Assembly (NCBI RefSeq): GCF_900606115.1
Contig: NZ_UWPJ01000017.1
Span: 1-64,000 of the forward strand
Length of the DNA stretch: 64,000 nt
Direction of reading: 5' to 3'
Origin: Pigmentiphaga humi
Lineage (GTDB): Bacteria; Pseudomonadota; Gammaproteobacteria; Burkholderiales; Burkholderiaceae_B
A program made the position numbers and the translations under genes. Below, piece by piece: positions 1-64,000 of the stretch (position 1 is the first letter of the stretch; the number at the start of each line of letters is the position of its first letter). The notes below the pieces were generated by a model, which was not told where the DNA came from, ran no database searches, and saw only the letters and a list, made by a program, of their open reading frames with translations.

Positions 1-1029
1 GTCATGCAGATTCCGTTCGGGCTGGCGTCGGACCGCTGGGGCCGGCGGCCGGTGGTGGTGACGGGGCTGGTGCTGTTCGTGATCGGCAGCGTGCTCTGCG
101 CCATGACCGACGATCTGTTCTGGATCACGGTGGGGCGGGCGATCCAGGGTTCGGGGGCGATTTCGGCGGCGGTGACGGCGTGGCTGGCCGACGCGACCCG
201 CGACGAGGTGCGCACCAAGGCCATGGCCATGGTGGGCGCCTCGATCGGGCTGACTTTCGCGTTGTCGCTGGTGCTGGCGCCGGTGCTGGTGGGCTGGGGC
301 GGGCTGGGCGGCCTGTTCTGGAGCATTGCCGCGCTGGGCGTGGCCGCACTGGGCGTGGCCGCCTGGGTGGTGCCGACCGCGCCGCGGGTGCCGGCCACCT
401 CCGGCGTGCCGCTGCGCAGCGCGCTGTCCCAACCCGATCTGCTGCGGCTGAACCTGGGCGTGTTCACGCTGCACCTGATCCAGGTGGCGCTGTTCGTGGT
501 CGTGCCGGCCGCGCTGGCGCGCACCGGCGGGCTCGAGGCCGCGACCTTGTGGAAGGTCTATCTGCCGGTGGTGCTGGCGTCGTTCGTGGTCATGGTGCCG
601 GTGATCGGCGTGACCGAGCGCTTCGCCACGCATCGCCGCACGCTGCTGGCGGCGGTGGCCGGCCTGGTGCTGGTCTGCATGGGCCTGCCCTGGGCGCAGG
701 ACAGCTACGGCTGGCTGGTGGTCGCGATGATCGCGTTCTTCTCGGTGTTCAACATCCTCGAGGCCATGCAGCCGTCGCTGGTGTCGCGCGTGGCGCCGCC
801 CAGCCTCAAGGGGCTGGCGCTGGGTTTCTATAATACGAGCCAGGCGATCGGTCTGTTCGCCGGCGGCGCGCTGGGCGGATGGCTGTCTTCGCGCCTGGGC
901 GGCGCCGCGGTCTTCCAGGCTGCCGCCGTGCTGGCGGTAATATGGCTGCTGGCGGCATGGGGCATGAAGCCCCTGCCGGCGCGCAGGGCCTCCAAGCAGC
1001 CGGATCCGGTGCCCGGCCAGGCTTCCTGA
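1..1029 (+). CDS. MFS transporter, 5'-truncated by window edge
   Basis: Inner-membrane major facilitator transporter; substrate unknown. The frame is open from base 1, and the first visible residues already form the loop between helices 2 and 3 (motif [12 protein letters not shown]), so roughly the first 60 residues lie outside the window. About ten hydrophobic segments follow, ending in a basic tail ([11 protein letters not shown]). In many betaproteobacteria an MFS gene sits between uvrA and ssb, which fits the position immediately before ssb here. An internal ATG at base 4 is not the true start. Family assignment is firm; function is not. Confidence 0.85.
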
Positions 1030-1040
1030 GCGTTTTTTTT

Positions 1041-1196
1041 GCCGCCGGGCCGTTCCCAAGGCAAAAACGCCCCCTCGGGGGGCAGGGTAGCCGAAGGCGA
1101 AGCGTGGGGGCTTTTTTTGCCGCCGGGCCGCTCCCAAGGCAAAAACGCCCCCTCGGGGGGCAGCGTAGCCGAAGGCGAAGCGTGGGGGCTTTTTTT
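1041..1196. repeat. Two tandem 78-bp direct repeats (family A)
   Basis: Two head-to-tail copies, 1041-1118 and 1119-1196, differing at about two positions. Each starts GCCGCCGGGCCG, carries a GCCCCCTCGGGGGGC palindrome and a GCCGAAGGC mini-hairpin, and ends in GGGGGC plus seven T residues. A diverged single copy lies at 24464-24545. The palindrome and terminal T-run suggest a role in transcription termination behind the MFS gene, but the T-run is not directly after the strong hairpin. Confidence 0.85.
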
Positions 1197-1285
1197 GTCC
1201 CATATACGCGCCGTCCCGCATTGCGCGGGACGCGTGCGGCAACTATTTTCTCTTTCATCCAGGCCAGTGGCCGCGCCGGGTGCGG

Positions 1286-1296
1286 GCCGATACAAT
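1286..1296 (+). promoter_or_regulatory. Possible -10 element of ssb promoter
   Basis: GATACAAT with TACAAT at 1291-1296 lies about 50 bp before the ssb start. No convincing -35 box is visible at the right spacing, so this is a weak call. Confidence 0.3.
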
Positions 1297-1346
1297 CCCC
1301 CCGCCTTGCCGCTGGCCGGCGTATCCCCGTTTATAGGAGTGTGGTA

Positions 1347-1856
1347 ATGGCATCTGTCAACAAAGTCATCCTGGTCGGCAACCTGGGCCGCGACCCCGAA
1401 GTCCGCTATACGCCAGACGGCGCGGCGATCTGCAACGTCTCCATCGCCACCACGTCGCAATGGAAAGACAAGAGCTCGGGCGAACGCCGCGAGGAAACCG
1501 AGTGGCATCGCGTGGTGTTCTACAACCGCCTGGCCGAGATCGCCGGCGAATACCTGAAGAAAGGCCGTTCGGTCTACGTCGAGGGCCGCCTCAAGACCCG
1601 CAAGTGGCAGGACAAGGATACCGGCGCCGATAAATACGCGACCGAAATCGTCGCCGACCAGATGCAGATGCTGGGCGGCAGGGAAGGCGGTGGCGGCGGT
1701 GGCGAAGGCGGCTACGGCGGCGGCGGTGGCTACGGCGATTCCGCACCGGCCCAGCGCCAGCAGCGCCCTGCATCCGGCGGCGGCCAGCGCCCGGCGGCCT
1801 CGCAGTCGAGCGCCGCTCCGAACTTCGCCGACATGGACGACGATATTCCGTTCTGA
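1347..1856 (+). CDS. ssb: Single-stranded DNA-binding protein
   Basis: Coats single-stranded DNA during replication, repair and recombination and recruits partners through its C-terminal tip. The 169-residue product has an N-terminal OB fold ([18 protein letters not shown] to about residue 112), a glycine- and glutamine-rich disordered linker, and the canonical acidic tip DDDIPF. The ATG at 1347 is preceded by GGAG at a proper distance; a longer in-frame extension upstream runs through the tandem repeats and is not real. A UACG-loop terminator follows. Length and architecture are typical for the family. Confidence 0.98.
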
Positions 1857-1895
1857 GCGCCACGCGGCGGCCGTGCGTCTCGCGCAGCGCATACA

Positions 1896-1924
1896 GGGGA
1901 GGCTACGGCCTCCCTTTTCTTTGC
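1896..1924 (+). terminator. Rho-independent terminator after ssb
   Basis: Stem GGGAGGC (1897-1903) / GCCTCCC (1908-1914) closed by a TACG tetraloop, followed by TTTTCTTT. It sits 40 bp past the ssb stop codon. Confidence 0.85.
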
Positions 1925-1974
1925 AGTGCCGGGCCGTTCCAATTGTCGGAAGATTGTCATGCAGCGCACCCCGA

Positions 1975-2304
1975 TCACGCGCCGACAGGCGAGCCCGAGG
2001 TCCGGCCGAACTGTACCGCCGTCTTGACGTAGAACACGTCCACGCCTTCTTGTGCAAGCCCCTGCAGCAGTTGCTCGCAGGTCTGCGTGTCCGCGGTGAC
2101 CAGTACCTGCACGGGCTGGTCGCCCAGTTCGAAGAAGTGCGCGCTGTGCAGCCGTCCGTTGCTGCCGAAGCTTTCCGCGCCGCTCACCAGCGTTGCGCCC
2201 AGCGCGCCGCGCGCCTTGGCGAATTCGAGCAGCCAGTGTCCCAGGGGCCGTCCGGCGTGCTTGCGGTCCTGCTGGGTGAAGAGCGCCAGTTGGTAGCCGT
2301 CCAT
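1975..2304 (-). CDS. DUF190 family protein linked to CrcB
   Basis: Small soluble protein of 109 residues of the DUF190 family, which has a PII-like ferredoxin fold and is often encoded beside crcB. Its start resembles the family pattern (MDGYQLALFTQQDRKHAGRPL), with a central region around SGAESFGSNGRLHSA. It lies 19 nt downstream of crcB on the same strand and so is probably co-transcribed under the fluoride riboswitch. Its biochemical role is unknown; a regulatory or accessory role in fluoride resistance is inferred from context only. Confidence 0.85.
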   Translation of the reverse strand: MDGYQLALFTQQDRKHAGRPLGHWLLEFAKARGALGATLVSGAESFGSNGRLHSAHFFELGDQPVQVLVTADTQTCEQLLQGLAQEGVDVFYVKTAVQFGRTSGSPVGA

Positions 2305-2323
2305 GATTCGTCTCCTCGAGTGT

Positions 2324-2707
2324 TCAGGCGTGTTTGAGGCCGAGGTAGCTGGCCATGCCCAGCATGGTCATGGCCACCGAGCCGCCCAGATGGGTGCCGA
2401 TCGCGGCCAGGGCCCAGCCCAGCCGCTGTTCCTGGAGCAGTACGACCAGTTCGGCCGAGAACGTGGAAAAGGTCGTCAGTCCGCCGCAGAAACCCGTGAT
2501 GATGAATAGCCGCCATTCGGGCGAGATCGACGGATGGGCCGCGAAGTAGGCGATCGCCACGCCGATGACGTATGCGCCGATGAGGTTGGCGGCCACGGTG
2601 CCGGGCGGGATCGGCGGAAACAGGGCGTTCAGTGCGAGGCCCAGGCCCCAGCGGGACAGCGCGCCCAAGGCTGCGCCCAGGCCGATGGCAATGATGGCGC
2701 CTAGCAT
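2324..2707 (-). CDS. crcB: Fluoride channel/exporter CrcB (Fluc)
   Basis: Dual-topology inner-membrane fluoride channel that lowers cytoplasmic fluoride. The 127-residue product has four hydrophobic segments, the conserved Asn in AANLIGAY (about N41), and the signature GGLTTFSTF at residues 75-83. The chosen ATG follows GCGGAGG by a normal spacing; the frame is open further upstream but that part lacks homology and overlaps the leader RNA. A fluoride riboswitch lies about 170 nt upstream in the same orientation, and the DUF190 gene follows. Identification is very secure. Confidence 0.97.
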
Positions 2708-2860
2708 GGCCGGCCTCCGCAACGCAGGGCGGCGGTCGGGCGCGGGCATTTGCCGCGGCGGGGCAGCGGCGGCCCGGATGGGCAGAAAGGAGCGGGAAAA
2801 CGCATGGGAGTCGGCCATCGATTGGGGAACTGCGACCGGCCGGCGGAGGAGGCGCGAACA

Positions 2861-2889
2861 CCTACAGCCCGCGGGACGGGACCTGTAGG
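2861..2889 (-). promoter_or_regulatory. Hairpin competing with fluoride aptamer 3' end
   Basis: CCTACAG (2883-2889, minus strand) can pair with CTGTAGG (2861-2867). The first arm is also the last conserved segment of the aptamer, so the stem and the ligand-bound fold exclude each other. No U-tract follows, so the output may be Rho-dependent or act on RNA structure. The mechanism is inferred. Confidence 0.5.
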
Positions 2890-2943
2890 CATCATCAGCC
2901 GCGAGCTGCGCGGCGGTTGAAGGAGGCATGCCATCTCCTGGCT
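2880..2943 (-). ncRNA. Fluoride riboswitch (crcB motif)
   Basis: Read on the minus strand, the leader contains GGAG-ATGGCATGCC-TCC (P1 with its internal loop), then AACCGCC and a second hairpin GCCGC/GCGGC, then TGATGATGCCTAC. The loop GGCAT can pair with ATGCC, giving the pseudoknot that defines the fluoride aptamer. Its position upstream of crcB agrees. A promoter-like TTTGCC-N18-TAAACT places the transcript start right at the aptamer. Confidence 0.95.
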
Positions 2944-2946
2944 TCG

Positions 2947-2976
2947 AGTTTAGCCCGGCGCCGCGCATCCGGCAAA
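2947..2976 (-). promoter_or_regulatory. crcB: Putative crcB promoter
   Basis: Minus-strand -35 TTTGCC (2976-2971) and -10 TAAACT (2952-2947) with an 18-bp spacer. The predicted start, near 2941, coincides with the first bases of the fluoride aptamer. Confidence 0.5.
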
Positions 2977-3165
2977 GCCCGGTCCCCCGCGAGCGGGCCC
3001 GGGGCGGCAAAGGCGGGCAATGGCGAGCCACCGGCGCTTTGCCGCGGCGCAAAGCGCTAAGCTAGTGCCGTGATGGCGGCATCGCGCGATGCCGGCCGCC
3101 ATCGCGCGGCCGGCGCCGTTGCGCCTGGCCCTCACATCATTTTCCCTGCCCGCAGGTTTTCCGTC

Positions 3166-4647
3166 ATGAGTCCACAGTCCCCCGTTTCGGTCCTGACCCC
3201 TCCTTCCTGGCCCACCGAGGCCTTTCGCGATCCCGACGCCGCGGTCCAGCGGCTGGTGGACATTTATGCCCGCAACACTGCTTTTCTGTGCGCCGCCTTC
3301 CGCTCGGTCGTGGCGGCGCGTGCGGCCGATGGCCGCCGCCACCGGGCCTGCTACCCCTTCGTCCGGATCCGCGTCGATACCTACGGCAGCGTGGATACTC
3401 GGCTGTCGTACGGCCACGTGGCCGAGCCCGGCGTCTACCAGGCCACGGTCACCCAGCCGGAACTGTTCCGCGCCTACCTGACCGAGCAGGTCCGGCTGCT
3501 GCTGCGCAACCACGGCGTGGCGGTCGAGGTGGGCGAGTCGGAGGTGCCGATCGCGCTGCACTTCGCGTTTCCCGACGGCACCTATGTGGAAGGAGAGGAC
3601 ATCGAGGCGCTGGAGCGCCCGCTGCGCGACCTGTTCGACACGCCCGACCTGGCCATCACCGACGACGCCATCGTCAACGGCACGCACGCGGGGCGGCCCG
3701 GCGAGCCCGAGCCGCTGGCGCCGTTCACCGCGCCGCGAATCGACTATTCTCTGCACCGCCTGCAGCACTACACCGCTACCGCGCCGGTGCATTTCCAGAA
3801 CTACGTGCTGTTCACCAACTACCAGTTCTACGTCGACGAATTCTGCCTGCGCGCGCGGGCGCTGGTGGCGAACGGCGAGTACGACGCCCTGGTCGAGCCG
3901 GGCAACCGCATTACCCGGGCGGGCGACACGCCGCCGGCCGAGCCGGTGACGCGCATGCCGCAGATGCCGGCCTATCACCTGGTGCGCGACGGACACGCCG
4001 GCATCACGCTGGTCAATATCGGCGTGGGGCCGTCCAATGCCAAGACGATTACCGACCACATCGCGGTGCTGCGGCCCCACGTCTGGCTGATGCTCGGCCA
4101 TTGCGCCGGGCTGCGGGCCTCGCAGCGGCTGGGCGACTACGTGCTGGCGCACGGCTATGTGCGCGAGGACCACGTTCTCGACGGCGACCTGCCCACCTGG
4201 GTGCCGATTCCGCCGCTGGCCGAGGTGCAGGTGGCGCTCGAGCAGGCCGTGGAGGAGGTGGCCGGGCTGTCCGGCTGGGATCTCAAGCGCATCATGCGCA
4301 CCGGCACGGTGGCGACCATAGACAATCGCAACTGGGAGCTGCGCGAGCAGCAGGAGCCGGTAAGGCGGTTCTCGCAATCGCGGGCGATCGCGCTGGACAT
4401 GGAGTCGGCGACGATCGCCGCCAACGGATTCCGCTTCAGGGTGCCTTACGGCACCCTGCTGTGCGTGTCGGACAAGCCGCTGCACGGCGAGCTGAAGCTG
4501 CCCGGCATGGCCAGCGCGTTCTATCGCATGCAGGTCGCGCAGCACCTGGACATCGGCCTGCGGGCGCTGGAGATCCTCGGCAAGATGCCGCCCGAGCGCC
4601 TGCATTCCCGCAAGCTGCGCAGCTTCCTGGAAAGCGCCTTCCAATAG
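3166..4647 (+). CDS. amn: AMP nucleosidase
   Basis: Cleaves AMP to adenine and ribose 5-phosphate in the cytoplasm, controlling adenylate pools. The 493-residue product matches the usual length (about 480). An N-terminal AMN-specific domain is followed by a nucleoside-phosphorylase-like catalytic domain with GHCAGLR and the late motif DMESATIAANGFR ... CVSDKPLHGE. The ATG at 3166 gives the family length; an earlier in-frame ATG at 3070 would add an unconserved leader. It stands alone, divergent from the crcB operon. Confidence 0.95.
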   Translation: MSPQSPVSVLTPPSWPTEAFRDPDAAVQRLVDIYARNTAFLCAAFRSVVAARAADGRRHRACYPFVRIRVDTYGSVDTRLSYGHVAEPGVYQATVTQPELFRAYLTEQVRLLLRNHGVAVEVGESEVPIALHFAFPDGTYVEGEDIEALERPLRDLFDTPDLAITDDAIVNGTHAGRPGEPEPLAPFTAPRIDYSLHRLQHYTATAPVHFQNYVLFTNYQFYVDEFCLRARALVANGEYDALVEPGNRITRAGDTPPAEPVTRMPQMPAYHLVRDGHAGITLVNIGVGPSNAKTITDHIAVLRPHVWLMLGHCAGLRASQRLGDYVLAHGYVREDHVLDGDLPTWVPIPPLAEVQVALEQAVEEVAGLSGWDLKRIMRTGTVATIDNRNWELREQQEPVRRFSQSRAIALDMESATIAANGFRFRVPYGTLLCVSDKPLHGELKLPGMASAFYRMQVAQHLDIGLRALEILGKMPPERLHSRKLRSFLESAFQ

Positions 4648-4748
4648 CCGGCGGCCGCCTCCGGCCCGTGCGCGCGCCCGGCGCGGCGGGCCGCCGGACG
4701 CGCCTGGGCTAACATTGCCAGGATCTCCGCCGTTCTTCTCCTCTTCCC

Positions 4749-5954
4749 ATGTCCCTGCTCGAGCGCGTCTTTCCCGCCCTGTCCGAAGCCACGATGCGCC
4801 GCTACCTGATGGGGCAGGCCGTGTCGGTGCTGGGAAGCTGGACGCAGAACATCACGCTCAACCTGGTCGTCTACCACCTGTCGGGATCGGCGGCGGTGCT
4901 GGCCTTGTTGAACTTCCTGCTGTACGGGCCCCAACTGGTCGTGGCGCCGCTGGCCGGCGCGCGCATCCATGCGGGCAATGCGCGCCGCGCGACGACCGCG
5001 GTGCTGTATGCGTCGATGGCCGTGGCGTGCTGTCTGGCGGTGCTGTCGCTGCTGGACCTGCTGGTCCTGCCGCTCATTCTTGCGCTGGCCCTGTGCGCGG
5101 GATTGCTCAGCGCCGCCGAATCGCCGGCGCGCCAGATGCTGTTGCTGACGGGTCTGGAAGACGCCGCGCTGCTGCCCAACGCCATCGCGATGAATACCAT
5201 GGTCTACAACGTGGGCCGGATGGTGGGGCCGAGTTTCGCCGCCATCATCTATCCGCTGGCGGGACAGGCGGCCGCGTTTTTCACCTATGCGGGCGCGCTG
5301 CTGTTCATGGCTTCGTGCGTGCGTTCGATGCCCGTGCGCGAGCTTGCGGTCGCGCGCAAGGACGAGCAGCAGCGCGGCTTGCGCGATGCGCTGGTCTACG
5401 TCCTGGACGACAAGTTCACCGCCAAATACCTGTCCATCCTAGCGTGCATGGGCCTGCTGGCGGGCAGCTACCAGACCCTGGTGCCGCTGCTGGCCGACCG
5501 GGTGTTCCACGATGCGGCCAAGTTCACCGGCGTGTTCTTCGCCTGCGCCGGCATGGGGTCGCTGACGGCGGCCGTCGTGCTGTCCTCGTCCATCGCCGGG
5601 CGCACCGCCGGGCTGCTGCGCCTGGCGCCGTGGACGGCCTGCGTGGCGCTGGCCCTGCTGTCCACCTCCTGGCACGTGGCGGTCAGCGGCGCGGCCTTTC
5701 TGCTGCTCGGGATCAGCCTGACTTTCGCTTCCACCTCCACCAACGCCACCATCCAGCAGCGCTGTCCCGACTCCGTGCGCGGCGCGCTGGTCGGGCTCTA
5801 CGGCATGGCCTACAACGGCACCATGCCGTTCGGCTATCTGCTGGTCGGGTCGTTTTCCGAGGCGTTCGCCGTCACGGGCGCATTCGCCACCATGGCCTCG
5901 GTGCTGGCGGCGTGCGTGGGGCTGGTGACGCTGCTCTACTGGCGCAAGGCATGA
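4749..5954 (+). CDS. MFS transporter (EntS/MFS_3-like)
   Basis: Predicted inner-membrane efflux protein of 401 residues with about twelve transmembrane segments. The N-terminus (MRRYLMGQAVSVLGSWTQN) carries the start typical of the enterobactin-exporter-like MFS_3 group, and the loop after helix 2 has GPQLVVAPLAGARIH. There is no siderophore gene nearby, so the substrate cannot be named. It follows amn by 100 bp on the same strand, without an obvious shared function. Confidence 0.85.
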   Translation: MSLLERVFPALSEATMRRYLMGQAVSVLGSWTQNITLNLVVYHLSGSAAVLALLNFLLYGPQLVVAPLAGARIHAGNARRATTAVLYASMAVACCLAVLSLLDLLVLPLILALALCAGLLSAAESPARQMLLLTGLEDAALLPNAIAMNTMVYNVGRMVGPSFAAIIYPLAGQAAAFFTYAGALLFMASCVRSMPVRELAVARKDEQQRGLRDALVYVLDDKFTAKYLSILACMGLLAGSYQTLVPLLADRVFHDAAKFTGVFFACAGMGSLTAAVVLSSSIAGRTAGLLRLAPWTACVALALLSTSWHVAVSGAAFLLLGISLTFASTSTNATIQQRCPDSVRGALVGLYGMAYNGTMPFGYLLVGSFSEAFAVTGAFATMASVLAACVGLVTLLYWRKA

Positions 5955-6047
5955 CTCCGGAGGCCGGCGCGGAGCGTTCTCAAATGCTTACGCCTGCGGC
6001 GCCGGACTTGTCCCACAATGGGGCCATGACCCTATCCGGAGACCGCC

Positions 6048-6371
6048 ATGTCTTCTCGACAAGAATCCGCGCAACGCCCCGCCGCGCCGGCCGGGCAGTC
6101 CCATCCGCCCGTGGCGCCCGAGCTTGCCGAAGCCGCGGCTGAACCTACGGGGAACGAAGATCCCGGCAGCGAGCTGACCGAGCAATCCCGCAAGCGCACG
6201 CCGGAAGGCCCCAGCTCTCCGCCCAAGCGCGAGCGCACACTGGGCAACCATCCCGTGGATCCCAACGGCCTGCCCGCGCGCACGGGCCTGCCGCCCGGCA
6301 TAGACCGCGACACGGCCACGGATCCGGGCAAGCAGACGCCCGGCGCGCCCGAGGTGGACAATCGCAGTTGA
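6048..6371 (+). CDS. Small disordered hypothetical protein
   Basis: A 107-residue, Pro/Glu/Gly-rich protein with no hydrophobic core, predicted wholly disordered. It contains a basic central patch (RKRTPEGPSSPPKRERT) and a C-terminal part repeating PG and TD motifs. The ATG at 6048 is preceded by a GGAG-like CCGGAGACCGCC. It lies between an MFS gene and the convergent glycosyltransferase cluster. No homologue is recognised; coding status is supported by codon bias and a plausible ribosome binding site only. Confidence 0.6.
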   Translation: MSSRQESAQRPAAPAGQSHPPVAPELAEAAAEPTGNEDPGSELTEQSRKRTPEGPSSPPKRERTLGNHPVDPNGLPARTGLPPGIDRDTATDPGKQTPGAPEVDNRS

Positions 6372-6383
6372 GCGTGAGCGGGA

Positions 6384-7382
6384 TCAGGACCGTTCCTGGA
6401 GCGGCTCCCGCGCAAGTGCCCCGCTACCGGCCGCGGCGGCGAACACCGCCATCCAGTCACGCACGAAGCGTTCAATGCCGAAGCGCTGCATCGCCCGCAA
6501 GCGGGCCTCGCGGCCCCACGCTCGCGCCAGGTCCGGGTCCGCGAGCAATTCCTGCATGACGTCTGCCAGCACGTCCAGGCGCGTGTCGACGTAGCCGTTC
6601 GCGCCGTTCTCGATCACGGTCGCCATCTCCGTCGTCGCCAGCCCGACCACCGGCACGCCTGCCATCATGGCCTCGATGACGGCGAGCCCCAGGCTGGTAT
6701 AGCGGATGGGGTTGAAGAAGAACCGGTAGCGGGCCATGAAAGCCGGCAGTTCGAGGTTGAGAATTTCGCCGATGCCGCCCGCCGCCTGCGCGTCCATTCC
6801 CACCAGGTCGAGCGGCACGCTGGCGCGCAATTGCGCGAAGACGTCGGCGCCGAGGCGGCGCCCGCGGCGCGCCAGGTGGTTGACCACGACGATGCCGCGC
6901 GGCGTCGTTCCCTGATAGGCCACGTTCGGCGGAAGCCGCACGCCGTGTTCCACGATGGCCGTGGGCGTGCAGCCGTTGTCCCACATCAGGGCATTGAACG
7001 CGGTGACGTGGACCAGCGTGCCTGCGGGCTCCTGGAACCAATGCACCGTATTGGTCGGATGCTGCTGCGGCGGGTCGTGTTCCAGGTAGAGCTGCGGCAG
7101 CCGGCGCTGCGTGGCGGACAGCATGTTGATGCGGTCTTCCAGGTAGGCCTGCCGGGATTGATACAGCACGCAGTCCAGGCGCAGGTCGCGCAGGCGGTCG
7201 GCGGAAATCTCGTGGATATTGTCCCCCCATGGCAGGCCGCTGCCCAGCGGCGCATACCCCGGCGCCGCGTCCGGCCGGGTGACGATGTAGAAGTCGTGCG
7301 GGACCTGGCTCAGATAGTAAAGATAGTTGCCGTGGATGTGCCAGGTGAGGATGCGCAGGCGGCGGCCGTGGGTCTCAGGCAT
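6384..7382 (-). CDS. GT-B glycosyltransferase, last gene of cluster
   Basis: Predicted retaining GT-B glycosyltransferase of 332 residues. The N-terminal half begins RRLRILTWHIHGNYLYYL, a start seen in CgeB-like and GT4-like transferases; the C-terminal half has the nucleotide-sugar loop LGLAVIEAMMAGVPVVG (an E-x7-E-like element) followed by EMATVIENGANGYV. Its ATG overlaps the upstream GT9 gene by 8 nt, indicating translational coupling. Donor and acceptor are unknown. It terminates the long minus-strand operon and converges with the small gene at 6048-6371. Confidence 0.85.
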   Translation of the reverse strand: MPETHGRRLRILTWHIHGNYLYYLSQVPHDFYIVTRPDAAPGYAPLGSGLPWGDNIHEISADRLRDLRLDCVLYQSRQAYLEDRINMLSATQRRLPQLYLEHDPPQQHPTNTVHWFQEPAGTLVHVTAFNALMWDNGCTPTAIVEHGVRLPPNVAYQGTTPRGIVVVNHLARRGRRLGADVFAQLRASVPLDLVGMDAQAAGGIGEILNLELPAFMARYRFFFNPIRYTSLGLAVIEAMMAGVPVVGLATTEMATVIENGANGYVDTRLDVLADVMQELLADPDLARAWGREARLRAMQRFGIERFVRDWMAVFAAAAGSGALAREPLQERS

Positions 7383-8457
7383 GGAGGGGCTCCGTGGAAA
7401 GCATGTGCCCGGCGTGGCGGATGACGTCCGTGGTTTCGACTCCCAGCGCGCAGGGATGGCCGATCGGACAGCTCGGGTAGGCGCAGGGGCGGCAGGCCAC
7501 GTCGCGCCACAGGACGACGTGGCGGGAGCGGTCGAGCGGCGCCCAGCGGCGCACGTCGCTGCCGCTGGCGATGACGACGCTGCGTGCGCCTACGGCGGCC
7601 GCCAGGTGCGAGACGCCGGTATCGTTGCAAACCAGCAGGCGCACTTGCTCCAGCAACGCGGCGAGCACGCCGAGCGAGGTCCGCCCCGCCAGATCGCGCA
7701 CCGGCGTTTCGGCGAGCGCAGCGACCTGTCGGGTCAGCGAACGCTCTTCGTCGCTGCCGGTGAGGGCGACGTCGTATCCCGCCCGCGCCAGGGAAGCCGC
7801 GACCGCGGCATAGCGCGCGGCCGGCCAGCGGCGCGACGCCAGGCGCGCGCCGGGATGGACGAGCACGGTGCGGTCCGGCTGCAATCCTTCCGCGGCGAGG
7901 AGACTCGCCGCCGCCCGGCGGTCGTCGTCCGCCAGCGGAAACTCGAGCTCGGCATCGGTGCAGGCTATGCCCAGGAAACGCATGAGCGCGAGATAGCGCC
8001 GGATTTCCGGAAGCTCGTCGGGCCAGGGCAGCCACCAGCCGGCCGTCCGCGCATCGCGCGCGGGCGATGGACAAAAGCCCGCGATGCGGGCGGCTCCCAA
8101 CTGCGAGACGATGGCATTGGTCGATGCGCCGCTGCCGTGCATCTGCAGCGCGACGTCGAAGCGCTGGCTGCGCGCCCAGGCATAGAAAGCCGGCAGCTCC
8201 TCGGGCCGTGCCGCCTGCTCCGGCATGCCGGGCGCGCCGGGAAAAGGGGCGAGCGTGTCGATGTAGCGGCCGAAGCGGCGCACGAAGTCCGCGGCGCCAG
8301 CCAGTCCGACCAAAGTAATGCGGGCGTGCGGAAAGCGCTGGCGCAGCGTGCGCAAGGCAGGCAGCGAACACAGCAGGTCGCCCAGCTGGAGCGCCCGGAA
8401 CACGGCGATGCGCCGCGGTTCCGGCTGCCAGAGCGGATGCGTGCGCGCGTCCTGCAT
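7375..8457 (-). CDS. GT9 heptosyltransferase-family protein (second copy)
   Basis: Glycosyltransferase family 9 protein of 360 residues, related to ADP-heptose:LPS heptosyltransferases. It starts RRIAVFRALQLGDLLCSLPALR, the family's N-terminal acceptor-side motif, and has VLVHPGARLASRRWP and CNDTGVSHLAAA in the donor domain, plus a cysteine-rich tail (CRPCAYPSCPIGHPC) like that of WaaF/WaaQ-type enzymes. The start overlaps the preceding GT2 stop as TGATG and the stop overlaps the next gene. With a GmhB-like phosphatase in the same operon, heptose transfer is a reasonable inference. Confidence 0.9.
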   Translation of the reverse strand: MQDARTHPLWQPEPRRIAVFRALQLGDLLCSLPALRTLRQRFPHARITLVGLAGAADFVRRFGRYIDTLAPFPGAPGMPEQAARPEELPAFYAWARSQRFDVALQMHGSGASTNAIVSQLGAARIAGFCPSPARDARTAGWWLPWPDELPEIRRYLALMRFLGIACTDAELEFPLADDDRRAAASLLAAEGLQPDRTVLVHPGARLASRRWPAARYAAVAASLARAGYDVALTGSDEERSLTRQVAALAETPVRDLAGRTSLGVLAALLEQVRLLVCNDTGVSHLAAAVGARSVVIASGSDVRRWAPLDRSRHVVLWRDVACRPCAYPSCPIGHPCALGVETTDVIRHAGHMLSTEPLHA

Positions 8458-9497
8458 CACAGGAACCTCGCCCTGAAATGCCAGGCGCCGCGCAGCCGCC
8501 AGAAGAGCGAAAGCGGCGGAATGAGTATGGACGTCACCAGCATTTCCACCACATGCGAAGGCGCCAGCGAGGCGCCGCGCAGGCGCGCCAGGAAGAACTG
8601 CAGCGTCAGCGCGGCCCACAGGACCAGGCCGGCCCAGGTCAGCCACGGCGCGCCGGCCGCGAACCCGGCGGCCATGGCGATCACGCCGGCGACGATCGCG
8701 AAATAATTCCACGGCGGCCGGGGGCGGATGCGCTGGCGATAGAGCGAAGGGTGCTTTTTGTAGAGCAAGGCGTCGAAATAGACCTTGCGCTGCATCGGCA
8801 CGCTGATCCCGGCAGGCGCGGGCCGCACCGGATGGAGCACGACGGCGTCGGGCGCGCGCACGATGCGCAGGCCGCGCGCCATCAGCATGAACTGCAGGTC
8901 GGAGTCTTCGCGCCACGCCATGGTGAAACGCTCGTCGAAGCCGCCCACGGCGGCCAGCGCGCTCTTGCGCACCAGGCAATTGGCGGTGGCGAACTCCACT
9001 CGTTCGAGGCCGGCGGTGTCCCGCTCGTGGTCGCGCGGGCGCGCGGGTACCGGCACGCGGATGCCGCCCACGGCGGCGGCTGCGCCGTCCGCCATGGCCG
9101 CCAGTCCGCGCGCGAGCCACGACGGCGTCGGGATGGTGTCGTCGTCGGTAAAGGCGATCACCGCCGCACGGGCGTTCTCCCAGCCGCGGTTGCGCGCCCC
9201 CGAGGGCCCCTGGGTGCCTTCGGCCTGCAGGTAGCGCACCGGCAGGCCCCTGGCGCGCTGCGCGCCGGCGAAGCGTTCGACGGCGTCGCGAGTGCCTTCA
9301 TCGGGGCCGTCGTCCACTACCAGGATCTCGAACTCCATGGGATCCATGTCCTGGGCCGCGACGGCCGCCAGGCAGCGCATGAGCATGTCGGGCCTGCGGT
9401 AGGTCGGAATCACCACCGAGACGCGCGGCTCTTTGTCGAGCGCAGGGAGGATGTCCGCGATCCACCGGCGGCCGCTGGGCAGGGTGACCGGATTCAT
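8457..9497 (-). CDS. GT2 glycosyltransferase with C-terminal membrane segments
   Basis: Inverting GT-A glycosyltransferase of 346 residues. Motifs in order: VSVVIPTYRRPDM, LVVDDGPDEGT, GARNRGWENARA, then the metal-binding AFTDDDTIP, and WREDSDLQF further on. Around residues 260-310 it has two hydrophobic helices (FAIVAGVIAMAAGFAAG...LTWAGLVLWAALTLQFFL), so it is probably tethered to the inner membrane, as expected for a lipid-linked acceptor. The ATG forms ATGA with the stop of the carbamoyltransferase gene upstream. Sugar specificity cannot be read from the sequence. Confidence 0.92.
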   Translation of the reverse strand: MNPVTLPSGRRWIADILPALDKEPRVSVVIPTYRRPDMLMRCLAAVAAQDMDPMEFEILVVDDGPDEGTRDAVERFAGAQRARGLPVRYLQAEGTQGPSGARNRGWENARAAVIAFTDDDTIPTPSWLARGLAAMADGAAAAVGGIRVPVPARPRDHERDTAGLERVEFATANCLVRKSALAAVGGFDERFTMAWREDSDLQFMLMARGLRIVRAPDAVVLHPVRPAPAGISVPMQRKVYFDALLYKKHPSLYRQRIRPRPPWNYFAIVAGVIAMAAGFAAGAPWLTWAGLVLWAALTLQFFLARLRGASLAPSHVVEMLVTSILIPPLSLFWRLRGAWHFRARFL

Positions 9498-11233
9498 GCC
9501 GATTTCTCCAGCAGGAAGGAGCCGATCGCCAGCGCATCCAGCGGCGAGGTCCAGAAGCATTCGATGGCATCGCGCGGGGTGCAGACGACGGGTTCGCCGC
9601 GCGTGTTGAACGACGTGTTGACCAGTACCGGCACGCCGGTGCGCTGTTCGAACGCGGCAAGCAGATCGTAGTAGCGCGGATGCTGGTCGCGCCGGATGGT
9701 CTGTACGCGCGCCGTGCCGTCGGTGTGGCGCACCGCCGGTATGCGGTCTGCCTTGTCTTCCAGCACGTCGAAGACGAACAGCATGAACGGCGCGACGATG
9801 TCGCCGGGCCGGCGGGTGGCGAACCATTCGCGCGCGCGTTCCTGCATGACCACGGGCGCGACCGGGCGGAAGTCTTCCCTGTCCTTGATTTCGTTGAGGC
9901 GGGCCTGCATGCCGGGATCGATGGGCGAAGCCAGGATGGAGCGCGCGCCGAGCGCGCGCGGTCCGAACTCCATCCTGCCCTGGAACCAGCCGATGATCTT
10001 GTCCTGCGCCAGCAGCTCCGCCGTGGCCTGGGCGATGTCGTCGGGGCGCCGGTAGCGCAGTTTGGAGCGCTGCAGGAAAGCCTCGATTTCTGCGTCGCTG
10101 AACTCCGGCCCCAGGAACGCATGCTCCATGGACCAGCGGCGCTCGGGGTCCTGGCGCACTTGCCCGTCTATCCAGAGCGCTGCGCCGAGCGAGGTGCCCG
10201 AGTCGCCCGCCGCGGGCTGCACCCAGACCTCCTTGAAGGGGCCGTGCTCGCGCAGCCGGGCGTTCATGACGCAGTTGAGCGCCACGCCGCCGGCCATGCA
10301 GAGACGCTCGGCCCCGGTTTCGCGGTGCAGCCAGCGCGCCATGCGCTCCACCGCCTGCTCCAGCGCGAACTGCAGCGAGCGCGCCAGATCGTAGTGGAAT
10401 TGATCCAGCGGCCCGCCGCGCCGCCGGGGCGGCCCGAAACGCTCGACCAGGGCGGGCGCGGACATCGTGAACCCGCCATCGTCGTCCACCCGCATGAGCG
10501 CTTCGAAGAAGTCCACGTAGCGGGGCTGGCCGAACGATGCCAGCGCCATGACCTTGTACTCGTCGGAGGAGTGGAGAAAGCCCAGGTAGCGCGTGACGTC
10601 CTCGTAAAGAAGGCCCAGCGAATGGGGCAGGTTCACTTGCTTGATGCGGCGGTACGTCCGGCCGGTGTAATGGCCATAGCTGGTCGTGGCGTTTTCCCCG
10701 CGCCCGTCCATGGTGAGCACGGCGGCTTCGTCGAACGGCGCGGCCAGGAAGGCGCTGGCCTCATGGGCCAGGTGATGCTCGACGAAATGCCAGCGCCGGC
10801 CGATGTCTTCGGCCGTCGCGCCGCTCAGGCGCTCCTGCAGGTGATGGGGCGCGCCGTCGGCCAGTTGGCGCGGGGCATTGACGATATAGGAGAGAAACAA
10901 GGGGTCCCACGGCGACGAAGTGGCGTCGGGTCGGCCGTGGCGCGACGGCTCGAGCGGCAGCTGGATGTGCGTAGGCCGCCCTTGCGCTTCGAGCAGCAGG
11001 GCGGGATCGTAGGAGTAGGCGAAATGGTCGACCTCGCGGATGTCTATGCCGGCATGCCCGAGGCAGTAGTCGATGGCATGGAAGGGCAGCTGCCACGTGG
11101 TGAAGGGCAGCGGCCGCTTGCCGTGCTTGACGTGGGTGAAGCGTTCTTCCTCGGCGGCGGCCAGCACGACGCCGTCGCGCACCAGCGTCGCGGAGCAATC
11201 GTGATAGACGGCATTGATTCCCAATGTATACAC
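9494..11233 (-). CDS. Carbamoyltransferase (NodU/CmcH family)
   Basis: Predicted O-carbamoyltransferase of 579 residues that would place a carbamoyl group from carbamoyl phosphate on a sugar hydroxyl. It begins YTLGINAVYHDCSATLV and carries AAEEERFTHVKHGKRPLP, the metal/adenylate-binding EHHLAHEASAF, and the C-terminal YrdC-like domain motif GRMEFGPRALGARSIL. The start is GTG at 11233, after GAAGGAGA; this gives the family's N-terminus. It sits 20 nt after a GT9 gene and overlaps the next GT2 gene by 4 nt. Such enzymes decorate Nod factors, antibiotics and some LPS or EPS; here a carbamoylated glycan is likely. Confidence 0.93.
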   Translation of the reverse strand: MYTLGINAVYHDCSATLVRDGVVLAAAEEERFTHVKHGKRPLPFTTWQLPFHAIDYCLGHAGIDIREVDHFAYSYDPALLLEAQGRPTHIQLPLEPSRHGRPDATSSPWDPLFLSYIVNAPRQLADGAPHHLQERLSGATAEDIGRRWHFVEHHLAHEASAFLAAPFDEAAVLTMDGRGENATTSYGHYTGRTYRRIKQVNLPHSLGLLYEDVTRYLGFLHSSDEYKVMALASFGQPRYVDFFEALMRVDDDGGFTMSAPALVERFGPPRRRGGPLDQFHYDLARSLQFALEQAVERMARWLHRETGAERLCMAGGVALNCVMNARLREHGPFKEVWVQPAAGDSGTSLGAALWIDGQVRQDPERRWSMEHAFLGPEFSDAEIEAFLQRSKLRYRRPDDIAQATAELLAQDKIIGWFQGRMEFGPRALGARSILASPIDPGMQARLNEIKDREDFRPVAPVVMQERAREWFATRRPGDIVAPFMLFVFDVLEDKADRIPAVRHTDGTARVQTIRRDQHPRYYDLLAAFEQRTGVPVLVNTSFNTRGEPVVCTPRDAIECFWTSPLDALAIGSFLLEKSA

Positions 11234-11253
11234 GTGAGTCTCCTTCACGTTGC

Positions 11254-12423
11254 TCAAGCCGCCGCGCGCCGGGCATGGCCGGGCGGAGGGCTGGACGAAT
11301 CGCTGGATGAACGGCGGCGCGCGCCGGCCAGTTCGAAGGCGGCGGCCGCGACGGTCGCCGGCTCGACGCCGGCCAGACAGGCGTGGTGGCCTTCCGGGCA
11401 GATGCTGCGGTAGCAGTACTTGCACGGGACGTCCTGGTTGAGCAGGCGGTGCGCGACACCCCACGGCGCATGCTGGGGATTGGTGAGGGCGTAGAGATCG
11501 GCCACCGGCGTTCCTACCGCGGCGGCGATGTGGACGGGGCCGCTGTTGTTCGACACCAGCACCTCGGCATCGGCAAGCAGGGCGCCGAGTTCGCCCAGCG
11601 CGAGCTGGCCGGCCAGGTTCACGGCGCGGCGCCCGGCCAGGACATCGACGTGCCCGGCCAATTCGCGCTCGCCGGCATCGCCGGTCAGCACGACCCGCAT
11701 CTGCTTGGACAATAGCCGCACCGCCACGGCAAAGCGCTCCGGCGGATAGCGTCGGGACGGCGCGGTTGCGCCCGGATGAACGACGACGAAGCGCTCGCCG
11801 GCGCCGATGCCGTGCCGAGCCAGGCGGTCGCGGGCACCCTGGCGATCCTCCGCGCGCAGCGCGAAGGCTAGGGATTCGTCATCGCAGGCCGCCCCCACCG
11901 AGGCCGCCAGGTCCAGCTGCCTGCGCGTCTCGTGGCGGCCGCCGTCGAGCGGCGTGTCGTCCTTGATCCAATGGGTGAGCAGCCGATACGGGTTCTCGCG
12001 CGCATGGGCCAATATCCGCGGTATGCCCGCCAGCATGCACATCAGCGCGGCGGGCAGCGCGCTCTGGCTATAGACGGTGAATATCGCCGCGGCGTCGAAG
12101 CGGGCGGCGCGCAGCGTTTCGATCATGGCCAGGTCCGGCGCCGGATCGGCGCCGCGCGTGTTTTTCATCCATGGCGCCTGGTAGGGCAAGACCTCGTCCA
12201 CGCAGTCCAGGTGCGGCGCCAGCCGCGCTCCGGAGGGCGAGCACAGCAGGCTCAGGCGGCGGCCCGGAGCCGATTGCTTGAGGGCCCGCAAGGCCGGGGT
12301 CGTCATCAGCACGTCGCCCAGATTGTCGAGCCGGATGCACAGGATATTGCGCGCCTGCCCCCAGCCGCCGCCGGCGCAGGCAGCCGATCGTTCGACGGCC
12401 CGCTCCGCCGGCGGCGTGTTCAC
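11254..12423 (-). CDS. GT9 heptosyltransferase-family protein (first copy)
   Basis: GT9-family transferase of 389 residues. After a variable N-terminal leader it shows NILCIRLDNLGDVLMTTPALRALK, then FVVVHPGATAPSRRYPPERF and VSNNSGPVHIAAAVGTP, and a cysteine-rich tail (CKYCYRSICPEGHHAC) shared with the other GT9 in this operon and with LPS heptosyltransferases. The start is GTG, overlapping the HAD stop as GTGA, which is why a longer ATG-started version is rejected. It follows a GmhB-like phosphatase gene directly, supporting an ADP-heptose or related donor; this is inference. Confidence 0.9.
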   Translation of the reverse strand: MNTPPAERAVERSAACAGGGWGQARNILCIRLDNLGDVLMTTPALRALKQSAPGRRLSLLCSPSGARLAPHLDCVDEVLPYQAPWMKNTRGADPAPDLAMIETLRAARFDAAAIFTVYSQSALPAALMCMLAGIPRILAHARENPYRLLTHWIKDDTPLDGGRHETRRQLDLAASVGAACDDESLAFALRAEDRQGARDRLARHGIGAGERFVVVHPGATAPSRRYPPERFAVAVRLLSKQMRVVLTGDAGERELAGHVDVLAGRRAVNLAGQLALGELGALLADAEVLVSNNSGPVHIAAAVGTPVADLYALTNPQHAPWGVAHRLLNQDVPCKYCYRSICPEGHHACLAGVEPATVAAAAFELAGARRRSSSDSSSPPPGHARRAAA

Positions 12424-13001
12424 GCGACCTCCCGGACCGGCAGCGCGTTTGCGACCAGGGTGGCCGCTTGCTCGAACGTGCTGGCGACGCAGTCGGGCTG
12501 GCGGAATGGACCCTGCTTCCATTCCGTTTCATGGCCGTTGTCTAGCAGCATGGTCCGGCACCCGGCACGCTGGCCGGCCTCGACGTCGTCCAGGATGTCG
12601 CCGATGAACCAGGATTGCTCCAGATCTATAGCGTGATCGCGCGCCGCGCGCCGCAGCAGGCCGGGCCGGGGCTTGCGGCAGGTGCACGCAAGCGCATAGG
12701 CGCGCCGGACGCCCTGGGGCAGGTGCGGGCAGTAATAGAAACCGTCCAGGCGCGCGCCCGCCGCCGCGAACATATGGGCCAGTTGCCGCCGCACGCCGTC
12801 CAGCGCTGCTTCCTCGAACAGGCCGAGGGCGACGCCGGGCTGGTTCGTGACGACGATCAGCGGCGCGCCCGTGAGCGCGAGGCGCCGCAGCCCCGCATCG
12901 ACCCCTAAGCCGAAGCGCATGCGCGCCGGGTTCACGTTGTAGGCGTCGTTGACCAGCAGCGTGCCGTCCTTGTCGAGGAATACCGCGGGTCTCAGGGCCA
13001 T
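12420..13001 (-). CDS. GmhB-like HAD phosphatase (heptose bisphosphate type)
   Basis: HAD-family phosphatase of 193 residues resembling D,D-heptose 1,7-bisphosphate phosphatase and the HisB N-domain. It has the nucleophile loop FLDKDGTLL, motif II VTNQPGV, the zinc-binding pattern CPH...CTCRKPRPG and motif IV FIGDILDDVEAG. The zinc motif is the GmhB hallmark. It overlaps the SDR gene by 10 nt upstream and the GT9 gene by 4 nt downstream. It probably makes a heptose 1-phosphate for the two GT9 enzymes. A second gmhB for the core LPS would normally lie elsewhere, so this copy may be dedicated to the locus. Confidence 0.88.
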   Translation of the reverse strand: MALRPAVFLDKDGTLLVNDAYNVNPARMRFGLGVDAGLRRLALTGAPLIVVTNQPGVALGLFEEAALDGVRRQLAHMFAAAGARLDGFYYCPHLPQGVRRAYALACTCRKPRPGLLRRAARDHAIDLEQSWFIGDILDDVEAGQRAGCRTMLLDNGHETEWKQGPFRQPDCVASTFEQAATLVANALPVREVA

Positions 13002-13723
13002 GACGTTTCCTTCATCGGGAGGACCATGATTTCGGGGATGACGGTTTCCTCGGGCTGCATGAGGACGAAGCGCACCGCCCGCGCCACGTTGGCGGGGTCC
13101 TGCAGGGTGCTGACGTCGATGTCGGCGAAGCGGTCCAGCAGGAACGGCGTGCGCATGCCGCCGGCCACGACCGCCGACACCTTGATGCCCAGCGGGCGCA
13201 ACTCGGCGTGCAGCGCATGCGACAGGCCCAGCAAGCCCCACTTGGTGGCGTGGTAGACGGCCGCGTTCGGCCAGGCGCGCTTGGACGCCGTCGACGCGAT
13301 GTTGACGATGTGCCCGCCCCCCCGGCTGCGCATGTGGGCGCAGGCATGTTTGGAAATCAGGAAAGGGCCGGTCAGATTGGTCCGCAGGATGCGGTCCCAA
13401 TCGGCCAGCCCCAGTTCCTCGATGGGAACGGTCAGGTCGATGGCGGCGTTGTTGACCACGGCATCCAGGTGGCCGAAGCGGCTGACGGCACGGTCCAGCG
13501 CCGCGCGCACGGCGCTTTCGTTGCCGACGTCCAGGCCGACCGCGTCGGCCTGGGCGCCCAGGCGCTGCGCGGTGGCATGCGCGGCCTCCTCGTCGATATC
13601 GCCGACCAGGATGTGCGCCCCGTCGGCGGCCAGTTCCTGGCAGATCGCCGCCCCCAGGCCGCGCCCGCCGCCGGTTACGAGAATGGTCTTGCCCGCCATG
13701 TTCGACGGTGAACTCGATGTCAT
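12992..13723 (-). CDS. Short-chain dehydrogenase/reductase
   Basis: Classical SDR oxidoreductase of 243 residues. It shows the cofactor loop TGGGRGLG, the DVGNE turn, NNAAIDL, catalytic Ser in NIASTAS and YHATK (Tyr/Lys). The Asp at the end of strand 2 (VGDIDEE) points to NAD(H) rather than NADP(H). Its position between the GT4-like gene and the GmhB-like gene suggests it oxidises or reduces a sugar or polyol intermediate of the locus, although 3-oxoacyl-ACP reductase-like activity cannot be excluded. Confidence 0.88.
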   Translation of the reverse strand: MTSSSPSNMAGKTILVTGGGRGLGAAICQELAADGAHILVGDIDEEAAHATAQRLGAQADAVGLDVGNESAVRAALDRAVSRFGHLDAVVNNAAIDLTVPIEELGLADWDRILRTNLTGPFLISKHACAHMRSRGGGHIVNIASTASKRAWPNAAVYHATKWGLLGLSHALHAELRPLGIKVSAVVAGGMRTPFLLDRFADIDVSTLQDPANVARAVRFVLMQPEETVIPEIMVLPMKETSWP

Positions 13724-13742
13724 GCCTGCTCTCCTTTGCAGT

Positions 13743-15035
13743 TCACTTCGCTACCAGTGCTTCGTCGGCGACCGGGTGGCCGATCCCGCTGTGCGCCACG
13801 GCGGCGGGGCGGACCAGGCTTGCATAGCTGCGCAGCATGTCGCGCGCCACGCCGCTCCACGTGTACCGTTGCCGGGCCCGCTGCAGGCCATGGATGCCCA
13901 GTTGCCTGGCGGTGTCCGGACGCGCAGCCAGGTATGCAAGCCGTTCGGCCAGCGCCTCGGGGTCGCGAGGGGGAACGAGATAGCCGGTGTGCCCGTCTAC
14001 CACGGTCGAACGTATGCCGCCGACGGCCGCGCCCACGACCGGCCGCGCGCACGCCATGGCTTCCACCGGCGTGATGCCGAACGGTTCGTACCAGGGCGTG
14101 GTGACGAACGCGTCGCAGGCGCCGTAGAACAGCGAGAGCAGGTCCCGGTCGCGGCGGCCGCAGAACTCCACCGCGTCGGTCACGCCGGCATCGGCGGCGA
14201 TCGCGCGCAGCCGCGCCAATTCCGGCGTCGCCATATCGTTCGGATCGGGCGCGTCGCCGCCGACGATATAGAGCTGGGCCTCGACGCCGTAGCGGTGCCG
14301 CAACAGGGCGAGCGCGCGGATCACGTTGTCCACGCCCTTGCGCGGCACCATGCGGCCCAGTTGCAGAATGGCGAAGCGTGTCGGATGCCATCCCAGCGCC
14401 AGCCGCGCGGTCCGCTTGTCGAGCGGAACGAACTCTCGATCGTCGAAGCCGCACGGGATGACGTCGATCCTGGAAACCTCCGCGCCATAGTGGAGGATCA
14501 GGTCTTCCCGGTCCTGCGGGCATTCGGCGATCAGCCGCTGCGCCTGGCGCACCAGCTCCCGTTCGATCGCATAGCGCTCCGGAGGAAAACGGTCGGCGCT
14601 GCCCTGGTGCTGGCGGCGTACGCGATCGAGCGCGTGGAAGGTCATGACCAGCGGGATGCCGTTGGCGCGCGCCGCCGGCAGAGCCGCATGGCCCGACATG
14701 AAAAAGTTGGCATGCACGACGTCGTAAGGCCGGGCGGCATTGCGGAAGTGATATTGCAGGAACGCGCTGAACGCGTTCATGTAGGGCAGCAGTTCTTCCT
14801 TGGGAATGGCGTGCGCAGGGCCGGCCGGCACGTGCAGGACCCGCACGCCCGGAAGCCAGTGGGTGACCGGCGGCAGGTCGGGATCGTCGCGCCGCGTGAA
14901 GATGTCGACGTGCGTGCCGCGTGCCGCCATTTCGCGGGCGAGGTTGGCGACATAAATGTTCTGGCCGCCGCTATCGACGCTGCCTGGGGACGCAAGCGGC
15001 GATGCGTGCTCGCTGATGAGGGCGATGGTGCGCAT
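13743..15035 (-). CDS. GT4-family glycosyltransferase (sucrose-synthase-like N-terminus)
   Basis: Retaining GT-B glycosyltransferase of 430 residues. The N-terminal DSGGQNIYVANLAREM resembles sucrose-phosphate synthase and MshA-type enzymes; VHANFFMSGHAAL and MTFHALDRV complete the acceptor domain. The donor domain has LQLGRMVPRKGVDN and the E-x7-E element EPFGITPVEAMACARPV. The ATG at 15035 begins the conserved MRTIALISEHASPL; the frame is open further upstream without homology. It is the first gene of the eight-gene run 15035-6384, with a 190-nt gap in front that could hold a promoter. Confidence 0.92.
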   Translation of the reverse strand: MRTIALISEHASPLASPGSVDSGGQNIYVANLAREMAARGTHVDIFTRRDDPDLPPVTHWLPGVRVLHVPAGPAHAIPKEELLPYMNAFSAFLQYHFRNAARPYDVVHANFFMSGHAALPAARANGIPLVMTFHALDRVRRQHQGSADRFPPERYAIERELVRQAQRLIAECPQDREDLILHYGAEVSRIDVIPCGFDDREFVPLDKRTARLALGWHPTRFAILQLGRMVPRKGVDNVIRALALLRHRYGVEAQLYIVGGDAPDPNDMATPELARLRAIAADAGVTDAVEFCGRRDRDLLSLFYGACDAFVTTPWYEPFGITPVEAMACARPVVGAAVGGIRSTVVDGHTGYLVPPRDPEALAERLAYLAARPDTARQLGIHGLQRARQRYTWSGVARDMLRSYASLVRPAAVAHSGIGHPVADEALVAK

Positions 15036-15152
15036 GTCGGTTTCCTGACGGTGGAAAGTGGCAGGGGGTCTTCTACGCACGATGCATGCCTGAGGGGGGT
15101 CCGTCCCGTTTTCGGGGAGGCGGAGCGCGAGCTTGCACATTCGCCTGCCCCT

Positions 15153-15171
15153 ATCAGCAAGGGTTGCTGAT
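15153..15171. promoter_or_regulatory. Perfect inverted repeat before GT4 gene
   Basis: ATCAGCAA-GGG-TTGCTGAT, 8-bp arms, lies 118 bp upstream of the GT4-type gene and 56 bp past the end of the small unknown gene. It has no U-run, so an operator or RNA-processing hairpin is as likely as a terminator. The rest of the 190-bp gap shows nothing recognisable. Confidence 0.45.
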
Positions 15172-15226
15172 CCATGACATGGCCGGATAGCCAGGCGGTG
15201 TGCGAGGCCTTCTTGGCGTTGGCAGA

Positions 15227-15748
15227 CTAGAGCGTGAGCCCACGGGCTTCGGTGTGCGCGCGTCCTTTCACGATCGCTCTCAGGCAGGCGGCGACCGTGG
15301 CGGCGAATGCCTCGTCGTACCAGGGGTGCGCGCCGCTGGCGGCCACCACGTACCCGTCCAGGCAGGCGGTGCCCCACAGCGTGGAGTCGCCCTTTTGCAG
15401 CCAATGCGGATAGACGGTCTGGACCAGATGGCTGTCCAGCCCGGTGCGCCAGCTCAGGTAGGCCTTGCCGCGCGCGAACGCGCCGTAGTCCGCGTCCCAC
15501 GTTGCGGGATCGCCCACCGCGTATTCATAGAGAATGGCCGTTTCGAACTGGTCGCGCGCGGGCGAGCTGGCCGGGTCCATGATCACGATGTAGAGAAAGC
15601 CGCTTTCGCCAACGCGATCCTTGTCCTGCATGGCCGCTTCGATCAGCGGCAGGGCCATCCTGACCGCCTGGGCGGCGGCCTGGCGGTCGGCATAGAAACT
15701 GGGGGCCGATGTCGTCGGCGCCGCGGCCAGGAAGGGGTTGCTGTTCAT
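15227..15748 (-). CDS. Conserved-looking hypothetical protein in glycan locus
   Basis: Soluble protein of 173 residues without a signal peptide. After a variable start it has AAAQAVRMALPLIEAAM, then FLYIVIMDPA, ARGKAYLSWRTGLDS and a C-terminal AATVAACLRAIVKG. The alternation of an N-terminal helix, a beta strand and the ARGKAYLSWRTG helix is faintly reminiscent of GlcG/HbpS-like folds, but I do not recognise the family. It lies 31 nt downstream of the ABC-fusion gene, so it is probably co-transcribed with it. No function is proposed. Confidence 0.7.
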   Translation of the reverse strand: MNSNPFLAAAPTTSAPSFYADRQAAAQAVRMALPLIEAAMQDKDRVGESGFLYIVIMDPASSPARDQFETAILYEYAVGDPATWDADYGAFARGKAYLSWRTGLDSHLVQTVYPHWLQKGDSTLWGTACLDGYVVAASGAHPWYDEAFAATVAACLRAIVKGRAHTEARGLTL

Positions 15749-15779
15749 GCGGGTTCCTTGTGGACGAGGGGAAAGGGAG

Positions 15780-18491
15780 TCAGGCCGGTCCTGCCGGGCC
15801 GGGCGGCGCCGTGCCGCGCGCTTGCGAGGCCACGGTCATGGCCAGCTCGGCGGGGTCCACCGGTTTGGCGAGGTGCACCTGGAAGCCGGCCAGCAGCGCG
15901 CGCATGCGGTCCATGGGCTGGGCGCGGCCGGTCAGGGCGATGGCGGGCATGAGATCGGGCAGGGAAGTGCCGCGGCGCGACTCGATCGCGCGGATGTCCT
16001 GCAGGACCTGGTGGCCGTCTTCGTCGCCCAGCGACAGATCGCAGACGAGCACGTCGGGCCAGTCCGGCGACGGCGATCGCTCCAGGTAGTCGAGCGCCGC
16101 GCGGCCCGAGTTCATCGCGATCGTGGCCGCGCCGTAGGTCTCGAGTACCGCGCCGACCTGCTCCAGCACCTCGGCCTGGTCGTCGACGAGCATGATGCGC
16201 AACCCGGCCAGCGACACGGCGCCGCCGCGCGGCTGCGCCGGGCTGCGCACCGCGTCGGCAGGCACGGCGCGCAGCGGCAGGCTCAGCACCCGGGTCTCGC
16301 CCCGGCCCGCGGGCGCGGGCCGTGTCGCAAGCGCGCCGCCCTGGCTCTGCGCCATCGCGCGGATATGCATGGGATCGAAGACGGTAGAGCCCATGCCGGC
16401 CGGCTCTGCCGAGAGGGCGCGCGATTCCATCGCCACGACCGTCTCGTCGTCGCGGCCGTCCGTCACCGCCAACTGCACGGTTTCTCCGGCCGCGTGCAGG
16501 CGCAGTTCCATGCGTCCATGCGGGGGGCTGACGGCAATGGCGTTCATGCACAGTTCGGAAACGATTTGCTGCAGGGTGCTCGGGTCGCCCATGACGCGGT
16601 AGGACTCCGATCCCATGAAGGTGTAGAGCTCGATGGCGCGCGCTTCGAGCAGCGGCCGCAAGCCGTCGAGGACGCCGGCCACCAGCGCGACCATATTGAC
16701 CGGCTGCGATCCGAGCTTGCGGCCGGCCTGCTCGAGCTCGTTCTGTTTGAGCTGCAGGTTCCACATGCGCGCGTACATGCCCTGCCTGTCCAGCAGCGCG
16801 CCGTGGGTGCCGCGCTCGACGATGCGTCCCTGGTCCAGCACGATGATCTCGTCCGCTTCCACGACGGTGGAGAGCCTGTGCGCGATGATGAGTGTGGTCC
16901 GGTCGCGCGCGAGCTTGGACAGTTCGGCCTGGATCGCGCGTTCGGCCAGGGTGTCCAGCGCCGAGGTCGCCTCGTCGAAGATGAGGATGGGCGGGTTCTT
17001 GAGCATGGCGCGCGCGATGGCGATGCGCTGCCGTTCGCCGCCGGACAGCTTGACGCCGCGCTCGCCCACCATGGTGTCGTACTGGGCCGGCAAGGCATCG
17101 ATGAACTCGTGGATGCGCGCCGCGCGCGCGGCCTCGATGATCTCCGCCATCGACGCGCCAGGACGGCCGTAGCCGATGTTGTAGGCCACGGTCTCGTTGA
17201 ACAGCGCGGTGTCCTGCGGCACCATGCCGATGTGGGCGCGCAGGCTCTGCCTGTCGAGCAGCCTGAGGTCCTGGCCGTCTATCGTGATGCGTCCGCTATC
17301 CGGCTCATAGAAACGGAACAGCAGGCGCGCCAGCGTGGACTTGCCCGAGCCGCTTCCGCCCACCACGGCCAGGGTCGCGCCGGATTCGATGTGCAGGTCC
17401 ACGCTCCACAGGATCTGCCGGCCCGGTTCGTAGCCGAAATCCACCGATTCGAAGCGCACCTCGCCGCGCTCGAACTGCAGCGGGACGCCCGCCTCCGTGC
17501 CGTCGGCTTCGGCCGGCGTGTCCAGCAGGCTGAGCAGCCGTTCGGCATTGATGACCGCATCCTTCGATTGACGAAACACCATGCCCAGCGTATTGAGCGG
17601 CAGGCTGATCTGGATGATGTAGGCGTTGACCAGGACCAGGCTGCCCACCGTCATCGCGCCTGCCACGACGTCGCGGCCGGCGAGCAGCATGATCGCGGCC
17701 ACGCCCATGGCGATGATGGCGCTCTGCCCCACGTGCAGGACGGACAGCGCCCGCTGGTTGGCGATGCCGGCCTGGCGCCAGCGCTCCAGCAGCTTGCGGA
17801 AGCGCACCAGTTCGTAGTGTTCGTTGGTATAGAACTTGACGGTCTCGTAGTTCAGCAGGGTGTCGACCAGCCGGCCGCTGCTGGCCGAGTCCGCGGCATT
17901 CATTTCGCGCTGCAGGGCGGCGCGCCGTTCGGTCAGCGCGAACGTGAACAGGCTGTATCCCGCCAGCGCCAGGACGACGATCACGGTGAATCCGATGTCG
18001 TAGCCGATGGCCAGCACGACGGCCACGGCGCCGATTTCGAACAGCGTGGGAACGACCGTGAACAGCGTGGTGCCGAGCAGGAACGAGATGCCGGCGGCGC
18101 CTCGTTCTACGTCGCGCGCGAGGGCCCCGGTCTGGCGCGTGACGTGGAAGCGCGGACCGAGCCGGTGCAGGTGGGCGAATGCACGCTCATTGAAGCCGGC
18201 CACGATCTCGTGCAGGACCGGCGCGAAGGTCACGTCGCGCAATTCGTTGAACAGCGTGCCGAGAAAACGCAGCAGGGCATAGGCCAGCAGCAGGAACACC
18301 GGCAGCACCGCCGCGCCGGGCGAGCCCAGTTCGTCCACGATGAGCTTGAGCAGCAGCGGAACCGCCACCATGACCAGCTTGGCCGCGATCAGCAGTCCCA
18401 TGGCCGCGCCGACGCGCCGCCCGGCGATGCGTACCGGCGGCCATAGCGTCTGCATGAGTTGTCGGCGAATCGCGCCATGTGGCTGGGCCAT
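15780..18491 (-). CDS. ABC exporter fused to HATPase-like and receiver domains
   Basis: A 903-residue multidomain protein. Residues 20-300 form a six-helix type-I ABC exporter domain of the ATM1/HMT1 kind. Residues 338-575 are an intact nucleotide-binding domain: Walker A GGSGSGKST (378-386), signature LSGGE (482-486), Walker B ILIFDEATS (502-510), H-loop His538. After a short coil, residues 598-742 look like a histidine-kinase ATPase domain (N-box-like LQQIVSELCMNAI with Asn650) with degraded G-boxes and no visible phosphoacceptor His. Residues 763-890 are a receiver domain with Asp770/771, phospho-acceptor Asp818, Thr854 and Lys876 all present. The ATG at 18491 follows AGGAAG. It probably exports a product of the neighbouring glycosyltransferases under phosphorylation control; that is inference. 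Confidence 0.93.
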   Translation of the reverse strand: MAQPHGAIRRQLMQTLWPPVRIAGRRVGAAMGLLIAAKLVMVAVPLLLKLIVDELGSPGAAVLPVFLLLAYALLRFLGTLFNELRDVTFAPVLHEIVAGFNERAFAHLHRLGPRFHVTRQTGALARDVERGAAGISFLLGTTLFTVVPTLFEIGAVAVVLAIGYDIGFTVIVVLALAGYSLFTFALTERRAALQREMNAADSASSGRLVDTLLNYETVKFYTNEHYELVRFRKLLERWRQAGIANQRALSVLHVGQSAIIAMGVAAIMLLAGRDVVAGAMTVGSLVLVNAYIIQISLPLNTLGMVFRQSKDAVINAERLLSLLDTPAEADGTEAGVPLQFERGEVRFESVDFGYEPGRQILWSVDLHIESGATLAVVGGSGSGKSTLARLLFRFYEPDSGRITIDGQDLRLLDRQSLRAHIGMVPQDTALFNETVAYNIGYGRPGASMAEIIEAARAARIHEFIDALPAQYDTMVGERGVKLSGGERQRIAIARAMLKNPPILIFDEATSALDTLAERAIQAELSKLARDRTTLIIAHRLSTVVEADEIIVLDQGRIVERGTHGALLDRQGMYARMWNLQLKQNELEQAGRKLGSQPVNMVALVAGVLDGLRPLLEARAIELYTFMGSESYRVMGDPSTLQQIVSELCMNAIAVSPPHGRMELRLHAAGETVQLAVTDGRDDETVVAMESRALSAEPAGMGSTVFDPMHIRAMAQSQGGALATRPAPAGRGETRVLSLPLRAVPADAVRSPAQPRGGAVSLAGLRIMLVDDQAEVLEQVGAVLETYGAATIAMNSGRAALDYLERSPSPDWPDVLVCDLSLGDEDGHQVLQDIRAIESRRGTSLPDLMPAIALTGRAQPMDRMRALLAGFQVHLAKPVDPAELAMTVASQARGTAPPGPAGPA

Positions 18492-18552
18492 GAGCGGCAG
18501 CTTCCTGGTTCCGGCGGACGTACCGCGGCAGCAATATGCATACCCGGCCGGT

Positions 18553-19473
18553 TCAGCGGGGCGAGGGCGGCGGCGCGGCCGAAGGCGTGTTTTCTGCCGG
18601 GGACGCAAGCCTGGGGGCCGCCAGCGCGCGTCGCATCTGCATGACGTGCGGCGGCGCCACCCGCCGTTGCGCGGCGACCCAGCGCCAGCCGGCCAGTGCG
18701 TCGCGCAGCGCGCCCGGCCTGGCCGCGGGAGGCAGGCTGCGCACTATCCGGACGGTCTCGGCGCAGGCTTCCCGTACCGGAAAGCGCAGCCACGCGGTCC
18801 AGATCTGGTTGCGGGCCAGCAGGCGGCGGCGCCCGGCCGCATCGCGCCGGGGCGAGGGGTCGTGGCGCGTGATGATTTCCGGGCAGTAGGCCATGCGCCA
18901 ACCGGCCGCGGCGAAGTCCAGCGCCATCAACGCTTCTTCGGCGCCGATGAAGAATTCCGGCCGATAGCCGCCGACGCCGAGAAAGGCCTGCACGCGCATG
19001 ACGCTGGCCCCCGCCAGGAAGCCGAGCAGCGCCTTGCCCGGCAGGCCGCCGGAAGGCAGGGGACTGGCGGCCATGGACTCGCAGGCCGGGTCGAGCCTGT
19101 TGCCGGGACCGACGCGAACCTGCGCGCACAGCACCGCCATGGACGGGTGCCGGTCCAGTATGTCGGCCGCCCGGTCCAGCGCGTGCGCCTGCCAGCAGGT
19201 GTCGTCGTCGCAGAAGGCGACATAGGGGGTGGCGGCGCCGTTCACCCCGAGGTTGCGGCCCGCTGCGCCGGCATTGCCGTCCGCGGTGATCACCCGCACA
19301 TTCGGGCAGGCCGTCCGCAGCGCCTGGGCCGTGCCATCCGTACTGCCGTTGTCGACCACGCAGATATGCGCACGGTCGGGCAAGGCGCGCAGGCCCGCCA
19401 CGGTGCGCAGGACTTCCTCGCGCCGGTTGTGGGTCAGGACCACGACGGTCACGCGGGCGTCAGCGGCGGTCAT
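18553..19473 (-). CDS. GT2 glycosyltransferase
   Basis: Soluble GT-A family 2 glycosyltransferase of 306 residues. Motifs: VTVVVLTHNRREEV, CVVDNGSTDGTA, NAGAAGRNLG, the metal-binding VAFCDDDTCW, and the later FIGAEEALMALDF. The N-terminal half is typical of rhamnosyl-type GT2 enzymes; the Ala/Pro-rich C-terminal tail (residues about 285-306) is low complexity. The start overlaps the PIG-L gene by 14 nt, which suggests coupling. PIG-L plus GT2 gene pairs recur in bacterial glycan and glycolipid loci. Confidence 0.9.
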   Translation of the reverse strand: MTAADARVTVVVLTHNRREEVLRTVAGLRALPDRAHICVVDNGSTDGTAQALRTACPNVRVITADGNAGAAGRNLGVNGAATPYVAFCDDDTCWQAHALDRAADILDRHPSMAVLCAQVRVGPGNRLDPACESMAASPLPSGGLPGKALLGFLAGASVMRVQAFLGVGGYRPEFFIGAEEALMALDFAAAGWRMAYCPEIITRHDPSPRRDAAGRRRLLARNQIWTAWLRFPVREACAETVRIVRSLPPAARPGALRDALAGWRWVAAQRRVAPPHVMQMRRALAAPRLASPAENTPSAAPPPSPR

Positions 19474-20143
19474 CGTTCTCTACCGTCCAGTAGCGCTCGG
19501 GCAGCCGGGTGTCGTCGTAGCCGTGCTCGCCGAAGGCGCGCAACTGGCTGGCATACGCCTGCACCGCCCGGCGCTTGGCGCAGGAGCCGGCCGGCGGCCC
19601 GGCTGCCGGGGTCAGGACGATGCCCGTGGACAGCAAGGCGGCCAGGCGCCGCTGTACCCGCCCAGGGTGGCGGCGGTACAGCGCGTCTTCGTAAAGCAGC
19701 CAGGTACGTGCCGGCTCCGTCCGGCAGAGCAGCATGCAGGCGTCGTGGGCCAGCACATGGTCCGAGTGGAAAAGCCCAAGAGGGGCGAGCACGGTCCGGC
19801 CATCGAGCCGGTCCAGCGCAGCGGCGAGAGACTGAGCCGCATCCCGGGGGGTGCAGCGGGCGCCGTACTGGGCATCGAGCAGGTCGAGCCACACGGGCCG
19901 GGCGCCGAGCCGGTCCAGGGCGCGCGCATCTTCTTCGCGCCTGGCGCGCATGGCCTCGGCGCCGCTGCCGAAGCCGCAGCGCCTGTCCCATTCGGTCGGC
20001 GGCCCCTCGTCCGGAATGCCGGCGAATACCGTCACCACCAGGCTGCCCGGCACGAGGCCGAGCAGGTCGCCGCAGCTGAACACCGCATCGTCCAGGTGCG
20101 GAGACACGGCAATCAACGGGCCTGGGGCGGCGAGGGCTTCCAT
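19460..20143 (-). CDS. PIG-L family N-deacetylase
   Basis: Predicted zinc-dependent N-acetylsugar deacetylase of 227 residues (LmbE/PIG-L fold). It has the metal and catalytic motif SPHLDDAVFSCGDLL near residue 15 and a second histidine motif HSDHVLAHDA near residue 135. The ATG at 20143 puts the PHLDD motif at its usual distance from the N-terminus; the longer open frame upstream is not homologous. As first gene of the minus-strand locus it would deacetylate a GlcNAc-type unit before or after transfer. The 257 bp between it and the chemoreceptor gene must contain both promoters. Confidence 0.9.
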   Translation of the reverse strand: MEALAAPGPLIAVSPHLDDAVFSCGDLLGLVPGSLVVTVFAGIPDEGPPTEWDRRCGFGSGAEAMRARREEDARALDRLGARPVWLDLLDAQYGARCTPRDAAQSLAAALDRLDGRTVLAPLGLFHSDHVLAHDACMLLCRTEPARTWLLYEDALYRRHPGRVQRRLAALLSTGIVLTPAAGPPAGSCAKRRAVQAYASQLRAFGEHGYDDTRLPERYWTVENDDRR

Positions 20144-20356
20144 GGGGGTTGGACCGGCAGGGAGGATGGACCACCTTGCCACCTCTGCCCCGCATCGGGT
20201 GTAACGGTGTGGCGCGGGGCCGGATCGATCCGCCCGCCGCCGCTTGGGCGGAAAGCGCAGGCGCCTCGGGGGATTCCCGCAGCGAAAAACGCTCAACTCC
20301 TGGCTACCCCTGCCGTAAACAGTCACACGCCGGGCCGCAAAGGAGCCGGTGCGCGA

Positions 20357-20384
20357 TCAAAACGACCGGCACGAGCCGGCATAA
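20357..20384 (+). promoter_or_regulatory. Possible sigma-28 (FliA) promoter of chemoreceptor gene
   Basis: TCAAAACG at 20357-20364 and GCCGGCATAA at 20375-20384 loosely match the flagellar sigma pattern (TAAA/TCAA ... GCCGATAA) with two extra bases in the second box. It ends 17 bp before the start codon. Weak call, supported mainly by the gene's role. Confidence 0.3.
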
Positions 20385-20400
20385 CGGTTTGGGGTAAACA

Positions 20401-22428
20401 ATGAATGTATCTCTCGGCTTGGGCCAGCGTTCGCTGGCCAAGCAGGTGCTGGTACTGGCGCTCGCGGTCAGCGCCGTCGTGTCGATCGTGACAGCCGCCA
20501 TCGTGGCCTGGCAGGGCCTGCGCGCCGGCCGGGAAAACGTCGAGCGCGAAATGATGGACGCGCTCGGCTCGATCAACGCCAGCCTGGTGTCCTCGTTCGA
20601 GTCTTCGCGTGCACGCGTCGAGCGCCAACTGCTGGTGTTCCAGCGCATGCTGGGCGAACTGCCCTCGCCCGACGGCACGTTCACCGAGACCGGCGCGGCC
20701 GGCGAGGTCGCCACCATACGCGCGGGCGAGACCATACTCAACGTCTCCGTCTTGCAGCGCATGCGCAGCTATACCGGCGCCGAACCCGAACTGATCGTGA
20801 ACCACCAGGGCCGCTGGATCCGCGCCGCCACGCTGCTGCGCGGCAGCGACGGCACGCCGCTGACCGGCCAGCCCGTGCCGCCCGAGGACTTCGTGGTCAA
20901 GACCCTGGAGAGCCAGCAGCCCGCCACCAGCATCGTCTACCGCAACAATCGCTGGTATGCCATTCACGTACGTCCGCTCAAGGACGACAACGGCAAGCTC
21001 TTCGGCGGCCTCGCGCTGCAGGTGGACATGTCCGACGACGTGGCCGGCACGCTCGAATTCATCGAGAAGACCCGGGTGGCGGGCCATGCCGACATGTTCG
21101 CGCTGACCCCGCGCGTGAACGGCACGTCCGAGTTCCTGGTCGATCCCGTCTACAAGGGCAAGCCGGTCGAGGATGCTCCGGAGTCGGACCGTGCTTTCTA
21201 CTATCAGTTGGTCGATTCCGACCATGGCTTCCTCGAAGTCACCCGTTCCAGCGACGACACGACCAAGCTGGTGGCATACCAGACCGTGCCCAACTGGGGC
21301 TGGACCCTGGCGGCGGCCGGTTCGAAGTCGGACTTCATGGCGACGCAGTACCGCCAGGTCCTGCTGATCGTGGCGCTGCTGGTGGCGGGCGGGGTCATGA
21401 CCGGCCTGCTGATCTACCTGCAGATGTCCGTGGCGCTGCGTCCGGTGCGCGGCGTGGTCGAGGGCATCGCCCGCCTGGGCGACGGCGACCTGACGCGCGA
21501 CGTACCCGCCGGCCCGCGCGGTTCGCGCAACGAGATCCACATCATGGCCGACCGGATCAACGCCACGCGCACCCGCATCGCCAACCTGGCCCAGCAGATG
21601 AACGCCACCGGTTCGCAGGTGGCCGCGGCCACCACGCAGACCCTGCAGGCGCTCAACCAGATCGGCAAGGGCACCGAAGTCCAGTCCGAGGCCGCCAGCG
21701 GCGTGGCCGCGGCGGTCGAGCAACTGACTGTCTCGATCTCCCAGATCGCCGACAACACCCGCGAGGCCAATGGCTTCTCGCGGACGTCCAGCACCGCGGC
21801 CGAAGAGGGCGCGGTGGTGGTGACGCAGACCGTGGCCGAGATCGAGAAGATGGCGACGCAGGTGGCCGACTCGGCCGAGGTGGTGCAGGAACTGGAGGCG
21901 TCGTCGCGCCAGATCTCGGCCGTGGTCAAGACCATCCAGGAGATCGCCGAGCAGACCAACCTGCTGGCGCTGAACGCTGCCATCGAGGCTGCGCGCGCCG
22001 GCGAGGAAGGGCGCGGCTTCTCGGTCGTGGCCGACGAGGTGCGCGGCCTGGCCGAGCGCACCAAGACCTCCACCGCGCAGATCGCCCAGGTCATCGCCGC
22101 CGTGCAGAAGCAGACGGCGCTCGCGGCCGAGGCCATGCGCCAGGTCAATGCCGACATGCAGCGTTCGGCCGAAGGCGCGCGCCAGGCCGGCGACGTGCTG
22201 GCGCGCATCCGCGACGCCGCGGGCCGGACCGCGGAGGTCATCGCCGACATCTCGAATGCCGCGATGGAGCAGAAATCGGCCTCCGAGCAGATCGCCAGCC
22301 GGGTCGAGCAGATCGCCCAGTATTCGGAAGAGTCCGCCGCCGCCGTGCAGCAGTCGGTAGCCTCGGCCGAGTCCCTGCAGAACCAGGCGCAGGTGCTGGA
22401 CGAGACCATCCGGACCTTGCGGACGTAG
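20401..22428 (+). CDS. Methyl-accepting chemotaxis protein
   Basis: Transmembrane chemoreceptor of 675 residues. TM1 lies near residues 15-38, followed by a periplasmic double-Cache sensor domain to about 310, TM2 ([20 protein letters not shown]), a HAMP domain starting at [13 protein letters not shown], and a long coiled-coil signalling domain with the hairpin tip motif [18 protein letters not shown]. There is no C-terminal CheR-docking pentapeptide. Cache sensors usually bind amino or organic acids. No chemotaxis operon is adjacent; a repeat element follows directly after the stop. Confidence 0.95.
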
Positions 22429-22430
22429 GG

Positions 22431-22576
22431 ACCCCCCCCCTACGCGCTGACGCGCGCCCCCCCGGGGGCGAAACCGGCGGACCGGAAGGGAAGCCCACCC
22501 CACGCGGCTACGCCGCGCCCCTCAAGGGGCAGCACTGGCGGACCGGCGGAGCCGGATCCGCTGTGCCTCGGGGCTA
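22431..22576 (+). repeat. Dispersed 3'-end repeat, family B copy 1
   Basis: Begins ACCCCCCCCCTACGCGC a few bases after the chemoreceptor stop codon, then CGCGCGCCCC, a duplicated middle part, and the conserved core hairpin CGGACCGGCGGAGCCGGAT. Longer than most copies because the front half is partly repeated. Confidence 0.85.
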
Positions 22577-22590
22577 CTTTCATGCGCCAG

Positions 22591-22627
22591 GGCGCAGGCG
22601 ATACACTGCCTGCGCCTTTGTTTTTTT
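22591..22627 (+). terminator. Strong hairpin with T-tract before antiporter gene
   Basis: Perfect 9-bp stem GGCGCAGGC (22591-22599) / GCCTGCGCC (22608-22616), then TTTGTTTTTTT. It is 160 bp past the chemoreceptor stop but only 20 bp before the antiporter start, so it could end the upstream transcript or act as an attenuator in a short antiporter leader. Confidence 0.8.
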
Positions 22628-22646
22628 GTGAGGAGCTTTCTTCGGC

Positions 22647-23924
22647 ATGCCCACCGTCCCGGCCAGCGCGATCGAGTTGATCGCCACCCTGCTTTTCGCC
22701 GTCGCCATCGTCCATACGTTCTCCGTGCCGGTCTTCGCCAGGCTGGCCCATCGCGGCGGCAGGCATGCGGGGCTCTGGCACCTGCTGTCCGAGGTCGAGG
22801 CCGTGTTCGGCGTCTGGGCCTTCGTGTTGCTGCTGGCCATGGCGGCGCTGGCCGGCGCGGGCGCCGCGGTCGACTACCTCGACACGCGCAATTTCACCGA
22901 ACCCTTGTTCGTGTTCGCCATCATGGTGATCGCCGCGAGCAGGCCCATCCTGGACCTGGTGACGCGCGCGGTGGGCGGGCTGGCCGGCCGGCTGCCGGGC
23001 AACCGCGCCGTCGCGACCTACGGCCTGACCCTGGCGCTGGTGCCGCTGCTGGGTTCGTTCATCACCGAGCCCGCCGCCATGACGCTGGCCGCGGTCATGC
23101 TGCGCGACAGCTGTTTCCGGCATGTGGACGACACGCGTTTCAAGTACTGCACGCTGGGCGTGCTGTTCGTCAACGTGTCCATAGGCGGGGTGCTGACCTC
23201 GTATGCCGCCCCGCCGGTGCTGATGGTCGCCGCCACGTTCGGCTGGGATACCGCATACATGCTGGCCCATTTCGGCTGGCGCGCGGCCTGCGCCGTAGTG
23301 CTCAATGCCTGCGTGCTGACCTTCTGCTTCCGCCGCCTGATCGCCGCGCAGGATGCGCCGCCGCGCGCCGATGCCGCGCCGGCGCCACGCATTCCGGCCG
23401 TCGTGGCCGCGGTGCACGTCGCCTTCCTGGCGGCCGTCGTGCTCTATTCGCACCACCCGGCGGTGTTCGTCGGCCTGTTCCTGCTGTTCATCGGCTATAC
23501 CGAGGCCTACAAGTCCTTCCAGAGCCCGCTGCTGATCAAGGAGGGGCTGATGGTGGGCTTCTTCCTGGCCGGCCTGGTGGTGCTCGGCGGCCTGCAGAAA
23601 TGGTGGCTGCAGGGCCTGCTGGCCGGCCTGTCGCCGCTGGCGCTCTACTGGGGCGCCGCCGTGCTGACCGCCGTGACCGACAATGCCGCGCTGACCTACC
23701 TGGGGTCGCTGGTGGACGGCACCTCGGAGGCCTGGCGCGTCATGCTGGTGGCCGGCGCCGTGACCGGCGGCGGCCTGACCGTGATCGCCAATGCGCCGAA
23801 TCCCGCCGGGTTCGCAGTGCTCAAGGGGGCGTTCCCGGGCAGCACTATTACGCCCCTGGCGCTGCTGCTGGGCGCCTTGCCGCCCACGCTGGTGGCGGTG
23901 GTGTTCTTCCTGCTGCCGGTCTAG
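22647..23924 (+). CDS. Putative Na+/H+ antiporter
   Basis: Polytopic inner-membrane protein of 425 residues with about eleven hydrophobic segments. Recognisable polar-in-membrane stretches include GSFITEPAAMTLAAVML, NVSIGGVLTSYAAPPVLM, AVTDNAALTYLGS and VIANAPNPAGF, the pattern of the putative Na+/H+ antiporter family found in many proteobacteria. GAGGAGC precedes the ATG. A terminator-like hairpin immediately upstream may attenuate it. Ion specificity is a family-level annotation. Confidence 0.8.
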   Translation: MPTVPASAIELIATLLFAVAIVHTFSVPVFARLAHRGGRHAGLWHLLSEVEAVFGVWAFVLLLAMAALAGAGAAVDYLDTRNFTEPLFVFAIMVIAASRPILDLVTRAVGGLAGRLPGNRAVATYGLTLALVPLLGSFITEPAAMTLAAVMLRDSCFRHVDDTRFKYCTLGVLFVNVSIGGVLTSYAAPPVLMVAATFGWDTAYMLAHFGWRAACAVVLNACVLTFCFRRLIAAQDAPPRADAAPAPRIPAVVAAVHVAFLAAVVLYSHHPAVFVGLFLLFIGYTEAYKSFQSPLLIKEGLMVGFFLAGLVVLGGLQKWWLQGLLAGLSPLALYWGAAVLTAVTDNAALTYLGSLVDGTSEAWRVMLVAGAVTGGGLTVIANAPNPAGFAVLKGAFPGSTITPLALLLGALPPTLVAVVFFLLPV

Positions 23925-24106
23925 GGCCTGTTCACGCCAAAAGAAGCCTTGCTCGGGCCGGGCCGGCCCGATTTGGGAACAACCGCGCCGATTACCCAAA
24001 AAGTCGCTAAAATTCAAGGCTTTGATTAATTTTCCAGAAGTCCGGCCAGCGCCGCTCGTTGCGGCGCCCGGACGTTCGGGCCGGACAGGCCCGAGGAGTC
24101 TTGGCA

Positions 24107-24460
24107 ATGCCTATCTACGCCTACAAATGCAGTGCCTGTGGGTTTGAAAAAGACGCGCTGCAGAAGATGTCGGATGCGCCGTTGACCGACTGCCCGCAGT
24201 GCGGCCAGTCGGCCTTTTCCAAGCAGCTGACGGCCGCCGGCTTCCAGCTCAAGGGTTCGGGCTGGTACGTGACCGATTTCCGCAACGGCAATAAGTCCGG
24301 CAGCGGCGGCGCGGCCGCTTCGCCTTCGCCGGCTTCGGCGTCCAGCGCTTCGGACAGCGCGCCGGTTTCGTCCGGCACGCCGGACAGCGCTTCGTCGTCC
24401 GGCGGCGGGTCGTCGCCTTCGCCCGCGCCGTCTGCTTCGGGGCCGGCCGCTTCTGCCTGA
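24107..24460 (+). CDS. FmdB family zinc-ribbon protein
   Basis: Small regulatory-type protein of 117 residues. It starts PIYAYKCSACG and has the second knuckle CPQCG, forming the C-x2-C...C-x2-C zinc ribbon of the FmdB family (residues 1-45). The C-terminal 60 residues are a Ser/Ala/Pro/Gly-rich disordered tail. The chosen ATG is the one directly before the conserved PIYAY. In Bordetella-type genomes fmdB normally precedes a DUF502 gene and aspS; here DUF502 is reduced to a remnant. Molecular role unknown. Confidence 0.9.
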   Translation: MPIYAYKCSACGFEKDALQKMSDAPLTDCPQCGQSAFSKQLTAAGFQLKGSGWYVTDFRNGNKSGSGGAAASPSPASASSASDSAPVSSGTPDSASSSGGGSSPSPAPSASGPAASA

Positions 24461-24463
24461 CTT

Positions 24464-24545
24464 TTGCCGCCGGGCCGCCCCAGGGCAAAAATCGTCCCTT
24501 CTGGGGCAGCGCAGCCGAAGGCATGGCTCGAGGGTAGTTTTTTTG
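24464..24545 (+). repeat. Diverged single copy of repeat family A
   Basis: GCCGCCGGGCCGCCCCAGGG ... CAGCGCAGCCGAAGGC ... ending in TTTTTTTG matches the 78-bp tandem repeat at 1041-1196 along its length with many substitutions. It abuts the surviving end of the DUF502 gene, marking the deletion junction. Confidence 0.75.
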
Positions 24546-24656
24546 ATGGCGCCGCGCGCCGATATCGCCGAACTGGGTATGACTGTGAATGCGGCCTTGA
24601 AAGACATCGTGTCGATGGGAGTGATGGCGCCGGGTACTCCGGCGCGGGGCAATTGA
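24546..24656 (+). pseudogene. C-terminal remnant of DUF502 membrane protein gene
   Basis: An open stretch of 36 codons plus TGA reads MAPRADIAELGMTVNAALKD then [16 protein letters not shown]. This matches the usual C-terminus of DUF502 proteins (PR-DI-EL-MTVDEALK-IVSMGVV-P), and DUF502 is the gene expected between fmdB and aspS. The membrane-spanning N-terminal 170 or so residues are missing and replaced by a family A repeat. The fragment may be translated from its own ATG but cannot function as the parent protein. Recognition rests on motif memory, not a search. Confidence 0.75.
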
Positions 24657-24726
24657 CGCCCGGCCATGGGCCGGCGCGCGAGCGAGCGCCCCTGCATCGA
24701 CACACACCAATTTAGACGGAGAATTC

Positions 24727-26526
24727 ATGCGTACCTGCTATACCGGCCAGGTCTCTACCGAGTACCTGGGACAAACCGTGACACTGTTCGGCTGGGTGCA
24801 CCGGCGCCGCGACCACGGCGGCGTCATCTTCATCGACCTGCGCGACCGCGAGGGCCTGGCCCAGGTCGTCTGCGACCCCGATCGCGCCGACACCTTCCAG
24901 ACCGCCGAACGCCTGCGCAACGAGTTCTGCGTGCGCGTGACCGGCCTGGTGCGCAAGCGCCCCGAGGGCACCACCAACCCCGCGCTGAAGTCGGGCGAGA
25001 TCGAAGTGCTGGCGCACGACATCGAGATCCTGAACGCCTCGGTCACGCCGCCGTTCCAGCTCGACGACGAGAACCTCTCGGAAACCACGCGCCTGACGCA
25101 CCGCGTGCTGGACCTGCGCCGCCCGCAGATGCAGCAGAACATGATGCTGCGCTACCGTGTCTCCATCGAAGTGCGCAAATACCTGGACAGCCTGGGCTTC
25201 ATCGACATCGAGACGCCCATGCTCACCAAGAGCACGCCCGAAGGCGCGCGCGACTACCTGGTGCCTTCGCGCGTCAATGCCAGCCACTTCTTCGCGCTGC
25301 CGCAGTCGCCGCAACTGTTCAAGCAGTTGCTGATGGTGGCCGGGTTCGACCGCTACTACCAGATCGTCAAGTGCTTCCGCGACGAAGACCTGCGCGCCGA
25401 CCGCCAGCCCGAGTTCACGCAGATCGACTGCGAGACCTCGTTCCTGAACGAGCAGCAGATCCGCGACATTTTCGAGAACATGATCCGTCACGTGTTCAAG
25501 GAAGTGAAGGGCGTCGAATTGGCCGATCCGTTCCCGGTCATGCCGTGGAGCGAGGCCATGGGCCGCTTCGGTTCGGACAAGCCCGACCTGCGCGTCAAGC
25601 TCGAGTTCACCGACCTGACCGACGTCATGAAGAACGTCGACTTCAAGGTGTTCGCCAGCGCCGCCAACAGCGAAGGCGGCCGTGTGGTCGCACTGCGCGT
25701 GCCGGGCGGGGCCGAGCTCAGCCGCAGCGAGATCGACGCCTATACGCAGTTCGTCGGCATCTACGGCGCGCGCGGCCTGGCGTGGATCAAGGTCAACGAG
25801 ATCGCCAAGGGCCGCGACGGCCTGCAGTCGCCCATCGTCAAGAACATCCACGACGCCGCGCTGGCCGAGCTGCTCAAGCTCAGCGGCGCGCAAAACGGCG
25901 ACATCCTGTTCTTCGGCGCCGACAAGGCGCGCATCGTCAACGATTCGATCGGCGCGCTGCGCGTGAAGATCGGCCACAGCGAATTCGGCCGCAAGCAGGG
26001 CCTGGTCGAAGGCGACTGGAGGCCGCTGTGGGTGGTCGACTTCCCGATGTTCGAGTACGACGAGGAAGAGCAGCGCTACACTGCCGCGCACCATCCGTTC
26101 ACCTCGCCCAAGGACGGCCACGAGGACTTGCTCGAGACCAATCCCGGCGCGTGCCTGGCCAAGGCCTACGACATGGTGCTCAACGGCTGGGAAATCGGCG
26201 GCGGCTCGGTGCGTATCCACCGCGAGGAAGTGCAGAGCAAGGTGTTCCGCGCCCTCAAGATCGACGCCGAAGAGGCCCAGGTCAAGTTCGGCTTCCTGCT
26301 CGACGCGCTGCAGTACGGCGCGCCTCCGCACGGCGGCATCGCCTTTGGCCTGGACCGCATCGTCACCATGATGACCGGCGCCGAATCCATCCGCGACGTC
26401 ATCGCCTTCCCCAAGACCCAGCGCGCGCAATGCCTGCTGACCGGCGCCCCGTCCATGGTCGACGAGAAGCAGCTGCGCGAACTGCACATCCGCCTGCGCG
26501 CCGCCGAAGTCAAGACGGCGCAATAA
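24727..26526 (+). CDS. aspS: Aspartyl-tRNA synthetase
   Basis: Charges tRNA(Asp) with aspartate. The 599-residue product is a bacterial-type class IIb synthetase: N-terminal OB anticodon-binding domain (about 1-105; [20 protein letters not shown]), motif 1 near [20 protein letters not shown], motif 2 [19 protein letters not shown], the bacterial GAD insertion (about 280-420), and motif 3 [20 protein letters not shown]. The sequence GACGGAGAATTC places a ribosome binding site before the ATG. Whether it is discriminating or also charges tRNA(Asn) cannot be decided by eye. Confidence 0.98.
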
Positions 26527-26534
26527 GCTTCCGC

Positions 26535-26640
26535 CAGGGCACCGCGGATCCGGCTTCGCCGGTCCGCCAGTGCCGCCTCCTCGAGGCACCCGCATAGCGG
26601 GTGGGGGGAGGGGGCCCGCGTCAGCGGGTAGGGGGTGAGT
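26535..26640 (-). repeat. Dispersed 3'-end repeat, family B copy 2
   Basis: Read on the minus strand it begins CCCCCTACCCGCTGACGC inside the last codons of the hydrolase gene, and ends with the core CGGACCGGCGAAGCCGGAT. The first bases encode the hydrolase C-terminus PPTR and its TGA stop. It lies between two convergent genes. Confidence 0.85.
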
Positions 26641-27643
26641 CCACCAATTCGGCTATCGCCGCCTCGACGGCGGCGATGTCGGCCGGGTCCGAACCCGGCG
26701 ATCCGGCGCGGTGGCCCCATATCGAATCCAGGATGCGCAGTTCGGCGCGCGGCATGCCCGCGACCGCCTGGGCGCTGTCTTCGGGCGGGAAATACTGGTC
26801 GGTGCGGCTGGGCATGACGATGGCCGGGCAGGCGATGGCGGCCAGTGCCCGTTGCCAGTCGCCGCCGAATTGCGGATCGGCTCCGATGTCGGCGGTCTGC
26901 CAGGTCCGCATCATCGCCAGCAGGTCGTTCGCGTCGCTATGGATGAAATTGTCGGCCCAGCGGCGTTCGAGATACGCGTCGAGGGTGTCGGCCTCGCGCA
27001 GGTGCAGTCCCGACCGGTAATACTCGGGCGACATCGCCCAGGCGGCATAAGCCCTGCCGACCGCGCGCAGCCCGGCCAGCGGCGAGCTGTCGTAGTTCCC
27101 GCCGTTCCAGCGGCAGTCCGCCTGCAGCGCGGCCTTGATGCTGTCGATGAAGGCGTAGTTATGCGGCGTGGTCCTGGCCGACCCGCACAGCGCGAACATC
27201 CTGCCGACCTGGGACGGAAAACTTGCCGCCCATTGGAACGCGGTCTGGGCGCCCATGGAGCGGCCCACCACCAGTTGCAGGAGGTCGATGCCGAAACGTT
27301 CGGCCAGCAGGCGCCGCTGCAGGCGAACGTTGTCGAGGATGTGGACCGCCGGAAAGCGCGGGCCGTCGAAGGGGGCGGCGGTATTGCTGGGCGAGCTCGA
27401 CAGGCCGTTGCCGAGCAGGTCGACGCACACGATGAAGTGGCGCGACGGGTCGAGCGCCTTGCCGGGTCCGATCAGCCAGGCATTCTTGTGGTGGGTGGAG
27501 CTGAACCAGGTCGGGAACAGGATGGCGTTGTCGCGCCGGGCGTTCAGCGTGCCGCAAGTCGCGAAGGCGAGGCGGGCGCGCGGCAGGGTGGCGCCGCTCA
27601 ACAGTTCGACGCGCTCGAAATCGTGATGACCGTCCGCCATCAT
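26621..27643 (-). CDS. Alpha/beta hydrolase, candidate N-formylmaleamate deformylase
   Basis: Soluble alpha/beta-hydrolase of 340 residues, of the homoserine O-acetyltransferase-like (MetX) branch: ILFPTWFSST, VCVDLLGNGLSSSPSN (oxyanion region), nucleophile elbow VVGRSMGAQTAFQ, a late Asp in PSRTDQYFPP and His in SIWGHRAGSP. The ATGA overlap with the dihydroxypyridine dioxygenase gene suggests it does the next step, deformylation of N-formylmaleamate, although the known NicD enzyme is shorter (about 270 residues) and of another branch. The last four residues and stop come from a repeat element. Function is inferred from context; true homoserine or carboxylate acyl transfer remains possible. 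Confidence 0.75.
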   Translation of the reverse strand: MMADGHHDFERVELLSGATLPRARLAFATCGTLNARRDNAILFPTWFSSTHHKNAWLIGPGKALDPSRHFIVCVDLLGNGLSSSPSNTAAPFDGPRFPAVHILDNVRLQRRLLAERFGIDLLQLVVGRSMGAQTAFQWAASFPSQVGRMFALCGSARTTPHNYAFIDSIKAALQADCRWNGGNYDSSPLAGLRAVGRAYAAWAMSPEYYRSGLHLREADTLDAYLERRWADNFIHSDANDLLAMMRTWQTADIGADPQFGGDWQRALAAIACPAIVMPSRTDQYFPPEDSAQAVAGMPRAELRILDSIWGHRAGSPGSDPADIAAVEAAIAELVDSPPTR

Positions 27644-28704
27644 CGCGAGGCTCCGTGATCGAGGCGCTGATCCGCGGCCACGATCTCGCCGTCGGTCACG
27701 ATGGGTTCACCGTCCAGCGATACGGAGCAGCGCGACATCGGAATGTCCACGTGGCAGGCCGAATGGTTGTTCCCGCCGGCCTCGGCGTTGGGGCCGGTGG
27801 AGAACAGGAAGTTGCCGTAGAAGGAGCGGGCGTCCATGCCCAGGGATTGCTGCTTGTCGCGCGCGCCGAGCGCGGTCCAGGCCGCCTTGGGCTGCAGGCC
27901 CCAGCCCACGTGCGCGACCGCGTAGGCGTCGGGATCGCGGTAGGACTCCAGGTACCGGCGCAGGTAGGCGGCCTCGAAGCCGCCGTCTATGCGCGTGATG
28001 TAGCCGTCGCGCACGTCGAGGACGATGGGCGCGCTTTCGACGTAGCGCTTGATCGGGAACAGCATGTCGCCGACGTCGATGACCACGCGCCCCTGGGCCG
28101 AGCGCTCGGCCGGCCAGGTCGAGATGAAGCCGCTGGGCCAATGGTCCCAATGGCCGGGTTCGTCGGCATAGCCGTATTCGGGCAGCGTGCCGAACTGGCC
28201 CAGCGGCAGGACGAGGTCGGTGCCGGCCGCGGACGTGACGTGCATCGTGCGCGCCGCCCGCAGCCGCGCATCCGCGGCCATCACCCGGCGCTTGTCGTCT
28301 TCGGTCGGCATCAGGCGCGCCAGGATCTCGGGCGGCTCCACCACCATCAGGATCCGGGTGCCGGCGGCGAGGATGTCGAGTTGTTCCGGCGAGTGCAGCA
28401 GGCCCATCAAGTCGATGACCAGGTCGGCCTGTTTGAGCAGCCCGACCGCGAGCGGATTGCCTGAAAGCGGCGTCGCGCCCAGGTGGGCGGTACGGTCGCT
28501 GCCGGGCTGGTGAGGCGCGAGCGGCGGCAGCTCGACGCGGAAGGCCCGGGTGCCGAACGACAGCGCGGCGCGCAGCGCGGCATCGACGTTCTGCGGATGG
28601 CTGGTCTCGCTGGTCAGGACGATGACGCCCTCGCTGCTTTGCAGCCTGCACAGTTCCAGCACGCCTCGCCACATCGCCAGGCGGTGATCGTCGCTGACGG
28701 CCAT
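27640..28704 (-). CDS. nicX: 2,5-dihydroxypyridine 5,6-dioxygenase
   Basis: Extradiol-type, Fe(II)-dependent ring-opening enzyme converting 2,5-dihydroxypyridine to N-formylmaleamate. The 354-residue product has the family length (about 350) and an aminopeptidase-like fold. Metal-ligand candidates are His in AHVGWGLQPKA and the His/Asp pair in SACHVDIPMSR. It follows the maleamate amidohydrolase gene by 15 nt and overlaps the hydrolase gene by 4 nt, so the operon encodes consecutive steps. The symbol follows the nicotinate pathway, but the same enzyme acts in picolinate and hydroxypicolinate routes. Confidence 0.88.
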   Translation of the reverse strand: MAVSDDHRLAMWRGVLELCRLQSSEGVIVLTSETSHPQNVDAALRAALSFGTRAFRVELPPLAPHQPGSDRTAHLGATPLSGNPLAVGLLKQADLVIDLMGLLHSPEQLDILAAGTRILMVVEPPEILARLMPTEDDKRRVMAADARLRAARTMHVTSAAGTDLVLPLGQFGTLPEYGYADEPGHWDHWPSGFISTWPAERSAQGRVVIDVGDMLFPIKRYVESAPIVLDVRDGYITRIDGGFEAAYLRRYLESYRDPDAYAVAHVGWGLQPKAAWTALGARDKQQSLGMDARSFYGNFLFSTGPNAEAGGNNHSACHVDIPMSRCSVSLDGEPIVTDGEIVAADQRLDHGASR

Positions 28705-28719
28705 GATGTCGTCCTCCGG

Positions 28720-29370
28720 TCAGGCGGCGCCTGGGCGCCAGGGGATGAAAGCGTCGAAGCCCGCCAGCGCGGCGTCGAGCGTGATCACGTCCGCATATTT
28801 CTTGTCCAGGTCGAACAGGCTGGCATCGTGGGCGCTGGCCGAGCGGTCGCCGACGCAGTCCGACACCACCATCGGGCGCAGCCCGTGGCACATCGCGTCC
28901 AGGGTGCTGGCGCGCACGCAGCCGCTGGTGGTGCAGCCGGCGATGTAGAGCGTATCGACGCCTTTGGCAATGAGAATGCCGGCCAGGTCGGTGCCGAAGA
29001 AGGCCGACGGCAGGCGCTTGCGGATCACGGTCTCGCCGCTCGCAGGCTGCAGTTCGGGCACGAAATGGCTTTGCGGATTGTCTTCGGTCAGCGTTTTCAG
29101 GCGCGGGACTTTCAGGCAATGGACGTTGTCGTCGCTGCCGTCGCCGGCGTAGACGATGCGCGTGTGCGCGACGGGCCAGCCGCGCCGGCGCGCCTCGGCC
29201 AGCAGCGTGGTGGTGCGTGCGATGGCGGCGCTGATGTTGCCGCCGCCGAACGCGGCAGGGTCGTTGAAACCGATCGTGAAGTCGATCACGAGCAGTGCCG
29301 GGCGCCGGCCGGGCCCCATGCGCTGGCCGAAGTGCTGTCGCGCGAAGATATCCTCTGCCGCCGAACTCAT
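28720..29370 (-). CDS. nicF: Maleamate amidohydrolase (isochorismatase fold)
   Basis: Hydrolyses maleamate to maleate and ammonia at the end of the dihydroxypyridine pathway. The 216-residue isochorismatase-like protein shows the catalytic triad Asp30 (LLVIDFTIGFND), Lys118 (VIRKRLPSAFF) and Cys151 (AGCTTSGCVRAS). The ATG at 29370 overlaps the monooxygenase stop as ATGA. No maleate isomerase gene (NicE) is present nearby, so maleate must be handled by an enzyme encoded elsewhere. Confidence 0.88.
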   Translation of the reverse strand: MSSAAEDIFARQHFGQRMGPGRRPALLVIDFTIGFNDPAAFGGGNISAAIARTTTLLAEARRRGWPVAHTRIVYAGDGSDDNVHCLKVPRLKTLTEDNPQSHFVPELQPASGETVIRKRLPSAFFGTDLAGILIAKGVDTLYIAGCTTSGCVRASTLDAMCHGLRPMVVSDCVGDRSASAHDASLFDLDKKYADVITLDAALAGFDAFIPWRPGAA

Positions 29371-30593
29371 GCGCTTGCCTCGTCGTCCAGCGGTACCGTG
29401 GCGGCGTCGTATTCGAAGATCCAGTCGTAGCGGGCCTGGACCTTGCTGGTTCCCCATTCGCGGTCGATGAAAGCCGGCCCTTCGACCGGATCGGCCAGCG
29501 CCCGGTTGTGGAAGCGGTTGATGTTCTCGGTCGAGCCGGCCACGATGCGGTAGGCGCGTTCGTGCCGCGCACGCTCGTAGCGCTGCAGCGCCGCCGCTAC
29601 GTCGTCGTCGCGTTCCAGGCAGCGGGCGAGCACCACGCCGTCCTCCATCGCGACGTTGGCGCCCTGGGCCAGCAGCGGGAACATCGCGTGGCAGGCATCG
29701 CCCAGCAGCGTGACTCGGCCTTCTGTCCAGGCATCGAGCGGCGGGCGGCGCACGATGCCCCATTTGAACGGCGCGTCGATCGCCCGGATCAGGGCTTGCA
29801 CGTCATCGTGCCAACCCTTGAAGTCGGCCGCGCATTCCTCGGTCGTGCCTTGCACGTTCCACGATTCGGCTACCCAGCCGGTGCGTTCCAGGTAGCCGAC
29901 GAAGTTCATCAGTTCCCCGCGGCGCAGCGGATAGTGGATCACGTGGCCGCCCGGGCCGACCCAGTTGGTGCCGACCGGACGCCGCAGATGCTGCGGCACC
30001 CGCTCCATCGGGATCACGGCGCGCCAGGCCATCATGTCGGCGAAGGTGGCGCGGTCGGAGCCGAAAAGCCGGGTGCGGGTCATCGAATGGATGCCGTCGG
30101 CGCCGATCAGCGCGCTGCCGCGCGCGGTCGCGCCCGATTCGAGCTGGAGCGTGACGCCGTCCCGGTCCTGCTCGAAGCCGGCGCAGCGGGCGCCCAGGCG
30201 GATCGCGTCGGGTTTCAGCGCGCGCACCCCGTCGACCAGCGCGTTGTGCAGATCGACGCGGTATGCCGTGAAGTACGAGAAGCCGAAGCGCCGGACGGCC
30301 TCGGCACCCAGGTCGAACAGCTTCCAGGTCTGGCCCGTGTTCCAGAGCCGGATCTCTTTCCCTTCGGTTTCGCAAGAGCTTGCGCGCACTGCGTCGAGTA
30401 CCCCGAGGTCGGCCAACACTCGCGAGCCGTTGGGGCTGATCTGCACGCCGGCGCCGACTTCGCGCAACTGGTCGGCCTGTTCGTATACCTCGACGTCGAG
30501 GCCCCTGCGCAGCAGGGCCAGGGCGGCGGCGAGGCCGCCGATCCCGGCTCCGGCGATCAGGACGGGCGGTTTGCTGGGGTTGGAAGAATGCAT
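29367..30593 (-). CDS. FAD-dependent aromatic monooxygenase of pyridine pathway
   Basis: Single-component flavoprotein hydroxylase of 408 residues. It has the Rossmann GAGIGGLAAALALLRRG, the DG motif LIGADGIHS and the FAD/ribityl GD motif VTLLGDACHAMFPLLAQGAN. The C-terminal half (SWNVQGTTEECAADFKGWH; STENINRFHN) resembles salicylate and 3-hydroxybenzoate 6-hydroxylases more than Pseudomonas NicC. In context it should form 2,5-dihydroxypyridine by decarboxylative hydroxylation: from 6-hydroxynicotinate (NicC role) or from 5-hydroxypicolinate (HpaM role described in Alcaligenaceae). No NicAB is seen, which favours the second, but this is unproven. Confidence 0.85.
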   Translation of the reverse strand: MHSSNPSKPPVLIAGAGIGGLAAALALLRRGLDVEVYEQADQLREVGAGVQISPNGSRVLADLGVLDAVRASSCETEGKEIRLWNTGQTWKLFDLGAEAVRRFGFSYFTAYRVDLHNALVDGVRALKPDAIRLGARCAGFEQDRDGVTLQLESGATARGSALIGADGIHSMTRTRLFGSDRATFADMMAWRAVIPMERVPQHLRRPVGTNWVGPGGHVIHYPLRRGELMNFVGYLERTGWVAESWNVQGTTEECAADFKGWHDDVQALIRAIDAPFKWGIVRRPPLDAWTEGRVTLLGDACHAMFPLLAQGANVAMEDGVVLARCLERDDDVAAALQRYERARHERAYRIVAGSTENINRFHNRALADPVEGPAFIDREWGTSKVQARYDWIFEYDAATVPLDDEASA

Positions 30594-30633
30594 GCTGGCT
30601 CCATATTGCTGTGCAGGCGGCGGGCGCGCCGCG

Positions 30634-31653
30634 CTATTCGTTCTTGATGCCGGTCCGCTGGACTACGGCCGTCCACTTTTTCAGTTCGGACGAGATGCTT
30701 TGCGCGAATTCCTCCGAGGTGGTGCCCAGGACCTCGAAACCCGCTGCTTCGAGCTGGCCGCGAACGGTCGGGTCGGCCAGCGTCGCGCTCAACTCGCGTG
30801 TCAGCTTGGCGACGATGTCGGGCGGCGTGCCCGCCGGCGCGACCAGCCCGAACCAGCTATAGGCGTCGAAGGGCTTGTGGAGCATCTCGGCGATGGTGGG
30901 CACCTCGGGCAGCATCGGGCTGCGGTTCTGGCCGGTGATCCCATAGGGGACGAGTGCGCCGCTGCGAATGTGGGGCCGCAACGTGGAGACCGCGTCGAAC
31001 AGCAGGTCGATCTGCTTGCCGAGCAGGTCGTTCAGCGCCGGCGCGACGCCGCTGTAGCCGATATGCAGCAGATCGACGCCGAACGTCGATTCGAACAGCT
31101 CGCCGGTCAGGTGGGTCGACGATCCCGTCCCGGCCGAGCCGTACGTCAGCTTGCCGGGCTGCGACTTGACCAGCGCGATGAGGTCGGGCAGCGTCTTGGC
31201 GGGCAGGTCGCCGCGGCCCACGAGCACGTGGGGACTGCGCACCGCCTGGCTGATCGGGGTGAACGACTTGATCGGATCGTAGGCGAGCTTGGGGTAGAGC
31301 GCCGGGCCCATCGCCAGGCTACTGGTGCCGGCCCATAGCAGCGTATAGCCATCGGGCGCGGCCCGCACCACGGCCATCGGGCCAACGGTGCCGCCGCCGC
31401 CCGCGCGGTTTTCGACCACCATCTGCTGGCCCAGCCGCGGCCCCAGAGCCTGGGCGATCGCCCGCGCGCTGGCGTCGGTCGGACCGCCCGGTGCGAAGGG
31501 CACTACCAGCGTGATGGGCTTGGCAGGGTAGGTCTGCGCCGCGCCCGGGCCCGGCAGCAGGGCCGCGAGCACCAGCGCGCCCAGCGCGAATGTCCAGCGC
31601 CGCGCGGTGGCGCTGCCGGAAGAGACTGGCGAGGCAGGGGCAACACCGATCAT
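30634..31653 (-). CDS. Bug/TctC periplasmic receptor of pyridine operon
   Basis: Periplasmic binding protein of the Bordetella uptake gene (Bug, TctC) family, 339 residues. An N-terminal signal (TFALGALVLAALLPGPGAAQ) precedes the family start TYPAKPITLVVPFAPGGPTD, with VENRAGGGGT and the LTYGSAGTGSSTHL ligand loop. The ATG follows GGAG; a longer frame upstream is not used. First gene of the operon, 40 nt before the monooxygenase gene, so it probably captures the pyridine carboxylate substrate. No TctA/TctB permease genes are present. Confidence 0.9.
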   Translation of the reverse strand: MIGVAPASPVSSGSATARRWTFALGALVLAALLPGPGAAQTYPAKPITLVVPFAPGGPTDASARAIAQALGPRLGQQMVVENRAGGGGTVGPMAVVRAAPDGYTLLWAGTSSLAMGPALYPKLAYDPIKSFTPISQAVRSPHVLVGRGDLPAKTLPDLIALVKSQPGKLTYGSAGTGSSTHLTGELFESTFGVDLLHIGYSGVAPALNDLLGKQIDLLFDAVSTLRPHIRSGALVPYGITGQNRSPMLPEVPTIAEMLHKPFDAYSWFGLVAPAGTPPDIVAKLTRELSATLADPTVRGQLEAAGFEVLGTTSEEFAQSISSELKKWTAVVQRTGIKNE

Positions 31654-31765
31654 GGTTTTCTCCAGTGGGACCGTCGGGGAAACGGATACTGCTCGGTGTT
31701 GATTCTTGCGTGGGCGGGCCGGATCGGACAAGCTACGGAACGGATTGAATTCACAAAGAACTCCT

Positions 31766-32770
31766 ATGAACATCTCGACCAAGCAACTGCGAGCGTTCAT
31801 CTATGCCGCGCAGCTGGGCAGCTTTACGCGCGCAGCCGAGCGCCTGCATATGACGCAGGCGGGCTTGAGCGCGATCATCCGGGAACTGGAAGTGCAGATG
31901 GACAGCAGGCTGTTCCACCGCACCACGCGCCTGATTTCGCTGACCGAGGCCGGCCAGCGGCTGCTGCCCGTGGCGGAGCGCGCGGTATCCGATCTGCAGC
32001 GGGTCATGGCCGAAGTCAACGAACTCGAAGCGGTGGCGCGCGGCACCCTGCGCGTGGGCGCGACGCCGCTGGTGGCCAATGACTTGCTGCCGGCAGCCTA
32101 TGTGGAATTCCGCCGCGCCCACCCCGACGTCAAGCTCGAAATCTTCGGGGTGTCGCCCGAGATCATCGAAGAATCCGTGAGCGCCGGCGAACTCGATTTC
32201 GGCCTGGGCGTGTTCCCTCGGCCGATTGCCGACCTGGAGCGCTCGCGGCTGTTCAGCGCGCGCCTGTTCTGCGTCGGTCCGGACAACCGGCGCGTGGCGG
32301 CCTCGCGCGCCGGCAACCCGCTGCGCCGCATCGGCGCCATGACGTGGGACGACCTGCGTGGCAAGCCGCTCATCAGCCTGCCGTCCGAGAATGCGATGCA
32401 GCAACTGATAGACCGGCATCTGCCGCGCGAAGAACCACCGGTGCTGCGCGCGTCCCGCCTGCCGCCCGCTCAGGGGCGGCCTGCTCCGCATGGGGCGGTC
32501 AGGCTGAAAGAAGGCACGGGCATTGCCGAGCGGGCGATCGTCAACCACATCGAAACGCAGATCGCCATGGTCGAGCTGGGGCTGGGCTGGGCCATCGTGC
32601 CCGCGTTCGCGCTGCCCGCGTGCCGCCACTATCGCGTGTCCCTGTACGAACTCGAGCCGGCCGTCGACATCGACTTCTTCCGCATCGTCAGGAAAGGACA
32701 CAAGACGCACAAGCTCCGGGACGAGTTCTGCAAGGTGCTGGTGGCGAATATGACCCCCCCTACGCGCTGA
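31766..32770 (+). CDS. LysR regulator of pyridine operon
   Basis: LysR-type transcriptional regulator of 334 residues. The N-terminal winged helix is typical (MNISTKQLRAFIYAAQLGSF; AGLSAIIRELE), followed by the co-inducer domain from ARGTLRVGATP. It is divergent from the Bug-monooxygenase operon with a 112-bp shared region, so it likely controls that operon. It is about 30 residues longer than usual because of an unconserved stretch near residues 225-255 (ASRLPPAQGRPAPHG) before VNHIETQIAMVELGLG. Its last residues TPPTR and stop lie inside a family B repeat. Confidence 0.88.
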   Translation: MNISTKQLRAFIYAAQLGSFTRAAERLHMTQAGLSAIIRELEVQMDSRLFHRTTRLISLTEAGQRLLPVAERAVSDLQRVMAEVNELEAVARGTLRVGATPLVANDLLPAAYVEFRRAHPDVKLEIFGVSPEIIEESVSAGELDFGLGVFPRPIADLERSRLFSARLFCVGPDNRRVAASRAGNPLRRIGAMTWDDLRGKPLISLPSENAMQQLIDRHLPREEPPVLRASRLPPAQGRPAPHGAVRLKEGTGIAERAIVNHIETQIAMVELGLGWAIVPAFALPACRHYRVSLYELEPAVDIDFFRIVRKGHKTHKLRDEFCKVLVANMTPPTR

Positions 32771-32830
32771 CGCGCGCCCCCAGGGGCGAAACCGGCGGAC
32801 CGGCGGAGCCGGATCCGCGGTTTCCTGGAT
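32752..32830 (+). repeat. Dispersed 3'-end repeat, family B copy 3
   Basis: TGACCCCCCCTACGCGCTGA then CGCGCGCCCCCAGGGGCG and the core CGGACCGGCGGAGCCGGAT. The LysR reading frame runs into it and stops at its TGA (32768-32770). Confidence 0.88.
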
Positions 32831-32935
32831 CGAGAGGCGTACCTTTTAGGTACGGGTGTTTACAATCGGGGACTATGGTTTTGGCGCGCGGCCGGGCTTC
32901 GGCGGCAGACGCGCTTTCCTTCTGGAGGCTTGAGC

Positions 32936-33358
32936 ATGGCCGGCATTCCCCTGTTCCACCTGGCTTTCCCCGTCGACGACCTGGCCCAGGCGCGCGCCTT
33001 CTATGGCGATTTGCTGGGCTGTCCGGAGGGGCGCAGTTCCGATGCGTGGGTGGATTTCAATTTCCACGGGCACCAGATCGTGGCGCATCTGTCGCCGGGC
33101 GAAGCCGGCACCCGGCATACCAGCGCGGTAGACGGCGACGACGTGCCGGTGCGCCATTTCGGCGCCATCCTGCCCATGGACGAGTGGGAAGCGCTGGCGG
33201 AAAAATTGCGCGCGGCCGGGACCCGGTTCGTGATCGAACCGCACGTGCGCTTCAAGGGCGAAGTGGGCGAACAGGCTACTATGTTCTTTTTGGACCCGTC
33301 GGGCAACGCGCTCGAGTTCAAGGCTTTCGGCGACCTGAGTCAGGTCTTCGCCAAGTAG
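32936..33358 (+). CDS. VOC family (glyoxalase-like) protein
   Basis: Small cytoplasmic metalloenzyme-fold protein of 140 residues. It shows two beta-alpha-beta-beta-beta modules: [20 protein letters not shown] with candidate ligand His, and [15 protein letters not shown] with the C-terminal Glu ligand. This subgroup contains dioxygenase-like and glyoxalase-like proteins of unknown substrate. GGAGG at 32924 supports the ATG at 32936. It precedes the DUF423 gene by 49 nt on the same strand. Confidence 0.88.
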
Positions 33359-33407
33359 GCATCATCATCGCGCGCCGCCCGCCTCCTGTTTTCCTAGGAA
33401 GCGCTGC

Positions 33408-33776
33408 ATGTTGTTATCGTCTCGAGTATTGCTGGGCTGCGCCGCACCGATGGGCGCGGCGGGTGTCATCCTGGCCGCGATGGCCACGCATCTGACCGGC
33501 GGTGGCGTTCTTTCCACCGCCGCCCTGTTCCTGCTGCTGCACGCAACGGCGGTGGTCGGCCTGGCTGCCGTCGTGCCGCACGTCCAGCGCGGCCGGGCTG
33601 CGCTGGTGGGCGCGGCGGGCCTGATCATTGCCGGCACCCTGCTGTTCTCGGTCGACCTGGCGCTGCGCCAACTGGCCGGCGTCAAGCTGCTGTGGGGCAC
33701 CGCGCCGTTCGGCGGCGGCGCCATGATCGTCGGCTGGCTGGGGGTGGTGATTCCCGCCTTGCTGCCGCAGCGTTGA
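33408..33776 (+). CDS. DUF423 membrane protein
   Basis: Small integral inner-membrane protein of 122 residues with four hydrophobic helices. Family features include GCAAPMGAAGVILAAMATH near the start, FLLLHATAVVGLAA in helix 2 and LLWGTAPFGGGAMIVGWLG in the last third. DUF423 (YgdD-like) proteins have no established function. AGGAA precedes the ATG. Probably in one unit with the VOC gene. Confidence 0.87.
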   Translation: MLLSSRVLLGCAAPMGAAGVILAAMATHLTGGGVLSTAALFLLLHATAVVGLAAVVPHVQRGRAALVGAAGLIIAGTLLFSVDLALRQLAGVKLLWGTAPFGGGAMIVGWLGVVIPALLPQR

Positions 33777-33833
33777 GCGCAAGCGCTGCGGCTGCCTTCG
33801 CGTCGCGCGGGCGGCTGCGCGGCCCCGGCCCGA

Positions 33834-34391
33834 TTACTTGGCGGCGAGCTTGTCCAGCCAGGCCACGTAGCGGGCCACGAATCCCTGGACGAACTTCGCG
33901 GTGGTTTCGTTGGTGATGCGGCCGTCGGCATCGACCAGGCCTTCGCCGTACTGGACGAAAATGCTCGGCTGAGGAAGCACCGGCACGTCGAGCGCCGACA
34001 GCACCATGCGCAGGTGTTCCTGCGCCAGCGCCGTGCCCACCTGGCTGGGCGAGGCGCCCATGATGCCGGCCGGCTTGCCGGGCCATGAACTCTTGCCCCA
34101 CGGGCGCGACCCCCAATCCAGGGCGTTCTTGAGCACGCCGGAATACGAGCGGTTGTATTCGGGCGTGAAGAACAGCAGGCCCTGGACCGATTCCACCTGC
34201 TGCTTGAATTTCACCGCGGCCTCGGGCAGCGCGCTGTCGAGATCCTGGTTGTAGAGAGGGAGTTCGCCGATGGGGATGTCCACGGCCTGCAGCGGCTGCG
34301 GCAGCAGCGCGGCGACGGCCTTGGCCAACTGGCGGTTGAAAGAATCCTTGCGAAGACTGCCGACGATGATGCCGATCCTGGTCGTGCTCAT
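33834..34391 (-). CDS. NADPH-dependent FMN reductase / quinone reductase
   Basis: Flavodoxin-like oxidoreductase of 185 residues of the ChrR/azoreductase group. The FMN phosphate loop is GSLRKDSFNRQLAKA, followed by LFFTPEYNRSYSGVLKNALDW, the family signature, and GIMGASPSQVGTALAQ. It likely reduces quinones or metals with NAD(P)H and protects against redox stress. The ATG at 34391 begins the conserved TTRIGIIVGS. It is convergent with the DUF423 gene and divergent from the endonuclease-like gene. Confidence 0.9.
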   Translation of the reverse strand: MSTTRIGIIVGSLRKDSFNRQLAKAVAALLPQPLQAVDIPIGELPLYNQDLDSALPEAAVKFKQQVESVQGLLFFTPEYNRSYSGVLKNALDWGSRPWGKSSWPGKPAGIMGASPSQVGTALAQEHLRMVLSALDVPVLPQPSIFVQYGEGLVDADGRITNETTAKFVQGFVARYVAWLDKLAAK

Positions 34392-34612
34392 GGAGATTCC
34401 AATCGAAGGGGTGGAGTGCCCGAACCTGCCGCCTGTGCGCGGGCTTGCCGGCCGGCGGCGCCGGAGCGGGAGTTGCCGTTTCATGATAGCGCAGCGGCCA
34501 TGGGCCCCGCGCGGGCACTTGTATCCGCCTGCTGCGGCAGTTTCGTGAGCCGGAAGGCGCGCCGCGCCAGGGAGCACTAAAATGGCCGCTTACCCATTCC
34601 TCGCAGTGCACG

Positions 34613-35485
34613 ATGTCCATCGTCCGGATCGTCAGCTACAACATCCATAAAGGCATGTCCGCCATGGGAGCGCGCGAATCCCTGCACGAGTTGCGGCTGG
34701 GGCTGCACGGCTTGCGGGTGGACCTGGCTTTCCTGCAGGAGGTGCAGGGGCGCAACGACCGCGCCGGGACCTTGCACGAACAGCACCAGATGCTGGCGGC
34801 GGCGCTCAAGCTGGAGGCCGCCTACGGGCGCAACGCGGTGCATCGCCATACCGACCACGGCAATGCGCTGCTGTCGCGCTTTCCCATCGTGGAACACCAG
34901 AACCAGGATATCTCCGACCATCGCCTGGAGCAGCGCGGGCTGCTGCATGCGCAGGTGGCCGTGGGCGACCACGCCGTGCATTGTTTCGTGGTCCACCTGG
35001 GGCTGTTCGCGGGCAGCCGCTCGCGCCAGCTCGATGCGCTGGTATCGCGCATCGAAGAGCTCGTGCCGGCCCAGGATCCCATTCTGATCGCCGGCGATTT
35101 CAACGACTGGACCAATGTGCTGTCGGGGGTGCTAGGCGACCGGCTGGGCCTGCACGAGGTGTTCGCCAGCGCGCCCCGGGGCAACAACGTCGAGCTGCCG
35201 CGCCTGCGCGACTCGGTGCGCATGCTCGGCCGGGTGCTGCGCGGCGGCGAGATGTGTCCCTGGCGGCCGGGCATCGGGCCGATCGCGCCGCCCAAGCTCG
35301 GGCAGGGCAACGAGCTGATGGCGCCGCGGCCGCCCCGTACTTTCCCGGCCGTGTTTCCGTGGCTGCGCCTGGATCGCATCTACCAGCGGGGCTTTTCGGT
35401 GCGCCAGGCGAGCGTGCTCTATGGCCGGCCCTGGACGCGCCTGTCCGACCACGCGCCTTTGCTTGCGGAACTGGAACTGCCCTGA
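34613..35485 (+). CDS. Endonuclease/exonuclease/phosphatase family protein
   Basis: Metal-dependent phosphodiesterase-fold protein of 290 residues. Signature elements: RIVSYNIHKG, FLQEVQGRN (Glu ligand), HRHTDHGNALLSRFP, IAGDFNDWTNV, and the C-terminal SDHAPLLAELEL. It has no signal peptide. The family covers DNases, sphingomyelinases and YbhP-like proteins; the N-terminal YNIHKG is that of the YbhP-like group, usually found near cardiolipin synthases. None is adjacent here, so the substrate is open. Confidence 0.88.
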   Translation: MSIVRIVSYNIHKGMSAMGARESLHELRLGLHGLRVDLAFLQEVQGRNDRAGTLHEQHQMLAAALKLEAAYGRNAVHRHTDHGNALLSRFPIVEHQNQDISDHRLEQRGLLHAQVAVGDHAVHCFVVHLGLFAGSRSRQLDALVSRIEELVPAQDPILIAGDFNDWTNVLSGVLGDRLGLHEVFASAPRGNNVELPRLRDSVRMLGRVLRGGEMCPWRPGIGPIAPPKLGQGNELMAPRPPRTFPAVFPWLRLDRIYQRGFSVRQASVLYGRPWTRLSDHAPLLAELELP

Positions 35486-35516
35486 GCCCGCCCGCCGCAA
35501 CGGCGCGGCGGACGGC

Positions 35517-36869
35517 TCAGGAGGCGGTTCCGCGCTTGGGCCGCGCGGCGCTGACGGCCGAGGAAGCGGCCAGGAAGACGGCGCCCAGCACCAGGCCGGT
35601 CGTGGCGCCATGCGTGGGCACGGCGGTAAAGGCCAGCGCCACCAATGCCGCGCCCAGCGCCATGCCGAACTGCCGCGCCGTCGCCTGCAGCCCGCCCGCG
35701 CCGCCGCTGCGGTGGCGCGGGGCGGCGGTCAGCATGACGCGGTTGTTGGGCGTCTGGAACGTGCCGAAGCCCATGCCGCAGACCACCATGCAGGCCATCA
35801 CCCAGCCATTGGAGATGTCGGCGGGCAGCAGCGCGACGATCAGCAGGCCGACCGCCACCAGCCCGGCGCCGGCCGAGCACAGGACGGCAGGCAGGATGGA
35901 CTCGGACAGGCGGCCGGCGATCGGCGCGGTAATGGCGACGGCCAGCGGCCAGGGCATCATCAGCATGCCGACTTCCAGCTGGCTGCGCCCCAGCACTTGC
36001 GTGAAATAGAACGGCAGCGAAATGTAGGCGATGGTCTGGCCCGAGAACGCGCAGATCGATGCGCCGACCGAAAAGGCGAACGGCCGGATGCGCAGCAGAT
36101 CGAGCGGCAGCAGCGGCGTGGCCTGCATCAGTTCGCGGCGGACCAGCAGCAGGCCGCAGACGCCGGACCCTGCCAGCAGCATCAGCGCCGAGCCGAAGTC
36201 GCTCAGCAGCCGGTCCACGCCGATCACCAGCAAGCCGAAGGTCAGGCCGCTCAGCGCGGCGCTGAGCCAGTCGAAGCGGCGCTCGGCGAGCGGCGCGTGG
36301 GGCAGGATCCGACCGCCGATGGACAGCACGAACACGCCGATGGGCACGCTGATGGCGAACAGCCACGGCCACGGGGCAATGGCCAGGATCGCCGATCCCA
36401 GCATGGGGCCGGCGGCGGACGACGTCGCCACCACCAGGGCGTTGTAGCCGATGGCCCGGCCGAATTCCTTCTGCGAATAGATGAACCGCAGCAGCGCCGG
36501 CGTGACGCTCATGACCGCGGCGGCGCCCAGCCCCTGGAACACGCGGAACCAGATCAATGCGTTGAAGTTGCCGGACAGGGCGCAGCCGGCCGCCGCGGCG
36601 GTGAATACCGCCATCCCGGCGGTGAAGACGCGGCGGTAGCCGACGATCTCGCCCAGCGACGAGAACGGCAGCAGCGCCACGACGATGGCGAGCTGGTAGG
36701 TATTGACGATCCAGACCGACTGGGCCGGCGAGATGCCCAGGTCGCGGGCGATGGACGGCAGGGCGACGTTGGTGATCGTCGCTTCCAGTACGGTCATCGC
36801 CATCGCCATCATGGTGGCGGCGAGCGCCCAGTATTTGCGGGGAGCGGGGAGTCCGTTCAGGGAGGACAT
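35517..36869 (-). CDS. MFS drug exporter, DHA2 (EmrB/QacA) type
   Basis: Inner-membrane proton-coupled efflux protein of 450 residues with about fourteen transmembrane helices. It shows the DHA2 start MTVLEATITNVALPSIA (motif D1) and motif A-like SLGEIVGYRRVF, and RLSESILPAVLCSAGAG in the second half. No membrane-fusion partner (EmrA) is adjacent. It lies downstream of the VanX-type peptidase gene on the same strand with a 53-nt gap, so co-transcription is possible. Confidence 0.9.
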   Translation of the reverse strand: MSSLNGLPAPRKYWALAATMMAMAMTVLEATITNVALPSIARDLGISPAQSVWIVNTYQLAIVVALLPFSSLGEIVGYRRVFTAGMAVFTAAAAGCALSGNFNALIWFRVFQGLGAAAVMSVTPALLRFIYSQKEFGRAIGYNALVVATSSAAGPMLGSAILAIAPWPWLFAISVPIGVFVLSIGGRILPHAPLAERRFDWLSAALSGLTFGLLVIGVDRLLSDFGSALMLLAGSGVCGLLLVRRELMQATPLLPLDLLRIRPFAFSVGASICAFSGQTIAYISLPFYFTQVLGRSQLEVGMLMMPWPLAVAITAPIAGRLSESILPAVLCSAGAGLVAVGLLIVALLPADISNGWVMACMVVCGMGFGTFQTPNNRVMLTAAPRHRSGGAGGLQATARQFGMALGAALVALAFTAVPTHGATTGLVLGAVFLAASSAVSAARPKRGTAS

Positions 36870-36922
36870 GTGCTGTTCTTGTTATGACCGTGACGTTGCG
36901 GCGCTCGCATTGGCGGCACGGT

Positions 36923-37705
36923 TCAGCGTACGGGGAAGTTGAAGTAGCTGTCGGGGTACGGCTCGCTTTCCAAGGTGTAGTGCCACCACTCCTCGGGCAG
37001 ATTGCGAAAACCGTGTCTGGCCAGCAGTGCCTTCAGGAACTGGCGATTGTGCCGGACGGCTTCGGGTAAATCAGGATTGTCGGTGTGTGACTTTACATCA
37101 AAAAGATCGAAGGGAGTTCCCATGTCGACCTCGCCGCCGGGCAGCAGCGGGCCGTGCGTGGGCAGGCCGTCGGCATGGGCGGGATCGACCGCGGCGAGGG
37201 TCAGGTCCACCGTGCTGCCCCGGCTGTGGCCGGAGCGCTCCGCGATATAGCCCAACTCCAGCAGCCGGCTCTTGTCCACGTCCGGGAAGTACTCGGCCTT
37301 GCCGGCCTGGCTTTTCGGGTCGCCGACCCAGGCGACGAAATCGTTGACGGCCGCCTGCGGGCGGTAGCAGTCGAAGATCTTCAGCGTCAGCCCCTGGGGC
37401 CGCAGCTCTTCCTGCGCGGCGCGCAGCCGCTCGGCGGCCGGCGCGGTGACGATGCAGGTCGGCGCATCGTAGCCGGCTACCGGGCGGCCCAGGAAGTTGG
37501 CCCGGCCGTGATAGCGGATGTCCAGTTGCACGGTCTGCACGACGTCGGTGAGATGGACGAAGCCGACGGGGGCGGGCGGTCCGGCTTCCTGGGCCGGGGC
37601 GGCCGGAGGGGCCAGCAGCGCGGCGGCGGCCAGGCAGGCACCGGTGGCGCGGGCCAGCGGGCGCGCCTCGGGCGGCGCGGCGGGGCCGGACGGACGGTTC
37701 TTCAT
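36923..37705 (-). CDS. D-alanyl-D-alanine dipeptidase, VanX/DdpX type
   Basis: Exported zinc dipeptidase of 260 residues, family M15D. An N-terminal signal (ATGACLAAAALLAPPAAPAQ) suggests periplasmic location. Zinc and catalytic motifs are complete: FDCYRPQAAV (Arg), SGHSRGSTVDLTL (His and Asp ligands) and LPEEWWHYTLES (catalytic Glu and third ligand His). In Gram-negative bacteria such enzymes recycle D-Ala-D-Ala as a nutrient rather than give vancomycin resistance. No van regulators are nearby. Divergent from the manganese riboswitch. Confidence 0.92.
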   Translation of the reverse strand: MKNRPSGPAAPPEARPLARATGACLAAAALLAPPAAPAQEAGPPAPVGFVHLTDVVQTVQLDIRYHGRANFLGRPVAGYDAPTCIVTAPAAERLRAAQEELRPQGLTLKIFDCYRPQAAVNDFVAWVGDPKSQAGKAEYFPDVDKSRLLELGYIAERSGHSRGSTVDLTLAAVDPAHADGLPTHGPLLPGGEVDMGTPFDLFDVKSHTDNPDLPEAVRHNRQFLKALLARHGFRNLPEEWWHYTLESEPYPDSYFNFPVR

Positions 37706-37769
37706 GCGGGCTCCTGCAACGGGACAGGCCGTATTATGCGGCGGCCGGCGGCGCGAATGCCAGTTGCGC

Positions 37770-37775
37770 TATACT
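37770..37775 (+). promoter_or_regulatory. -10 box of Mn-riboswitch transcript
   Basis: TATACT eight bases before the first conserved riboswitch base, so transcription would start at the aptamer. No clear -35 box is visible. Confidence 0.5.
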
Positions 37776-37783
37776 GCGCCGCG

Positions 37784-37890
37784 TCATTGGGGAGTAGCCG
37801 CCTCGCGCCGCCCGCGCGGGGGTCTGCGTCAACATACTTGCCTTGCGGCATGGCGCAGACGGTCCTGGACTTGGCAAGACCTTTGACCGC
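37784..37890 (+). ncRNA. yybP-ykoY (Mn2+) riboswitch
   Basis: The leader holds the two conserved metal-site loops of this class: ATTGGGGAGTAGCC at 37786-37799 and TCAACATACTTG near 37829, closed by GGCAAGACCTTTGACCG at 37873-37889. The GGGGAGUAGC...CAACAUACU...AGACCUUUGACC pattern is diagnostic. It precedes a GDT1-family exporter, a standard partner, by about 70 nt. Confidence 0.95.
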
Positions 37891-37934
37891 GCAGCACCCG
37901 GTGGGCCGGGGGCGCCGCGCGGTCATTCGGTCAA
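37883..37934 (+). promoter_or_regulatory. Competing stems, expression platform of Mn riboswitch
   Basis: GACCGCGC (37885-37892) pairs perfectly with GCGCGGTC (37917-37924), while the overlapping TTGACCG (37883-37889) pairs with CGGTCAA (37928-37934). Both use the aptamer's 3' closing strand, so they compete with each other and with the bound aptamer. The mechanism (termination or translation) is inferred. Confidence 0.6.
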
Positions 37935-37961
37935 CCGTCCGGCCCCGGAACCGTATCCATC

Positions 37962-38528
37962 ATGGAAGCCTTCCTCGTCTCGACCGGCATCGTCGCCCTG
38001 GCCGAGATCGGCGACAAAACCCAACTTCTCGCCCTGTTCCTGGCCGCCCGCTGGCGCCGGCCCTGGCCCATCATCGCCGGCATCTTCGTGGCTACCCTGG
38101 TCAACCACGGCCTTGCCGGCGCCGTGGGCGCCTGGCTGACCCAGGTCCTGGGGCCCGACGCGCTGCGCTGGATCCTGGGCATTTCCTTCATTGCCATGGC
38201 CGCCTGGATGCTGGTGCCCGACAAGCTTGAAGAAGCGCAGGCCGGAAAATGGCGGCTGGGCGTGTTCGGCACGACCGTGCTGGCTTTCTTCCTGGCCGAG
38301 ATGGGCGACAAGACCCAGATCGCCACGGTCGCCCTGGTGGCGCGCTTCCACGATTACCTGGCGGTGGTGGCCGGTACGACGCTGGGCATGATGATTGCCA
38401 ATGCGCCCGCGGTCATGCTGGGCGACAGGATGGCGCACAGGCTGCCGGTGCGGCTGGTGCACGCCGTCGCCGCGCTGATCTTCGCCTGTCTGGGCGTAGC
38501 GACGCTGCTGGGACTGTTCGGCCCGTAA
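37962..38528 (+). CDS. GDT1/TMEM165 family Mn2+ exporter
   Basis: Six-helix inner-membrane cation exporter of 188 residues (UPF0016). Two copies of the family motif E-x-G-D-K-T are present: AEIGDKTQLLALF at residues 14-26 and AEMGDKTQIATVAL at 112-125, related by internal duplication. Homologues behind yybP-ykoY riboswitches (MneA in Vibrio) export manganese, which fits the riboswitch here. The ATG lacks a strong Shine-Dalgarno sequence, consistent with control in the leader. Confidence 0.93.
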   Translation: MEAFLVSTGIVALAEIGDKTQLLALFLAARWRRPWPIIAGIFVATLVNHGLAGAVGAWLTQVLGPDALRWILGISFIAMAAWMLVPDKLEEAQAGKWRLGVFGTTVLAFFLAEMGDKTQIATVALVARFHDYLAVVAGTTLGMMIANAPAVMLGDRMAHRLPVRLVHAVAALIFACLGVATLLGLFGP

Positions 38529-38602
38529 AGGCCTAGTAGACTATCCGTATCGCTGAAGACTGAAGGACCGGCCGCGCCGGCCCGCTTACCGCCAGGAAGA
38601 TC

Positions 38603-41008
38603 ATGTCGAATTTCGTCATTCGTAAAGTCGCAGTGCTGGGCGCAGGGGTCATGGGGGCGCAGATCGCCGCGCATTGCGTCAATGCCCGCGTGCCGGTGGT
38701 GCTGTTCGACCTGCCGGCCAAGGAAGGCCCCAAGAACGGGATCGCCATCAAGGCCATCGAGAACCTGCGCAAGCTCAGCCCCGCGCCGCTGGGCGCGCCG
38801 GAACTGGCCGCGCTGATCGAGCCGGCCAATTACGAGGAAGACCTGGCCAGGCTCGGGGAGTGCGACCTGGTGATCGAGGCCATCGCCGAGCGCATGGACT
38901 GGAAGCACGACCTGTACGCCAAGGTCGCGCCGGCCATCGGTCCGCAGGCGATCTTCGCCACCAATACCTCGGGCCTGTCCATCACGGAGCTGTCCAAGGG
39001 GTTCGCGGCCGGTTTGCTGCCGCGCTTTTGCGGCGTGCATTTCTTCAATCCGCCGCGCTACATGCATTTGGTGGAGCTGATCCCCACCGCCGCGACCGAC
39101 CCGGCCATCCTCGACCGCCTGGAAGCCTTCCTGACCACCGTGCTGGGCAAGGGCGTGGTGCGCGCCAAGGACACGCCCAACTTCATCGGCAATCGCGTGG
39201 GCGTGTTCGGCCTGCTGGCGGCGATGATCGAGGCCGGGAAGTTCGGCCTGACCTACGACGTGGTCGACGACCTGACCGGCGCCAAGCTGGGCCGCGCCAA
39301 GTCGGGCACCTTCCGCACCGGCGACGTGGTCGGGCTCGATACGCTGGCGCACGTGATCAAGACCATGGAAGACTATCTGCCCGACGATCCGTTCGCCGCG
39401 CACTACGGCATGCCGCCGGTGCTGGCCGGGCTGATCGGGCAGGGGGCGCTGGGGCAGAAGAGCGGCGCGGGCTTCTTCCGCCGCCAGGGCAAGGCCATCC
39501 TGAGGCTGGATCCTACCACCGGCGACTACGTGCCGGCCGACGGCAAGGCCGACGACGCGGTCGCCAAGATCCTGAAGAACAAGGATGCCGGCCAGCGCCT
39601 GCGGGCGCTGCGCGACAGCGGGCATCCGCAGGCGCAATTCGTCTGGGCGCTGCTGCGCGACACCTTCCAGTACATCGCCGTGCACCTGGCCGACATCGCG
39701 GATACCGCGCGCGACGTGGATTTCGCGATGCGCTGGGGCTTCGGTCACGGCATCGGCCCCTTCGAGCTGTGGCAGCACGCCGGCTGGCTGGAGGTGGCGC
39801 AATGGGTGCAGGAAGACATCGACGCCGGCAAGACGCTGTCGGATGCGCCGCTGCCCGCCTGGGTCACCAGCGGGCCGGTGGCCGAGCGCGGCGGCGTTCA
39901 TGCGCCGGAAGGTTCGTGGAATCCCGCGGCCGGCCGTTTCGAGCCCCGTTCCAGCCTGCCGGTCTACGGCCGCCAGGTGTTCCGCGCGCCGCTGGCGGGC
40001 GAGGGCATCGTGCCGCTGGCCGCCGGCAAGACCGTATTCGAAGACGAGGCCATCCGCCTCTGGACGCTGGAGCGCGCCGACCTGGACGACGTGCTGATCG
40101 CTTCGTTCAAGACCAAGATGCACACCATCAGCCCGGCCGTGACGCTGGGGCTGCTGCGCGCCGTGGACCTTGCCGAGCAGGATTACCGGGGCCTGGTGAT
40201 CTGGAACGACGGCGAGCCTTTCTCCGCAGGCGCCGACCTGCAGGCCATCGTGCCGCTGTTCCTGAGCGGCGGCGTGCAGGCCGTCGCGCCCGAGGAAGAG
40301 CGCCTGCAGCAGCTGATGCTCAGGCTGCGCTACGCCCAGGTGCCGAGCGTGGCCGCGATTTCCGGGATGGCGCTGGGGGGAGGCTGCGAGCTGTCGGTCT
40401 ATTGCACCCGCCGCGTGGCGCATTTCGAATCCTATCTCGGCCTGGTCGAGGTCGGCGTCGGGCTGATCCCCGGCGGCGGCGGCCTGACCTACCTGGCGCG
40501 CCGGGCCGCGCAAGAGCATGCCGCCGCGCCCGATACGGCGCTGCTGCAGTTCCTCAAGAAGTATGCGCTGCAGGCAGCCACCGCGCAGGTGTCCAAGTCC
40601 GCGATCGAGGCGCGCCGCATGGGCTATCTGCGGGAAGACGATCCCATTGTCTTCAATGTGCACGAAGTGCTGTATACGGCCATCCGCGAAGCCCGGGCGC
40701 TCGCCGACCGCGGCTGGCGCGCGCCGTGGAAAGAAACCTTCGCCGTCGCCGGCAGCGAAGGCATCGCCACGCTGACCTCGCAACTGGTCAACATGCGCGA
40801 CGGCGGCTTCATCTCCGAGTACGACTTCCACCTGGGCAGGAAGGTTGCCGAGATCCTGTGCGGCGGAAACATCGAGGCGGGCTCCCGGGTCGACGAGCAA
40901 TGGATCATGGCGCTGGAGCGCCGGGTGTTCATGGAATTGCTGGCCGAGCCGAAGACGCAGGAGCGCTTGACGGGCATGATGCAGACGGGCAAGCCTATAA
41001 GGAATTGA
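38603..41008 (+). CDS. 3-hydroxyacyl-CoA dehydrogenase/enoyl-CoA hydratase (FadN-like)
   Basis: Bifunctional beta-oxidation enzyme of 801 residues. The NAD-binding domain is first (VAVLGAGVMGAQIAAH at residue 9), then the 3HCDH C-terminal domain (NFIGNRVGVFGLLA near 190), and an enoyl-CoA hydratase/crotonase domain in the C-terminal half (SAGADLQAIVPLF; ISGMALGGGCELSVY). This order matches Bacillus FadN and is the reverse of E. coli FadB. The thiolase gene follows 161 bp later after a repeat element, so the two form a beta-oxidation operon. Confidence 0.94.
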   Translation: MSNFVIRKVAVLGAGVMGAQIAAHCVNARVPVVLFDLPAKEGPKNGIAIKAIENLRKLSPAPLGAPELAALIEPANYEEDLARLGECDLVIEAIAERMDWKHDLYAKVAPAIGPQAIFATNTSGLSITELSKGFAAGLLPRFCGVHFFNPPRYMHLVELIPTAATDPAILDRLEAFLTTVLGKGVVRAKDTPNFIGNRVGVFGLLAAMIEAGKFGLTYDVVDDLTGAKLGRAKSGTFRTGDVVGLDTLAHVIKTMEDYLPDDPFAAHYGMPPVLAGLIGQGALGQKSGAGFFRRQGKAILRLDPTTGDYVPADGKADDAVAKILKNKDAGQRLRALRDSGHPQAQFVWALLRDTFQYIAVHLADIADTARDVDFAMRWGFGHGIGPFELWQHAGWLEVAQWVQEDIDAGKTLSDAPLPAWVTSGPVAERGGVHAPEGSWNPAAGRFEPRSSLPVYGRQVFRAPLAGEGIVPLAAGKTVFEDEAIRLWTLERADLDDVLIASFKTKMHTISPAVTLGLLRAVDLAEQDYRGLVIWNDGEPFSAGADLQAIVPLFLSGGVQAVAPEEERLQQLMLRLRYAQVPSVAAISGMALGGGCELSVYCTRRVAHFESYLGLVEVGVGLIPGGGGLTYLARRAAQEHAAAPDTALLQFLKKYALQAATAQVSKSAIEARRMGYLREDDPIVFNVHEVLYTAIREARALADRGWRAPWKETFAVAGSEGIATLTSQLVNMRDGGFISEYDFHLGRKVAEILCGGNIEAGSRVDEQWIMALERRVFMELLAEPKTQERLTGMMQTGKPIRN

Positions 41009-41105
41009 CCCCCGGGGGAATGCCCCCCCTACGCGCTTACGCGCGCCCCCCAGGGGGCGAAGCTGGCGGACCGGCGGAGCCGGATCCGCGGCTTCCTGGG
41101 TCTGA
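41006..41105 (+). repeat. Dispersed 3'-end repeat, family B copy 4
   Basis: Starts at the fadN stop codon as TGACCCCCGGGGGAATG, then CCCCCCCTACGCGCTTACGC and the core CGGACCGGCGGAGCCGGAT. It separates the dehydrogenase and thiolase genes of one operon. Confidence 0.88.
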
Positions 41106-41169
41106 ACCCGAGGCGCTTTGCGAGAAGTGTCGGGCGGGTGTAGCCGAATTTGGAACAGGAGAGGTGGTG

Positions 41170-42369
41170 ATGTCGCGACAAATCCAGGATGCCTATGTGG
41201 TGGCGGCGGTGCGGACGCCGGTGGGCAAGGCGCCGCGCGGCGCGTTGAGGACGGTGCGGCCGGACGATTTGCTGGTGCACGCGATCCGCGCGGCGCTGGC
41301 GCAGGTGCCCGGGCTGGATCCGGCGCTGATCCAGGATGTCGTCGCGGGTTGCGCGATGCCGGAGGGCGCGCAGGGGCTGAACGTGGCGCGCATCGCGGCG
41401 CTGCTGGCGGGGCTGCCGCAGAGCGTGGGCGGGGTGACGGTCAACCGCTTCTGCGCTTCCGGGCTGACGGCGATCTCGATGGCGGCGGACCGCATCCGGG
41501 TCGGCGAGGCGGACGTGATGATCGCGGCCGGCACCGAATCCATGAGCATGGTGCCGATGATGGGCTTCACCCCCTCGGTCAATCCGCGCGTGTTCGAGGG
41601 CGACGAGAACCTCGGCATCGCCTACGGCATGGGGCTGACGGCCGAGAAAGTCGCCGCGCAGTGGCACGTCTCGCGCGAGGACCAGGACGCCTTCGCGCTG
41701 GCCTCGCACCAGAAGGCGCTGGCGGCTCAGCAGTCGGGCGAGTTCGCGGACGAGATCGCCCCCATCGAGGTCGTGGCGCACGTGCCCGACCTCGACGCGC
41801 AGGCCATCGTCACGCGCCGGCGCACGCTGGCGCTCGACGAGGGGCCGCGCGCCGACACCTCCGCCGATGCGCTGGCCAGGCTCAAGCCGGCGTTCGCGGC
41901 CAAGGGCAGCGTGACCGCGGGCAACAGCTCGCAGACCTCGGACGGCGCGGGGGCCCTGATCCTGGTTTCCGAGAAAATCCTCAAGGCCTGCAACCTGGTG
42001 CCGCTGGCGCGCTTCGTCACCTTCGCGGTGCGCGGCGTGCCGCCGGAGATCATGGGCATCGGCCCGAAGGAAGCCGTGCCGGCCGCGCTGGCGCAGGCGG
42101 GGCTGTCGCAGGACGATCTCGGCTGGATCGAGTTGAACGAGGCGTTCGCCGCGCAGTCGCTGGCGGTGATCCGCGACCTCGGCCTCGACCCGGCCAAGGT
42201 CAATCCGCTGGGCGGCGCGATCGCGCTGGGGCACCCGCTCGGCGCCACCGGCGCGATACGCGCGGCCACGCTCGTGCACGGCCTGCGGCGCCGCAAGCTC
42301 AAGTACGGGATGGTGACGATGTGCGTGGGCACCGGCATGGGCGCGGCGGGAATCTTCGAGAACCTGTAG
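41170..42369 (+). CDS. Acetyl-CoA acyltransferase (beta-oxidation thiolase)
   Basis: Degradative 3-ketoacyl-CoA thiolase of 399 residues. It has the acylated cysteine in [12 protein letters not shown] (about Cys90), [13 protein letters not shown], the HPLGATGA motif (His) and the C-terminal [10 protein letters not shown] cysteine. It partners the FadN-like enzyme upstream. AGGAGAGGTGGTG supports the ATG at 41170; a very long open frame continuing upstream into the fadN region is a shadow. The repeat between the genes may lower its expression relative to fadN. Confidence 0.94.
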
Positions 42370-42395
42370 CCTCCCGGGGGGCGCAAGGAGCTTCC

Positions 42396-42704
42396 ATGAA
42401 AAAACTGAGCTTCCAGGAAATCGAACAGGCCTTGGCGCAATTGCCGGCCTGGGAACTGGACAGCGCGCGGGGCGCGATTTCCCGGCGCTATACGTTCGCG
42501 GATTTTTCCCAGGCGTTCGCCTTCATGACGCGCATCGCCCTCTACGCGGAAAAACACGACCACCATCCGGAATGGTCCAACGTCTACAACAAGGTGGACG
42601 TGACCTTGACCACCCACGACGCCGGCGGCCTGACGCAGCGCGACGTGGATTTCGCCCGCCATGCCGACGGCGTCGCGCAGGCCGGGGGCGGAGAGCGGGG
42701 ATGA
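42396..42704 (+). CDS. phhB: Pterin-4a-carbinolamine dehydratase
   Basis: Dehydrates 4a-hydroxytetrahydropterin to regenerate the cofactor used by phenylalanine hydroxylase. The 102-residue product has the complete active-site signature [20 protein letters not shown] and the late T-H-D-A-G-G-L motif. AAGGAG precedes the ATG. It lies 26 nt behind the thiolase gene and its stop overlaps phhA as ATGA. In Pseudomonas the order is phhA-phhB, so this arrangement is reversed. Confidence 0.95.
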
Positions 42705-43582
42705 AACCCCGCGCGTCCGCGCCCAAGCACGGCCTGGCCGCGGGCGAAGCGGGCCGGCCTGAGCGCGCGGACTGGACGGTGGACCAGGGCTGGAAACGCT
42801 ATACCGCCGAGGAGCACGCGGTCTGGAAATTCCTGTTCGAGCGCCAGTCCCGGCTGGTGCCGGGGCGGGCCTGCCGCGAGTTCGAGGCAGGCATGCGCGA
42901 CCTGCCCATAGGCGCGGACAGGATCCCGGATTTCCGCCGCCTGAGCGACGTGCTGGCGCGGCGCACCGGGTGGCAGGTGGTAGCGGTGCCGGGACTGGTC
43001 CCCGACGAGGTGTTCTTCGAGCACCTGGCCAACCGCCGCTTTCCGGCCGGCCGGTTCATCCGCCGAGCCGACCAGCTCGACTATCTCGAAGAGCCGGACG
43101 TGTTCCACGACGTCTTCGGCCACGTTCCCATGCTGATGAACCCCACGCTTGCCGACTTCGTCCAAGCCTACGGCGAAGGGGGGCTGCGCGCGCAGCGGCT
43201 GGGCGTGCTGCCCAATCTGGCGCGGGTCTACTGGTACACGGTGGAGTTCGGCCTGGTCCGGCAGGACGCGGGCCTGCGCATCTACGGCTCGGGCATCATC
43301 TCGTCGTATGCCGAAAGCCTGTTCGCGCTGGACGATCCCTCGCCCAACCGCATCCGCTTCGACCTGGCGCGCGTCATGCGTACGCGCTATCGGATCGACG
43401 ACTTCCAGGAGAGCTATTTCGTCCTGGACGATCTGGAAGACCTGCTCGAACTGGCCAGCGTGGACTTTGCGCCGCTCTATGAAAGCGTGCGCGGCCTGGC
43501 CGAATGGGAGCCCGGCATCGTCCTGCCCGAAGACGGCGTGTTGAGCCGCGGCACGGGCAGCCATCACGCCGCGCGGCGTTAG
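42701..43582 (+). CDS. phhA: Phenylalanine 4-monooxygenase
   Basis: Iron- and tetrahydropterin-dependent hydroxylase converting phenylalanine to tyrosine, 293 residues, without the regulatory ACT domain, as usual in bacteria. The two-His ligand motif is [11 protein letters not shown], and the Glu ligand lies in [10 protein letters not shown]. The N-terminal part [18 protein letters not shown] is typical. Coupled to phhB by a 4-nt overlap. The preceding beta-oxidation genes may be in the same transcript. Confidence 0.96.
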
Positions 43583-43600
43583 CCGCACGGCTCGGCCCCG

Positions 43601-44290
43601 TCAGGCGGGTTCCATCCCGTTTTCGCGCTTGATGTCGGCCGTGTCGGCGCCGGCCATGAAGGCCAGCAGCGCGCGCACCGCCTCGGGGTTGGACGAGGTC
43701 GCGGGCACGCCGGCGGAGAACGTGGTCATCAGCTGGATGGCCGGCGGCAGCGGCCCGACGATCTCGATGCCGGGCAAGCCCATCAGCTCGCTCAACTGCT
43801 GGAAGCCCAGCTCCACTTCGCCGCGCGCCATCAGCGTGCCCACGGGCGTGCCGGGCTTGGCCTGCACAGTGCGGCCCTCGATCTGGCCGGCGATGCTCCA
43901 GCGTTCGAACAGCTTGGTCAGGTAGATGCCGCTGGGCCCGGTGGAGTAGCCGATGCTGCCGGCGGCAAGGACTGCCGCTTTGACCGCTTCTTCCGAGCTA
44001 ATGTCGGGATGCGGCGCGCCGCTCCGCACGGCCACGTAGACGCCCGATTGCACGAGGTCCACGCGGCTGCCGGCGATGACGCGGCCGGCTTCGGTCAATT
44101 GATCGATGACGTTGGCGGCGAGCACGACCGCATCGAAAGACTCGCCGGCTTGCACGCGTTTGGCGGCGTCCACGCCGCCCACCGTCTCGAACACGATCTC
44201 GAGCGGATGCGATTGCTGGTAGCGGGCGGCCAGGTCGGCAAGCACTTGCTTGGTCGCCATCGACGAAATGAAGTGGAGCGGGGATGCCAT
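43601..44290 (-). CDS. ModA-like substrate-binding protein without signal peptide
   Basis: Protein of 229 residues with the type-II periplasmic binding fold of molybdate-binding ModA relatives: SPLHFISSMATKQVLADLA, VFETVGGVDAAKRV, the ligand segment SIGYSTGPSGIYL and ELGFQQLSELM. It lacks any N-terminal signal: the conserved first strand starts at residue 4, and AGGAG precedes the ATG, with no better start upstream. Either it acts in the cytoplasm or export signals were lost. No transporter genes are adjacent; it is convergent with phhA. Ligand unknown. Confidence 0.82.
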   Translation of the reverse strand: MASPLHFISSMATKQVLADLAARYQQSHPLEIVFETVGGVDAAKRVQAGESFDAVVLAANVIDQLTEAGRVIAGSRVDLVQSGVYVAVRSGAPHPDISSEEAVKAAVLAAGSIGYSTGPSGIYLTKLFERWSIAGQIEGRTVQAKPGTPVGTLMARGEVELGFQQLSELMGLPGIEIVGPLPPAIQLMTTFSAGVPATSSNPEAVRALLAFMAGADTADIKRENGMEPA

Positions 44291-44412
44291 TGCGTGGACT
44301 CCTGGGTAGCGGGTGGGGCGCCGCGCGGGCGCTTGGCGGCGATTAAAGCATAGGGCGGGCCTGGGGCGGGCCCCGGTTTTACATTTGCCGCGCGCGCTTT
44401 TAGCATGAAGGG

Positions 44413-45705
44413 GTGCCGACCCCCGTTCCGCCTCCCGATCCCCGTCTGACCCGCCTGCGCCGCATGAAGCTCGGCGCGCTGGGGCTGCTGGCCGCGTCGC
44501 TGGCAGGCTTCGCGCTCAGCCATGCAATGGGCGGGCAGGGCGCATGGGGATGGCTGCGCGCCTTCTGCGAGGCGGCCACCGTGGGAGCCCTGGCGGATTG
44601 GTTCGCCGTGGTGGCGCTGTTCCGCCATCCGCTCGGGCTGCCGATTCCCCATACCGCCATCATCCCGTCCAACAAGCAGCGCCTGGCCGACAATCTCGCG
44701 GTGTTCGTGCGCGACCATTTCCTCGATCCCGAGGCCTTGCTCGCCAAGCTCAAGGTGTTCGACCCGGCAGCCCGGCTCGGCGCCTGGCTGTCCGAGCCGG
44801 CCCAGGCCAAGGCCGCCGCGGCCATGGCGCGCGCATGGGCGCGCCAGGCGCTCGACCTGCTGGACGAGCAGGCGGTGCGGGACGCGATCCAGCGCTTCGT
44901 GGTGGCGCGGCTGCGCAGCTGGGACGCGGCCGCGACCGCCGTCGACGTGCTGGGCCTCCTGACCCGCGACGGCCGCCACCAGCAATTGCTGGACGAAGCC
45001 TTGCGGCGCCTGGGCGACTACCTTTCGCATGAAGGCGTGAAAGCGCGCGTGTCCGATCTGATGGTCAAGTACGCGCGCAAGGAGTGGCCCAGGATCGTCG
45101 GCACGGTCAACCTGGTGAAGCCGGTGGACAGCATTGCCGACAACCTGGCCGACCGGCTCGCGCGCGCCTTGCTGGAAGAGCTGCAGGAGGTGTTGTCGCA
45201 GCCGGATCATCCGCTGCGGCAGGATTACGAGGCCTGGCTGCGCGCCTATGTGGATCGCCTGCGGGACGATCCGGCGCTGCGCGAGCAGGTCGACGCGCTC
45301 AAGTCCCGCCTGATCGACCATCCCACCATGCAGGCCTACGTGCAAGGCCTGTGGAGCGAGATCCACGGCGCCTTGCGGCGCAACCTGGACGGCGAGGACA
45401 CGCCGCTGGCGCGCCACCTGGAACAGGGCCTGCTGGCCATGGGCAGGCAGGTCGCGGCCAACCCCGCGCTGCGCGACGCGATCAACGAGCACGTCATGAC
45501 CGGCGCGCAGAGCCTGGCGCAGCGGCTGCGCCACGGCGTGACCGAGCACATCGCCACGACGGTCAAGGGCTGGGACGAGCGCCACCTGGTGCAGGAGCTC
45601 GAACTGAGCGTGGGCCGCGACCTCCAGTACATCCGCTACAACGGCACGCTGGTGGGCGGGCTGATCGGCATCGCGCTGCATGCGCTGGTCCTGCTGATGG
45701 CCTGA
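44413..45705 (+). CDS. DUF445 membrane-anchored protein
   Basis: Protein of about 430 residues of the DUF445 family. One N-terminal membrane helix (LGALGLLAASLAGFALS), the family motif ATVGALADWFAVVALFRHPLG, a long helical middle region and a C-terminal helix (GGLIGIALHALVLLMA). The GTG at 44413 is used here because TAG is in frame 12 nt upstream; an ATG at 44464 is an alternative that would still include TM1. Function unknown; bacterial members are often placed in the envelope. Confidence 0.87.
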   Translation: MPTPVPPPDPRLTRLRRMKLGALGLLAASLAGFALSHAMGGQGAWGWLRAFCEAATVGALADWFAVVALFRHPLGLPIPHTAIIPSNKQRLADNLAVFVRDHFLDPEALLAKLKVFDPAARLGAWLSEPAQAKAAAAMARAWARQALDLLDEQAVRDAIQRFVVARLRSWDAAATAVDVLGLLTRDGRHQQLLDEALRRLGDYLSHEGVKARVSDLMVKYARKEWPRIVGTVNLVKPVDSIADNLADRLARALLEELQEVLSQPDHPLRQDYEAWLRAYVDRLRDDPALREQVDALKSRLIDHPTMQAYVQGLWSEIHGALRRNLDGEDTPLARHLEQGLLAMGRQVAANPALRDAINEHVMTGAQSLAQRLRHGVTEHIATTVKGWDERHLVQELELSVGRDLQYIRYNGTLVGGLIGIALHALVLLMA

Positions 45706-45904
45706 GCGGGCCGGCCTCCGGGGCTTGCCGACTCCGGCAGCGCTTCCGCCTCGGGCAGATTCAGATGCGGAACTGATGGATCTAGAATTTTTTCTCGTTT
45801 GCCTGGCGGCCGCCTGGGCGAGTGAAATGCTCGCCATGCCGCCGTGCCTGCCCGCCTTTCCGCGGATGTGGCGCGGCCCCCTCGATCCGTCAGGAGGAAT
45901 GTCC

Positions 45905-46942
45905 ATGGAACATACGCGTCAGCCCGCCCTCGGCGTCCGGCGTCCCGCATCGCTACGAGCCGGCCGCCGGGCCTGGCTGTCCGCCGGGGCCGCCGCACTG
46001 GGACTGGCCTGTGCCGCGCCGGCATGGTCGCAAGCGCCTTATCCCGCCCGCCCGGTGCGCATCGTCGTGCCCTATGCGCCGGGCGGCGGCGTGGATGTCG
46101 TGGCGCGCGGATTGGCCGATGGACTCGGGCAGAAGTGGGGCAAACCGGTCATCGTCGAGAACAAGGTCGGCGCGGCGTCCATCATCGGCGCCGACGCGGT
46201 CGCCAAGGCGGCGCCCGACGGCCATACGCTGCTGGTGACGAGCGAATCGACCATCACCAGCAATCCCTATCTGTACGACAAGCTGCCCTACGATGCCTTG
46301 CGCGATCTGGCGCCGGTCTCGCAACTGGTCAGCCTGCCGCAGATGGTGCTGGTGCATCCTTCGGTCAAGGCCGGTTCGATCGACGAACTGGTTGCCCTGG
46401 CCAAGGCGCGGCCGGATTCGCTCAATTACGCGTCGATGGGGGGCGGCAGCCTGCCGCATCTGTTTTTCGAAGGGCTCAAGACCCGGGCGGGCGTGCAGAT
46501 GACGCAGGTGCCCTACAAAGGCATCATGCCGGCCGTGACGGCGCTGCTGGCCGGCGAAGTCCAGCTGGCCATGGTGGGAACCGCGATCGCCGAGCCGCAC
46601 ATCCGCGCCGGCAAGATGAAGCCCATCGCGGTGGCGCGCGGCAAGCGCCTGGAATCCGAGCCGAACGTGCCGACCCTGCGCGAAGCCGGCTATGCCGATA
46701 TCGATCCGCGCGAATCGTGGTTCGGTCTGTTCGTCACCGGCGGCACGCCCGACGCGGTCGTGCAAAAGCTCTATGCCGACGTGGCGCAGGTCACGGCCGA
46801 TCCCGAGTTCCGCCAGCGTTTCGTTACCGCCAAGGGCTTCGATCCGGTGTTCTCCAGTCCACGCGAGTTCGCCGCCGCCATCCAGGACGAGATGCGCCAG
46901 AAAGAACGCCTGATCCGCCTGACCGGCGCCAAGGCGGACTAG
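45905..46942 (+). CDS. Bug/TctC periplasmic receptor beside amidohydrolase
   Basis: Periplasmic solute-binding protein of the Bug family, 345 residues. Signal sequence with twin-arginine-like start (RRAWLSAGAAALGLACAAPAW), then APYPARPVRIVVPYAPGGGVD, NKVGAASIIGADAVAKAAPDGH and YASMGGGSLPHL. AGGAGG at 45892 fits the ATG at 45905 better than the one at 45899. It is 9 nt before an amidohydrolase gene, so the pair probably takes up and hydrolyses one compound. The 199 bp before it show no further gene. Confidence 0.92.
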   Translation: MEHTRQPALGVRRPASLRAGRRAWLSAGAAALGLACAAPAWSQAPYPARPVRIVVPYAPGGGVDVVARGLADGLGQKWGKPVIVENKVGAASIIGADAVAKAAPDGHTLLVTSESTITSNPYLYDKLPYDALRDLAPVSQLVSLPQMVLVHPSVKAGSIDELVALAKARPDSLNYASMGGGSLPHLFFEGLKTRAGVQMTQVPYKGIMPAVTALLAGEVQLAMVGTAIAEPHIRAGKMKPIAVARGKRLESEPNVPTLREAGYADIDPRESWFGLFVTGGTPDAVVQKLYADVAQVTADPEFRQRFVTAKGFDPVFSSPREFAAAIQDEMRQKERLIRLTGAKAD

Positions 46943-46951
46943 GAGCGTTTC

Positions 46952-48301
46952 ATGCAGCAACGCATCGGGCCGCAGGGGCGGCCCCATTCCTTGCCGGACG
47001 GCGGAGAGTTCATCCTGCGCGGCGGCTACGTCATGACCATGAGCGACGCACTCGGCGACATGCCGGGCGCGGACGTCCACGTGCGCGGAGGCGCGATCGC
47101 TGCCGTTGGCGCCGGCCTGGCGGCGCGTGCCGGCGGCGTGCCGGTCGTCGATGCGGCGGACATGATCGTGATGCCGGGTTTCGTCGATACCCACTGGCAT
47201 TTGTGGAACTGTTCGCTGCGCGCGCTGGTGCGCGGCGACGATCCCGAGCGGGGCTATTTCCCGGTGACGCTGGGCGTGGGGCCGCGCTTCGCGCCCGAGG
47301 ATTCGTATTGCTCGGTGCGCCTGGGGCTGGCCGAAGGGCTGCAAAGCGGCATCACCACGGTGCAGAACTGGTCGCACAACACGCGCAGCCCCGCGCATGC
47401 CGATGCCGAAATCGCCGCAATGCGCGCGATGGGGGTGCGCGGCCGCTATGCCTATGGCTGGGGCCAGGACCTGCCGCTGGAGCGGCCCATGGACCTGCGC
47501 GACTTGGCGCGCGTGCAGGCGCAGCTGGCTGCCGAGGACGGCCTGCTGTCGGCCGGCGCCGCGCTGCGCACGCCGATCGCCAATCCGCGCGGCATCGTGC
47601 CCATCGACGTCGCCAGGCAGGAGTTCGAAGGCGTGCGCGCGCTGGGCCTGCCCATCACCATGCACGCGCGGCCGGGCATCGTCTCGGTGCTCGACCAGCA
47701 CGGGCTGCTGGGGCCCGACCTGCAACTGGTCCACCCCCAGGGCGTGTCGCCCGCCGAGCGGCGCCGGCTGGCGGAATGCGGCACCTCTTTTTCGTGTTCG
47801 CCCACCATCGAAGTGCTGTACGCGCAGGCCGCGCGCGGCGAGATCCAGTTCCACGAGCTGGAGGAGGCAGGCGTCGCGCAGAGCCTGTCGGTGGACAGTT
47901 CCTCGGCCTCGGCCAATGCCGATTTCTTCACATGCATGCGTACCTTGCTGTGGTCGCACAAACAGCGCTTCGGCGCCAAAGTGCCGCTGAGCGCGCGCCG
48001 CCTGCTCCGGCTGGCGACGCTGGACGGCGCGCGCGACCTGGGCCTGGACGGGCTGGTGGGTTCGCTCGATCCCGGCAAGCGGGCCGACATCATCCTGGTG
48101 CGCATGGAAGATCTCAACATGGCGCCGGTCACCGATCCGGCCTTCTCGCTGGTCTATTCGGCGCAGCCCGCCAATGTCGATACGGTCATCGTCGATGGCC
48201 GCATCCTGTTGCGGGGAGGGGAGTTCACCGCCTGCGATCCGGGCGAGATCATGCGCGAGGCGCGCGTTTCCATCGAGCGCCTGGCCGCGCAAGCGGCCTG
48301 A
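46952..48301 (+). CDS. Amidohydrolase (cytosine deaminase/chlorohydrolase-like)
   Basis: Metal-dependent amidohydrolase superfamily enzyme of 449 residues. It has an N-terminal beta-sandwich (FILRGGYVMTM), the HxH ligand motif GFVDTHWHLW, a third His in ITMHARPG, another in VHPQGVS, and an Asp in LSVDSSSASAN, then the C-terminal GSLDPGKRADIILV. This is the subtype III pattern of cytosine/guanine deaminases and triazine hydrolases. Paired with the Bug receptor upstream; a LysR gene converges. Substrate unknown. Confidence 0.9.
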   Translation: MQQRIGPQGRPHSLPDGGEFILRGGYVMTMSDALGDMPGADVHVRGGAIAAVGAGLAARAGGVPVVDAADMIVMPGFVDTHWHLWNCSLRALVRGDDPERGYFPVTLGVGPRFAPEDSYCSVRLGLAEGLQSGITTVQNWSHNTRSPAHADAEIAAMRAMGVRGRYAYGWGQDLPLERPMDLRDLARVQAQLAAEDGLLSAGAALRTPIANPRGIVPIDVARQEFEGVRALGLPITMHARPGIVSVLDQHGLLGPDLQLVHPQGVSPAERRRLAECGTSFSCSPTIEVLYAQAARGEIQFHELEEAGVAQSLSVDSSSASANADFFTCMRTLLWSHKQRFGAKVPLSARRLLRLATLDGARDLGLDGLVGSLDPGKRADIILVRMEDLNMAPVTDPAFSLVYSAQPANVDTVIVDGRILLRGGEFTACDPGEIMREARVSIERLAAQAA

Positions 48302-48346
48302 CGGCTGGCGCCCGGCGCGGCGCCCGCCATGCCGGGTCCCTTCGCC

Positions 48347-49249
48347 TCATTCCTGCAATTGCCGGCAGCGCGCCGCCAGGTGCTCGCGGAAGGCCTCGGC
48401 GGCCGGCGACATCGAGCGCCCGGTCTGGGTGACGAGTTCGATCTTCCGGTGCACGACCGGGTCGTGCAGCATGCGGAAGCGCGCCCGCCGGGGCCGCAGC
48501 GCCAGCTTGGCGTAGGACGGCACGACCGCGATGCCCAGGCCTGCCTCGACCAGCCCCAGCGCCGACCAGATGTAGCGCACCTCGAAGCGCGGCTTGGCGG
48601 CGATGCCCGACTGGTGCAGCACCCGGTCGATCTGCGGCAAAGAGCCGCTGGACTGCGGCACCACGATCATGGGCTGGTCGGCCAGGTCGGCCCATGCGAT
48701 GTCCCGGCGGCGGCGCGCCAGCGGCCAGCCTTGCGGAATCATGGCGCCCAGCGCGTGCCGCATCAGCGGCGTGCGCTGCAAGTCGGCCTCGATGCCGGTG
48801 AAGACGCCCACGCCGAAATCGGCCTCGCCGTCCTGGACTTGCCGGATGATTTCATCGATCGGACAGTCGGCCAGGCGAACGCTGATGGCCGGGTGCGCCT
48901 GCTGGAAACTGGCGATGACCTCGGGCAGCAGCGTGGCCGCCATGACCGGCGTAGTGGCCACGGTCAGGCGCCCGCGCCGCTTCTCCAGCCTGTCCTGCAC
49001 ATGATTGACCGCGAGTTCGACGTCGCCCAGGATGCGCTCCGCGCTCTGCAGAAACTCCTGCCCCGCCTCGGTCATCGCCAGCTTGCGGGTAGACCGGTCG
49101 AGCAGCTGCAGCCCCAACTGGCCTTCGAGTTCGCGCACCAGCAGGCTGGTGGCCGACTGCGTCAAATGCAGCCGCTTCGAAGCCGCGGTAAACCCGCCGC
49201 AATGCACGACTTCGACATAAGCTCGCAACTGCCGCAGCGTCACGTTCAT
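48347..49249 (-). CDS. LysR family transcriptional regulator
   Basis: LysR-type regulator of 300 residues: MNVTLRQLRAYVEVVHCGGF and LTQSATSLLVRELEGQLG make up the winged helix; the effector domain starts RGRLTVATTPVMAAT. The ATG at 49249 gives the family N-terminus. It converges with the amidohydrolase gene, so the usual divergent-operon clue is missing; it might regulate the Bug-amidohydrolase pair in trans. Upstream of it lies a repeat and the PfpI gene. Confidence 0.92.
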   Translation of the reverse strand: MNVTLRQLRAYVEVVHCGGFTAASKRLHLTQSATSLLVRELEGQLGLQLLDRSTRKLAMTEAGQEFLQSAERILGDVELAVNHVQDRLEKRRGRLTVATTPVMAATLLPEVIASFQQAHPAISVRLADCPIDEIIRQVQDGEADFGVGVFTGIEADLQRTPLMRHALGAMIPQGWPLARRRRDIAWADLADQPMIVVPQSSGSLPQIDRVLHQSGIAAKPRFEVRYIWSALGLVEAGLGIAVVPSYAKLALRPRRARFRMLHDPVVHRKIELVTQTGRSMSPAAEAFREHLAARCRQLQE

Positions 49250-49343
49250 TGGGGGCAGGCTCGACGGAAACGATGCCGGCAGTATACGGTCCACCCCCGC
49301 CCGCCGCCCGCACTCTCTGACGCCTTCCCACGAAGCAGGTCGG

Positions 49344-49444
49344 GGTCCGACCCAGGGCGCCGCGGATCCGGCTCCGCCGGTCCGCCAGCGCCGCCCCTGG
49401 GGGCGCGCGTAAGCGCGTAGGGGGGGCCTTCTACAGGGGGCCTT
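49344..49444 (-). repeat. Dispersed 3'-end repeat, family B copy 5
   Basis: On the minus strand: GGCCCCCCCTACGCGCTTAC, CGCGCGCCCCCAGGGGCG and the core CGGACCGGCGGAGCCGGAT, starting about 25 bases after the PfpI stop codon. The short sequence around AGAAGGCCCCC is duplicated at its front. Confidence 0.85.
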
Positions 49445-50023
49445 CTACGTCGCTTGCGCAGCCGAAGGCGCCTCCGCCTTCTCGACCTTGGCCAGCGCCG
49501 CGATCAGCTTCTCGTTGAAGGCCGGCAGGTCGTCGGGCTTGCGGCTGGTGATCAGGTTGCCGTCCAGCACCACCTCCTCGTCCACCCACGTGCCGCCGGC
49601 ATTGCGGATGTCGTCTTGCAGCGAGGGATAGCTGGTCAACTGCCGCCCGTCCACCAGCCCGGCCGACACCAGCAGCCAGGGCGCGTGGCAGATCGCGGCC
49701 ACGGGCTTGCCCTGCTGGTGGATCGCCTGGACGAAGCGCTGCGCGCCCGCTTCCGTCCTGATCTGGTCGCCGTTGAACACGCCGCCCGGGAGCACCACGC
49801 CGGCGAATGTGTCGGGATCGGCATCGTCCCAGCTGCCGTCGGCCTGGAAACGGTCGCCCTGGCGGTCATGCTGCATCGCCTGCAACGGTCCGGCCTGGGC
49901 CGAGAGGATTCGGACCCGGGCGCCCGCCTGCTCCAGGGCGGCCTTGGGGCTGGTCAGCTCGACCTGCTCGAAATTGTCGGTGGTCAAGATGGCGACGACG
50001 AGATCCTTCAGGGGCGCTATCAT
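49445..50023 (-). CDS. DJ-1/PfpI family protein
   Basis: Class-I glutamine-amidotransferase-like protein of 192 residues. Key features are the Glu in TTDNFEQVEL, the nucleophile elbow AAICHAPWLLVSAG (Cys) and RKPDDLPAFNEKLI at the end. PfpI/YhbO-type members act as stress-related deglycases or proteases; the exact activity is disputed. The ATG at 50023 follows GGAGA. Divergent from the DHA2 exporter gene with 103 bp between. Confidence 0.92.
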   Translation of the reverse strand: MIAPLKDLVVAILTTDNFEQVELTSPKAALEQAGARVRILSAQAGPLQAMQHDRQGDRFQADGSWDDADPDTFAGVVLPGGVFNGDQIRTEAGAQRFVQAIHQQGKPVAAICHAPWLLVSAGLVDGRQLTSYPSLQDDIRNAGGTWVDEEVVLDGNLITSRKPDDLPAFNEKLIAALAKVEKAEAPSAAQAT

Positions 50024-50126
50024 GGTCGGTCTCCTCGGAAAGGGGTAAGGGGCGCCCCCAGGCAGCAAGTGCCGTGCCCGGCGGCCCCGGCGAGGCTGCA
50101 ATATCGGGGATGTATCATGGGCGCCC

Positions 50127-51566
50127 ATGTCCAAGCTCCCCGTACCCGGCCCTGGCCTCCTCGAAAGCACGGCCAGCGCCGATGCTCCCGGCCATCCGTC
50201 TCCCGTCGAAGACCCGCGCCAATTGATGATGGCGCTGGCCGGCATATGCGCCGTCGTCATGCTGGTGGCGCTGGACTCCACCATCGTCGGCACCATACTG
50301 CCGCGCGTGGTCGGCGAACTGGGCGGCATGCCGCTCTATGCGTGGGTGGGCACGGGCTATCTGCTGGCCTCGGCCATCCTCATTCCCATCTTCGGCCGCC
50401 TGGGCGACCTGTACGGGCGCAAATACTTCATCCTGGTGTCGCTCGGACTGGTGGCCCTGGGGTCGGTGCTGTGCGGCGTCTGCCAGTCCATGCCGCAGTT
50501 GATCGCCGCCCGCACCCTGCAGGGCGTGGGCGGCGGCATCATGGTGGCGACCGCCTTCGCCGCGCCGGCCGACCTGTTTCCCGATGCGCTGCGCCGGGTG
50601 CGCTGGCAGGCGCTGATCTCGACCTGCTTCGCGGTGACCAGCGGCGTGGGCCCCATGCTGGGCGGCATCGTGACCGAGGCGTTCGGCTGGCGGGCGGCTT
50701 TCATGGTCAGCCCGGTCATGGCGGTGATCGCCTTCGTCATCCTGTGGCGCTATTTCCCGCTGCTCAAGCCGCTGCACGAACGGCCGCCGCGCATCGACTG
50801 GCTGGGCGGCATCCTGCTGGCGCTCGCGGTGGGCACGCCGATGGCGGCGCTGGAACTGGGCTTCTCCTCGAATGGCTCGGCGGCCATGGGGCTCTTGTTC
50901 ATCGCCGTCGCCGCCGCGGCCGTCGGTCTGCTGGTGCGGGTCGAGCGCAAGGTGGAGCAGCCCATGTTCCCGCTGCGGGTGCTCGAATCCCGGCAGTCGC
51001 AATTGCTGAACGTGGTGGCCGTCATGACCGGCGCGGTCATGTTCGTCCTGATCTACTACGGCCCCCTGCTGCTGCAGGCCGAGGTCGGCCTGAGTCCGAC
51101 GCAGGCGGGCATGATCCTGGCGCCGCTGGTGGCCTGCATCCCCGTCGGCAGCGTCATCAACGGCCGGCTGTTCCCGCGCCAGAGCGAGCCGCAGCGGCTG
51201 ATGGTGGCCGGCGCGCTGGTGCTGGCGGTGGGATGCGCGGGCGTGATGTTCCTGCAGCGCGGCTCGTCCATGGCCTTCGCGGTGGCGACCTTCGGCATGT
51301 GCGGCGTCGGCCTGGGCTTTCTCATTCCCAACCTGACCTTGTTCATCCAGATGATCGCCGATCGGCGCGACGTAGGCGTGGCCTCGGCGCTGATCCAGAC
51401 CACCCGCACCCTGGGCAGCGCCCTGGGCACGGCGCTGGTCGGCCTCGTCATCGCCCGCACCTCGGTCAGCGCCGGCATCGAGACGGCCATGGCCGCGTCC
51501 ATCCTGGCCTGTTTCGCCATGATCGCGCTTTCCCTGCGCATCAAAATGAAGAACGTGCGCCGCTGA
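50127..51566 (+). CDS. MFS drug exporter, DHA2 type
   Basis: Inner-membrane exporter of 479 residues with about fourteen helices. It shows LVALDSTIVGTILPRVVGELG (motif D1), PIFGRLGDLYGRKYF (motif A), and TSGVGPMLGGIVTEAFGWR (motif C), all typical of EmrB/QacA-type drug:H+ antiporters. It stands alone, with no EmrA-like adaptor. Ends 9 nt before the convergent SRPBCC gene. Confidence 0.92.
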   Translation: MSKLPVPGPGLLESTASADAPGHPSPVEDPRQLMMALAGICAVVMLVALDSTIVGTILPRVVGELGGMPLYAWVGTGYLLASAILIPIFGRLGDLYGRKYFILVSLGLVALGSVLCGVCQSMPQLIAARTLQGVGGGIMVATAFAAPADLFPDALRRVRWQALISTCFAVTSGVGPMLGGIVTEAFGWRAAFMVSPVMAVIAFVILWRYFPLLKPLHERPPRIDWLGGILLALAVGTPMAALELGFSSNGSAAMGLLFIAVAAAAVGLLVRVERKVEQPMFPLRVLESRQSQLLNVVAVMTGAVMFVLIYYGPLLLQAEVGLSPTQAGMILAPLVACIPVGSVINGRLFPRQSEPQRLMVAGALVLAVGCAGVMFLQRGSSMAFAVATFGMCGVGLGFLIPNLTLFIQMIADRRDVGVASALIQTTRTLGSALGTALVGLVIARTSVSAGIETAMAASILACFAMIALSLRIKMKNVRR

Positions 51567-51574
51567 CCCGCTCT

Positions 51575-52174
51575 TTAGTGCATGAACGTGTGGTACGCGA
51601 TCAGCGCCGCGATCACGATGGGCGGAGCCAGCCACGACAGCCTGTGCACCCAGACGCCGTGCAGCGCCAGGGCCGGTGCGCGGGCGGGCAGGGGCCGGGC
51701 GCTGCGGGGCGGCCGCGGCGCGGGGCGCTCCAGCGCGCGGCACGCACAGACCGAGAACAGCGCGAAGAAGTTGTCCATCATCTTGCGCGCTATTTTCTCG
51801 GCCTGCTCGGGCCGCAATTGGCTGAGACGGCCTTCCAGGTCGGCGTGCGCCGTGTAGGAGACGCGCGTGGCGTCGCCCTCGGGCGTGAGCCGGATCGTGG
51901 CGCTGCCCCTGGCCGAGCCCGCGGCGCCGCCCGAGCCCTCGAAGCGCAGGCGGTACGAATGGGGGGCATCGATATCGGCCATTTCCAGGCGGCCTTCGAA
52001 GCGGGCGGACAGGGGGCCGACCTGGGCCCGCAGCTTGACTAGGTATTCGTGGTCGGACAGGCGCTCGACTCGTTCGCAGCCGTTGATGCAGACCTTGAGG
52101 GTGTCGGGAGCGACGAGTTTTTCCCAGGTATGTTCCTGGGACGCCGGAATCAGGCGGGAGCCGGATAGTTCCAT
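51575..52174 (-). CDS. CoxG-like SRPBCC protein with C-terminal anchor
   Basis: Protein of 199 residues. Residues 1-150 form an SRPBCC/CoxG domain: MELSGSRLIPASQEHTWEKL, CINGCERVERL, GSARGSATIRL. A Pro/Arg/Ala-rich linker (RPAPRPPRSARPLPARAP) leads to one hydrophobic helix (WLAPPIVIAALIAYHTFM), so it is likely tail-anchored in the inner membrane. CoxG proteins accompany CO dehydrogenases and related molybdoenzymes, but no such genes are here. Preceded by a repeat element. Confidence 0.85.
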   Translation of the reverse strand: MELSGSRLIPASQEHTWEKLVAPDTLKVCINGCERVERLSDHEYLVKLRAQVGPLSARFEGRLEMADIDAPHSYRLRFEGSGGAAGSARGSATIRLTPEGDATRVSYTAHADLEGRLSQLRPEQAEKIARKMMDNFFALFSVCACRALERPAPRPPRSARPLPARAPALALHGVWVHRLSWLAPPIVIAALIAYHTFMH

Positions 52175-52190
52175 GGCATGTCTCCTAGAA

Positions 52191-52361
52191 GGGACCCCCC
52201 CCCTACGCGCTTACGCGCGCCCAGCATGGTGAGCCCCCAGCCGCTACGCGGCAGCCCCGAGGGGGCCTGGGCCCGCCTTGGGGCGGCCCGGCGCCGGGCC
52301 CAGGGGGCGGCGCTGGCGGACCGGCGGAGCCGGATCCGCGACGCCCTGAGTCGGGTGGCGT
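52191..52361 (+). repeat. Dispersed repeat, family B copy 6 (expanded)
   Basis: Starts ACCCCCCCCCTACGCGCTTA; the middle is expanded by extra GC-rich hairpins (GGCCCGGCGCCGGGCC); ends with the core CGGACCGGCGGAGCCGGAT. The only copy not oriented behind a stop codon: both flanking genes are on the minus strand. Confidence 0.8.
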
Positions 52362-52431
52362 ATTTTTTATGCGCTTACCGTACGGTCAATGTGCCACCAA
52401 TCGCTGCGGGTGTCCAGACCCGGCGCGCTGG

Positions 52432-52860
52432 TCAGGCGCGCATGTCGGGCAGCGGGCGCGGGCGGCGCTGGTGGTCGGTGGCGACGTAGACCAGCATGGC
52501 CTCGGTTACCTTGACGACCTCGGAATTGAGCCGGATGCGCTCGGCGTAGACCTCCACCTCGACCGTGATCGAGGTGTGGCCGGTCTTGACGATCTGGGCG
52601 TAGAAGCTGAGCAGGTCGCCCACCAGGACCGGCTCCTTGAAGACGAACGAGGTCACCGCCACCGTGGCGACGCGTCCGTTGGCCCGGCCCTGCGCGGGCA
52701 CCGAGCCGGCCAGGTCGACCTGCGCCATGATCCAGCCGCCGAAAACGTCGCCGGAGGGGTTGGCGTCCTTGGGCATGGGGATGACGCGCAGCACGGGCAT
52801 CTGCCCCTCGGGCAGGCGGCCGGCGGCGGTGGGGGAGTCGGACGGCGGGGTATCGGACAC
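52432..52860 (-). CDS. Acyl-CoA thioesterase, YciA type
   Basis: Hotdog-fold acyl-CoA thioesterase of 142 residues. Core motifs: PVLRVIPMPKDANPSGDVFG, GWIMAQVDLAGSV (catalytic Asp) and FVFKEPVLVGDLLSFYA. The start is taken as GTG at 52860, six bases after GGAG; an internal ATG (about residue 21) would remove only the variable N-terminus. YciA hydrolyses a broad range of acyl-CoAs to adjust free CoA. Divergent from a LysR gene. Confidence 0.92.
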   Translation of the reverse strand: MSDTPPSDSPTAAGRLPEGQMPVLRVIPMPKDANPSGDVFGGWIMAQVDLAGSVPAQGRANGRVATVAVTSFVFKEPVLVGDLLSFYAQIVKTGHTSITVEVEVYAERIRLNSEVVKVTEAMLVYVATDHQRRPRPLPDMRA

Positions 52861-53009
52861 TGCGGGCTCCAGTAAAAATGGCGCGGCCGCGCTAGGCGCG
52901 GCCCAGGAGGAAAGTGTAGCCCCTGCCGCCGCGCATGCGGGGCCCGCCGCGGCATGGACCGCAGGCGCGGCGGCGCTACAATTTGCGCCGGTCCCCCACG
53001 GTAGCAAGC

Positions 53010-53924
53010 ATGGAAGCCAAGTGGCTCGAAGACTTCATCGCGCTCGCCGAGACGCGCTCGTTTTCGCGCGCCGCCGAGCTGCGCCACATCACCCAGCCGG
53101 CGTTCTCCCGCCGCATCCAGGCGCTGGAAGCCTGGGTCGGCACCGACCTGGTGGACCGCGCGGTCTATCCGACCCGCCTGACCGCCGCCGGCGAAACCTT
53201 CCGCGCCGAAGCCATCGCCATGCTGGCCAAGCTGGACGAGACCCGCGCCATGCTGCGGGGCATGCGCCCGGCCTCGCAGGCCGTCATCGATTTCGCCGCG
53301 CCGCATACGCTGTCGCTGACCTTTTTCCCGCGCTGGCTGGGCAGGATCCGCGCCCAGGCCGGCCTGCCGGCCTTCACCGCCCGGCTCAACGCGTTGAACG
53401 TGCACGACGCGGCCATGAGCCTGGTCCAGGGCGGCTGCGACCTGGCCATGGTCTACTACCATCCGCGCCTGCCCGTGCAACTGGACCCGCGCCACTACGC
53501 CATGCTGGTGCTGGGCACCGAGGCCGTCTATCCCTATGCGCGGGCCCATCCCGACGGCTCGCCGCAATACGTGCTGGGGCAGGGCGGCGCGAGCGTGCCC
53601 TATCTGGCCTATGCGCCCAATGCCTATCTCGGCCGCATCGTCGACCTGATCCTGTCGGCGGCCCGGCCGCGGCCCCTGCTCGACGAGCGCTATGAGACCG
53701 ACATGGCCGAGGGCCTGAAGTCCATGGCGCTGGAAGGGCATGGCGTGGCCTTCCTGCCCGAGAGCGCCGTGGGCCGCGAACTCGAGGCGCGCCGCCTGGC
53801 CTGCGCGGGGGCCGCCTACACCGAGACCATGGAGATCCGCCTGTACCGTGAACGGCCCGGGGCGGGGGCGCCGGCCAAGCCGGCGGTGGACGCGCTGTGG
53901 GAGTTCCTGTCGCGCGGGGGCTGA
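53010..53924 (+). CDS. LysR family regulator upstream of aspartase
   Basis: LysR regulator of 304 residues: KWLEDFIALAETRSFSRAAE, HITQPAFSRRIQALEAWVG for the winged helix, then VIDFAAPHTLSLTFFPRWL for the effector domain. It lies 151 bp before the aspartase gene on the same strand, an unusual tandem rather than divergent arrangement; HTH type resembles HypT/YjiE-like hypochlorite sensors (RAxELxxITQPAFSRRI), so control of aspA is only suggested. A TACAAT box at 52976-52981 may be its -10. Confidence 0.92.
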   Translation: MEAKWLEDFIALAETRSFSRAAELRHITQPAFSRRIQALEAWVGTDLVDRAVYPTRLTAAGETFRAEAIAMLAKLDETRAMLRGMRPASQAVIDFAAPHTLSLTFFPRWLGRIRAQAGLPAFTARLNALNVHDAAMSLVQGGCDLAMVYYHPRLPVQLDPRHYAMLVLGTEAVYPYARAHPDGSPQYVLGQGGASVPYLAYAPNAYLGRIVDLILSAARPRPLLDERYETDMAEGLKSMALEGHGVAFLPESAVGRELEARRLACAGAAYTETMEIRLYRERPGAGAPAKPAVDALWEFLSRGG

Positions 53925-54075
53925 GCCTCGGGCGCAAGGCTGGCATGCCCGCGAATTCCTGGCAATGCGAAAAAAACATTGCCCAATGCGAAGACGGCAT
54001 CGACGTCCGCCTGGGCGAGCCTATAGTGTTCAACACCGGCGCCGCATGGTGCGGCCCCGGCGAATGGACACAGAC

Positions 54076-55500
54076 ATGAGCAGCATTGCCACCTCCGACC
54101 GGCTCCGTATCGAACACGACCTGCTGGGCGAGCGCGAGATTCCCGCCGATGCCTATTGGGGCATCCACAGCCTGCGCGCGCGCGAGAATTTCCCGATTTC
54201 CGGCTCCGCCATCGGCGGCCAGCCCGGCCTGGTCAAGGCGCTGGCCTGCGTGAAGATGGCCGCGGCGCGCGCCAACCGCGACCTCGGCGTCCTGCCGGCC
54301 GACAAGGCCGGGGTGATCGTGCAGGCGTGCCAGGAAATCATCGACGGCGCATTGCACGAGCAGTTCATCGTCGACGTGATCCAGGGCGGCGCAGGCACCT
54401 CGACCAACATGAATGCCAACGAGGTGATCGCCAACCGCGCGCTCGAATTGCTGGGCGAAGCGAAGGGGCGCTACGAGCTCCTGCATCCGATCCAGGACGT
54501 CAACGCTTCGCAGAGCACGAACGACGTCTATCCCACCGCGTTGCGCATCGCCATGTGCTTTTCGCTGGAGCGCCTGCTGGTCGCGATGGCCGAGCTGCGC
54601 AGCGCCTTCGAAGCCAAGGCGCTGGAGTTCGGCGACATCCTGAAAATGGGCCGCACGCAACTGCAGGACGCCGTACCCATGACGATGGGCCAGGAGTTCC
54701 TGACCTACGCGGTCATGCTGGGCGAGGACGAGGCGCGGCTGGGCGAGGCGCGCATGCTGATGGTCGAGGTCAACCTCGGCGCGACGGCGATCGGCACCGG
54801 CATCAACACCGACCCGGACTACAGCCCGCTGGCCGTGCAGTACCTGGCCGAGATCACCGGCCTGCCGCTGGTGCGCGCCGCCAACATGATCGAGGCGACC
54901 CAGGATACCGGCGCCTTCGTGCAGTTGTCGGGCGTGCTCAAACGCGTGGCCTGCAAGCTGTCCAAGACCTGCAACGACCTGCGCCTGCTGTCGTCGGGCC
55001 CGCAGTCCGGCCTGAACGAGATCAACCTGCCCGAACGCGCGGCCGGCAGCTCCATCATGCCGGGCAAGGTCAATCCCATCATTCCGGAAGTCGTGAACCA
55101 GGTCGCGTACGAAGTGATCGGCAACGACATGACCATCACCATGGCCTCGGAAGCCGGCCAGCTGCAGCTCAACGCCTTCGAGCCCATCATCGCGTGGAGC
55201 CTGGTCAAGAGCATCTCGCACCTGGAGGCGGCATGCGCGACCCTGACGCACAACTGCGTGAAGGGCATCACCGCCAACCGCGAACGGCTGGCCCAGGCCG
55301 TCCAGCGCTCGGCCGGCCTGGCCACGGCCCTGAACCCCGTCCTGGGCTACGAAGCCGCCACCCGCATCGCGCGCGAAGCCATGCGCACCGGCCGGCCCGT
55401 CGCCGAACTCGTCCTCGAAGCCGGCCTGCTCGACGCCGAGACCCTGGCTCAAGTGCTCAAGCCCGAAGTCCTGACCAAGCCGTATCGGTATAGGGCATAG
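54076..55500 (+). CDS. aspA: Aspartate ammonia-lyase
   Basis: Converts aspartate to fumarate and ammonia. The 474-residue protein belongs to the fumarase II/aspartase superfamily: GGAGTSTNMNANEVIANRA, the substrate motif PIQDVNASQSTNDVYPTALR, GRTQLQDAVPMTMGQEF, and the signature loop GSSIMPGKVNPIIPEVVNQV with the catalytic Ser. Two starts four codons apart are possible (54064, 54076); neither has a strong Shine-Dalgarno. Next to a glutamate/aspartate transporter, it fits aspartate catabolism. Confidence 0.95.
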   Translation: MSSIATSDRLRIEHDLLGEREIPADAYWGIHSLRARENFPISGSAIGGQPGLVKALACVKMAAARANRDLGVLPADKAGVIVQACQEIIDGALHEQFIVDVIQGGAGTSTNMNANEVIANRALELLGEAKGRYELLHPIQDVNASQSTNDVYPTALRIAMCFSLERLLVAMAELRSAFEAKALEFGDILKMGRTQLQDAVPMTMGQEFLTYAVMLGEDEARLGEARMLMVEVNLGATAIGTGINTDPDYSPLAVQYLAEITGLPLVRAANMIEATQDTGAFVQLSGVLKRVACKLSKTCNDLRLLSSGPQSGLNEINLPERAAGSSIMPGKVNPIIPEVVNQVAYEVIGNDMTITMASEAGQLQLNAFEPIIAWSLVKSISHLEAACATLTHNCVKGITANRERLAQAVQRSAGLATALNPVLGYEAATRIAREAMRTGRPVAELVLEAGLLDAETLAQVLKPEVLTKPYRYRA

Positions 55501-55501
55501 C

Positions 55502-55642
55502 GCCCCCTACGCGCTTCGCGCGCCCTCCCTTCGACCCAAGATGCCCTTTCCAGATCCAGGAGGCGGTGGATCCGGCTTTGCCGGTCCACGCGCCTCGCCC
55601 CCTTGAGGGGGCCCGCGTTAGCGGGTAGGGGGTGGGCTTCCT
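55502..55642. repeat. Dispersed repeat, family B copy 7 (composite)
   Basis: Forward front part GCCCCCTACGCGCTTCGCGC directly after the aspA stop codon, followed by an inverted rear part containing the core (GGATCCGGCTTTGCCGG) and CGGGTAGGGGGTGG. It looks like two element ends in head-to-head orientation. Confidence 0.75.
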
Positions 55643-55651
55643 CTCAAGGGG

Positions 55652-55657
55652 TATACT
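55652..55657 (+). promoter_or_regulatory. Probable -10 box of the glt operon
   Basis: TATACT within GGGGTATACTCC, 30 bp before the binding-protein start codon and just behind the repeat. No good -35 box. Confidence 0.45.
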
Positions 55658-55686
55658 CCGCGAGACATCTAGGGAAAGGAGATTCC

Positions 55687-56589
55687 ATGAAGAAGTTCGT
55701 GCTGTTCTCCGCCGCTTTGGCCTTGGCTGCGGCCTCGACCGTCTCGGCGCAAGATCTCTCCGGCCGGCTCAAGAAGATCAAGGACAGCGGCACGCTGACC
55801 CTGGGCTACCGCGACTCTTCCATCCCCTTCTCGTATCTCGACGACAGCCAGAAATCCATCGGCTATTCGATGGACATCTGTCACAAGATCGCCGATGCGG
55901 TCAAGTCCCATCTCAAGCTTTCCAAGATGCAGGTCGCGCTCTCGCCGGTGACCTCGGCGACGCGCATTCCGCTGGTCGCCAACGGCACGGTGGATCTGGA
56001 ATGCGGCTCCACCACCAACAACACGGAACGCCAGCAGCAGGTCTCGTTTGCGCCCACCACCTTCGTGACGGCCACGCGCTTCGTCGCCAAGAAGAGCGCG
56101 AAGCTCAATGACCTGGCCGACTTCAAGGGCAAGACGGTGGTCTCGACCGCGGGCACCAGCAACCTCAAGTGGCTGACCGAAGAGAACGGCCGGCAGAAGC
56201 TGGGCTTGAACATCATCCCGGCCAAGGACCACGCCGATGCCTTCCTGATGGTGGACAGCGGGCGCGCCGCGGCCTTCTTCATGGACGACATCCTGCTGTA
56301 CGGCCTGGTGGCGAACTCCAAGCAGCCCGACCAGTGGATGGTCAGCAGCAAGGCCTATACCGTCGAGCCCTACGGCATCATCGAACCCAAGAACGACCCC
56401 GCTTTCAAGAAAGTGGTGGACGACGCGGTGATCGCGTTGATGAAGTCGGGTGAGCTCGCCAAGATCTACGACAAGTGGTTCAACCAGCCCATCCCGCCGC
56501 GCAACGTGAACCTCAAGGTGCCGATGAGCGATTCGCTGAAGAAGGCGATCGCCAATCCGACCGACTCGGGCGATCCAGAGAGGTATTGA
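55687..56589 (+). CDS. gltI: Glutamate/aspartate-binding protein
   Basis: Periplasmic amino-acid-binding protein of 300 residues of an ABC importer. Signal peptide MKKFVLFSAALALAAASTVS, then the family 3 binding domain: GTLTLGYRDSSIPFSYLDD, GYSMDICHKIADAVK, ECGSTTNNTERQQQVSFAPT (typical of GltI) and DDILLYGLVAN. AAGGAG precedes the ATG. First gene of the gltIJKL order. A family B repeat separates it from the permease gene, which may favour high receptor expression. Confidence 0.94.
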   Translation: MKKFVLFSAALALAAASTVSAQDLSGRLKKIKDSGTLTLGYRDSSIPFSYLDDSQKSIGYSMDICHKIADAVKSHLKLSKMQVALSPVTSATRIPLVANGTVDLECGSTTNNTERQQQVSFAPTTFVTATRFVAKKSAKLNDLADFKGKTVVSTAGTSNLKWLTEENGRQKLGLNIIPAKDHADAFLMVDSGRAAAFFMDDILLYGLVANSKQPDQWMVSSKAYTVEPYGIIEPKNDPAFKKVVDDAVIALMKSGELAKIYDKWFNQPIPPRNVNLKVPMSDSLKKAIANPTDSGDPERY

Positions 56590-56695
56590 CCCCCTGTTGT
56601 TGACCCCCCCTACGCGCTTACGCGCGCCCCCCAGGGGGCGGCACTGGCGGACCGGCGGAGCCGGATCCGCGGTGCCCTGGGTCTGACTTCAATGC
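56586..56695 (+). repeat. Dispersed 3'-end repeat, family B copy 8
   Basis: TTGACCCCCT at the gltI stop, then TTGACCCCCCCTACGCGC, CGCGCGCCCCCCAGGGGG and core CGGACCGGCGGAGCCGGAT. Lies inside the glt operon between gltI and gltJ. Confidence 0.88.
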
Positions 56696-56744
56696 GGCTC
56701 CTGGGATTTGCCGCCAGCGGCTCGCCATAGTCTCGGCTTCGCGA

Positions 56745-57494
56745 ATGGATTATCACTGGAACTGGAAGATCTTCTGGGAGTTGTCCCCGGATGGACAGGG
56801 GACCTACCTGGATACGCTGCTCTCCGGGCTGCAATGGACGGTGGCGACTTCGCTGGCGGCGTGGGTGCTGGCGCTGGTCCTCGGCTCGCTGGTCGGGGTG
56901 GCGCGCACGACCCAGCTCAAGTGGGCGTCGCGCCTGGGCGCGGCCTATGTGGAACTGTTCCGCAACGTGCCGCTGCTGGTGCAGTTGTTCCTCTGGTATT
57001 TCGTGATGCCGGAACTGCTGCCCACGGCGCTGGGCGATGCCATCAAGCAGATCGCGCCGCCCTGGGGCGCCTACTGGCCGGCCGTCCTGTGCCTGGGGTT
57101 CTTCACCTCGGCCCGGGTGGCCGAGCAGGTCCGGGCCGGCATCGAATCGCTGCCGCGCGGGCAGCGGCTCGCGGCCACCGCGCTGGGGCTGCGCGAGCCG
57201 CAGGTCTATCGCTACGTGCTGCTGCCCATCGCCTACCGGGTGGTGCTGCCGCCGCTGACTTCCGAGTTCATGAACATCATCAAGAACTCGTCCGTGGCGA
57301 TGACCATCGGCCTGCTGGAACTGACCGGCCGGGCGCGCTCGATGCAGGAGTTCAGCTTCCAGGTGTTCGAGGCCTTCGCCGCGGCGACGGTGCTGTACCT
57401 GCTGCTCAGCCTGGTGGTGGTGGGCGTCATGCGCTGGGTCGAACGCCGGGCGGCGGTGCCCGGTTTCATCGGCTCCGCGCGCGGCGGCCGCTGA
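56745..57494 (+). CDS. gltJ: Glutamate/aspartate ABC permease
   Basis: Inner-membrane permease subunit of 249 residues (HisM/GltJ family). An N-terminal DYHWNWKIFWEL is the GltJ start; ELFRNVPLLVQLFLWYF and the cytoplasmic EAA loop EQVRAGIESLPRGQRLAATALGL contact the ATPase. About five helices. It pairs with GltK encoded 11 nt downstream. Confidence 0.94.
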   Translation: MDYHWNWKIFWELSPDGQGTYLDTLLSGLQWTVATSLAAWVLALVLGSLVGVARTTQLKWASRLGAAYVELFRNVPLLVQLFLWYFVMPELLPTALGDAIKQIAPPWGAYWPAVLCLGFFTSARVAEQVRAGIESLPRGQRLAATALGLREPQVYRYVLLPIAYRVVLPPLTSEFMNIIKNSSVAMTIGLLELTGRARSMQEFSFQVFEAFAAATVLYLLLSLVVVGVMRWVERRAAVPGFIGSARGGR

Positions 57495-57505
57495 CGGGGG
57501 CGCGC

Positions 57506-58198
57506 ATGTTCAACGATTTCGACTTCGACGTCATCTGGCGCACGCTGCCCTACCTGTTCAAGGAGGGCATGAGCTTCACGCTGACGCTCACCGCCATGGC
57601 CACGGTGGGCGCCGTCTTCTTCGGCACGCTGCTGGCCATGATGCGGCTGTCGCGCTTTCGCTGGCTGTCGATGGCGGCCGGCACCTACGTGAACCTGATG
57701 CGTTCGCTGCCGCTGCTGCTGGTGATCTTCTGGTTCTATTTCCTGGTGCCCTACATCGGCGCCTGGATCATCGGCTCCAGCACGCCCATCCAGGTGGGCG
57801 CGTTCTGGTCGTCGGTCATCACCTTTACGATGTTCGAAGCGGCGTTCTTCTGCGAGATCATGCGCGCCGGCATCCAGTCCATCCCGCGCGGGCAGGCCGA
57901 CGCGGCCTACGCGCTGGGGCTGAGCTACTGGCAGGCCATGGGCAGCGTGATCCTGCCCCAGGCCTTCCGCAACATGATTCCGGTGCTGCTCACGCAGACC
58001 ATCGTGCTGTTCCAGGACACGTCCCTGGTCTACGTGCTGTCCATCACCGATTTCCTCGGCGCGGCTTCCAAGGTGGCGCAGCGCGACGGGCGCCTGGTCG
58101 AGATGTACGTGTTCGCGGCCGTGGTGTATTTCGTGATCTGCTTTGCGGCGTCGCGGCTGGTCAAGGTGCTGCAGCGGCGGGTCGCGATCGTGCGTTGA
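57506..58198 (+). CDS. gltK: Glutamate/aspartate ABC permease
   Basis: Second permease subunit, 230 residues: [20 protein letters not shown] at the N-terminus, [19 protein letters not shown], and the EAA loop [23 protein letters not shown]. The ATG at 57506 lies 11 nt past gltJ. Together with GltJ it forms the membrane channel. Confidence 0.94.
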
Positions 58199-58235
58199 AC
58201 CGGCCGGATCCAGGCGTTTCTTTACGGAGTCTCGG

Positions 58236-58970
58236 ATGATCGAGATCAAGCAGGTCAGCAAGTGGTATGGATCGTTCCAGGTCCTGGTCGATTGCAATAC
58301 GTCCGTGGCCGCCGGCGAGGTCGTGGTGGTGTGCGGGCCGTCGGGTTCGGGGAAATCCACCCTGATCAAGACCGTCAATGGGCTCGAGCCGTTCCAGCGG
58401 GGAGAAATCGTCGTGGACGGCATTTCGGTGGGCGATCCCAAGACCGACCTGCCCAGGCTGCGCGCGCGCGTGGGCATGGTGTTCCAGCATTTCGAGCTGT
58501 TCCCGCATCTGTCCGTGCTCGACAACCTGACGCTGGCGCAGGTCAAGGTGCTCGGCCGGAGCAAGGAAGAGGCCGCGCAGCGCGCGCTCCAGCTGCTGGA
58601 ACGCGTGGGCATGAAAGCGCACCAGGCCAAGTCGCCGGGGCAGTTGTCGGGCGGCCAGCAGCAGCGCGTGGCGATCGCCCGCGCGCTGTCCATGGACCCG
58701 GTGGCGATGCTGTTCGACGAACCGACTTCCGCGCTGGATCCCGAGATGGTCCAGGAAGTGCTGGACGTCATGGTGGATCTCGCGCGCGAGGGCATGACCA
58801 TGATGGTGGTGACGCACGAAATGGGTTTTGCGCGCAAGGTGGCCGACCGCGTGGTGTTCATGGACGAAGGACGCATCGTCGAAGACACCGGCATGGAGGC
58901 GTTCTTCGATCCGGCCGGCCAGCGCTCGGAGCGCGCGCGGCATTTCCTGTCCAAGATCCTGCCGCATTGA
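58236..58970 (+). CDS. gltL: Glutamate/aspartate ABC ATPase
   Basis: ATPase subunit of 244 residues for the GltIJK importer. Complete motifs: Walker [11 protein letters not shown]-loop [12 protein letters not shown], signature LSGGQQQR, Walker [15 protein letters not shown] and H-loop [15 protein letters not shown] precedes the ATG. The operon ends here, 25 nt before the convergent LysR gene. Confidence 0.95.
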
Positions 58971-58995
58971 AGCAGAAGCGAGCCGGCCCTTCTAC

Positions 58996-59916
58996 CTACC
59001 AGCTCGGGCCGCCCTGCCGGCCCTGCTGCAAATGGGCGAAGCGCTGCGCCAGGTAGTCCACGAAGGCAGTGGTCTTGGCGGACAGGTTCTGGCGCTCCGG
59101 ATACAGCGCGAAGATGTCCGCCGACGGCGTTTCCCATTCCTCCAATACCGCGACCAGCCGGCCCGAGCGCAGGTAGGCGCTGACCTCCCACTCCGAGCGC
59201 ATGATGATGCCGTGGCCTTCCAGCGCCCACAGCAGCGCGCTTTCGCCGTCGTTGGCGCTGAGCGGGCCGCGTACCTTGACCGTCTCGCTGCGGCTGCCGG
59301 CGCGCAGCTGCCAGGTTCCGTAGGCGCCCTCGTTCTCGCGGATGACGATGCAGGGATGCCGAGCGAGCTCGCGCGGCGTGCGCGGCGGCGCGCAGCGCTT
59401 GAGATAAAGCGGCGAGGCGCATAGCAGACGGCGGTTGGCGGCGATCTTGCGCGCGGTCAGGCGGGCATCGGGCAGGTCGCCGATGCGGATGCAGACATCG
59501 AAGGATTCGTCGAGCAGCCGGGCCGGGCGGTCGGTAAGCTGCAACTGCGCCTGCACCGCCGGATAGCGCTTGATGAAGTCCGACAGGGCCGGCGCGATGT
59601 GGTGGCGGCCGAAGCCCAGCGTGGCATTGATGCGCAGCAGCCCGCGCGGCTCTTCGCGGCCGCGCCCCACGGTGTGTTCGAGTTCCTCGACCTGCGCCAT
59701 GATGCGCGTGCCTTCGCGCAGGTAGAGTTCGCCCTCGTGGGTCAGCGCCATGCGGCGCGTGGTGCGGTTGAGCAGGCGCACGCCCAGCCGCTGCTCCAGC
59801 CGCAGCAGGCGCTTGCTGACCGCCGGCGTGGTGAGCCCCATTTCGCGCGCGGCGGCCGAGAGGCTGCCCTGGCGCACCAGCAGCCCGAAGAAAGCCAGGT
59901 CGGAAATCGTGTCCAT
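58996..59916 (-). CDS. DmlR-like LysR regulator
   Basis: LysR regulator of 306 residues close to the DmlR/TtdR group: ISDLAFFGLLVRQGSLSAAA, LTTPAVSKRLLRLEQRLGVRL, effector domain from GLLRINATLGFGRHHIAPAL. It is divergent from the D-malate/tartrate dehydrogenase gene. A perfect 11-bp-arm palindrome covers its own start codon, so it probably represses itself while activating the dehydrogenase. The likely co-inducer is the substrate dicarboxylate. Confidence 0.93.
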   Translation of the reverse strand: MDTISDLAFFGLLVRQGSLSAAAREMGLTTPAVSKRLLRLEQRLGVRLLNRTTRRMALTHEGELYLREGTRIMAQVEELEHTVGRGREEPRGLLRINATLGFGRHHIAPALSDFIKRYPAVQAQLQLTDRPARLLDESFDVCIRIGDLPDARLTARKIAANRRLLCASPLYLKRCAPPRTPRELARHPCIVIRENEGAYGTWQLRAGSRSETVKVRGPLSANDGESALLWALEGHGIIMRSEWEVSAYLRSGRLVAVLEEWETPSADIFALYPERQNLSAKTTAFVDYLAQRFAHLQQGRQGGPSW

Positions 59917-59939
59917 TATTGAATCCAGTTCAATAATGG
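59913..59939. promoter_or_regulatory. Palindromic LysR operator
   Basis: CCATTATTGAA-TCCAG-TTCAATAATGG, an exact 11-5-11 inverted repeat with the T-N11-A core of LysR sites. Its centre lies about 61 bp before the predicted dehydrogenase transcript start, the classic recognition-site position, and it overlaps the regulator's start codon. Confidence 0.85.
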
Positions 59940-59950
59940 TTTTTATCCTG

Positions 59951-59980
59951 TTGAATTATGAAGGGCAAGCCCGCGATAAA
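59951..59980 (+). promoter_or_regulatory. Putative promoter of malate/tartrate dehydrogenase
   Basis: -35 TTGAAT (59951-59956) and -10 GATAAA (59975-59980) with an 18-bp spacer, directly downstream of the palindromic operator. Confidence 0.5.
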
Positions 59981-60052
59981 CTGTTTCCCGTCTACTTCGC
60001 CCGCCGGCGCAATGGCGCGGTTTCCGCCGGGCACCTCAACAGGAAGGCTCTC

Positions 60053-61120
60053 ATGGCTCATCGTATTGCAGTGATTCCCGGCGACGGCATCGGCACGGAG
60101 GTCGTCCCCGAGGGCTTGCGCGTGCTGGAGGCGGCCGCCGACCGCTTCGGCATCGCCCTGTCCTTCGACCAGTTCGATTTCGCTTCCTGCGCCTACTACG
60201 CGCAGCATGGCGCCATGCTGCCGGACGACTGGAAAGCGCAGATCGGCGGGCACGACGCGATCTTCTTCGGCGCGGTGGGCTGGCCCGCCACCGTGCCCGA
60301 CCACATTTCGCTGTGGGGTTCGCTGCTGAAGTTCCGCCGCGAGTTCGACCAGTACGTGAACCTGCGGCCGGTGCGCCTGATGCCCGGCGTGCCCTCGCCG
60401 CTGGCCGGCCGCAAGCCGGGCGACATCGATTTCTACGTGGTGCGCGAGAACACCGAGGGCGAGTACTCCAGCGTGGGCGGCCGCATGTTCGAAGGCACCG
60501 ACCGCGAAGTCGTGCTGCAGGAGACCGTGATGACGCGCACCGGCGTGGACCGCGTGCTCAAATTCGCCTTCGAGCTGGCCGCCTCGCGACCCAGGAAGCA
60601 CCTGACCTCGGCCACCAAGTCCAACGGCATCGCCATCAGCATGCCGTACTGGGACGAGCGGGTCGAAGCGATGGCCGGCCGCTATCCGGGCGTGAAGGTC
60701 GACAAGTTCCACATCGACATCCTGACCGCGAATTTCGTGCTGCATCCGGATTGGTTCGACGTCGTGGTGGCCTCCAACCTGTTCGGCGACATTCTTTCCG
60801 ACCTCGGCCCGGCCTGCACCGGCACCATCGGGATCGCGCCGTCCGCCAACCTCAACCCGGACCGCGCCTTCCCCTCGCTGTTCGAGCCCGTGCACGGCTC
60901 GGCGCCCGACATCGCCGGCAAGGGCATCGCCAACCCCATCGCGCAGATCTGGTCGGGCGCGCTGATGCTGGAGTTCCTGGGCTACAAGCCGGCGCACGAC
61001 GCCATTCTTTCCGCGATCGAAACCGTGCTGTCCGACGGACCGCGCACCCGCGACATGGGCGGCCAGGCCGTCACCTCGGACGTGGGCAAGGCGGTCGCCG
61101 AACTGGTCGCGCGCGCCTGA
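60053..61120 (+). CDS. D-malate/tartrate dehydrogenase (decarboxylating)
   Basis: NAD- and metal-dependent hydroxyacid oxidative decarboxylase of 355 residues, related to isopropylmalate dehydrogenase. Motifs: HRIAVIPGDGIGTEVVPEGL, the substrate-selecting SLWGSLLKFRREFDQYVNLR region, FYVVRENTEGEYSSVGGRMF, and the metal/signature region VASNLFGDILSDLGPACTG. SLWG/LLK around residues 80-90 fits DmlA/TtuC rather than LeuB. AGGAAG precedes the ATG. Regulated by the divergent DmlR-like protein, giving pyruvate or glycerate. Confidence 0.92.
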   Translation: MAHRIAVIPGDGIGTEVVPEGLRVLEAAADRFGIALSFDQFDFASCAYYAQHGAMLPDDWKAQIGGHDAIFFGAVGWPATVPDHISLWGSLLKFRREFDQYVNLRPVRLMPGVPSPLAGRKPGDIDFYVVRENTEGEYSSVGGRMFEGTDREVVLQETVMTRTGVDRVLKFAFELAASRPRKHLTSATKSNGIAISMPYWDERVEAMAGRYPGVKVDKFHIDILTANFVLHPDWFDVVVASNLFGDILSDLGPACTGTIGIAPSANLNPDRAFPSLFEPVHGSAPDIAGKGIANPIAQIWSGALMLEFLGYKPAHDAILSAIETVLSDGPRTRDMGGQAVTSDVGKAVAELVARA

Positions 61121-61122
61121 AG

Positions 61123-62034
61123 ATGGAATCCGCCATGGCCGCCACTCCGCTGTTCGCGCTGCCTGTCGCGCGCCATCGCGTGAACGGCGTCGAGATCGCC
61201 GCGCGCATGGCCGGGTCGGGGCCGGCGCTGCTGCTCCTGCACGGGCATCCGCAGACCCACGCCATGTGGCACAAGCTGTGGCCGGCGCTGACGCGGCATT
61301 TCAGCTGCGTGGCGATGGACTTGCGCGGCTACGGCGACAGCGGCATACCGGCCGACGAGCCCGCCGGCCATGCGGCGTTTTCCAAGCGCGAACTGGCGCG
61401 CGACGCGGTGGCGCTGATGCGGGAGCTGGGGCACGAGCGCTTCCACGTGCTGGCGCACGACCGCGGCGCGCGCGTGGCGCATCGGCTGGCGCTGGATCAT
61501 CCGCAACGGATCGAGCGCATGATGCTGCTCGACATCGCGCCCACGCTCGACATGTACGAAGGCACCACGCGCGGATTCGCGCAGGCCTATTACCACTGGT
61601 TCCTGCTGACCCAGCCCGCGCCGCTCCCGGAGCGCCTGATAGGCGCCGATCCGGCCTTCTACGTGCGCTCGATCATGGGCGGCCGCCACGCCGGCCTGGC
61701 GCCGTTCACCGCCGAGGCCCTGGCCGAGTATGAGCGCTGCGCCCGCCATGCGCACTGGCCGCACGCGATCTGCGAAGACTATCGCGCCGCGGCCGCCATC
61801 GACCTGGAACACGACCGCGCCGACCGCGCCCGGGGCCTGCGCATTGCCTGCCCGCTGCGCGTGCTGTGGGGCGGCAAGGGCGTGGTGGGGCGGTATTTCG
61901 ACGTGCTCGGGCTGTGGCGGCCGCAGGCCGAACAGGTGGACGGCCGGCCGCTGGACTGCGGCCACTACATCGCCGAAGAGGCGCCCGAGGTGTTGTGGGA
62001 GGAAGTGCGGAGGTTCTGGGGGATCGCGGGCTAA
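61123..62034 (+). CDS. Haloacetate (fluoroacetate-type) dehalogenase
   Basis: Alpha/beta hydrolase of 303 residues. All residues that define fluoroacetate dehalogenases are present at the expected spacing: nucleophile Asp113 and Arg114/Arg117 in AHDRGARVAHR, Asp137, the halide pocket His158/Trp159 in YYHWFLLTQP with Tyr220 in CEDYRAAA, and catalytic His281 in CGHYIAEEAP. It follows the dehydrogenase by 2 nt, so it is co-transcribed. It likely hydrolyses 2-haloacids to 2-hydroxyacids; whether fluoro- or chloroacetate is preferred cannot be told. Confidence 0.88.
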   Translation: MESAMAATPLFALPVARHRVNGVEIAARMAGSGPALLLLHGHPQTHAMWHKLWPALTRHFSCVAMDLRGYGDSGIPADEPAGHAAFSKRELARDAVALMRELGHERFHVLAHDRGARVAHRLALDHPQRIERMMLLDIAPTLDMYEGTTRGFAQAYYHWFLLTQPAPLPERLIGADPAFYVRSIMGGRHAGLAPFTAEALAEYERCARHAHWPHAICEDYRAAAAIDLEHDRADRARGLRIACPLRVLWGGKGVVGRYFDVLGLWRPQAEQVDGRPLDCGHYIAEEAPEVLWEEVRRFWGIAG

Positions 62035-62106
62035 GGCCGCCGTGCCGCGGAATCGTTTGCGGATATCATTGTTGCCTTCCGCAACCTCGAGGACCGGCAC
62101 CTGACG

Positions 62107-62826
62107 ATGCCTGCCAAATCCCTTCCGGAAGAACCCATTGCCGAGGAGTCGGGCAGCGGCCCGACGCTGGCGAGCAGTGTCGGCGAACAACTCAAACGCG
62201 ACGTGCTCGAGTGCCGGCTGGAGCCTGGCATGCGCCTGCGCCTGCTGGAATTGAAGTCGCGCTACGGCGTGGGCATGAGCCCGCTGCGCGAGGCGCTGAT
62301 GAAGTTGGCGGCCGAAGGGCTGGTGGTGCTCGAGGACCGCAGGGGCTTCCGGGTGGCGCCCGTCTCGCGCGCCAAGCTGCTCGACATTACTTTCATGCGG
62401 CGCGAGCTGGAAACCAAGGCCATTTCGCTGAGCATCGCCCACGGCGACCAGGCCTGGCTCGGCGAGGTCGCGCAGGCCTGTGAGCGCTTGTGCGCGCTCG
62501 CGCAGCGCGATGCCGAAGGCATGGCGAACGAAGACTGGGAAAGCGCCCACCGCGCATATCACGCGGTGCTGGGAGCGGCTTGCCAGTCGGAATGGCTGGT
62601 CTACTTCCGGGCGCTGCTGTACGACCAGTGGGACCGCTATCGCCGCCTCTGGAACCGCGTGGCCGACACCGGGCCGCAACGCGATATCCAGGACGAACAC
62701 CGCCAGTTGGCGATGGCGGTGATGGATCGTGATGCCGACCTTGCCGTGTCCCTGATCCAGCGCCACATCTCCGCCTCGGCCAAGCAGTTGTTGAACGCGC
62801 CGGCCATGTGGTTCGAAAACGATTGA
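62107..62826 (+). CDS. GntR/FCD family regulator
   Basis: Transcriptional regulator of 239 residues. A short disordered leader is followed by the GntR winged helix (RLELKSRYGVGMSPLREAL-type region, residues 30-90; LLELKSRYGVGMSPLREAL) and an FCD all-helical effector domain with SAHRAYHAVLGAA and the metal-binding His in DEHRQLAMAVMDRD and RHISASAK. Members respond to organic acids. It lies 73 bp after the dehalogenase and before an AT-rich gap and a Bug gene; either could be its target. Confidence 0.9.
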   Translation: MPAKSLPEEPIAEESGSGPTLASSVGEQLKRDVLECRLEPGMRLRLLELKSRYGVGMSPLREALMKLAAEGLVVLEDRRGFRVAPVSRAKLLDITFMRRELETKAISLSIAHGDQAWLGEVAQACERLCALAQRDAEGMANEDWESAHRAYHAVLGAACQSEWLVYFRALLYDQWDRYRRLWNRVADTGPQRDIQDEHRQLAMAVMDRDADLAVSLIQRHISASAKQLLNAPAMWFEND

Positions 62827-62962
62827 ATTTCGAAAAAATATTAATCAGATTTTAATTTATCTCATAATAAGAGAATTATTTAGGAAAATTACCGGGTAAA
62901 TCGCCGAATTTGTCTCTGGAAAAATTATTTTTTCGAAAAAATTGACGAGGTCAGTTTTTTCC
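62824..62962. other. AT-rich intergenic island
   Basis: About 130 bp of very AT-rich DNA in a GC-rich neighbourhood, with runs such as AAAAAATATTAATCAGATTT, CTCATAATAAGAGAATTATT and the 14-bp palindrome TTTTTTCGAAAAAA (62928-62941). No gene. Possible promoter/UP-element region of the Bug gene, a GntR operator, or a nucleoid-protein (H-NS/BpH3) site. Confidence 0.75.
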
Positions 62963-63017
62963 GCCACAGTTCGTACGTCGCCGATCGAGACGGCGTACAT
63001 GGCAAGGAGACAACATC

Positions 63018-63986
63018 GTGCATCTACGCAAATCAGCGGGCTGGGCCCTGGGCGCCGTCCTGCTGGGCGGAATGGGCAGCGCTGCCGCGGCCTATCCCGA
63101 CAAGCCCATCAAAATGGTCATTGCCTTCGCGCCCGGAGGCACGTCCGATACCCTGGGGCGCCTGGTGGCCACGCACCTGAGCAAGGCGCTCGGGCAGCCG
63201 GTCGTGGCCGAAAACCGGCCTGGCGCCACCGGCACCATCGGCACCAACGCGGTCGCCAAGGCCGCACCCGACGGCTACACGCTGCTGATGGCGTCGTCCA
63301 GCAGCCACTACAGCGCCTACCTGTACCCGTCGGTCCCCTACGATCTGAAGAACGACTTCGCGCCCGTGGCCGGCATGGCGGTGCTGCCGCTGTACATCGT
63401 CGCGCGCCCGGATTTCCCGGCCAGCAACATCGCCGAGCTGGTCGCCCTGGCCAAAAAGAAGAACGGTGGCGTGACCTACGCATCGCCCGGCAGCGGCGGC
63501 GCCGCGCACCTGGCTACCGAACTGTTCATGAAGGAAGCCGGCATCCAGATGCTGCACGTGCCTTACAAGGGTGTGGCAGCGGCGATTGCCGACATCATGG
63601 GCGGCCGTGTCGATCTGATCTTCGACAGCGTCTCGACCTCGCAGCAGTACGTGGCGACGGGCAAGCTCAAGGCGCTGGGCATCAGCAGCGCGCAGCGCGC
63701 CAAGGTGGTTCCCACCGTACCGACGGTGGCCGAGTCGGGATTCCCCGGTTTCGAGGCGACCTACTGGATGGGGCTGTGGGCGCCGGCCGGCACGCCGCCC
63801 GCCATGGTCGAACGTATCAACGGCGCAGTGCAGGACTTCCTCAAGAGCGACGAAATGCGGCAGCGCATCGCCGAAATCGGCGGCGAACTGCTTCCCGGCA
63901 CGCCCAAGGACTTCGGCAGCTACGTCGAGCGCGACAGCCGGAGGTGGGTGGGCATCATCAAGGAACTGGGCCTGAAAGCGGATTGA
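63018..63986 (+). CDS. Bug/TctC periplasmic receptor
   Basis: Periplasmic Bug-family binding protein of 322 residues: signal GWALGAVLLGGMGSAAAA, then YPDKPIKMVIAFAPGGTSDT, ENRPGATGTIGTNAVAKAAP, YASPGSGGAAHLATEL and AGTPPAMVERIN. The start is GTG, eight bases after AAGGAG. It has no TctA/TctB partner in view. The adjacent GntR regulator and dehalogenase/dehydrogenase genes hint at an organic acid ligand. Confidence 0.94.
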   Translation: MHLRKSAGWALGAVLLGGMGSAAAAYPDKPIKMVIAFAPGGTSDTLGRLVATHLSKALGQPVVAENRPGATGTIGTNAVAKAAPDGYTLLMASSSSHYSAYLYPSVPYDLKNDFAPVAGMAVLPLYIVARPDFPASNIAELVALAKKKNGGVTYASPGSGGAAHLATELFMKEAGIQMLHVPYKGVAAAIADIMGGRVDLIFDSVSTSQQYVATGKLKALGISSAQRAKVVPTVPTVAESGFPGFEATYWMGLWAPAGTPPAMVERINGAVQDFLKSDEMRQRIAEIGGELLPGTPKDFGSYVERDSRRWVGIIKELGLKAD

Positions 63987-64000
63987 ATGCCTGGGACATC

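Follow-up and report, generated by a model that had tools for sequence, protein, structure and literature searches.

Pigmentiphaga humi, a soil-type bacterium, very probably uses a small set of genes to open a hydroxylated pyridine ring. Five co-directional genes on the minus strand, at 26621-31653 of the window (the whole 64-kb stretch of DNA analyzed), encode in order a Bug receptor, an FAD monooxygenase, a maleamate amidohydrolase, a 2,5-dihydroxypyridine (2,5-DHP) dioxygenase and a hydrolase of MetX-like type; a LysR gene is divergent from them. The explanation that we favor, at a little less than an even chance, is that the operon encodes an aza-version of 3-hydroxybenzoate-to-gentisate chemistry in which a mono-hydroxylated pyridine is degraded via 2,5-DHP with a MetX-like protein as deformylase. 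No description of the operon was found in the titles and abstract openings of the open-licence PMC literature on hydroxypyridine degradation or Pigmentiphaga, which is weak evidence of absence.

The five minus-strand genes and the identities given to them in the original prediction are upheld by Pfam, solved-structure and NCBIfam matches. The Bug/TctC periplasmic receptor (30634-31653, minus strand) matches PF03401 (TctC/Bug, 4e-76, 257 bits), and the group A FAD monooxygenase (29367-30593, minus strand), the proposed para-hydroxylase that would make 2,5-DHP, matches PF01494 (FAD_binding_3, 112 bits). The NicF-like maleamate amidohydrolase of isochorismatase fold (28720-29370, minus strand) matches PF00857 (4.6e-42, 145 bits) as well as 3ot4; the 2,5-DHP 5,6-dioxygenase, NicX (27640-28704, minus strand), matches 7cn3 at 4e-122; and the MetX-like alpha/beta hydrolase of the PRK07581 subfamily (26621-27643, minus strand), proposed to stand in for NicD as N-formylmaleamate deformylase, matches NF005757. 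The LysR-family regulator (31766-32770, plus strand, 334 aa) carries the Pfam domains LysR_substrate and HTH_1. Coupling by 4-nt overlaps had been claimed throughout, which holds for two of the four junctions, monooxygenase/amidohydrolase (29367-29370) and dioxygenase/hydrolase (27640-27643), whereas the Bug and monooxygenase genes are separated by 40 nt (30594-30633) and the amidohydrolase and dioxygenase genes by 15 nt (28705-28719).

The complete operon was found in three genomes: P. humi, Pigmentiphaga kullae K24 and MAG 67-32. Because gene order is conserved in the latter two, a chance arrangement is excluded. Proteins of P. humi are 64–81% identical to their counterparts there (Bug 64–66%, NicF-like amidohydrolase 80–81%), with LysR at 51–52%, and the 4-nt overlap of the dioxygenase and hydrolase genes is also kept in both. 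Orthologues of NicA, NicB, NicC, NicD and NicE are all missing from within the operon. The earlier statement that NicA/NicB and NicE are absent is thus correct for the operon but not for the genome, which carries NicA-like (62%) and NicB-like (53%) genes at C22:448.9-453.0 kb, NicE-like genes at C24 (80%) and C22 (66%), and NicD-like genes at C24 (71%) and C27 (45%). Within the window the sole NicD-like match scores 51 bits and lies at 61204, 33 kb from the operon. Counting against our preferred reading, NicD and NicE from other loci of the genome could act in trans.

Assignment of the operon to 2,5-DHP was supported by its dioxygenase and its NicF-like amidohydrolase. The dioxygenase aligns with the solved NicX structure 7cn3 at 411 bits and 52% identity. 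At positions taken from a passage of PMC7910607 on iron ligands and substrate contacts, 10 of the 12 NicX sites checked are kept: all four iron ligands (His265, Ser302, His318 and Asp320), all four substrate contacts (Leu104, His105, Glu177 and His189), and Arg293 and Glu308, with Cys76 and Val175 changed. It is well supported from these alignments that the operon NicX would open the ring of 2,5-DHP to give N-formylmaleamate. The amidohydrolase matches 3ot4, which we take to be Bordetella NicF, at 230 bits (2.1e-67), and its predicted role of freeing ammonia to yield maleate is likewise supported. Maleate would then be isomerized by a NicE from another locus of the genome.

As originally predicted, the monooxygenase is unlike NicC: in the phylogeny it lies apart from KT2440 NicC, grouping with NicC is rejected (AU p 6.7e-50), and identity is 33%, so that NicC orthology was discarded. 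The columns of NicC His47 and His302, presumably active-site residues, hold Gln and Leu. These observations bear on the proposal that 6-hydroxynicotinate is produced by the NicAB-like enzyme encoded at C22, with the operon monooxygenase taking the place of NicC. The genome does have the NicA-like and NicB-like genes and no close NicC (best 48%), and the operon does carry the genes for 2,5-DHP cleavage. Against this, the monooxygenase lacks both histidines and does not group with the NicC clade, while other monooxygenases of the genome are closer to NicC than it is (C21 48%, C22 46%, C37 44% and C46 43%). Neither nicC nor nicX neighbors the NicAB-like locus, and G196, which has a NicB-like gene, shows no close match to the operon monooxygenase, dioxygenase or hydrolase among the matches listed. 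We consider this proposal quite improbable.

The original prediction had also likened the monooxygenase to 3-hydroxybenzoate 6-hydroxylase (3HB6H). This is the top-scoring NCBIfam model, yet canonical orthology was rejected: the protein scores about 288–289 bits against a cut-off of 459 for NF006021 (PRK08163) and falls in a separate clade. Its best solved relative by score is tropone 2-monooxygenase TrlE (8rqh, 269 bits), with NicC at 195–197 bits. A passage of PMC11110157 likens an Arg/His/Tyr set in TrlE to 3HB6H and NicC; the set is retained in the operon monooxygenase and is non-discriminating, since it is common to all three. The enzyme sits in a clade of 38 rows (tree support 100/99), which comprises the operon trio and 35 others. 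Four of the 35 adjoin hmgA (G215, G079, G080 and G090), and four adjoin a gentisate-dioxygenase-like gene (Diaphorobacter, G049, G045 and G053); the remaining rows, many with only ~1.5 kb of flank, showed neither kind of dioxygenase gene. The hmgA and fumarylacetoacetase genes of G215 score as equivalogs, while the cupin of Diaphorobacter HDW4B (L106) is below the gentisate dioxygenase cut-off (221 versus 442). Members of the same clade also occur in other NicX clusters (L092 and L129). Judged from neighboring genes, the eight rows beside hmgA or a gentisate-dioxygenase-like gene would act next to the cleavage of 2,5-dihydroxy-benzenoids.

By analogy, the operon monooxygenase would add a hydroxyl para to the existing ring hydroxyl. 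The likeliest substrate would be 3-hydroxypyridine attacked at C6, the exact aza-analogue of the conversion of 3-hydroxybenzoate to gentisate, and the next choice 5-hydroxypicolinate, which is 3-hydroxypyridine with a carboxyl at C6. Residues fail to separate the two. Counting against our preferred reading, pyridine alpha-hydroxylation is usually performed by molybdenum enzymes, as described in a passage of PMC6525221. Loci in Lacisediminimonas and Paucimonas MAGs (L003 and L004) that pair NicX with a Mo-hydroxylase were considered as proof of 3-hydroxypyridine and dropped: because both have a Rieske oxygenase-like gene, its domains checked in L004, their substrate may need two hydroxylations.

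For 5-hydroxypicolinate, the monooxygenase would para-hydroxylate with decarboxylation to give 2,5-DHP, and the HpaM reaction would have arisen a second time. The para-attack chemistry would be identical apart from CO2 loss, and TrlE, the closest solved relative by score, performs ipso-hydroxylation with decarboxylation according to part of PMC11110157. V241 and G279, specific to the operon trio, are matched in all seven rows of the presumptive HpaM clade and therefore lean toward this substrate. Bug receptors suit carboxylated substrates, and the operon encodes one. The presumptive HpaM clade, a label that we infer, is anchored on the NicD-NicX-NicF-monooxygenase cluster of G057 (L084), which has neither NicAB nor PicC beside it. 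The operon monooxygenase lies outside this clade (joint grouping AU p 4.3e-66) and is 32–36% identical to the rows compared (three of seven). In P. kullae a cluster belonging to the presumptive HpaM clade coexists with the window operon (L122 and L085), which would make another 5-hydroxypicolinate route redundant in that organism. Additionally, members of the operon monooxygenase's own clade with readable context adjoin cleavage genes whose ring substrates retain the carboxyl side chain. With the two clades distinct and both clusters present in P. kullae, the earlier view that 5-hydroxypicolinate fits the gene content better was not supported, and we regard this route as unlikely.

Attack at C5 of 2-hydroxypyridine would also be a para-hydroxylation giving 2,5-DHP, and clade members adjoining Mo-hydroxylases (L092, L108 and L129) may act on alpha-hydroxylated rings. 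The operon, however, has no Mo-hydroxylase, and 2-hydroxypyridine is described in a passage of PMC6525221 as passing through 2,3,6-trihydroxypyridine. Hydroxylation at C5 of 2-hydroxypyridine, or of some other alpha-hydroxypyridine, is thus a very unlikely role for the enzyme.

We propose from gene context that the MetX-like serine hydrolase strips formate from N-formylmaleamate, replacing NicD. The protein scores 433.9 bits against NF005757 (PRK07581), above the cut-off of 332, and 156 bits against the MetX homoserine O-acetyltransferase model TIGR01392, whose cut-off is 500; identity as MetX or as NicD was accordingly rejected. Among 59 distinct NicX loci, NicD is found in 44, a MetX-like hydrolase in five and both together in none. 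The MetX-like rows beside NicX occupy two separate places in the hydrolase tree and represent two independent events of association, as four of the five form one clade, which limits the support that they give. In a passage of PMC13230308, an alpha/beta hydrolase-type Ser-His-Asp esterase deformylates N-formylmaleamate. Alternatively, the hydrolase may free the hydroxypyridine from an ester or act on another acyl compound, with NicD of the picolinate-type cluster at C24 deformylating in trans. The presence of that NicD is in keeping with this, as are the annotation of the closest solved relatives as homoserine O-acetyltransferase and the lack of a NicX neighbor beside homologues elsewhere (0 of 22 loci in the phylum with 1.5-kb flanks, 0 of 4 in the family). 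On the other side stand the complementary occurrence with NicD, the 4-nt overlap with nicX, which P. kullae and MAG 67-32 share, and the second, separate association at L009. Counting against our reading, L009 also has an amidase-signature gene nearby, which at 90 bits is under our 100-bit line. We hold this alternative to be doubtful, though far from negligible. As for the specific combination that we prefer, a single-component flavin monooxygenase recruited from the gentisate/homogentisate-linked clade hydroxylating 3-hydroxypyridine at C6 and a MetX-fold hydrolase having replaced NicD, it too is rather unlikely to be right in full.

The Bug receptor and LysR protein would presumably serve in uptake or sensing, and in induction. 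No TctA or TctB homologue was recognized among the called genes adjoining Bug, which is apparently an orphan. Bug genes are present in most annotated stretches of the same genome, and Bug was dropped as proof of a carboxylated substrate owing to this abundance. In alignment the LysR effector domain has an extra stretch of ~27 aa. The 112 bp that separate the operon from the divergent LysR gene (31654-31765) gave no sigma-70-like match in our scan, and the promoter and terminator scan returned nothing above chance.

If our reading is correct, a benzenoid para-hydroxylase module (LysR|Bug-monooxygenase) has been joined to pyridine ring-cleavage genes to form an aza-gentisate pathway. The operon would then offer two candidate enzymes, one a non-orthologous N-formylmaleamate deformylase and the other a molybdenum-free catalyst of selective pyridine alpha-hydroxylation, and would caution against equating every NicX operon with nicotinate degradation. 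Its first enzyme belongs to a family that is elsewhere associated with benzene-ring acids, and its hydrolase is atypical. We used as nic reference the plasmid of Pseudomonas sp. BYT-5 (L103), whose gene order presumably matches the P. putida nic cluster for nicotinate. Clusters of this type share with the operon the NicX and NicF steps and 2,5-DHP as ring-cleavage substrate. Unlike L103, the operon has a monooxygenase of another clade in place of NicC, lacks NicAB, NicD and NicE, and has Bug and LysR genes where L103 has MFS and MarR genes. The hpa cluster of Alcaligenes faecalis JQ135 reportedly degrades 5-hydroxypicolinate; its presumptive counterpart in G057 (L084) combines, like the operon, a monooxygenase with NicX and NicF without NicAB, but its monooxygenase belongs to another clade (32–36%) and it has NicD where the operon has the MetX-like hydrolase. 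The gentisate-type and homogentisate loci of Diaphorobacter HDW4B (L106), G049 (L095) and G215 (L093) have monooxygenases 52–58% identical to that of the operon, and L093 additionally shares the LysR|Bug-monooxygenase module, whereas all three carry cupin or HmgA dioxygenases with FAH hydrolases, and NicX and NicF were not found there. The next closest NicX (60–64%) and NicF (60–65%) are those of the Lacisediminimonas and Paucimonas MAGs, the latter also with a MetX-like hydrolase (57% identical), and both have a three-subunit Mo-hydroxylase and a Rieske oxygenase where the operon has its flavin monooxygenase.

The operon comprises five genes on the minus strand, encoding a Bug/TctC receptor (30634-31653), an FAD monooxygenase (29367-30593), an amidohydrolase of the isochorismatase fold (28720-29370), a NicX-type dioxygenase (27640-28704) and an alpha/beta hydrolase (26621-27643), with a LysR gene (31766-32770) divergent from them. 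Coupling by 4-nt overlaps, originally predicted for all five genes, holds at two of the four junctions, but the other two have gaps of 40 and 15 nt. Pigmentiphaga kullae K24 (G191) and the MAG Burkholderiales 67-32 (G194) keep the entire set in the order LysR|Bug-monooxygenase-NicF-NicX-hydrolase, with identities to the window of 51–52% (LysR), 64–66% (Bug), 73–74% (monooxygenase), 80–81% (NicF), 71–72% (NicX) and 71–74% (hydrolase). Family searches found close matches of the operon genes side by side in 3 of 268 genomes, namely these two and the 5.1 Mb P. humi genome itself (G000). A dioxygenase scan of genome contigs returned 10 loci, two of which (P. kullae and the MAG) have a window-type monooxygenase adjoining, and none of the 631 plasmid-collection records with a monooxygenase match reached 60% identity. 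We conclude that the operon is real, that among the 2,5-dihydroxypyridine (2,5-DHP) pathways it is a rare variant in which two enzymes depart from the standard set, and that its backbone is firm by homology. The window LysR also carries ∼27 additional effector-domain residues that are missing from four related LysR proteins.

The best solved match of the amidohydrolase is 3ot4 (2e-67), which we take to be Bordetella NicF. The dioxygenase shows 52% identity over the alignment to the solved NicX. Of the 12 sites that the structure paper on NicX singles out (PMC7910607), it conserves ten, namely His265, Ser302, His318, Asp320, Leu104, His105, Glu177, His189, Arg293 and Glu308, with Leu replacing Cys76 and Val175. 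The predicted conversions of 2,5-DHP to N-formylmaleamate by the dioxygenase and of maleamate to maleate by the amidohydrolase are thus well supported by homology. No NicE gene lies within the operon, and NicE-like genes are found elsewhere in the genome on contigs C24 and C22. G000 has six NicX homologues, on C8, C24, C22 (two), C27 and C12 (L011-L021); the other five are 41–55% identical to the window copy and their neighbourhoods differ. The C24 set (Rieske, PicC-like amidohydrolase, NicE, NicD, NicX and NicF genes) looks like a picolinate cluster. His105 is shared by the NicX of the window, P. kullae, KT2440 and BYT-5, with Phe at the equivalent position in the five other G000 copies and in Caballeronia and Azospirillum NicX.

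The last enzyme of the operon is a PRK07581 MetX-like protein and not NicD, the N-formylmaleamate deformylase. Starting from 74 NicX matches that reached 850 nt and 150 bits, we collapsed identical DNA to obtain 59 distinct loci; weaker matches (L010, for example) were dropped, and the set does not include L168-L172. Counting neighbours within 6 kb at >100 bits each, in a set that was selected by similarity to window NicX, has flanks of only 1.5 kb in many cases and is not a census, NicD lies near NicX in 44 of the 59 loci, a MetX-like hydrolase in five (window, P. kullae, MAG 67-32, L004 and L009) and an amidase-signature gene in three; NicD and the MetX-like hydrolase never occur together, and all three are missing from seven. 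At L009 an amidase-signature gene is also present, scoring 90 bits. In a hydrolase tree built by a quick method, the three operon hydrolases (window, P. kullae and MAG 67-32) share one clade with that of L004 (98) and L009 is placed elsewhere, indicating two associations of MetX-like hydrolases with NicX. MetX-like homologues remote from NicX are common, and NicX adjoined none of those at 22 other loci in the phylum (4-kb stretches), nor at the four loci inspected among 13 additional matches in the family. We propose that the MetX-like hydrolase would deformylate N-formylmaleamate, NicD's step, which is chemically reasonable because an alpha/beta hydrolase that has a Ser-His-Asp set and acts as an esterase has been shown to carry out this reaction (PMC13230308). 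Amidase-signature genes adjoin NicX where NicD is missing at L018 (8330-9751), L019 (7904-9310) and L088 (8610-10007), and may constitute a third type of deformylase.

The monooxygenase had been predicted to resemble 3-hydroxybenzoate 6-hydroxylase (3HB6H) more than NicC, the 6-hydroxynicotinate 3-monooxygenase. PRK08163 (3-hydroxybenzoate 6-monooxygenase) is indeed its best NCBIfam model, but the 289 bits are far under the cut-off of 459. The nearest solved chain by phmmer is tropone 2-monooxygenase (TrlE; 8rqh, 269 bits), with NicC at 195–197 bits. In a 71-row tree (IQ-TREE, LG+C20) the enzymes of the window, P. kullae and MAG 67-32 (the trio) group at 100/100 within a 38-row clade supported at 100/99, inside which the nearest sister is weakly supported (91/91, 86/71). 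Grouping the trio with NicC was rejected (p 6.7e-50), in line with the original prediction, as was grouping it with a presumptive clade of HpaM, the 5-hydroxypicolinate 2-monooxygenase (p 4.3e-66), both tests inheriting the model's limits on long branches. The columns of NicC His47 and His302, which we take to have roles in that enzyme, are Gln and Leu in the window enzyme. The Arg/His/Tyr set named for TrlE, which the source likens to 3HB6H and NicC (PMC11110157), is kept.

Among the 35 non-trio clade rows, hmgA adjoins four (G215, G079, G080, G090) and a gentisate-dioxygenase-like gene four (Diaphorobacter L106, G049, G045, G053). An annotated gentisate 1,2-dioxygenase lies ∼7 kb from the L107 row, two rows lie in hydroxycinnamate loci, and a Mo-hydroxylase accompanies L092, L129 and L108, in the first two together with NicX; no reference-set ring-cleavage gene was seen beside the remaining rows, many with flanks of only ∼1.5 kb. 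G215 has the order LysR|Bug-monooxygenase, one gene, then hmgA and fumarylacetoacetase, the last two both exceeding equivalog cut-offs; the Diaphorobacter cupin is under its own (221 of 442). Where the context can be read, it suggests that enzymes of this clade attack meta-hydroxylated rings at the para position and so form 2,5-dihydroxy products. The L092, L129 and L108 clusters combine the Mo-hydroxylase and window-clade monooxygenase with an isochorismatase, and L092 and L129 additionally contain NicD and a divergent NicX; these clusters possibly represent an undescribed N-heterocycle pathway.

Alcaligenes faecalis JQ135 has nic, pic and hpa clusters. Genome G057 (4.1 Mb) encodes a NicC 85% identical to that of KT2440, and 83.3% is reported for Alcaligenes P156 NicC (PMC6403243). 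Of its four NicX matches, one (L082) lies in a nic-type cluster alongside NicA/NicB-like genes, a second (L083) in a pic-type cluster that includes PicC-like and Rieske genes, and a third (L084) in a NicD-NicX-NicF-monooxygenase cluster; the fourth (L172) is a divergent copy (39%) with no other reference gene within ∼9 kb. By elimination among these we take the L084 monooxygenase as the presumptive HpaM. Its clade also includes clusters of Caballeronia, Azospirillum, G106, G123, G196 and P. kullae, and is 32–36% identical to the window enzyme in the three of seven rows compared. Since P. kullae carries both a cluster of this clade (L122) and a window-type operon (L085), the two likely serve different substrates.

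Regarding the first substrate, 6-hydroxynicotinate is less likely: NicA/NicB-like genes at C22 (62%, 53%) and the lack of a close NicC in the genome (best 48%) favor it, but the C22 genes have no nicC or nicX neighbours. That locus (C22 448900-453100; L121 8918-13031) encodes a NicA/NicB-like hydroxylase and, as a gene of its own, a cytochrome c, and NicB-like matches of 50–53% also occur in G191, G194 and G196. 5-Hydroxypicolinate, originally preferred, becomes our second choice. It has the same ring as 3-hydroxypyridine with a carboxyl on the attacked carbon, and sequence cannot separate the two. It is favored by trio-specific V241 and G279, which are identical to the residues in all seven rows of the presumptive HpaM clade; both come from sites at which the trio departs from 85% or more of the 31 sister rows. 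Our first choice is 3-hydroxypyridine. 2,5-DHP is reported as an intermediate of its degradation in Agrobacterium DW-1, whose authors attribute pyridine alpha-hydroxylation usually to molybdenum enzymes (PMC6525221). Conversion of 3-hydroxypyridine to 2,5-DHP by the window monooxygenase would be the exact aza-analogue of 3-hydroxybenzoate conversion to gentisate.
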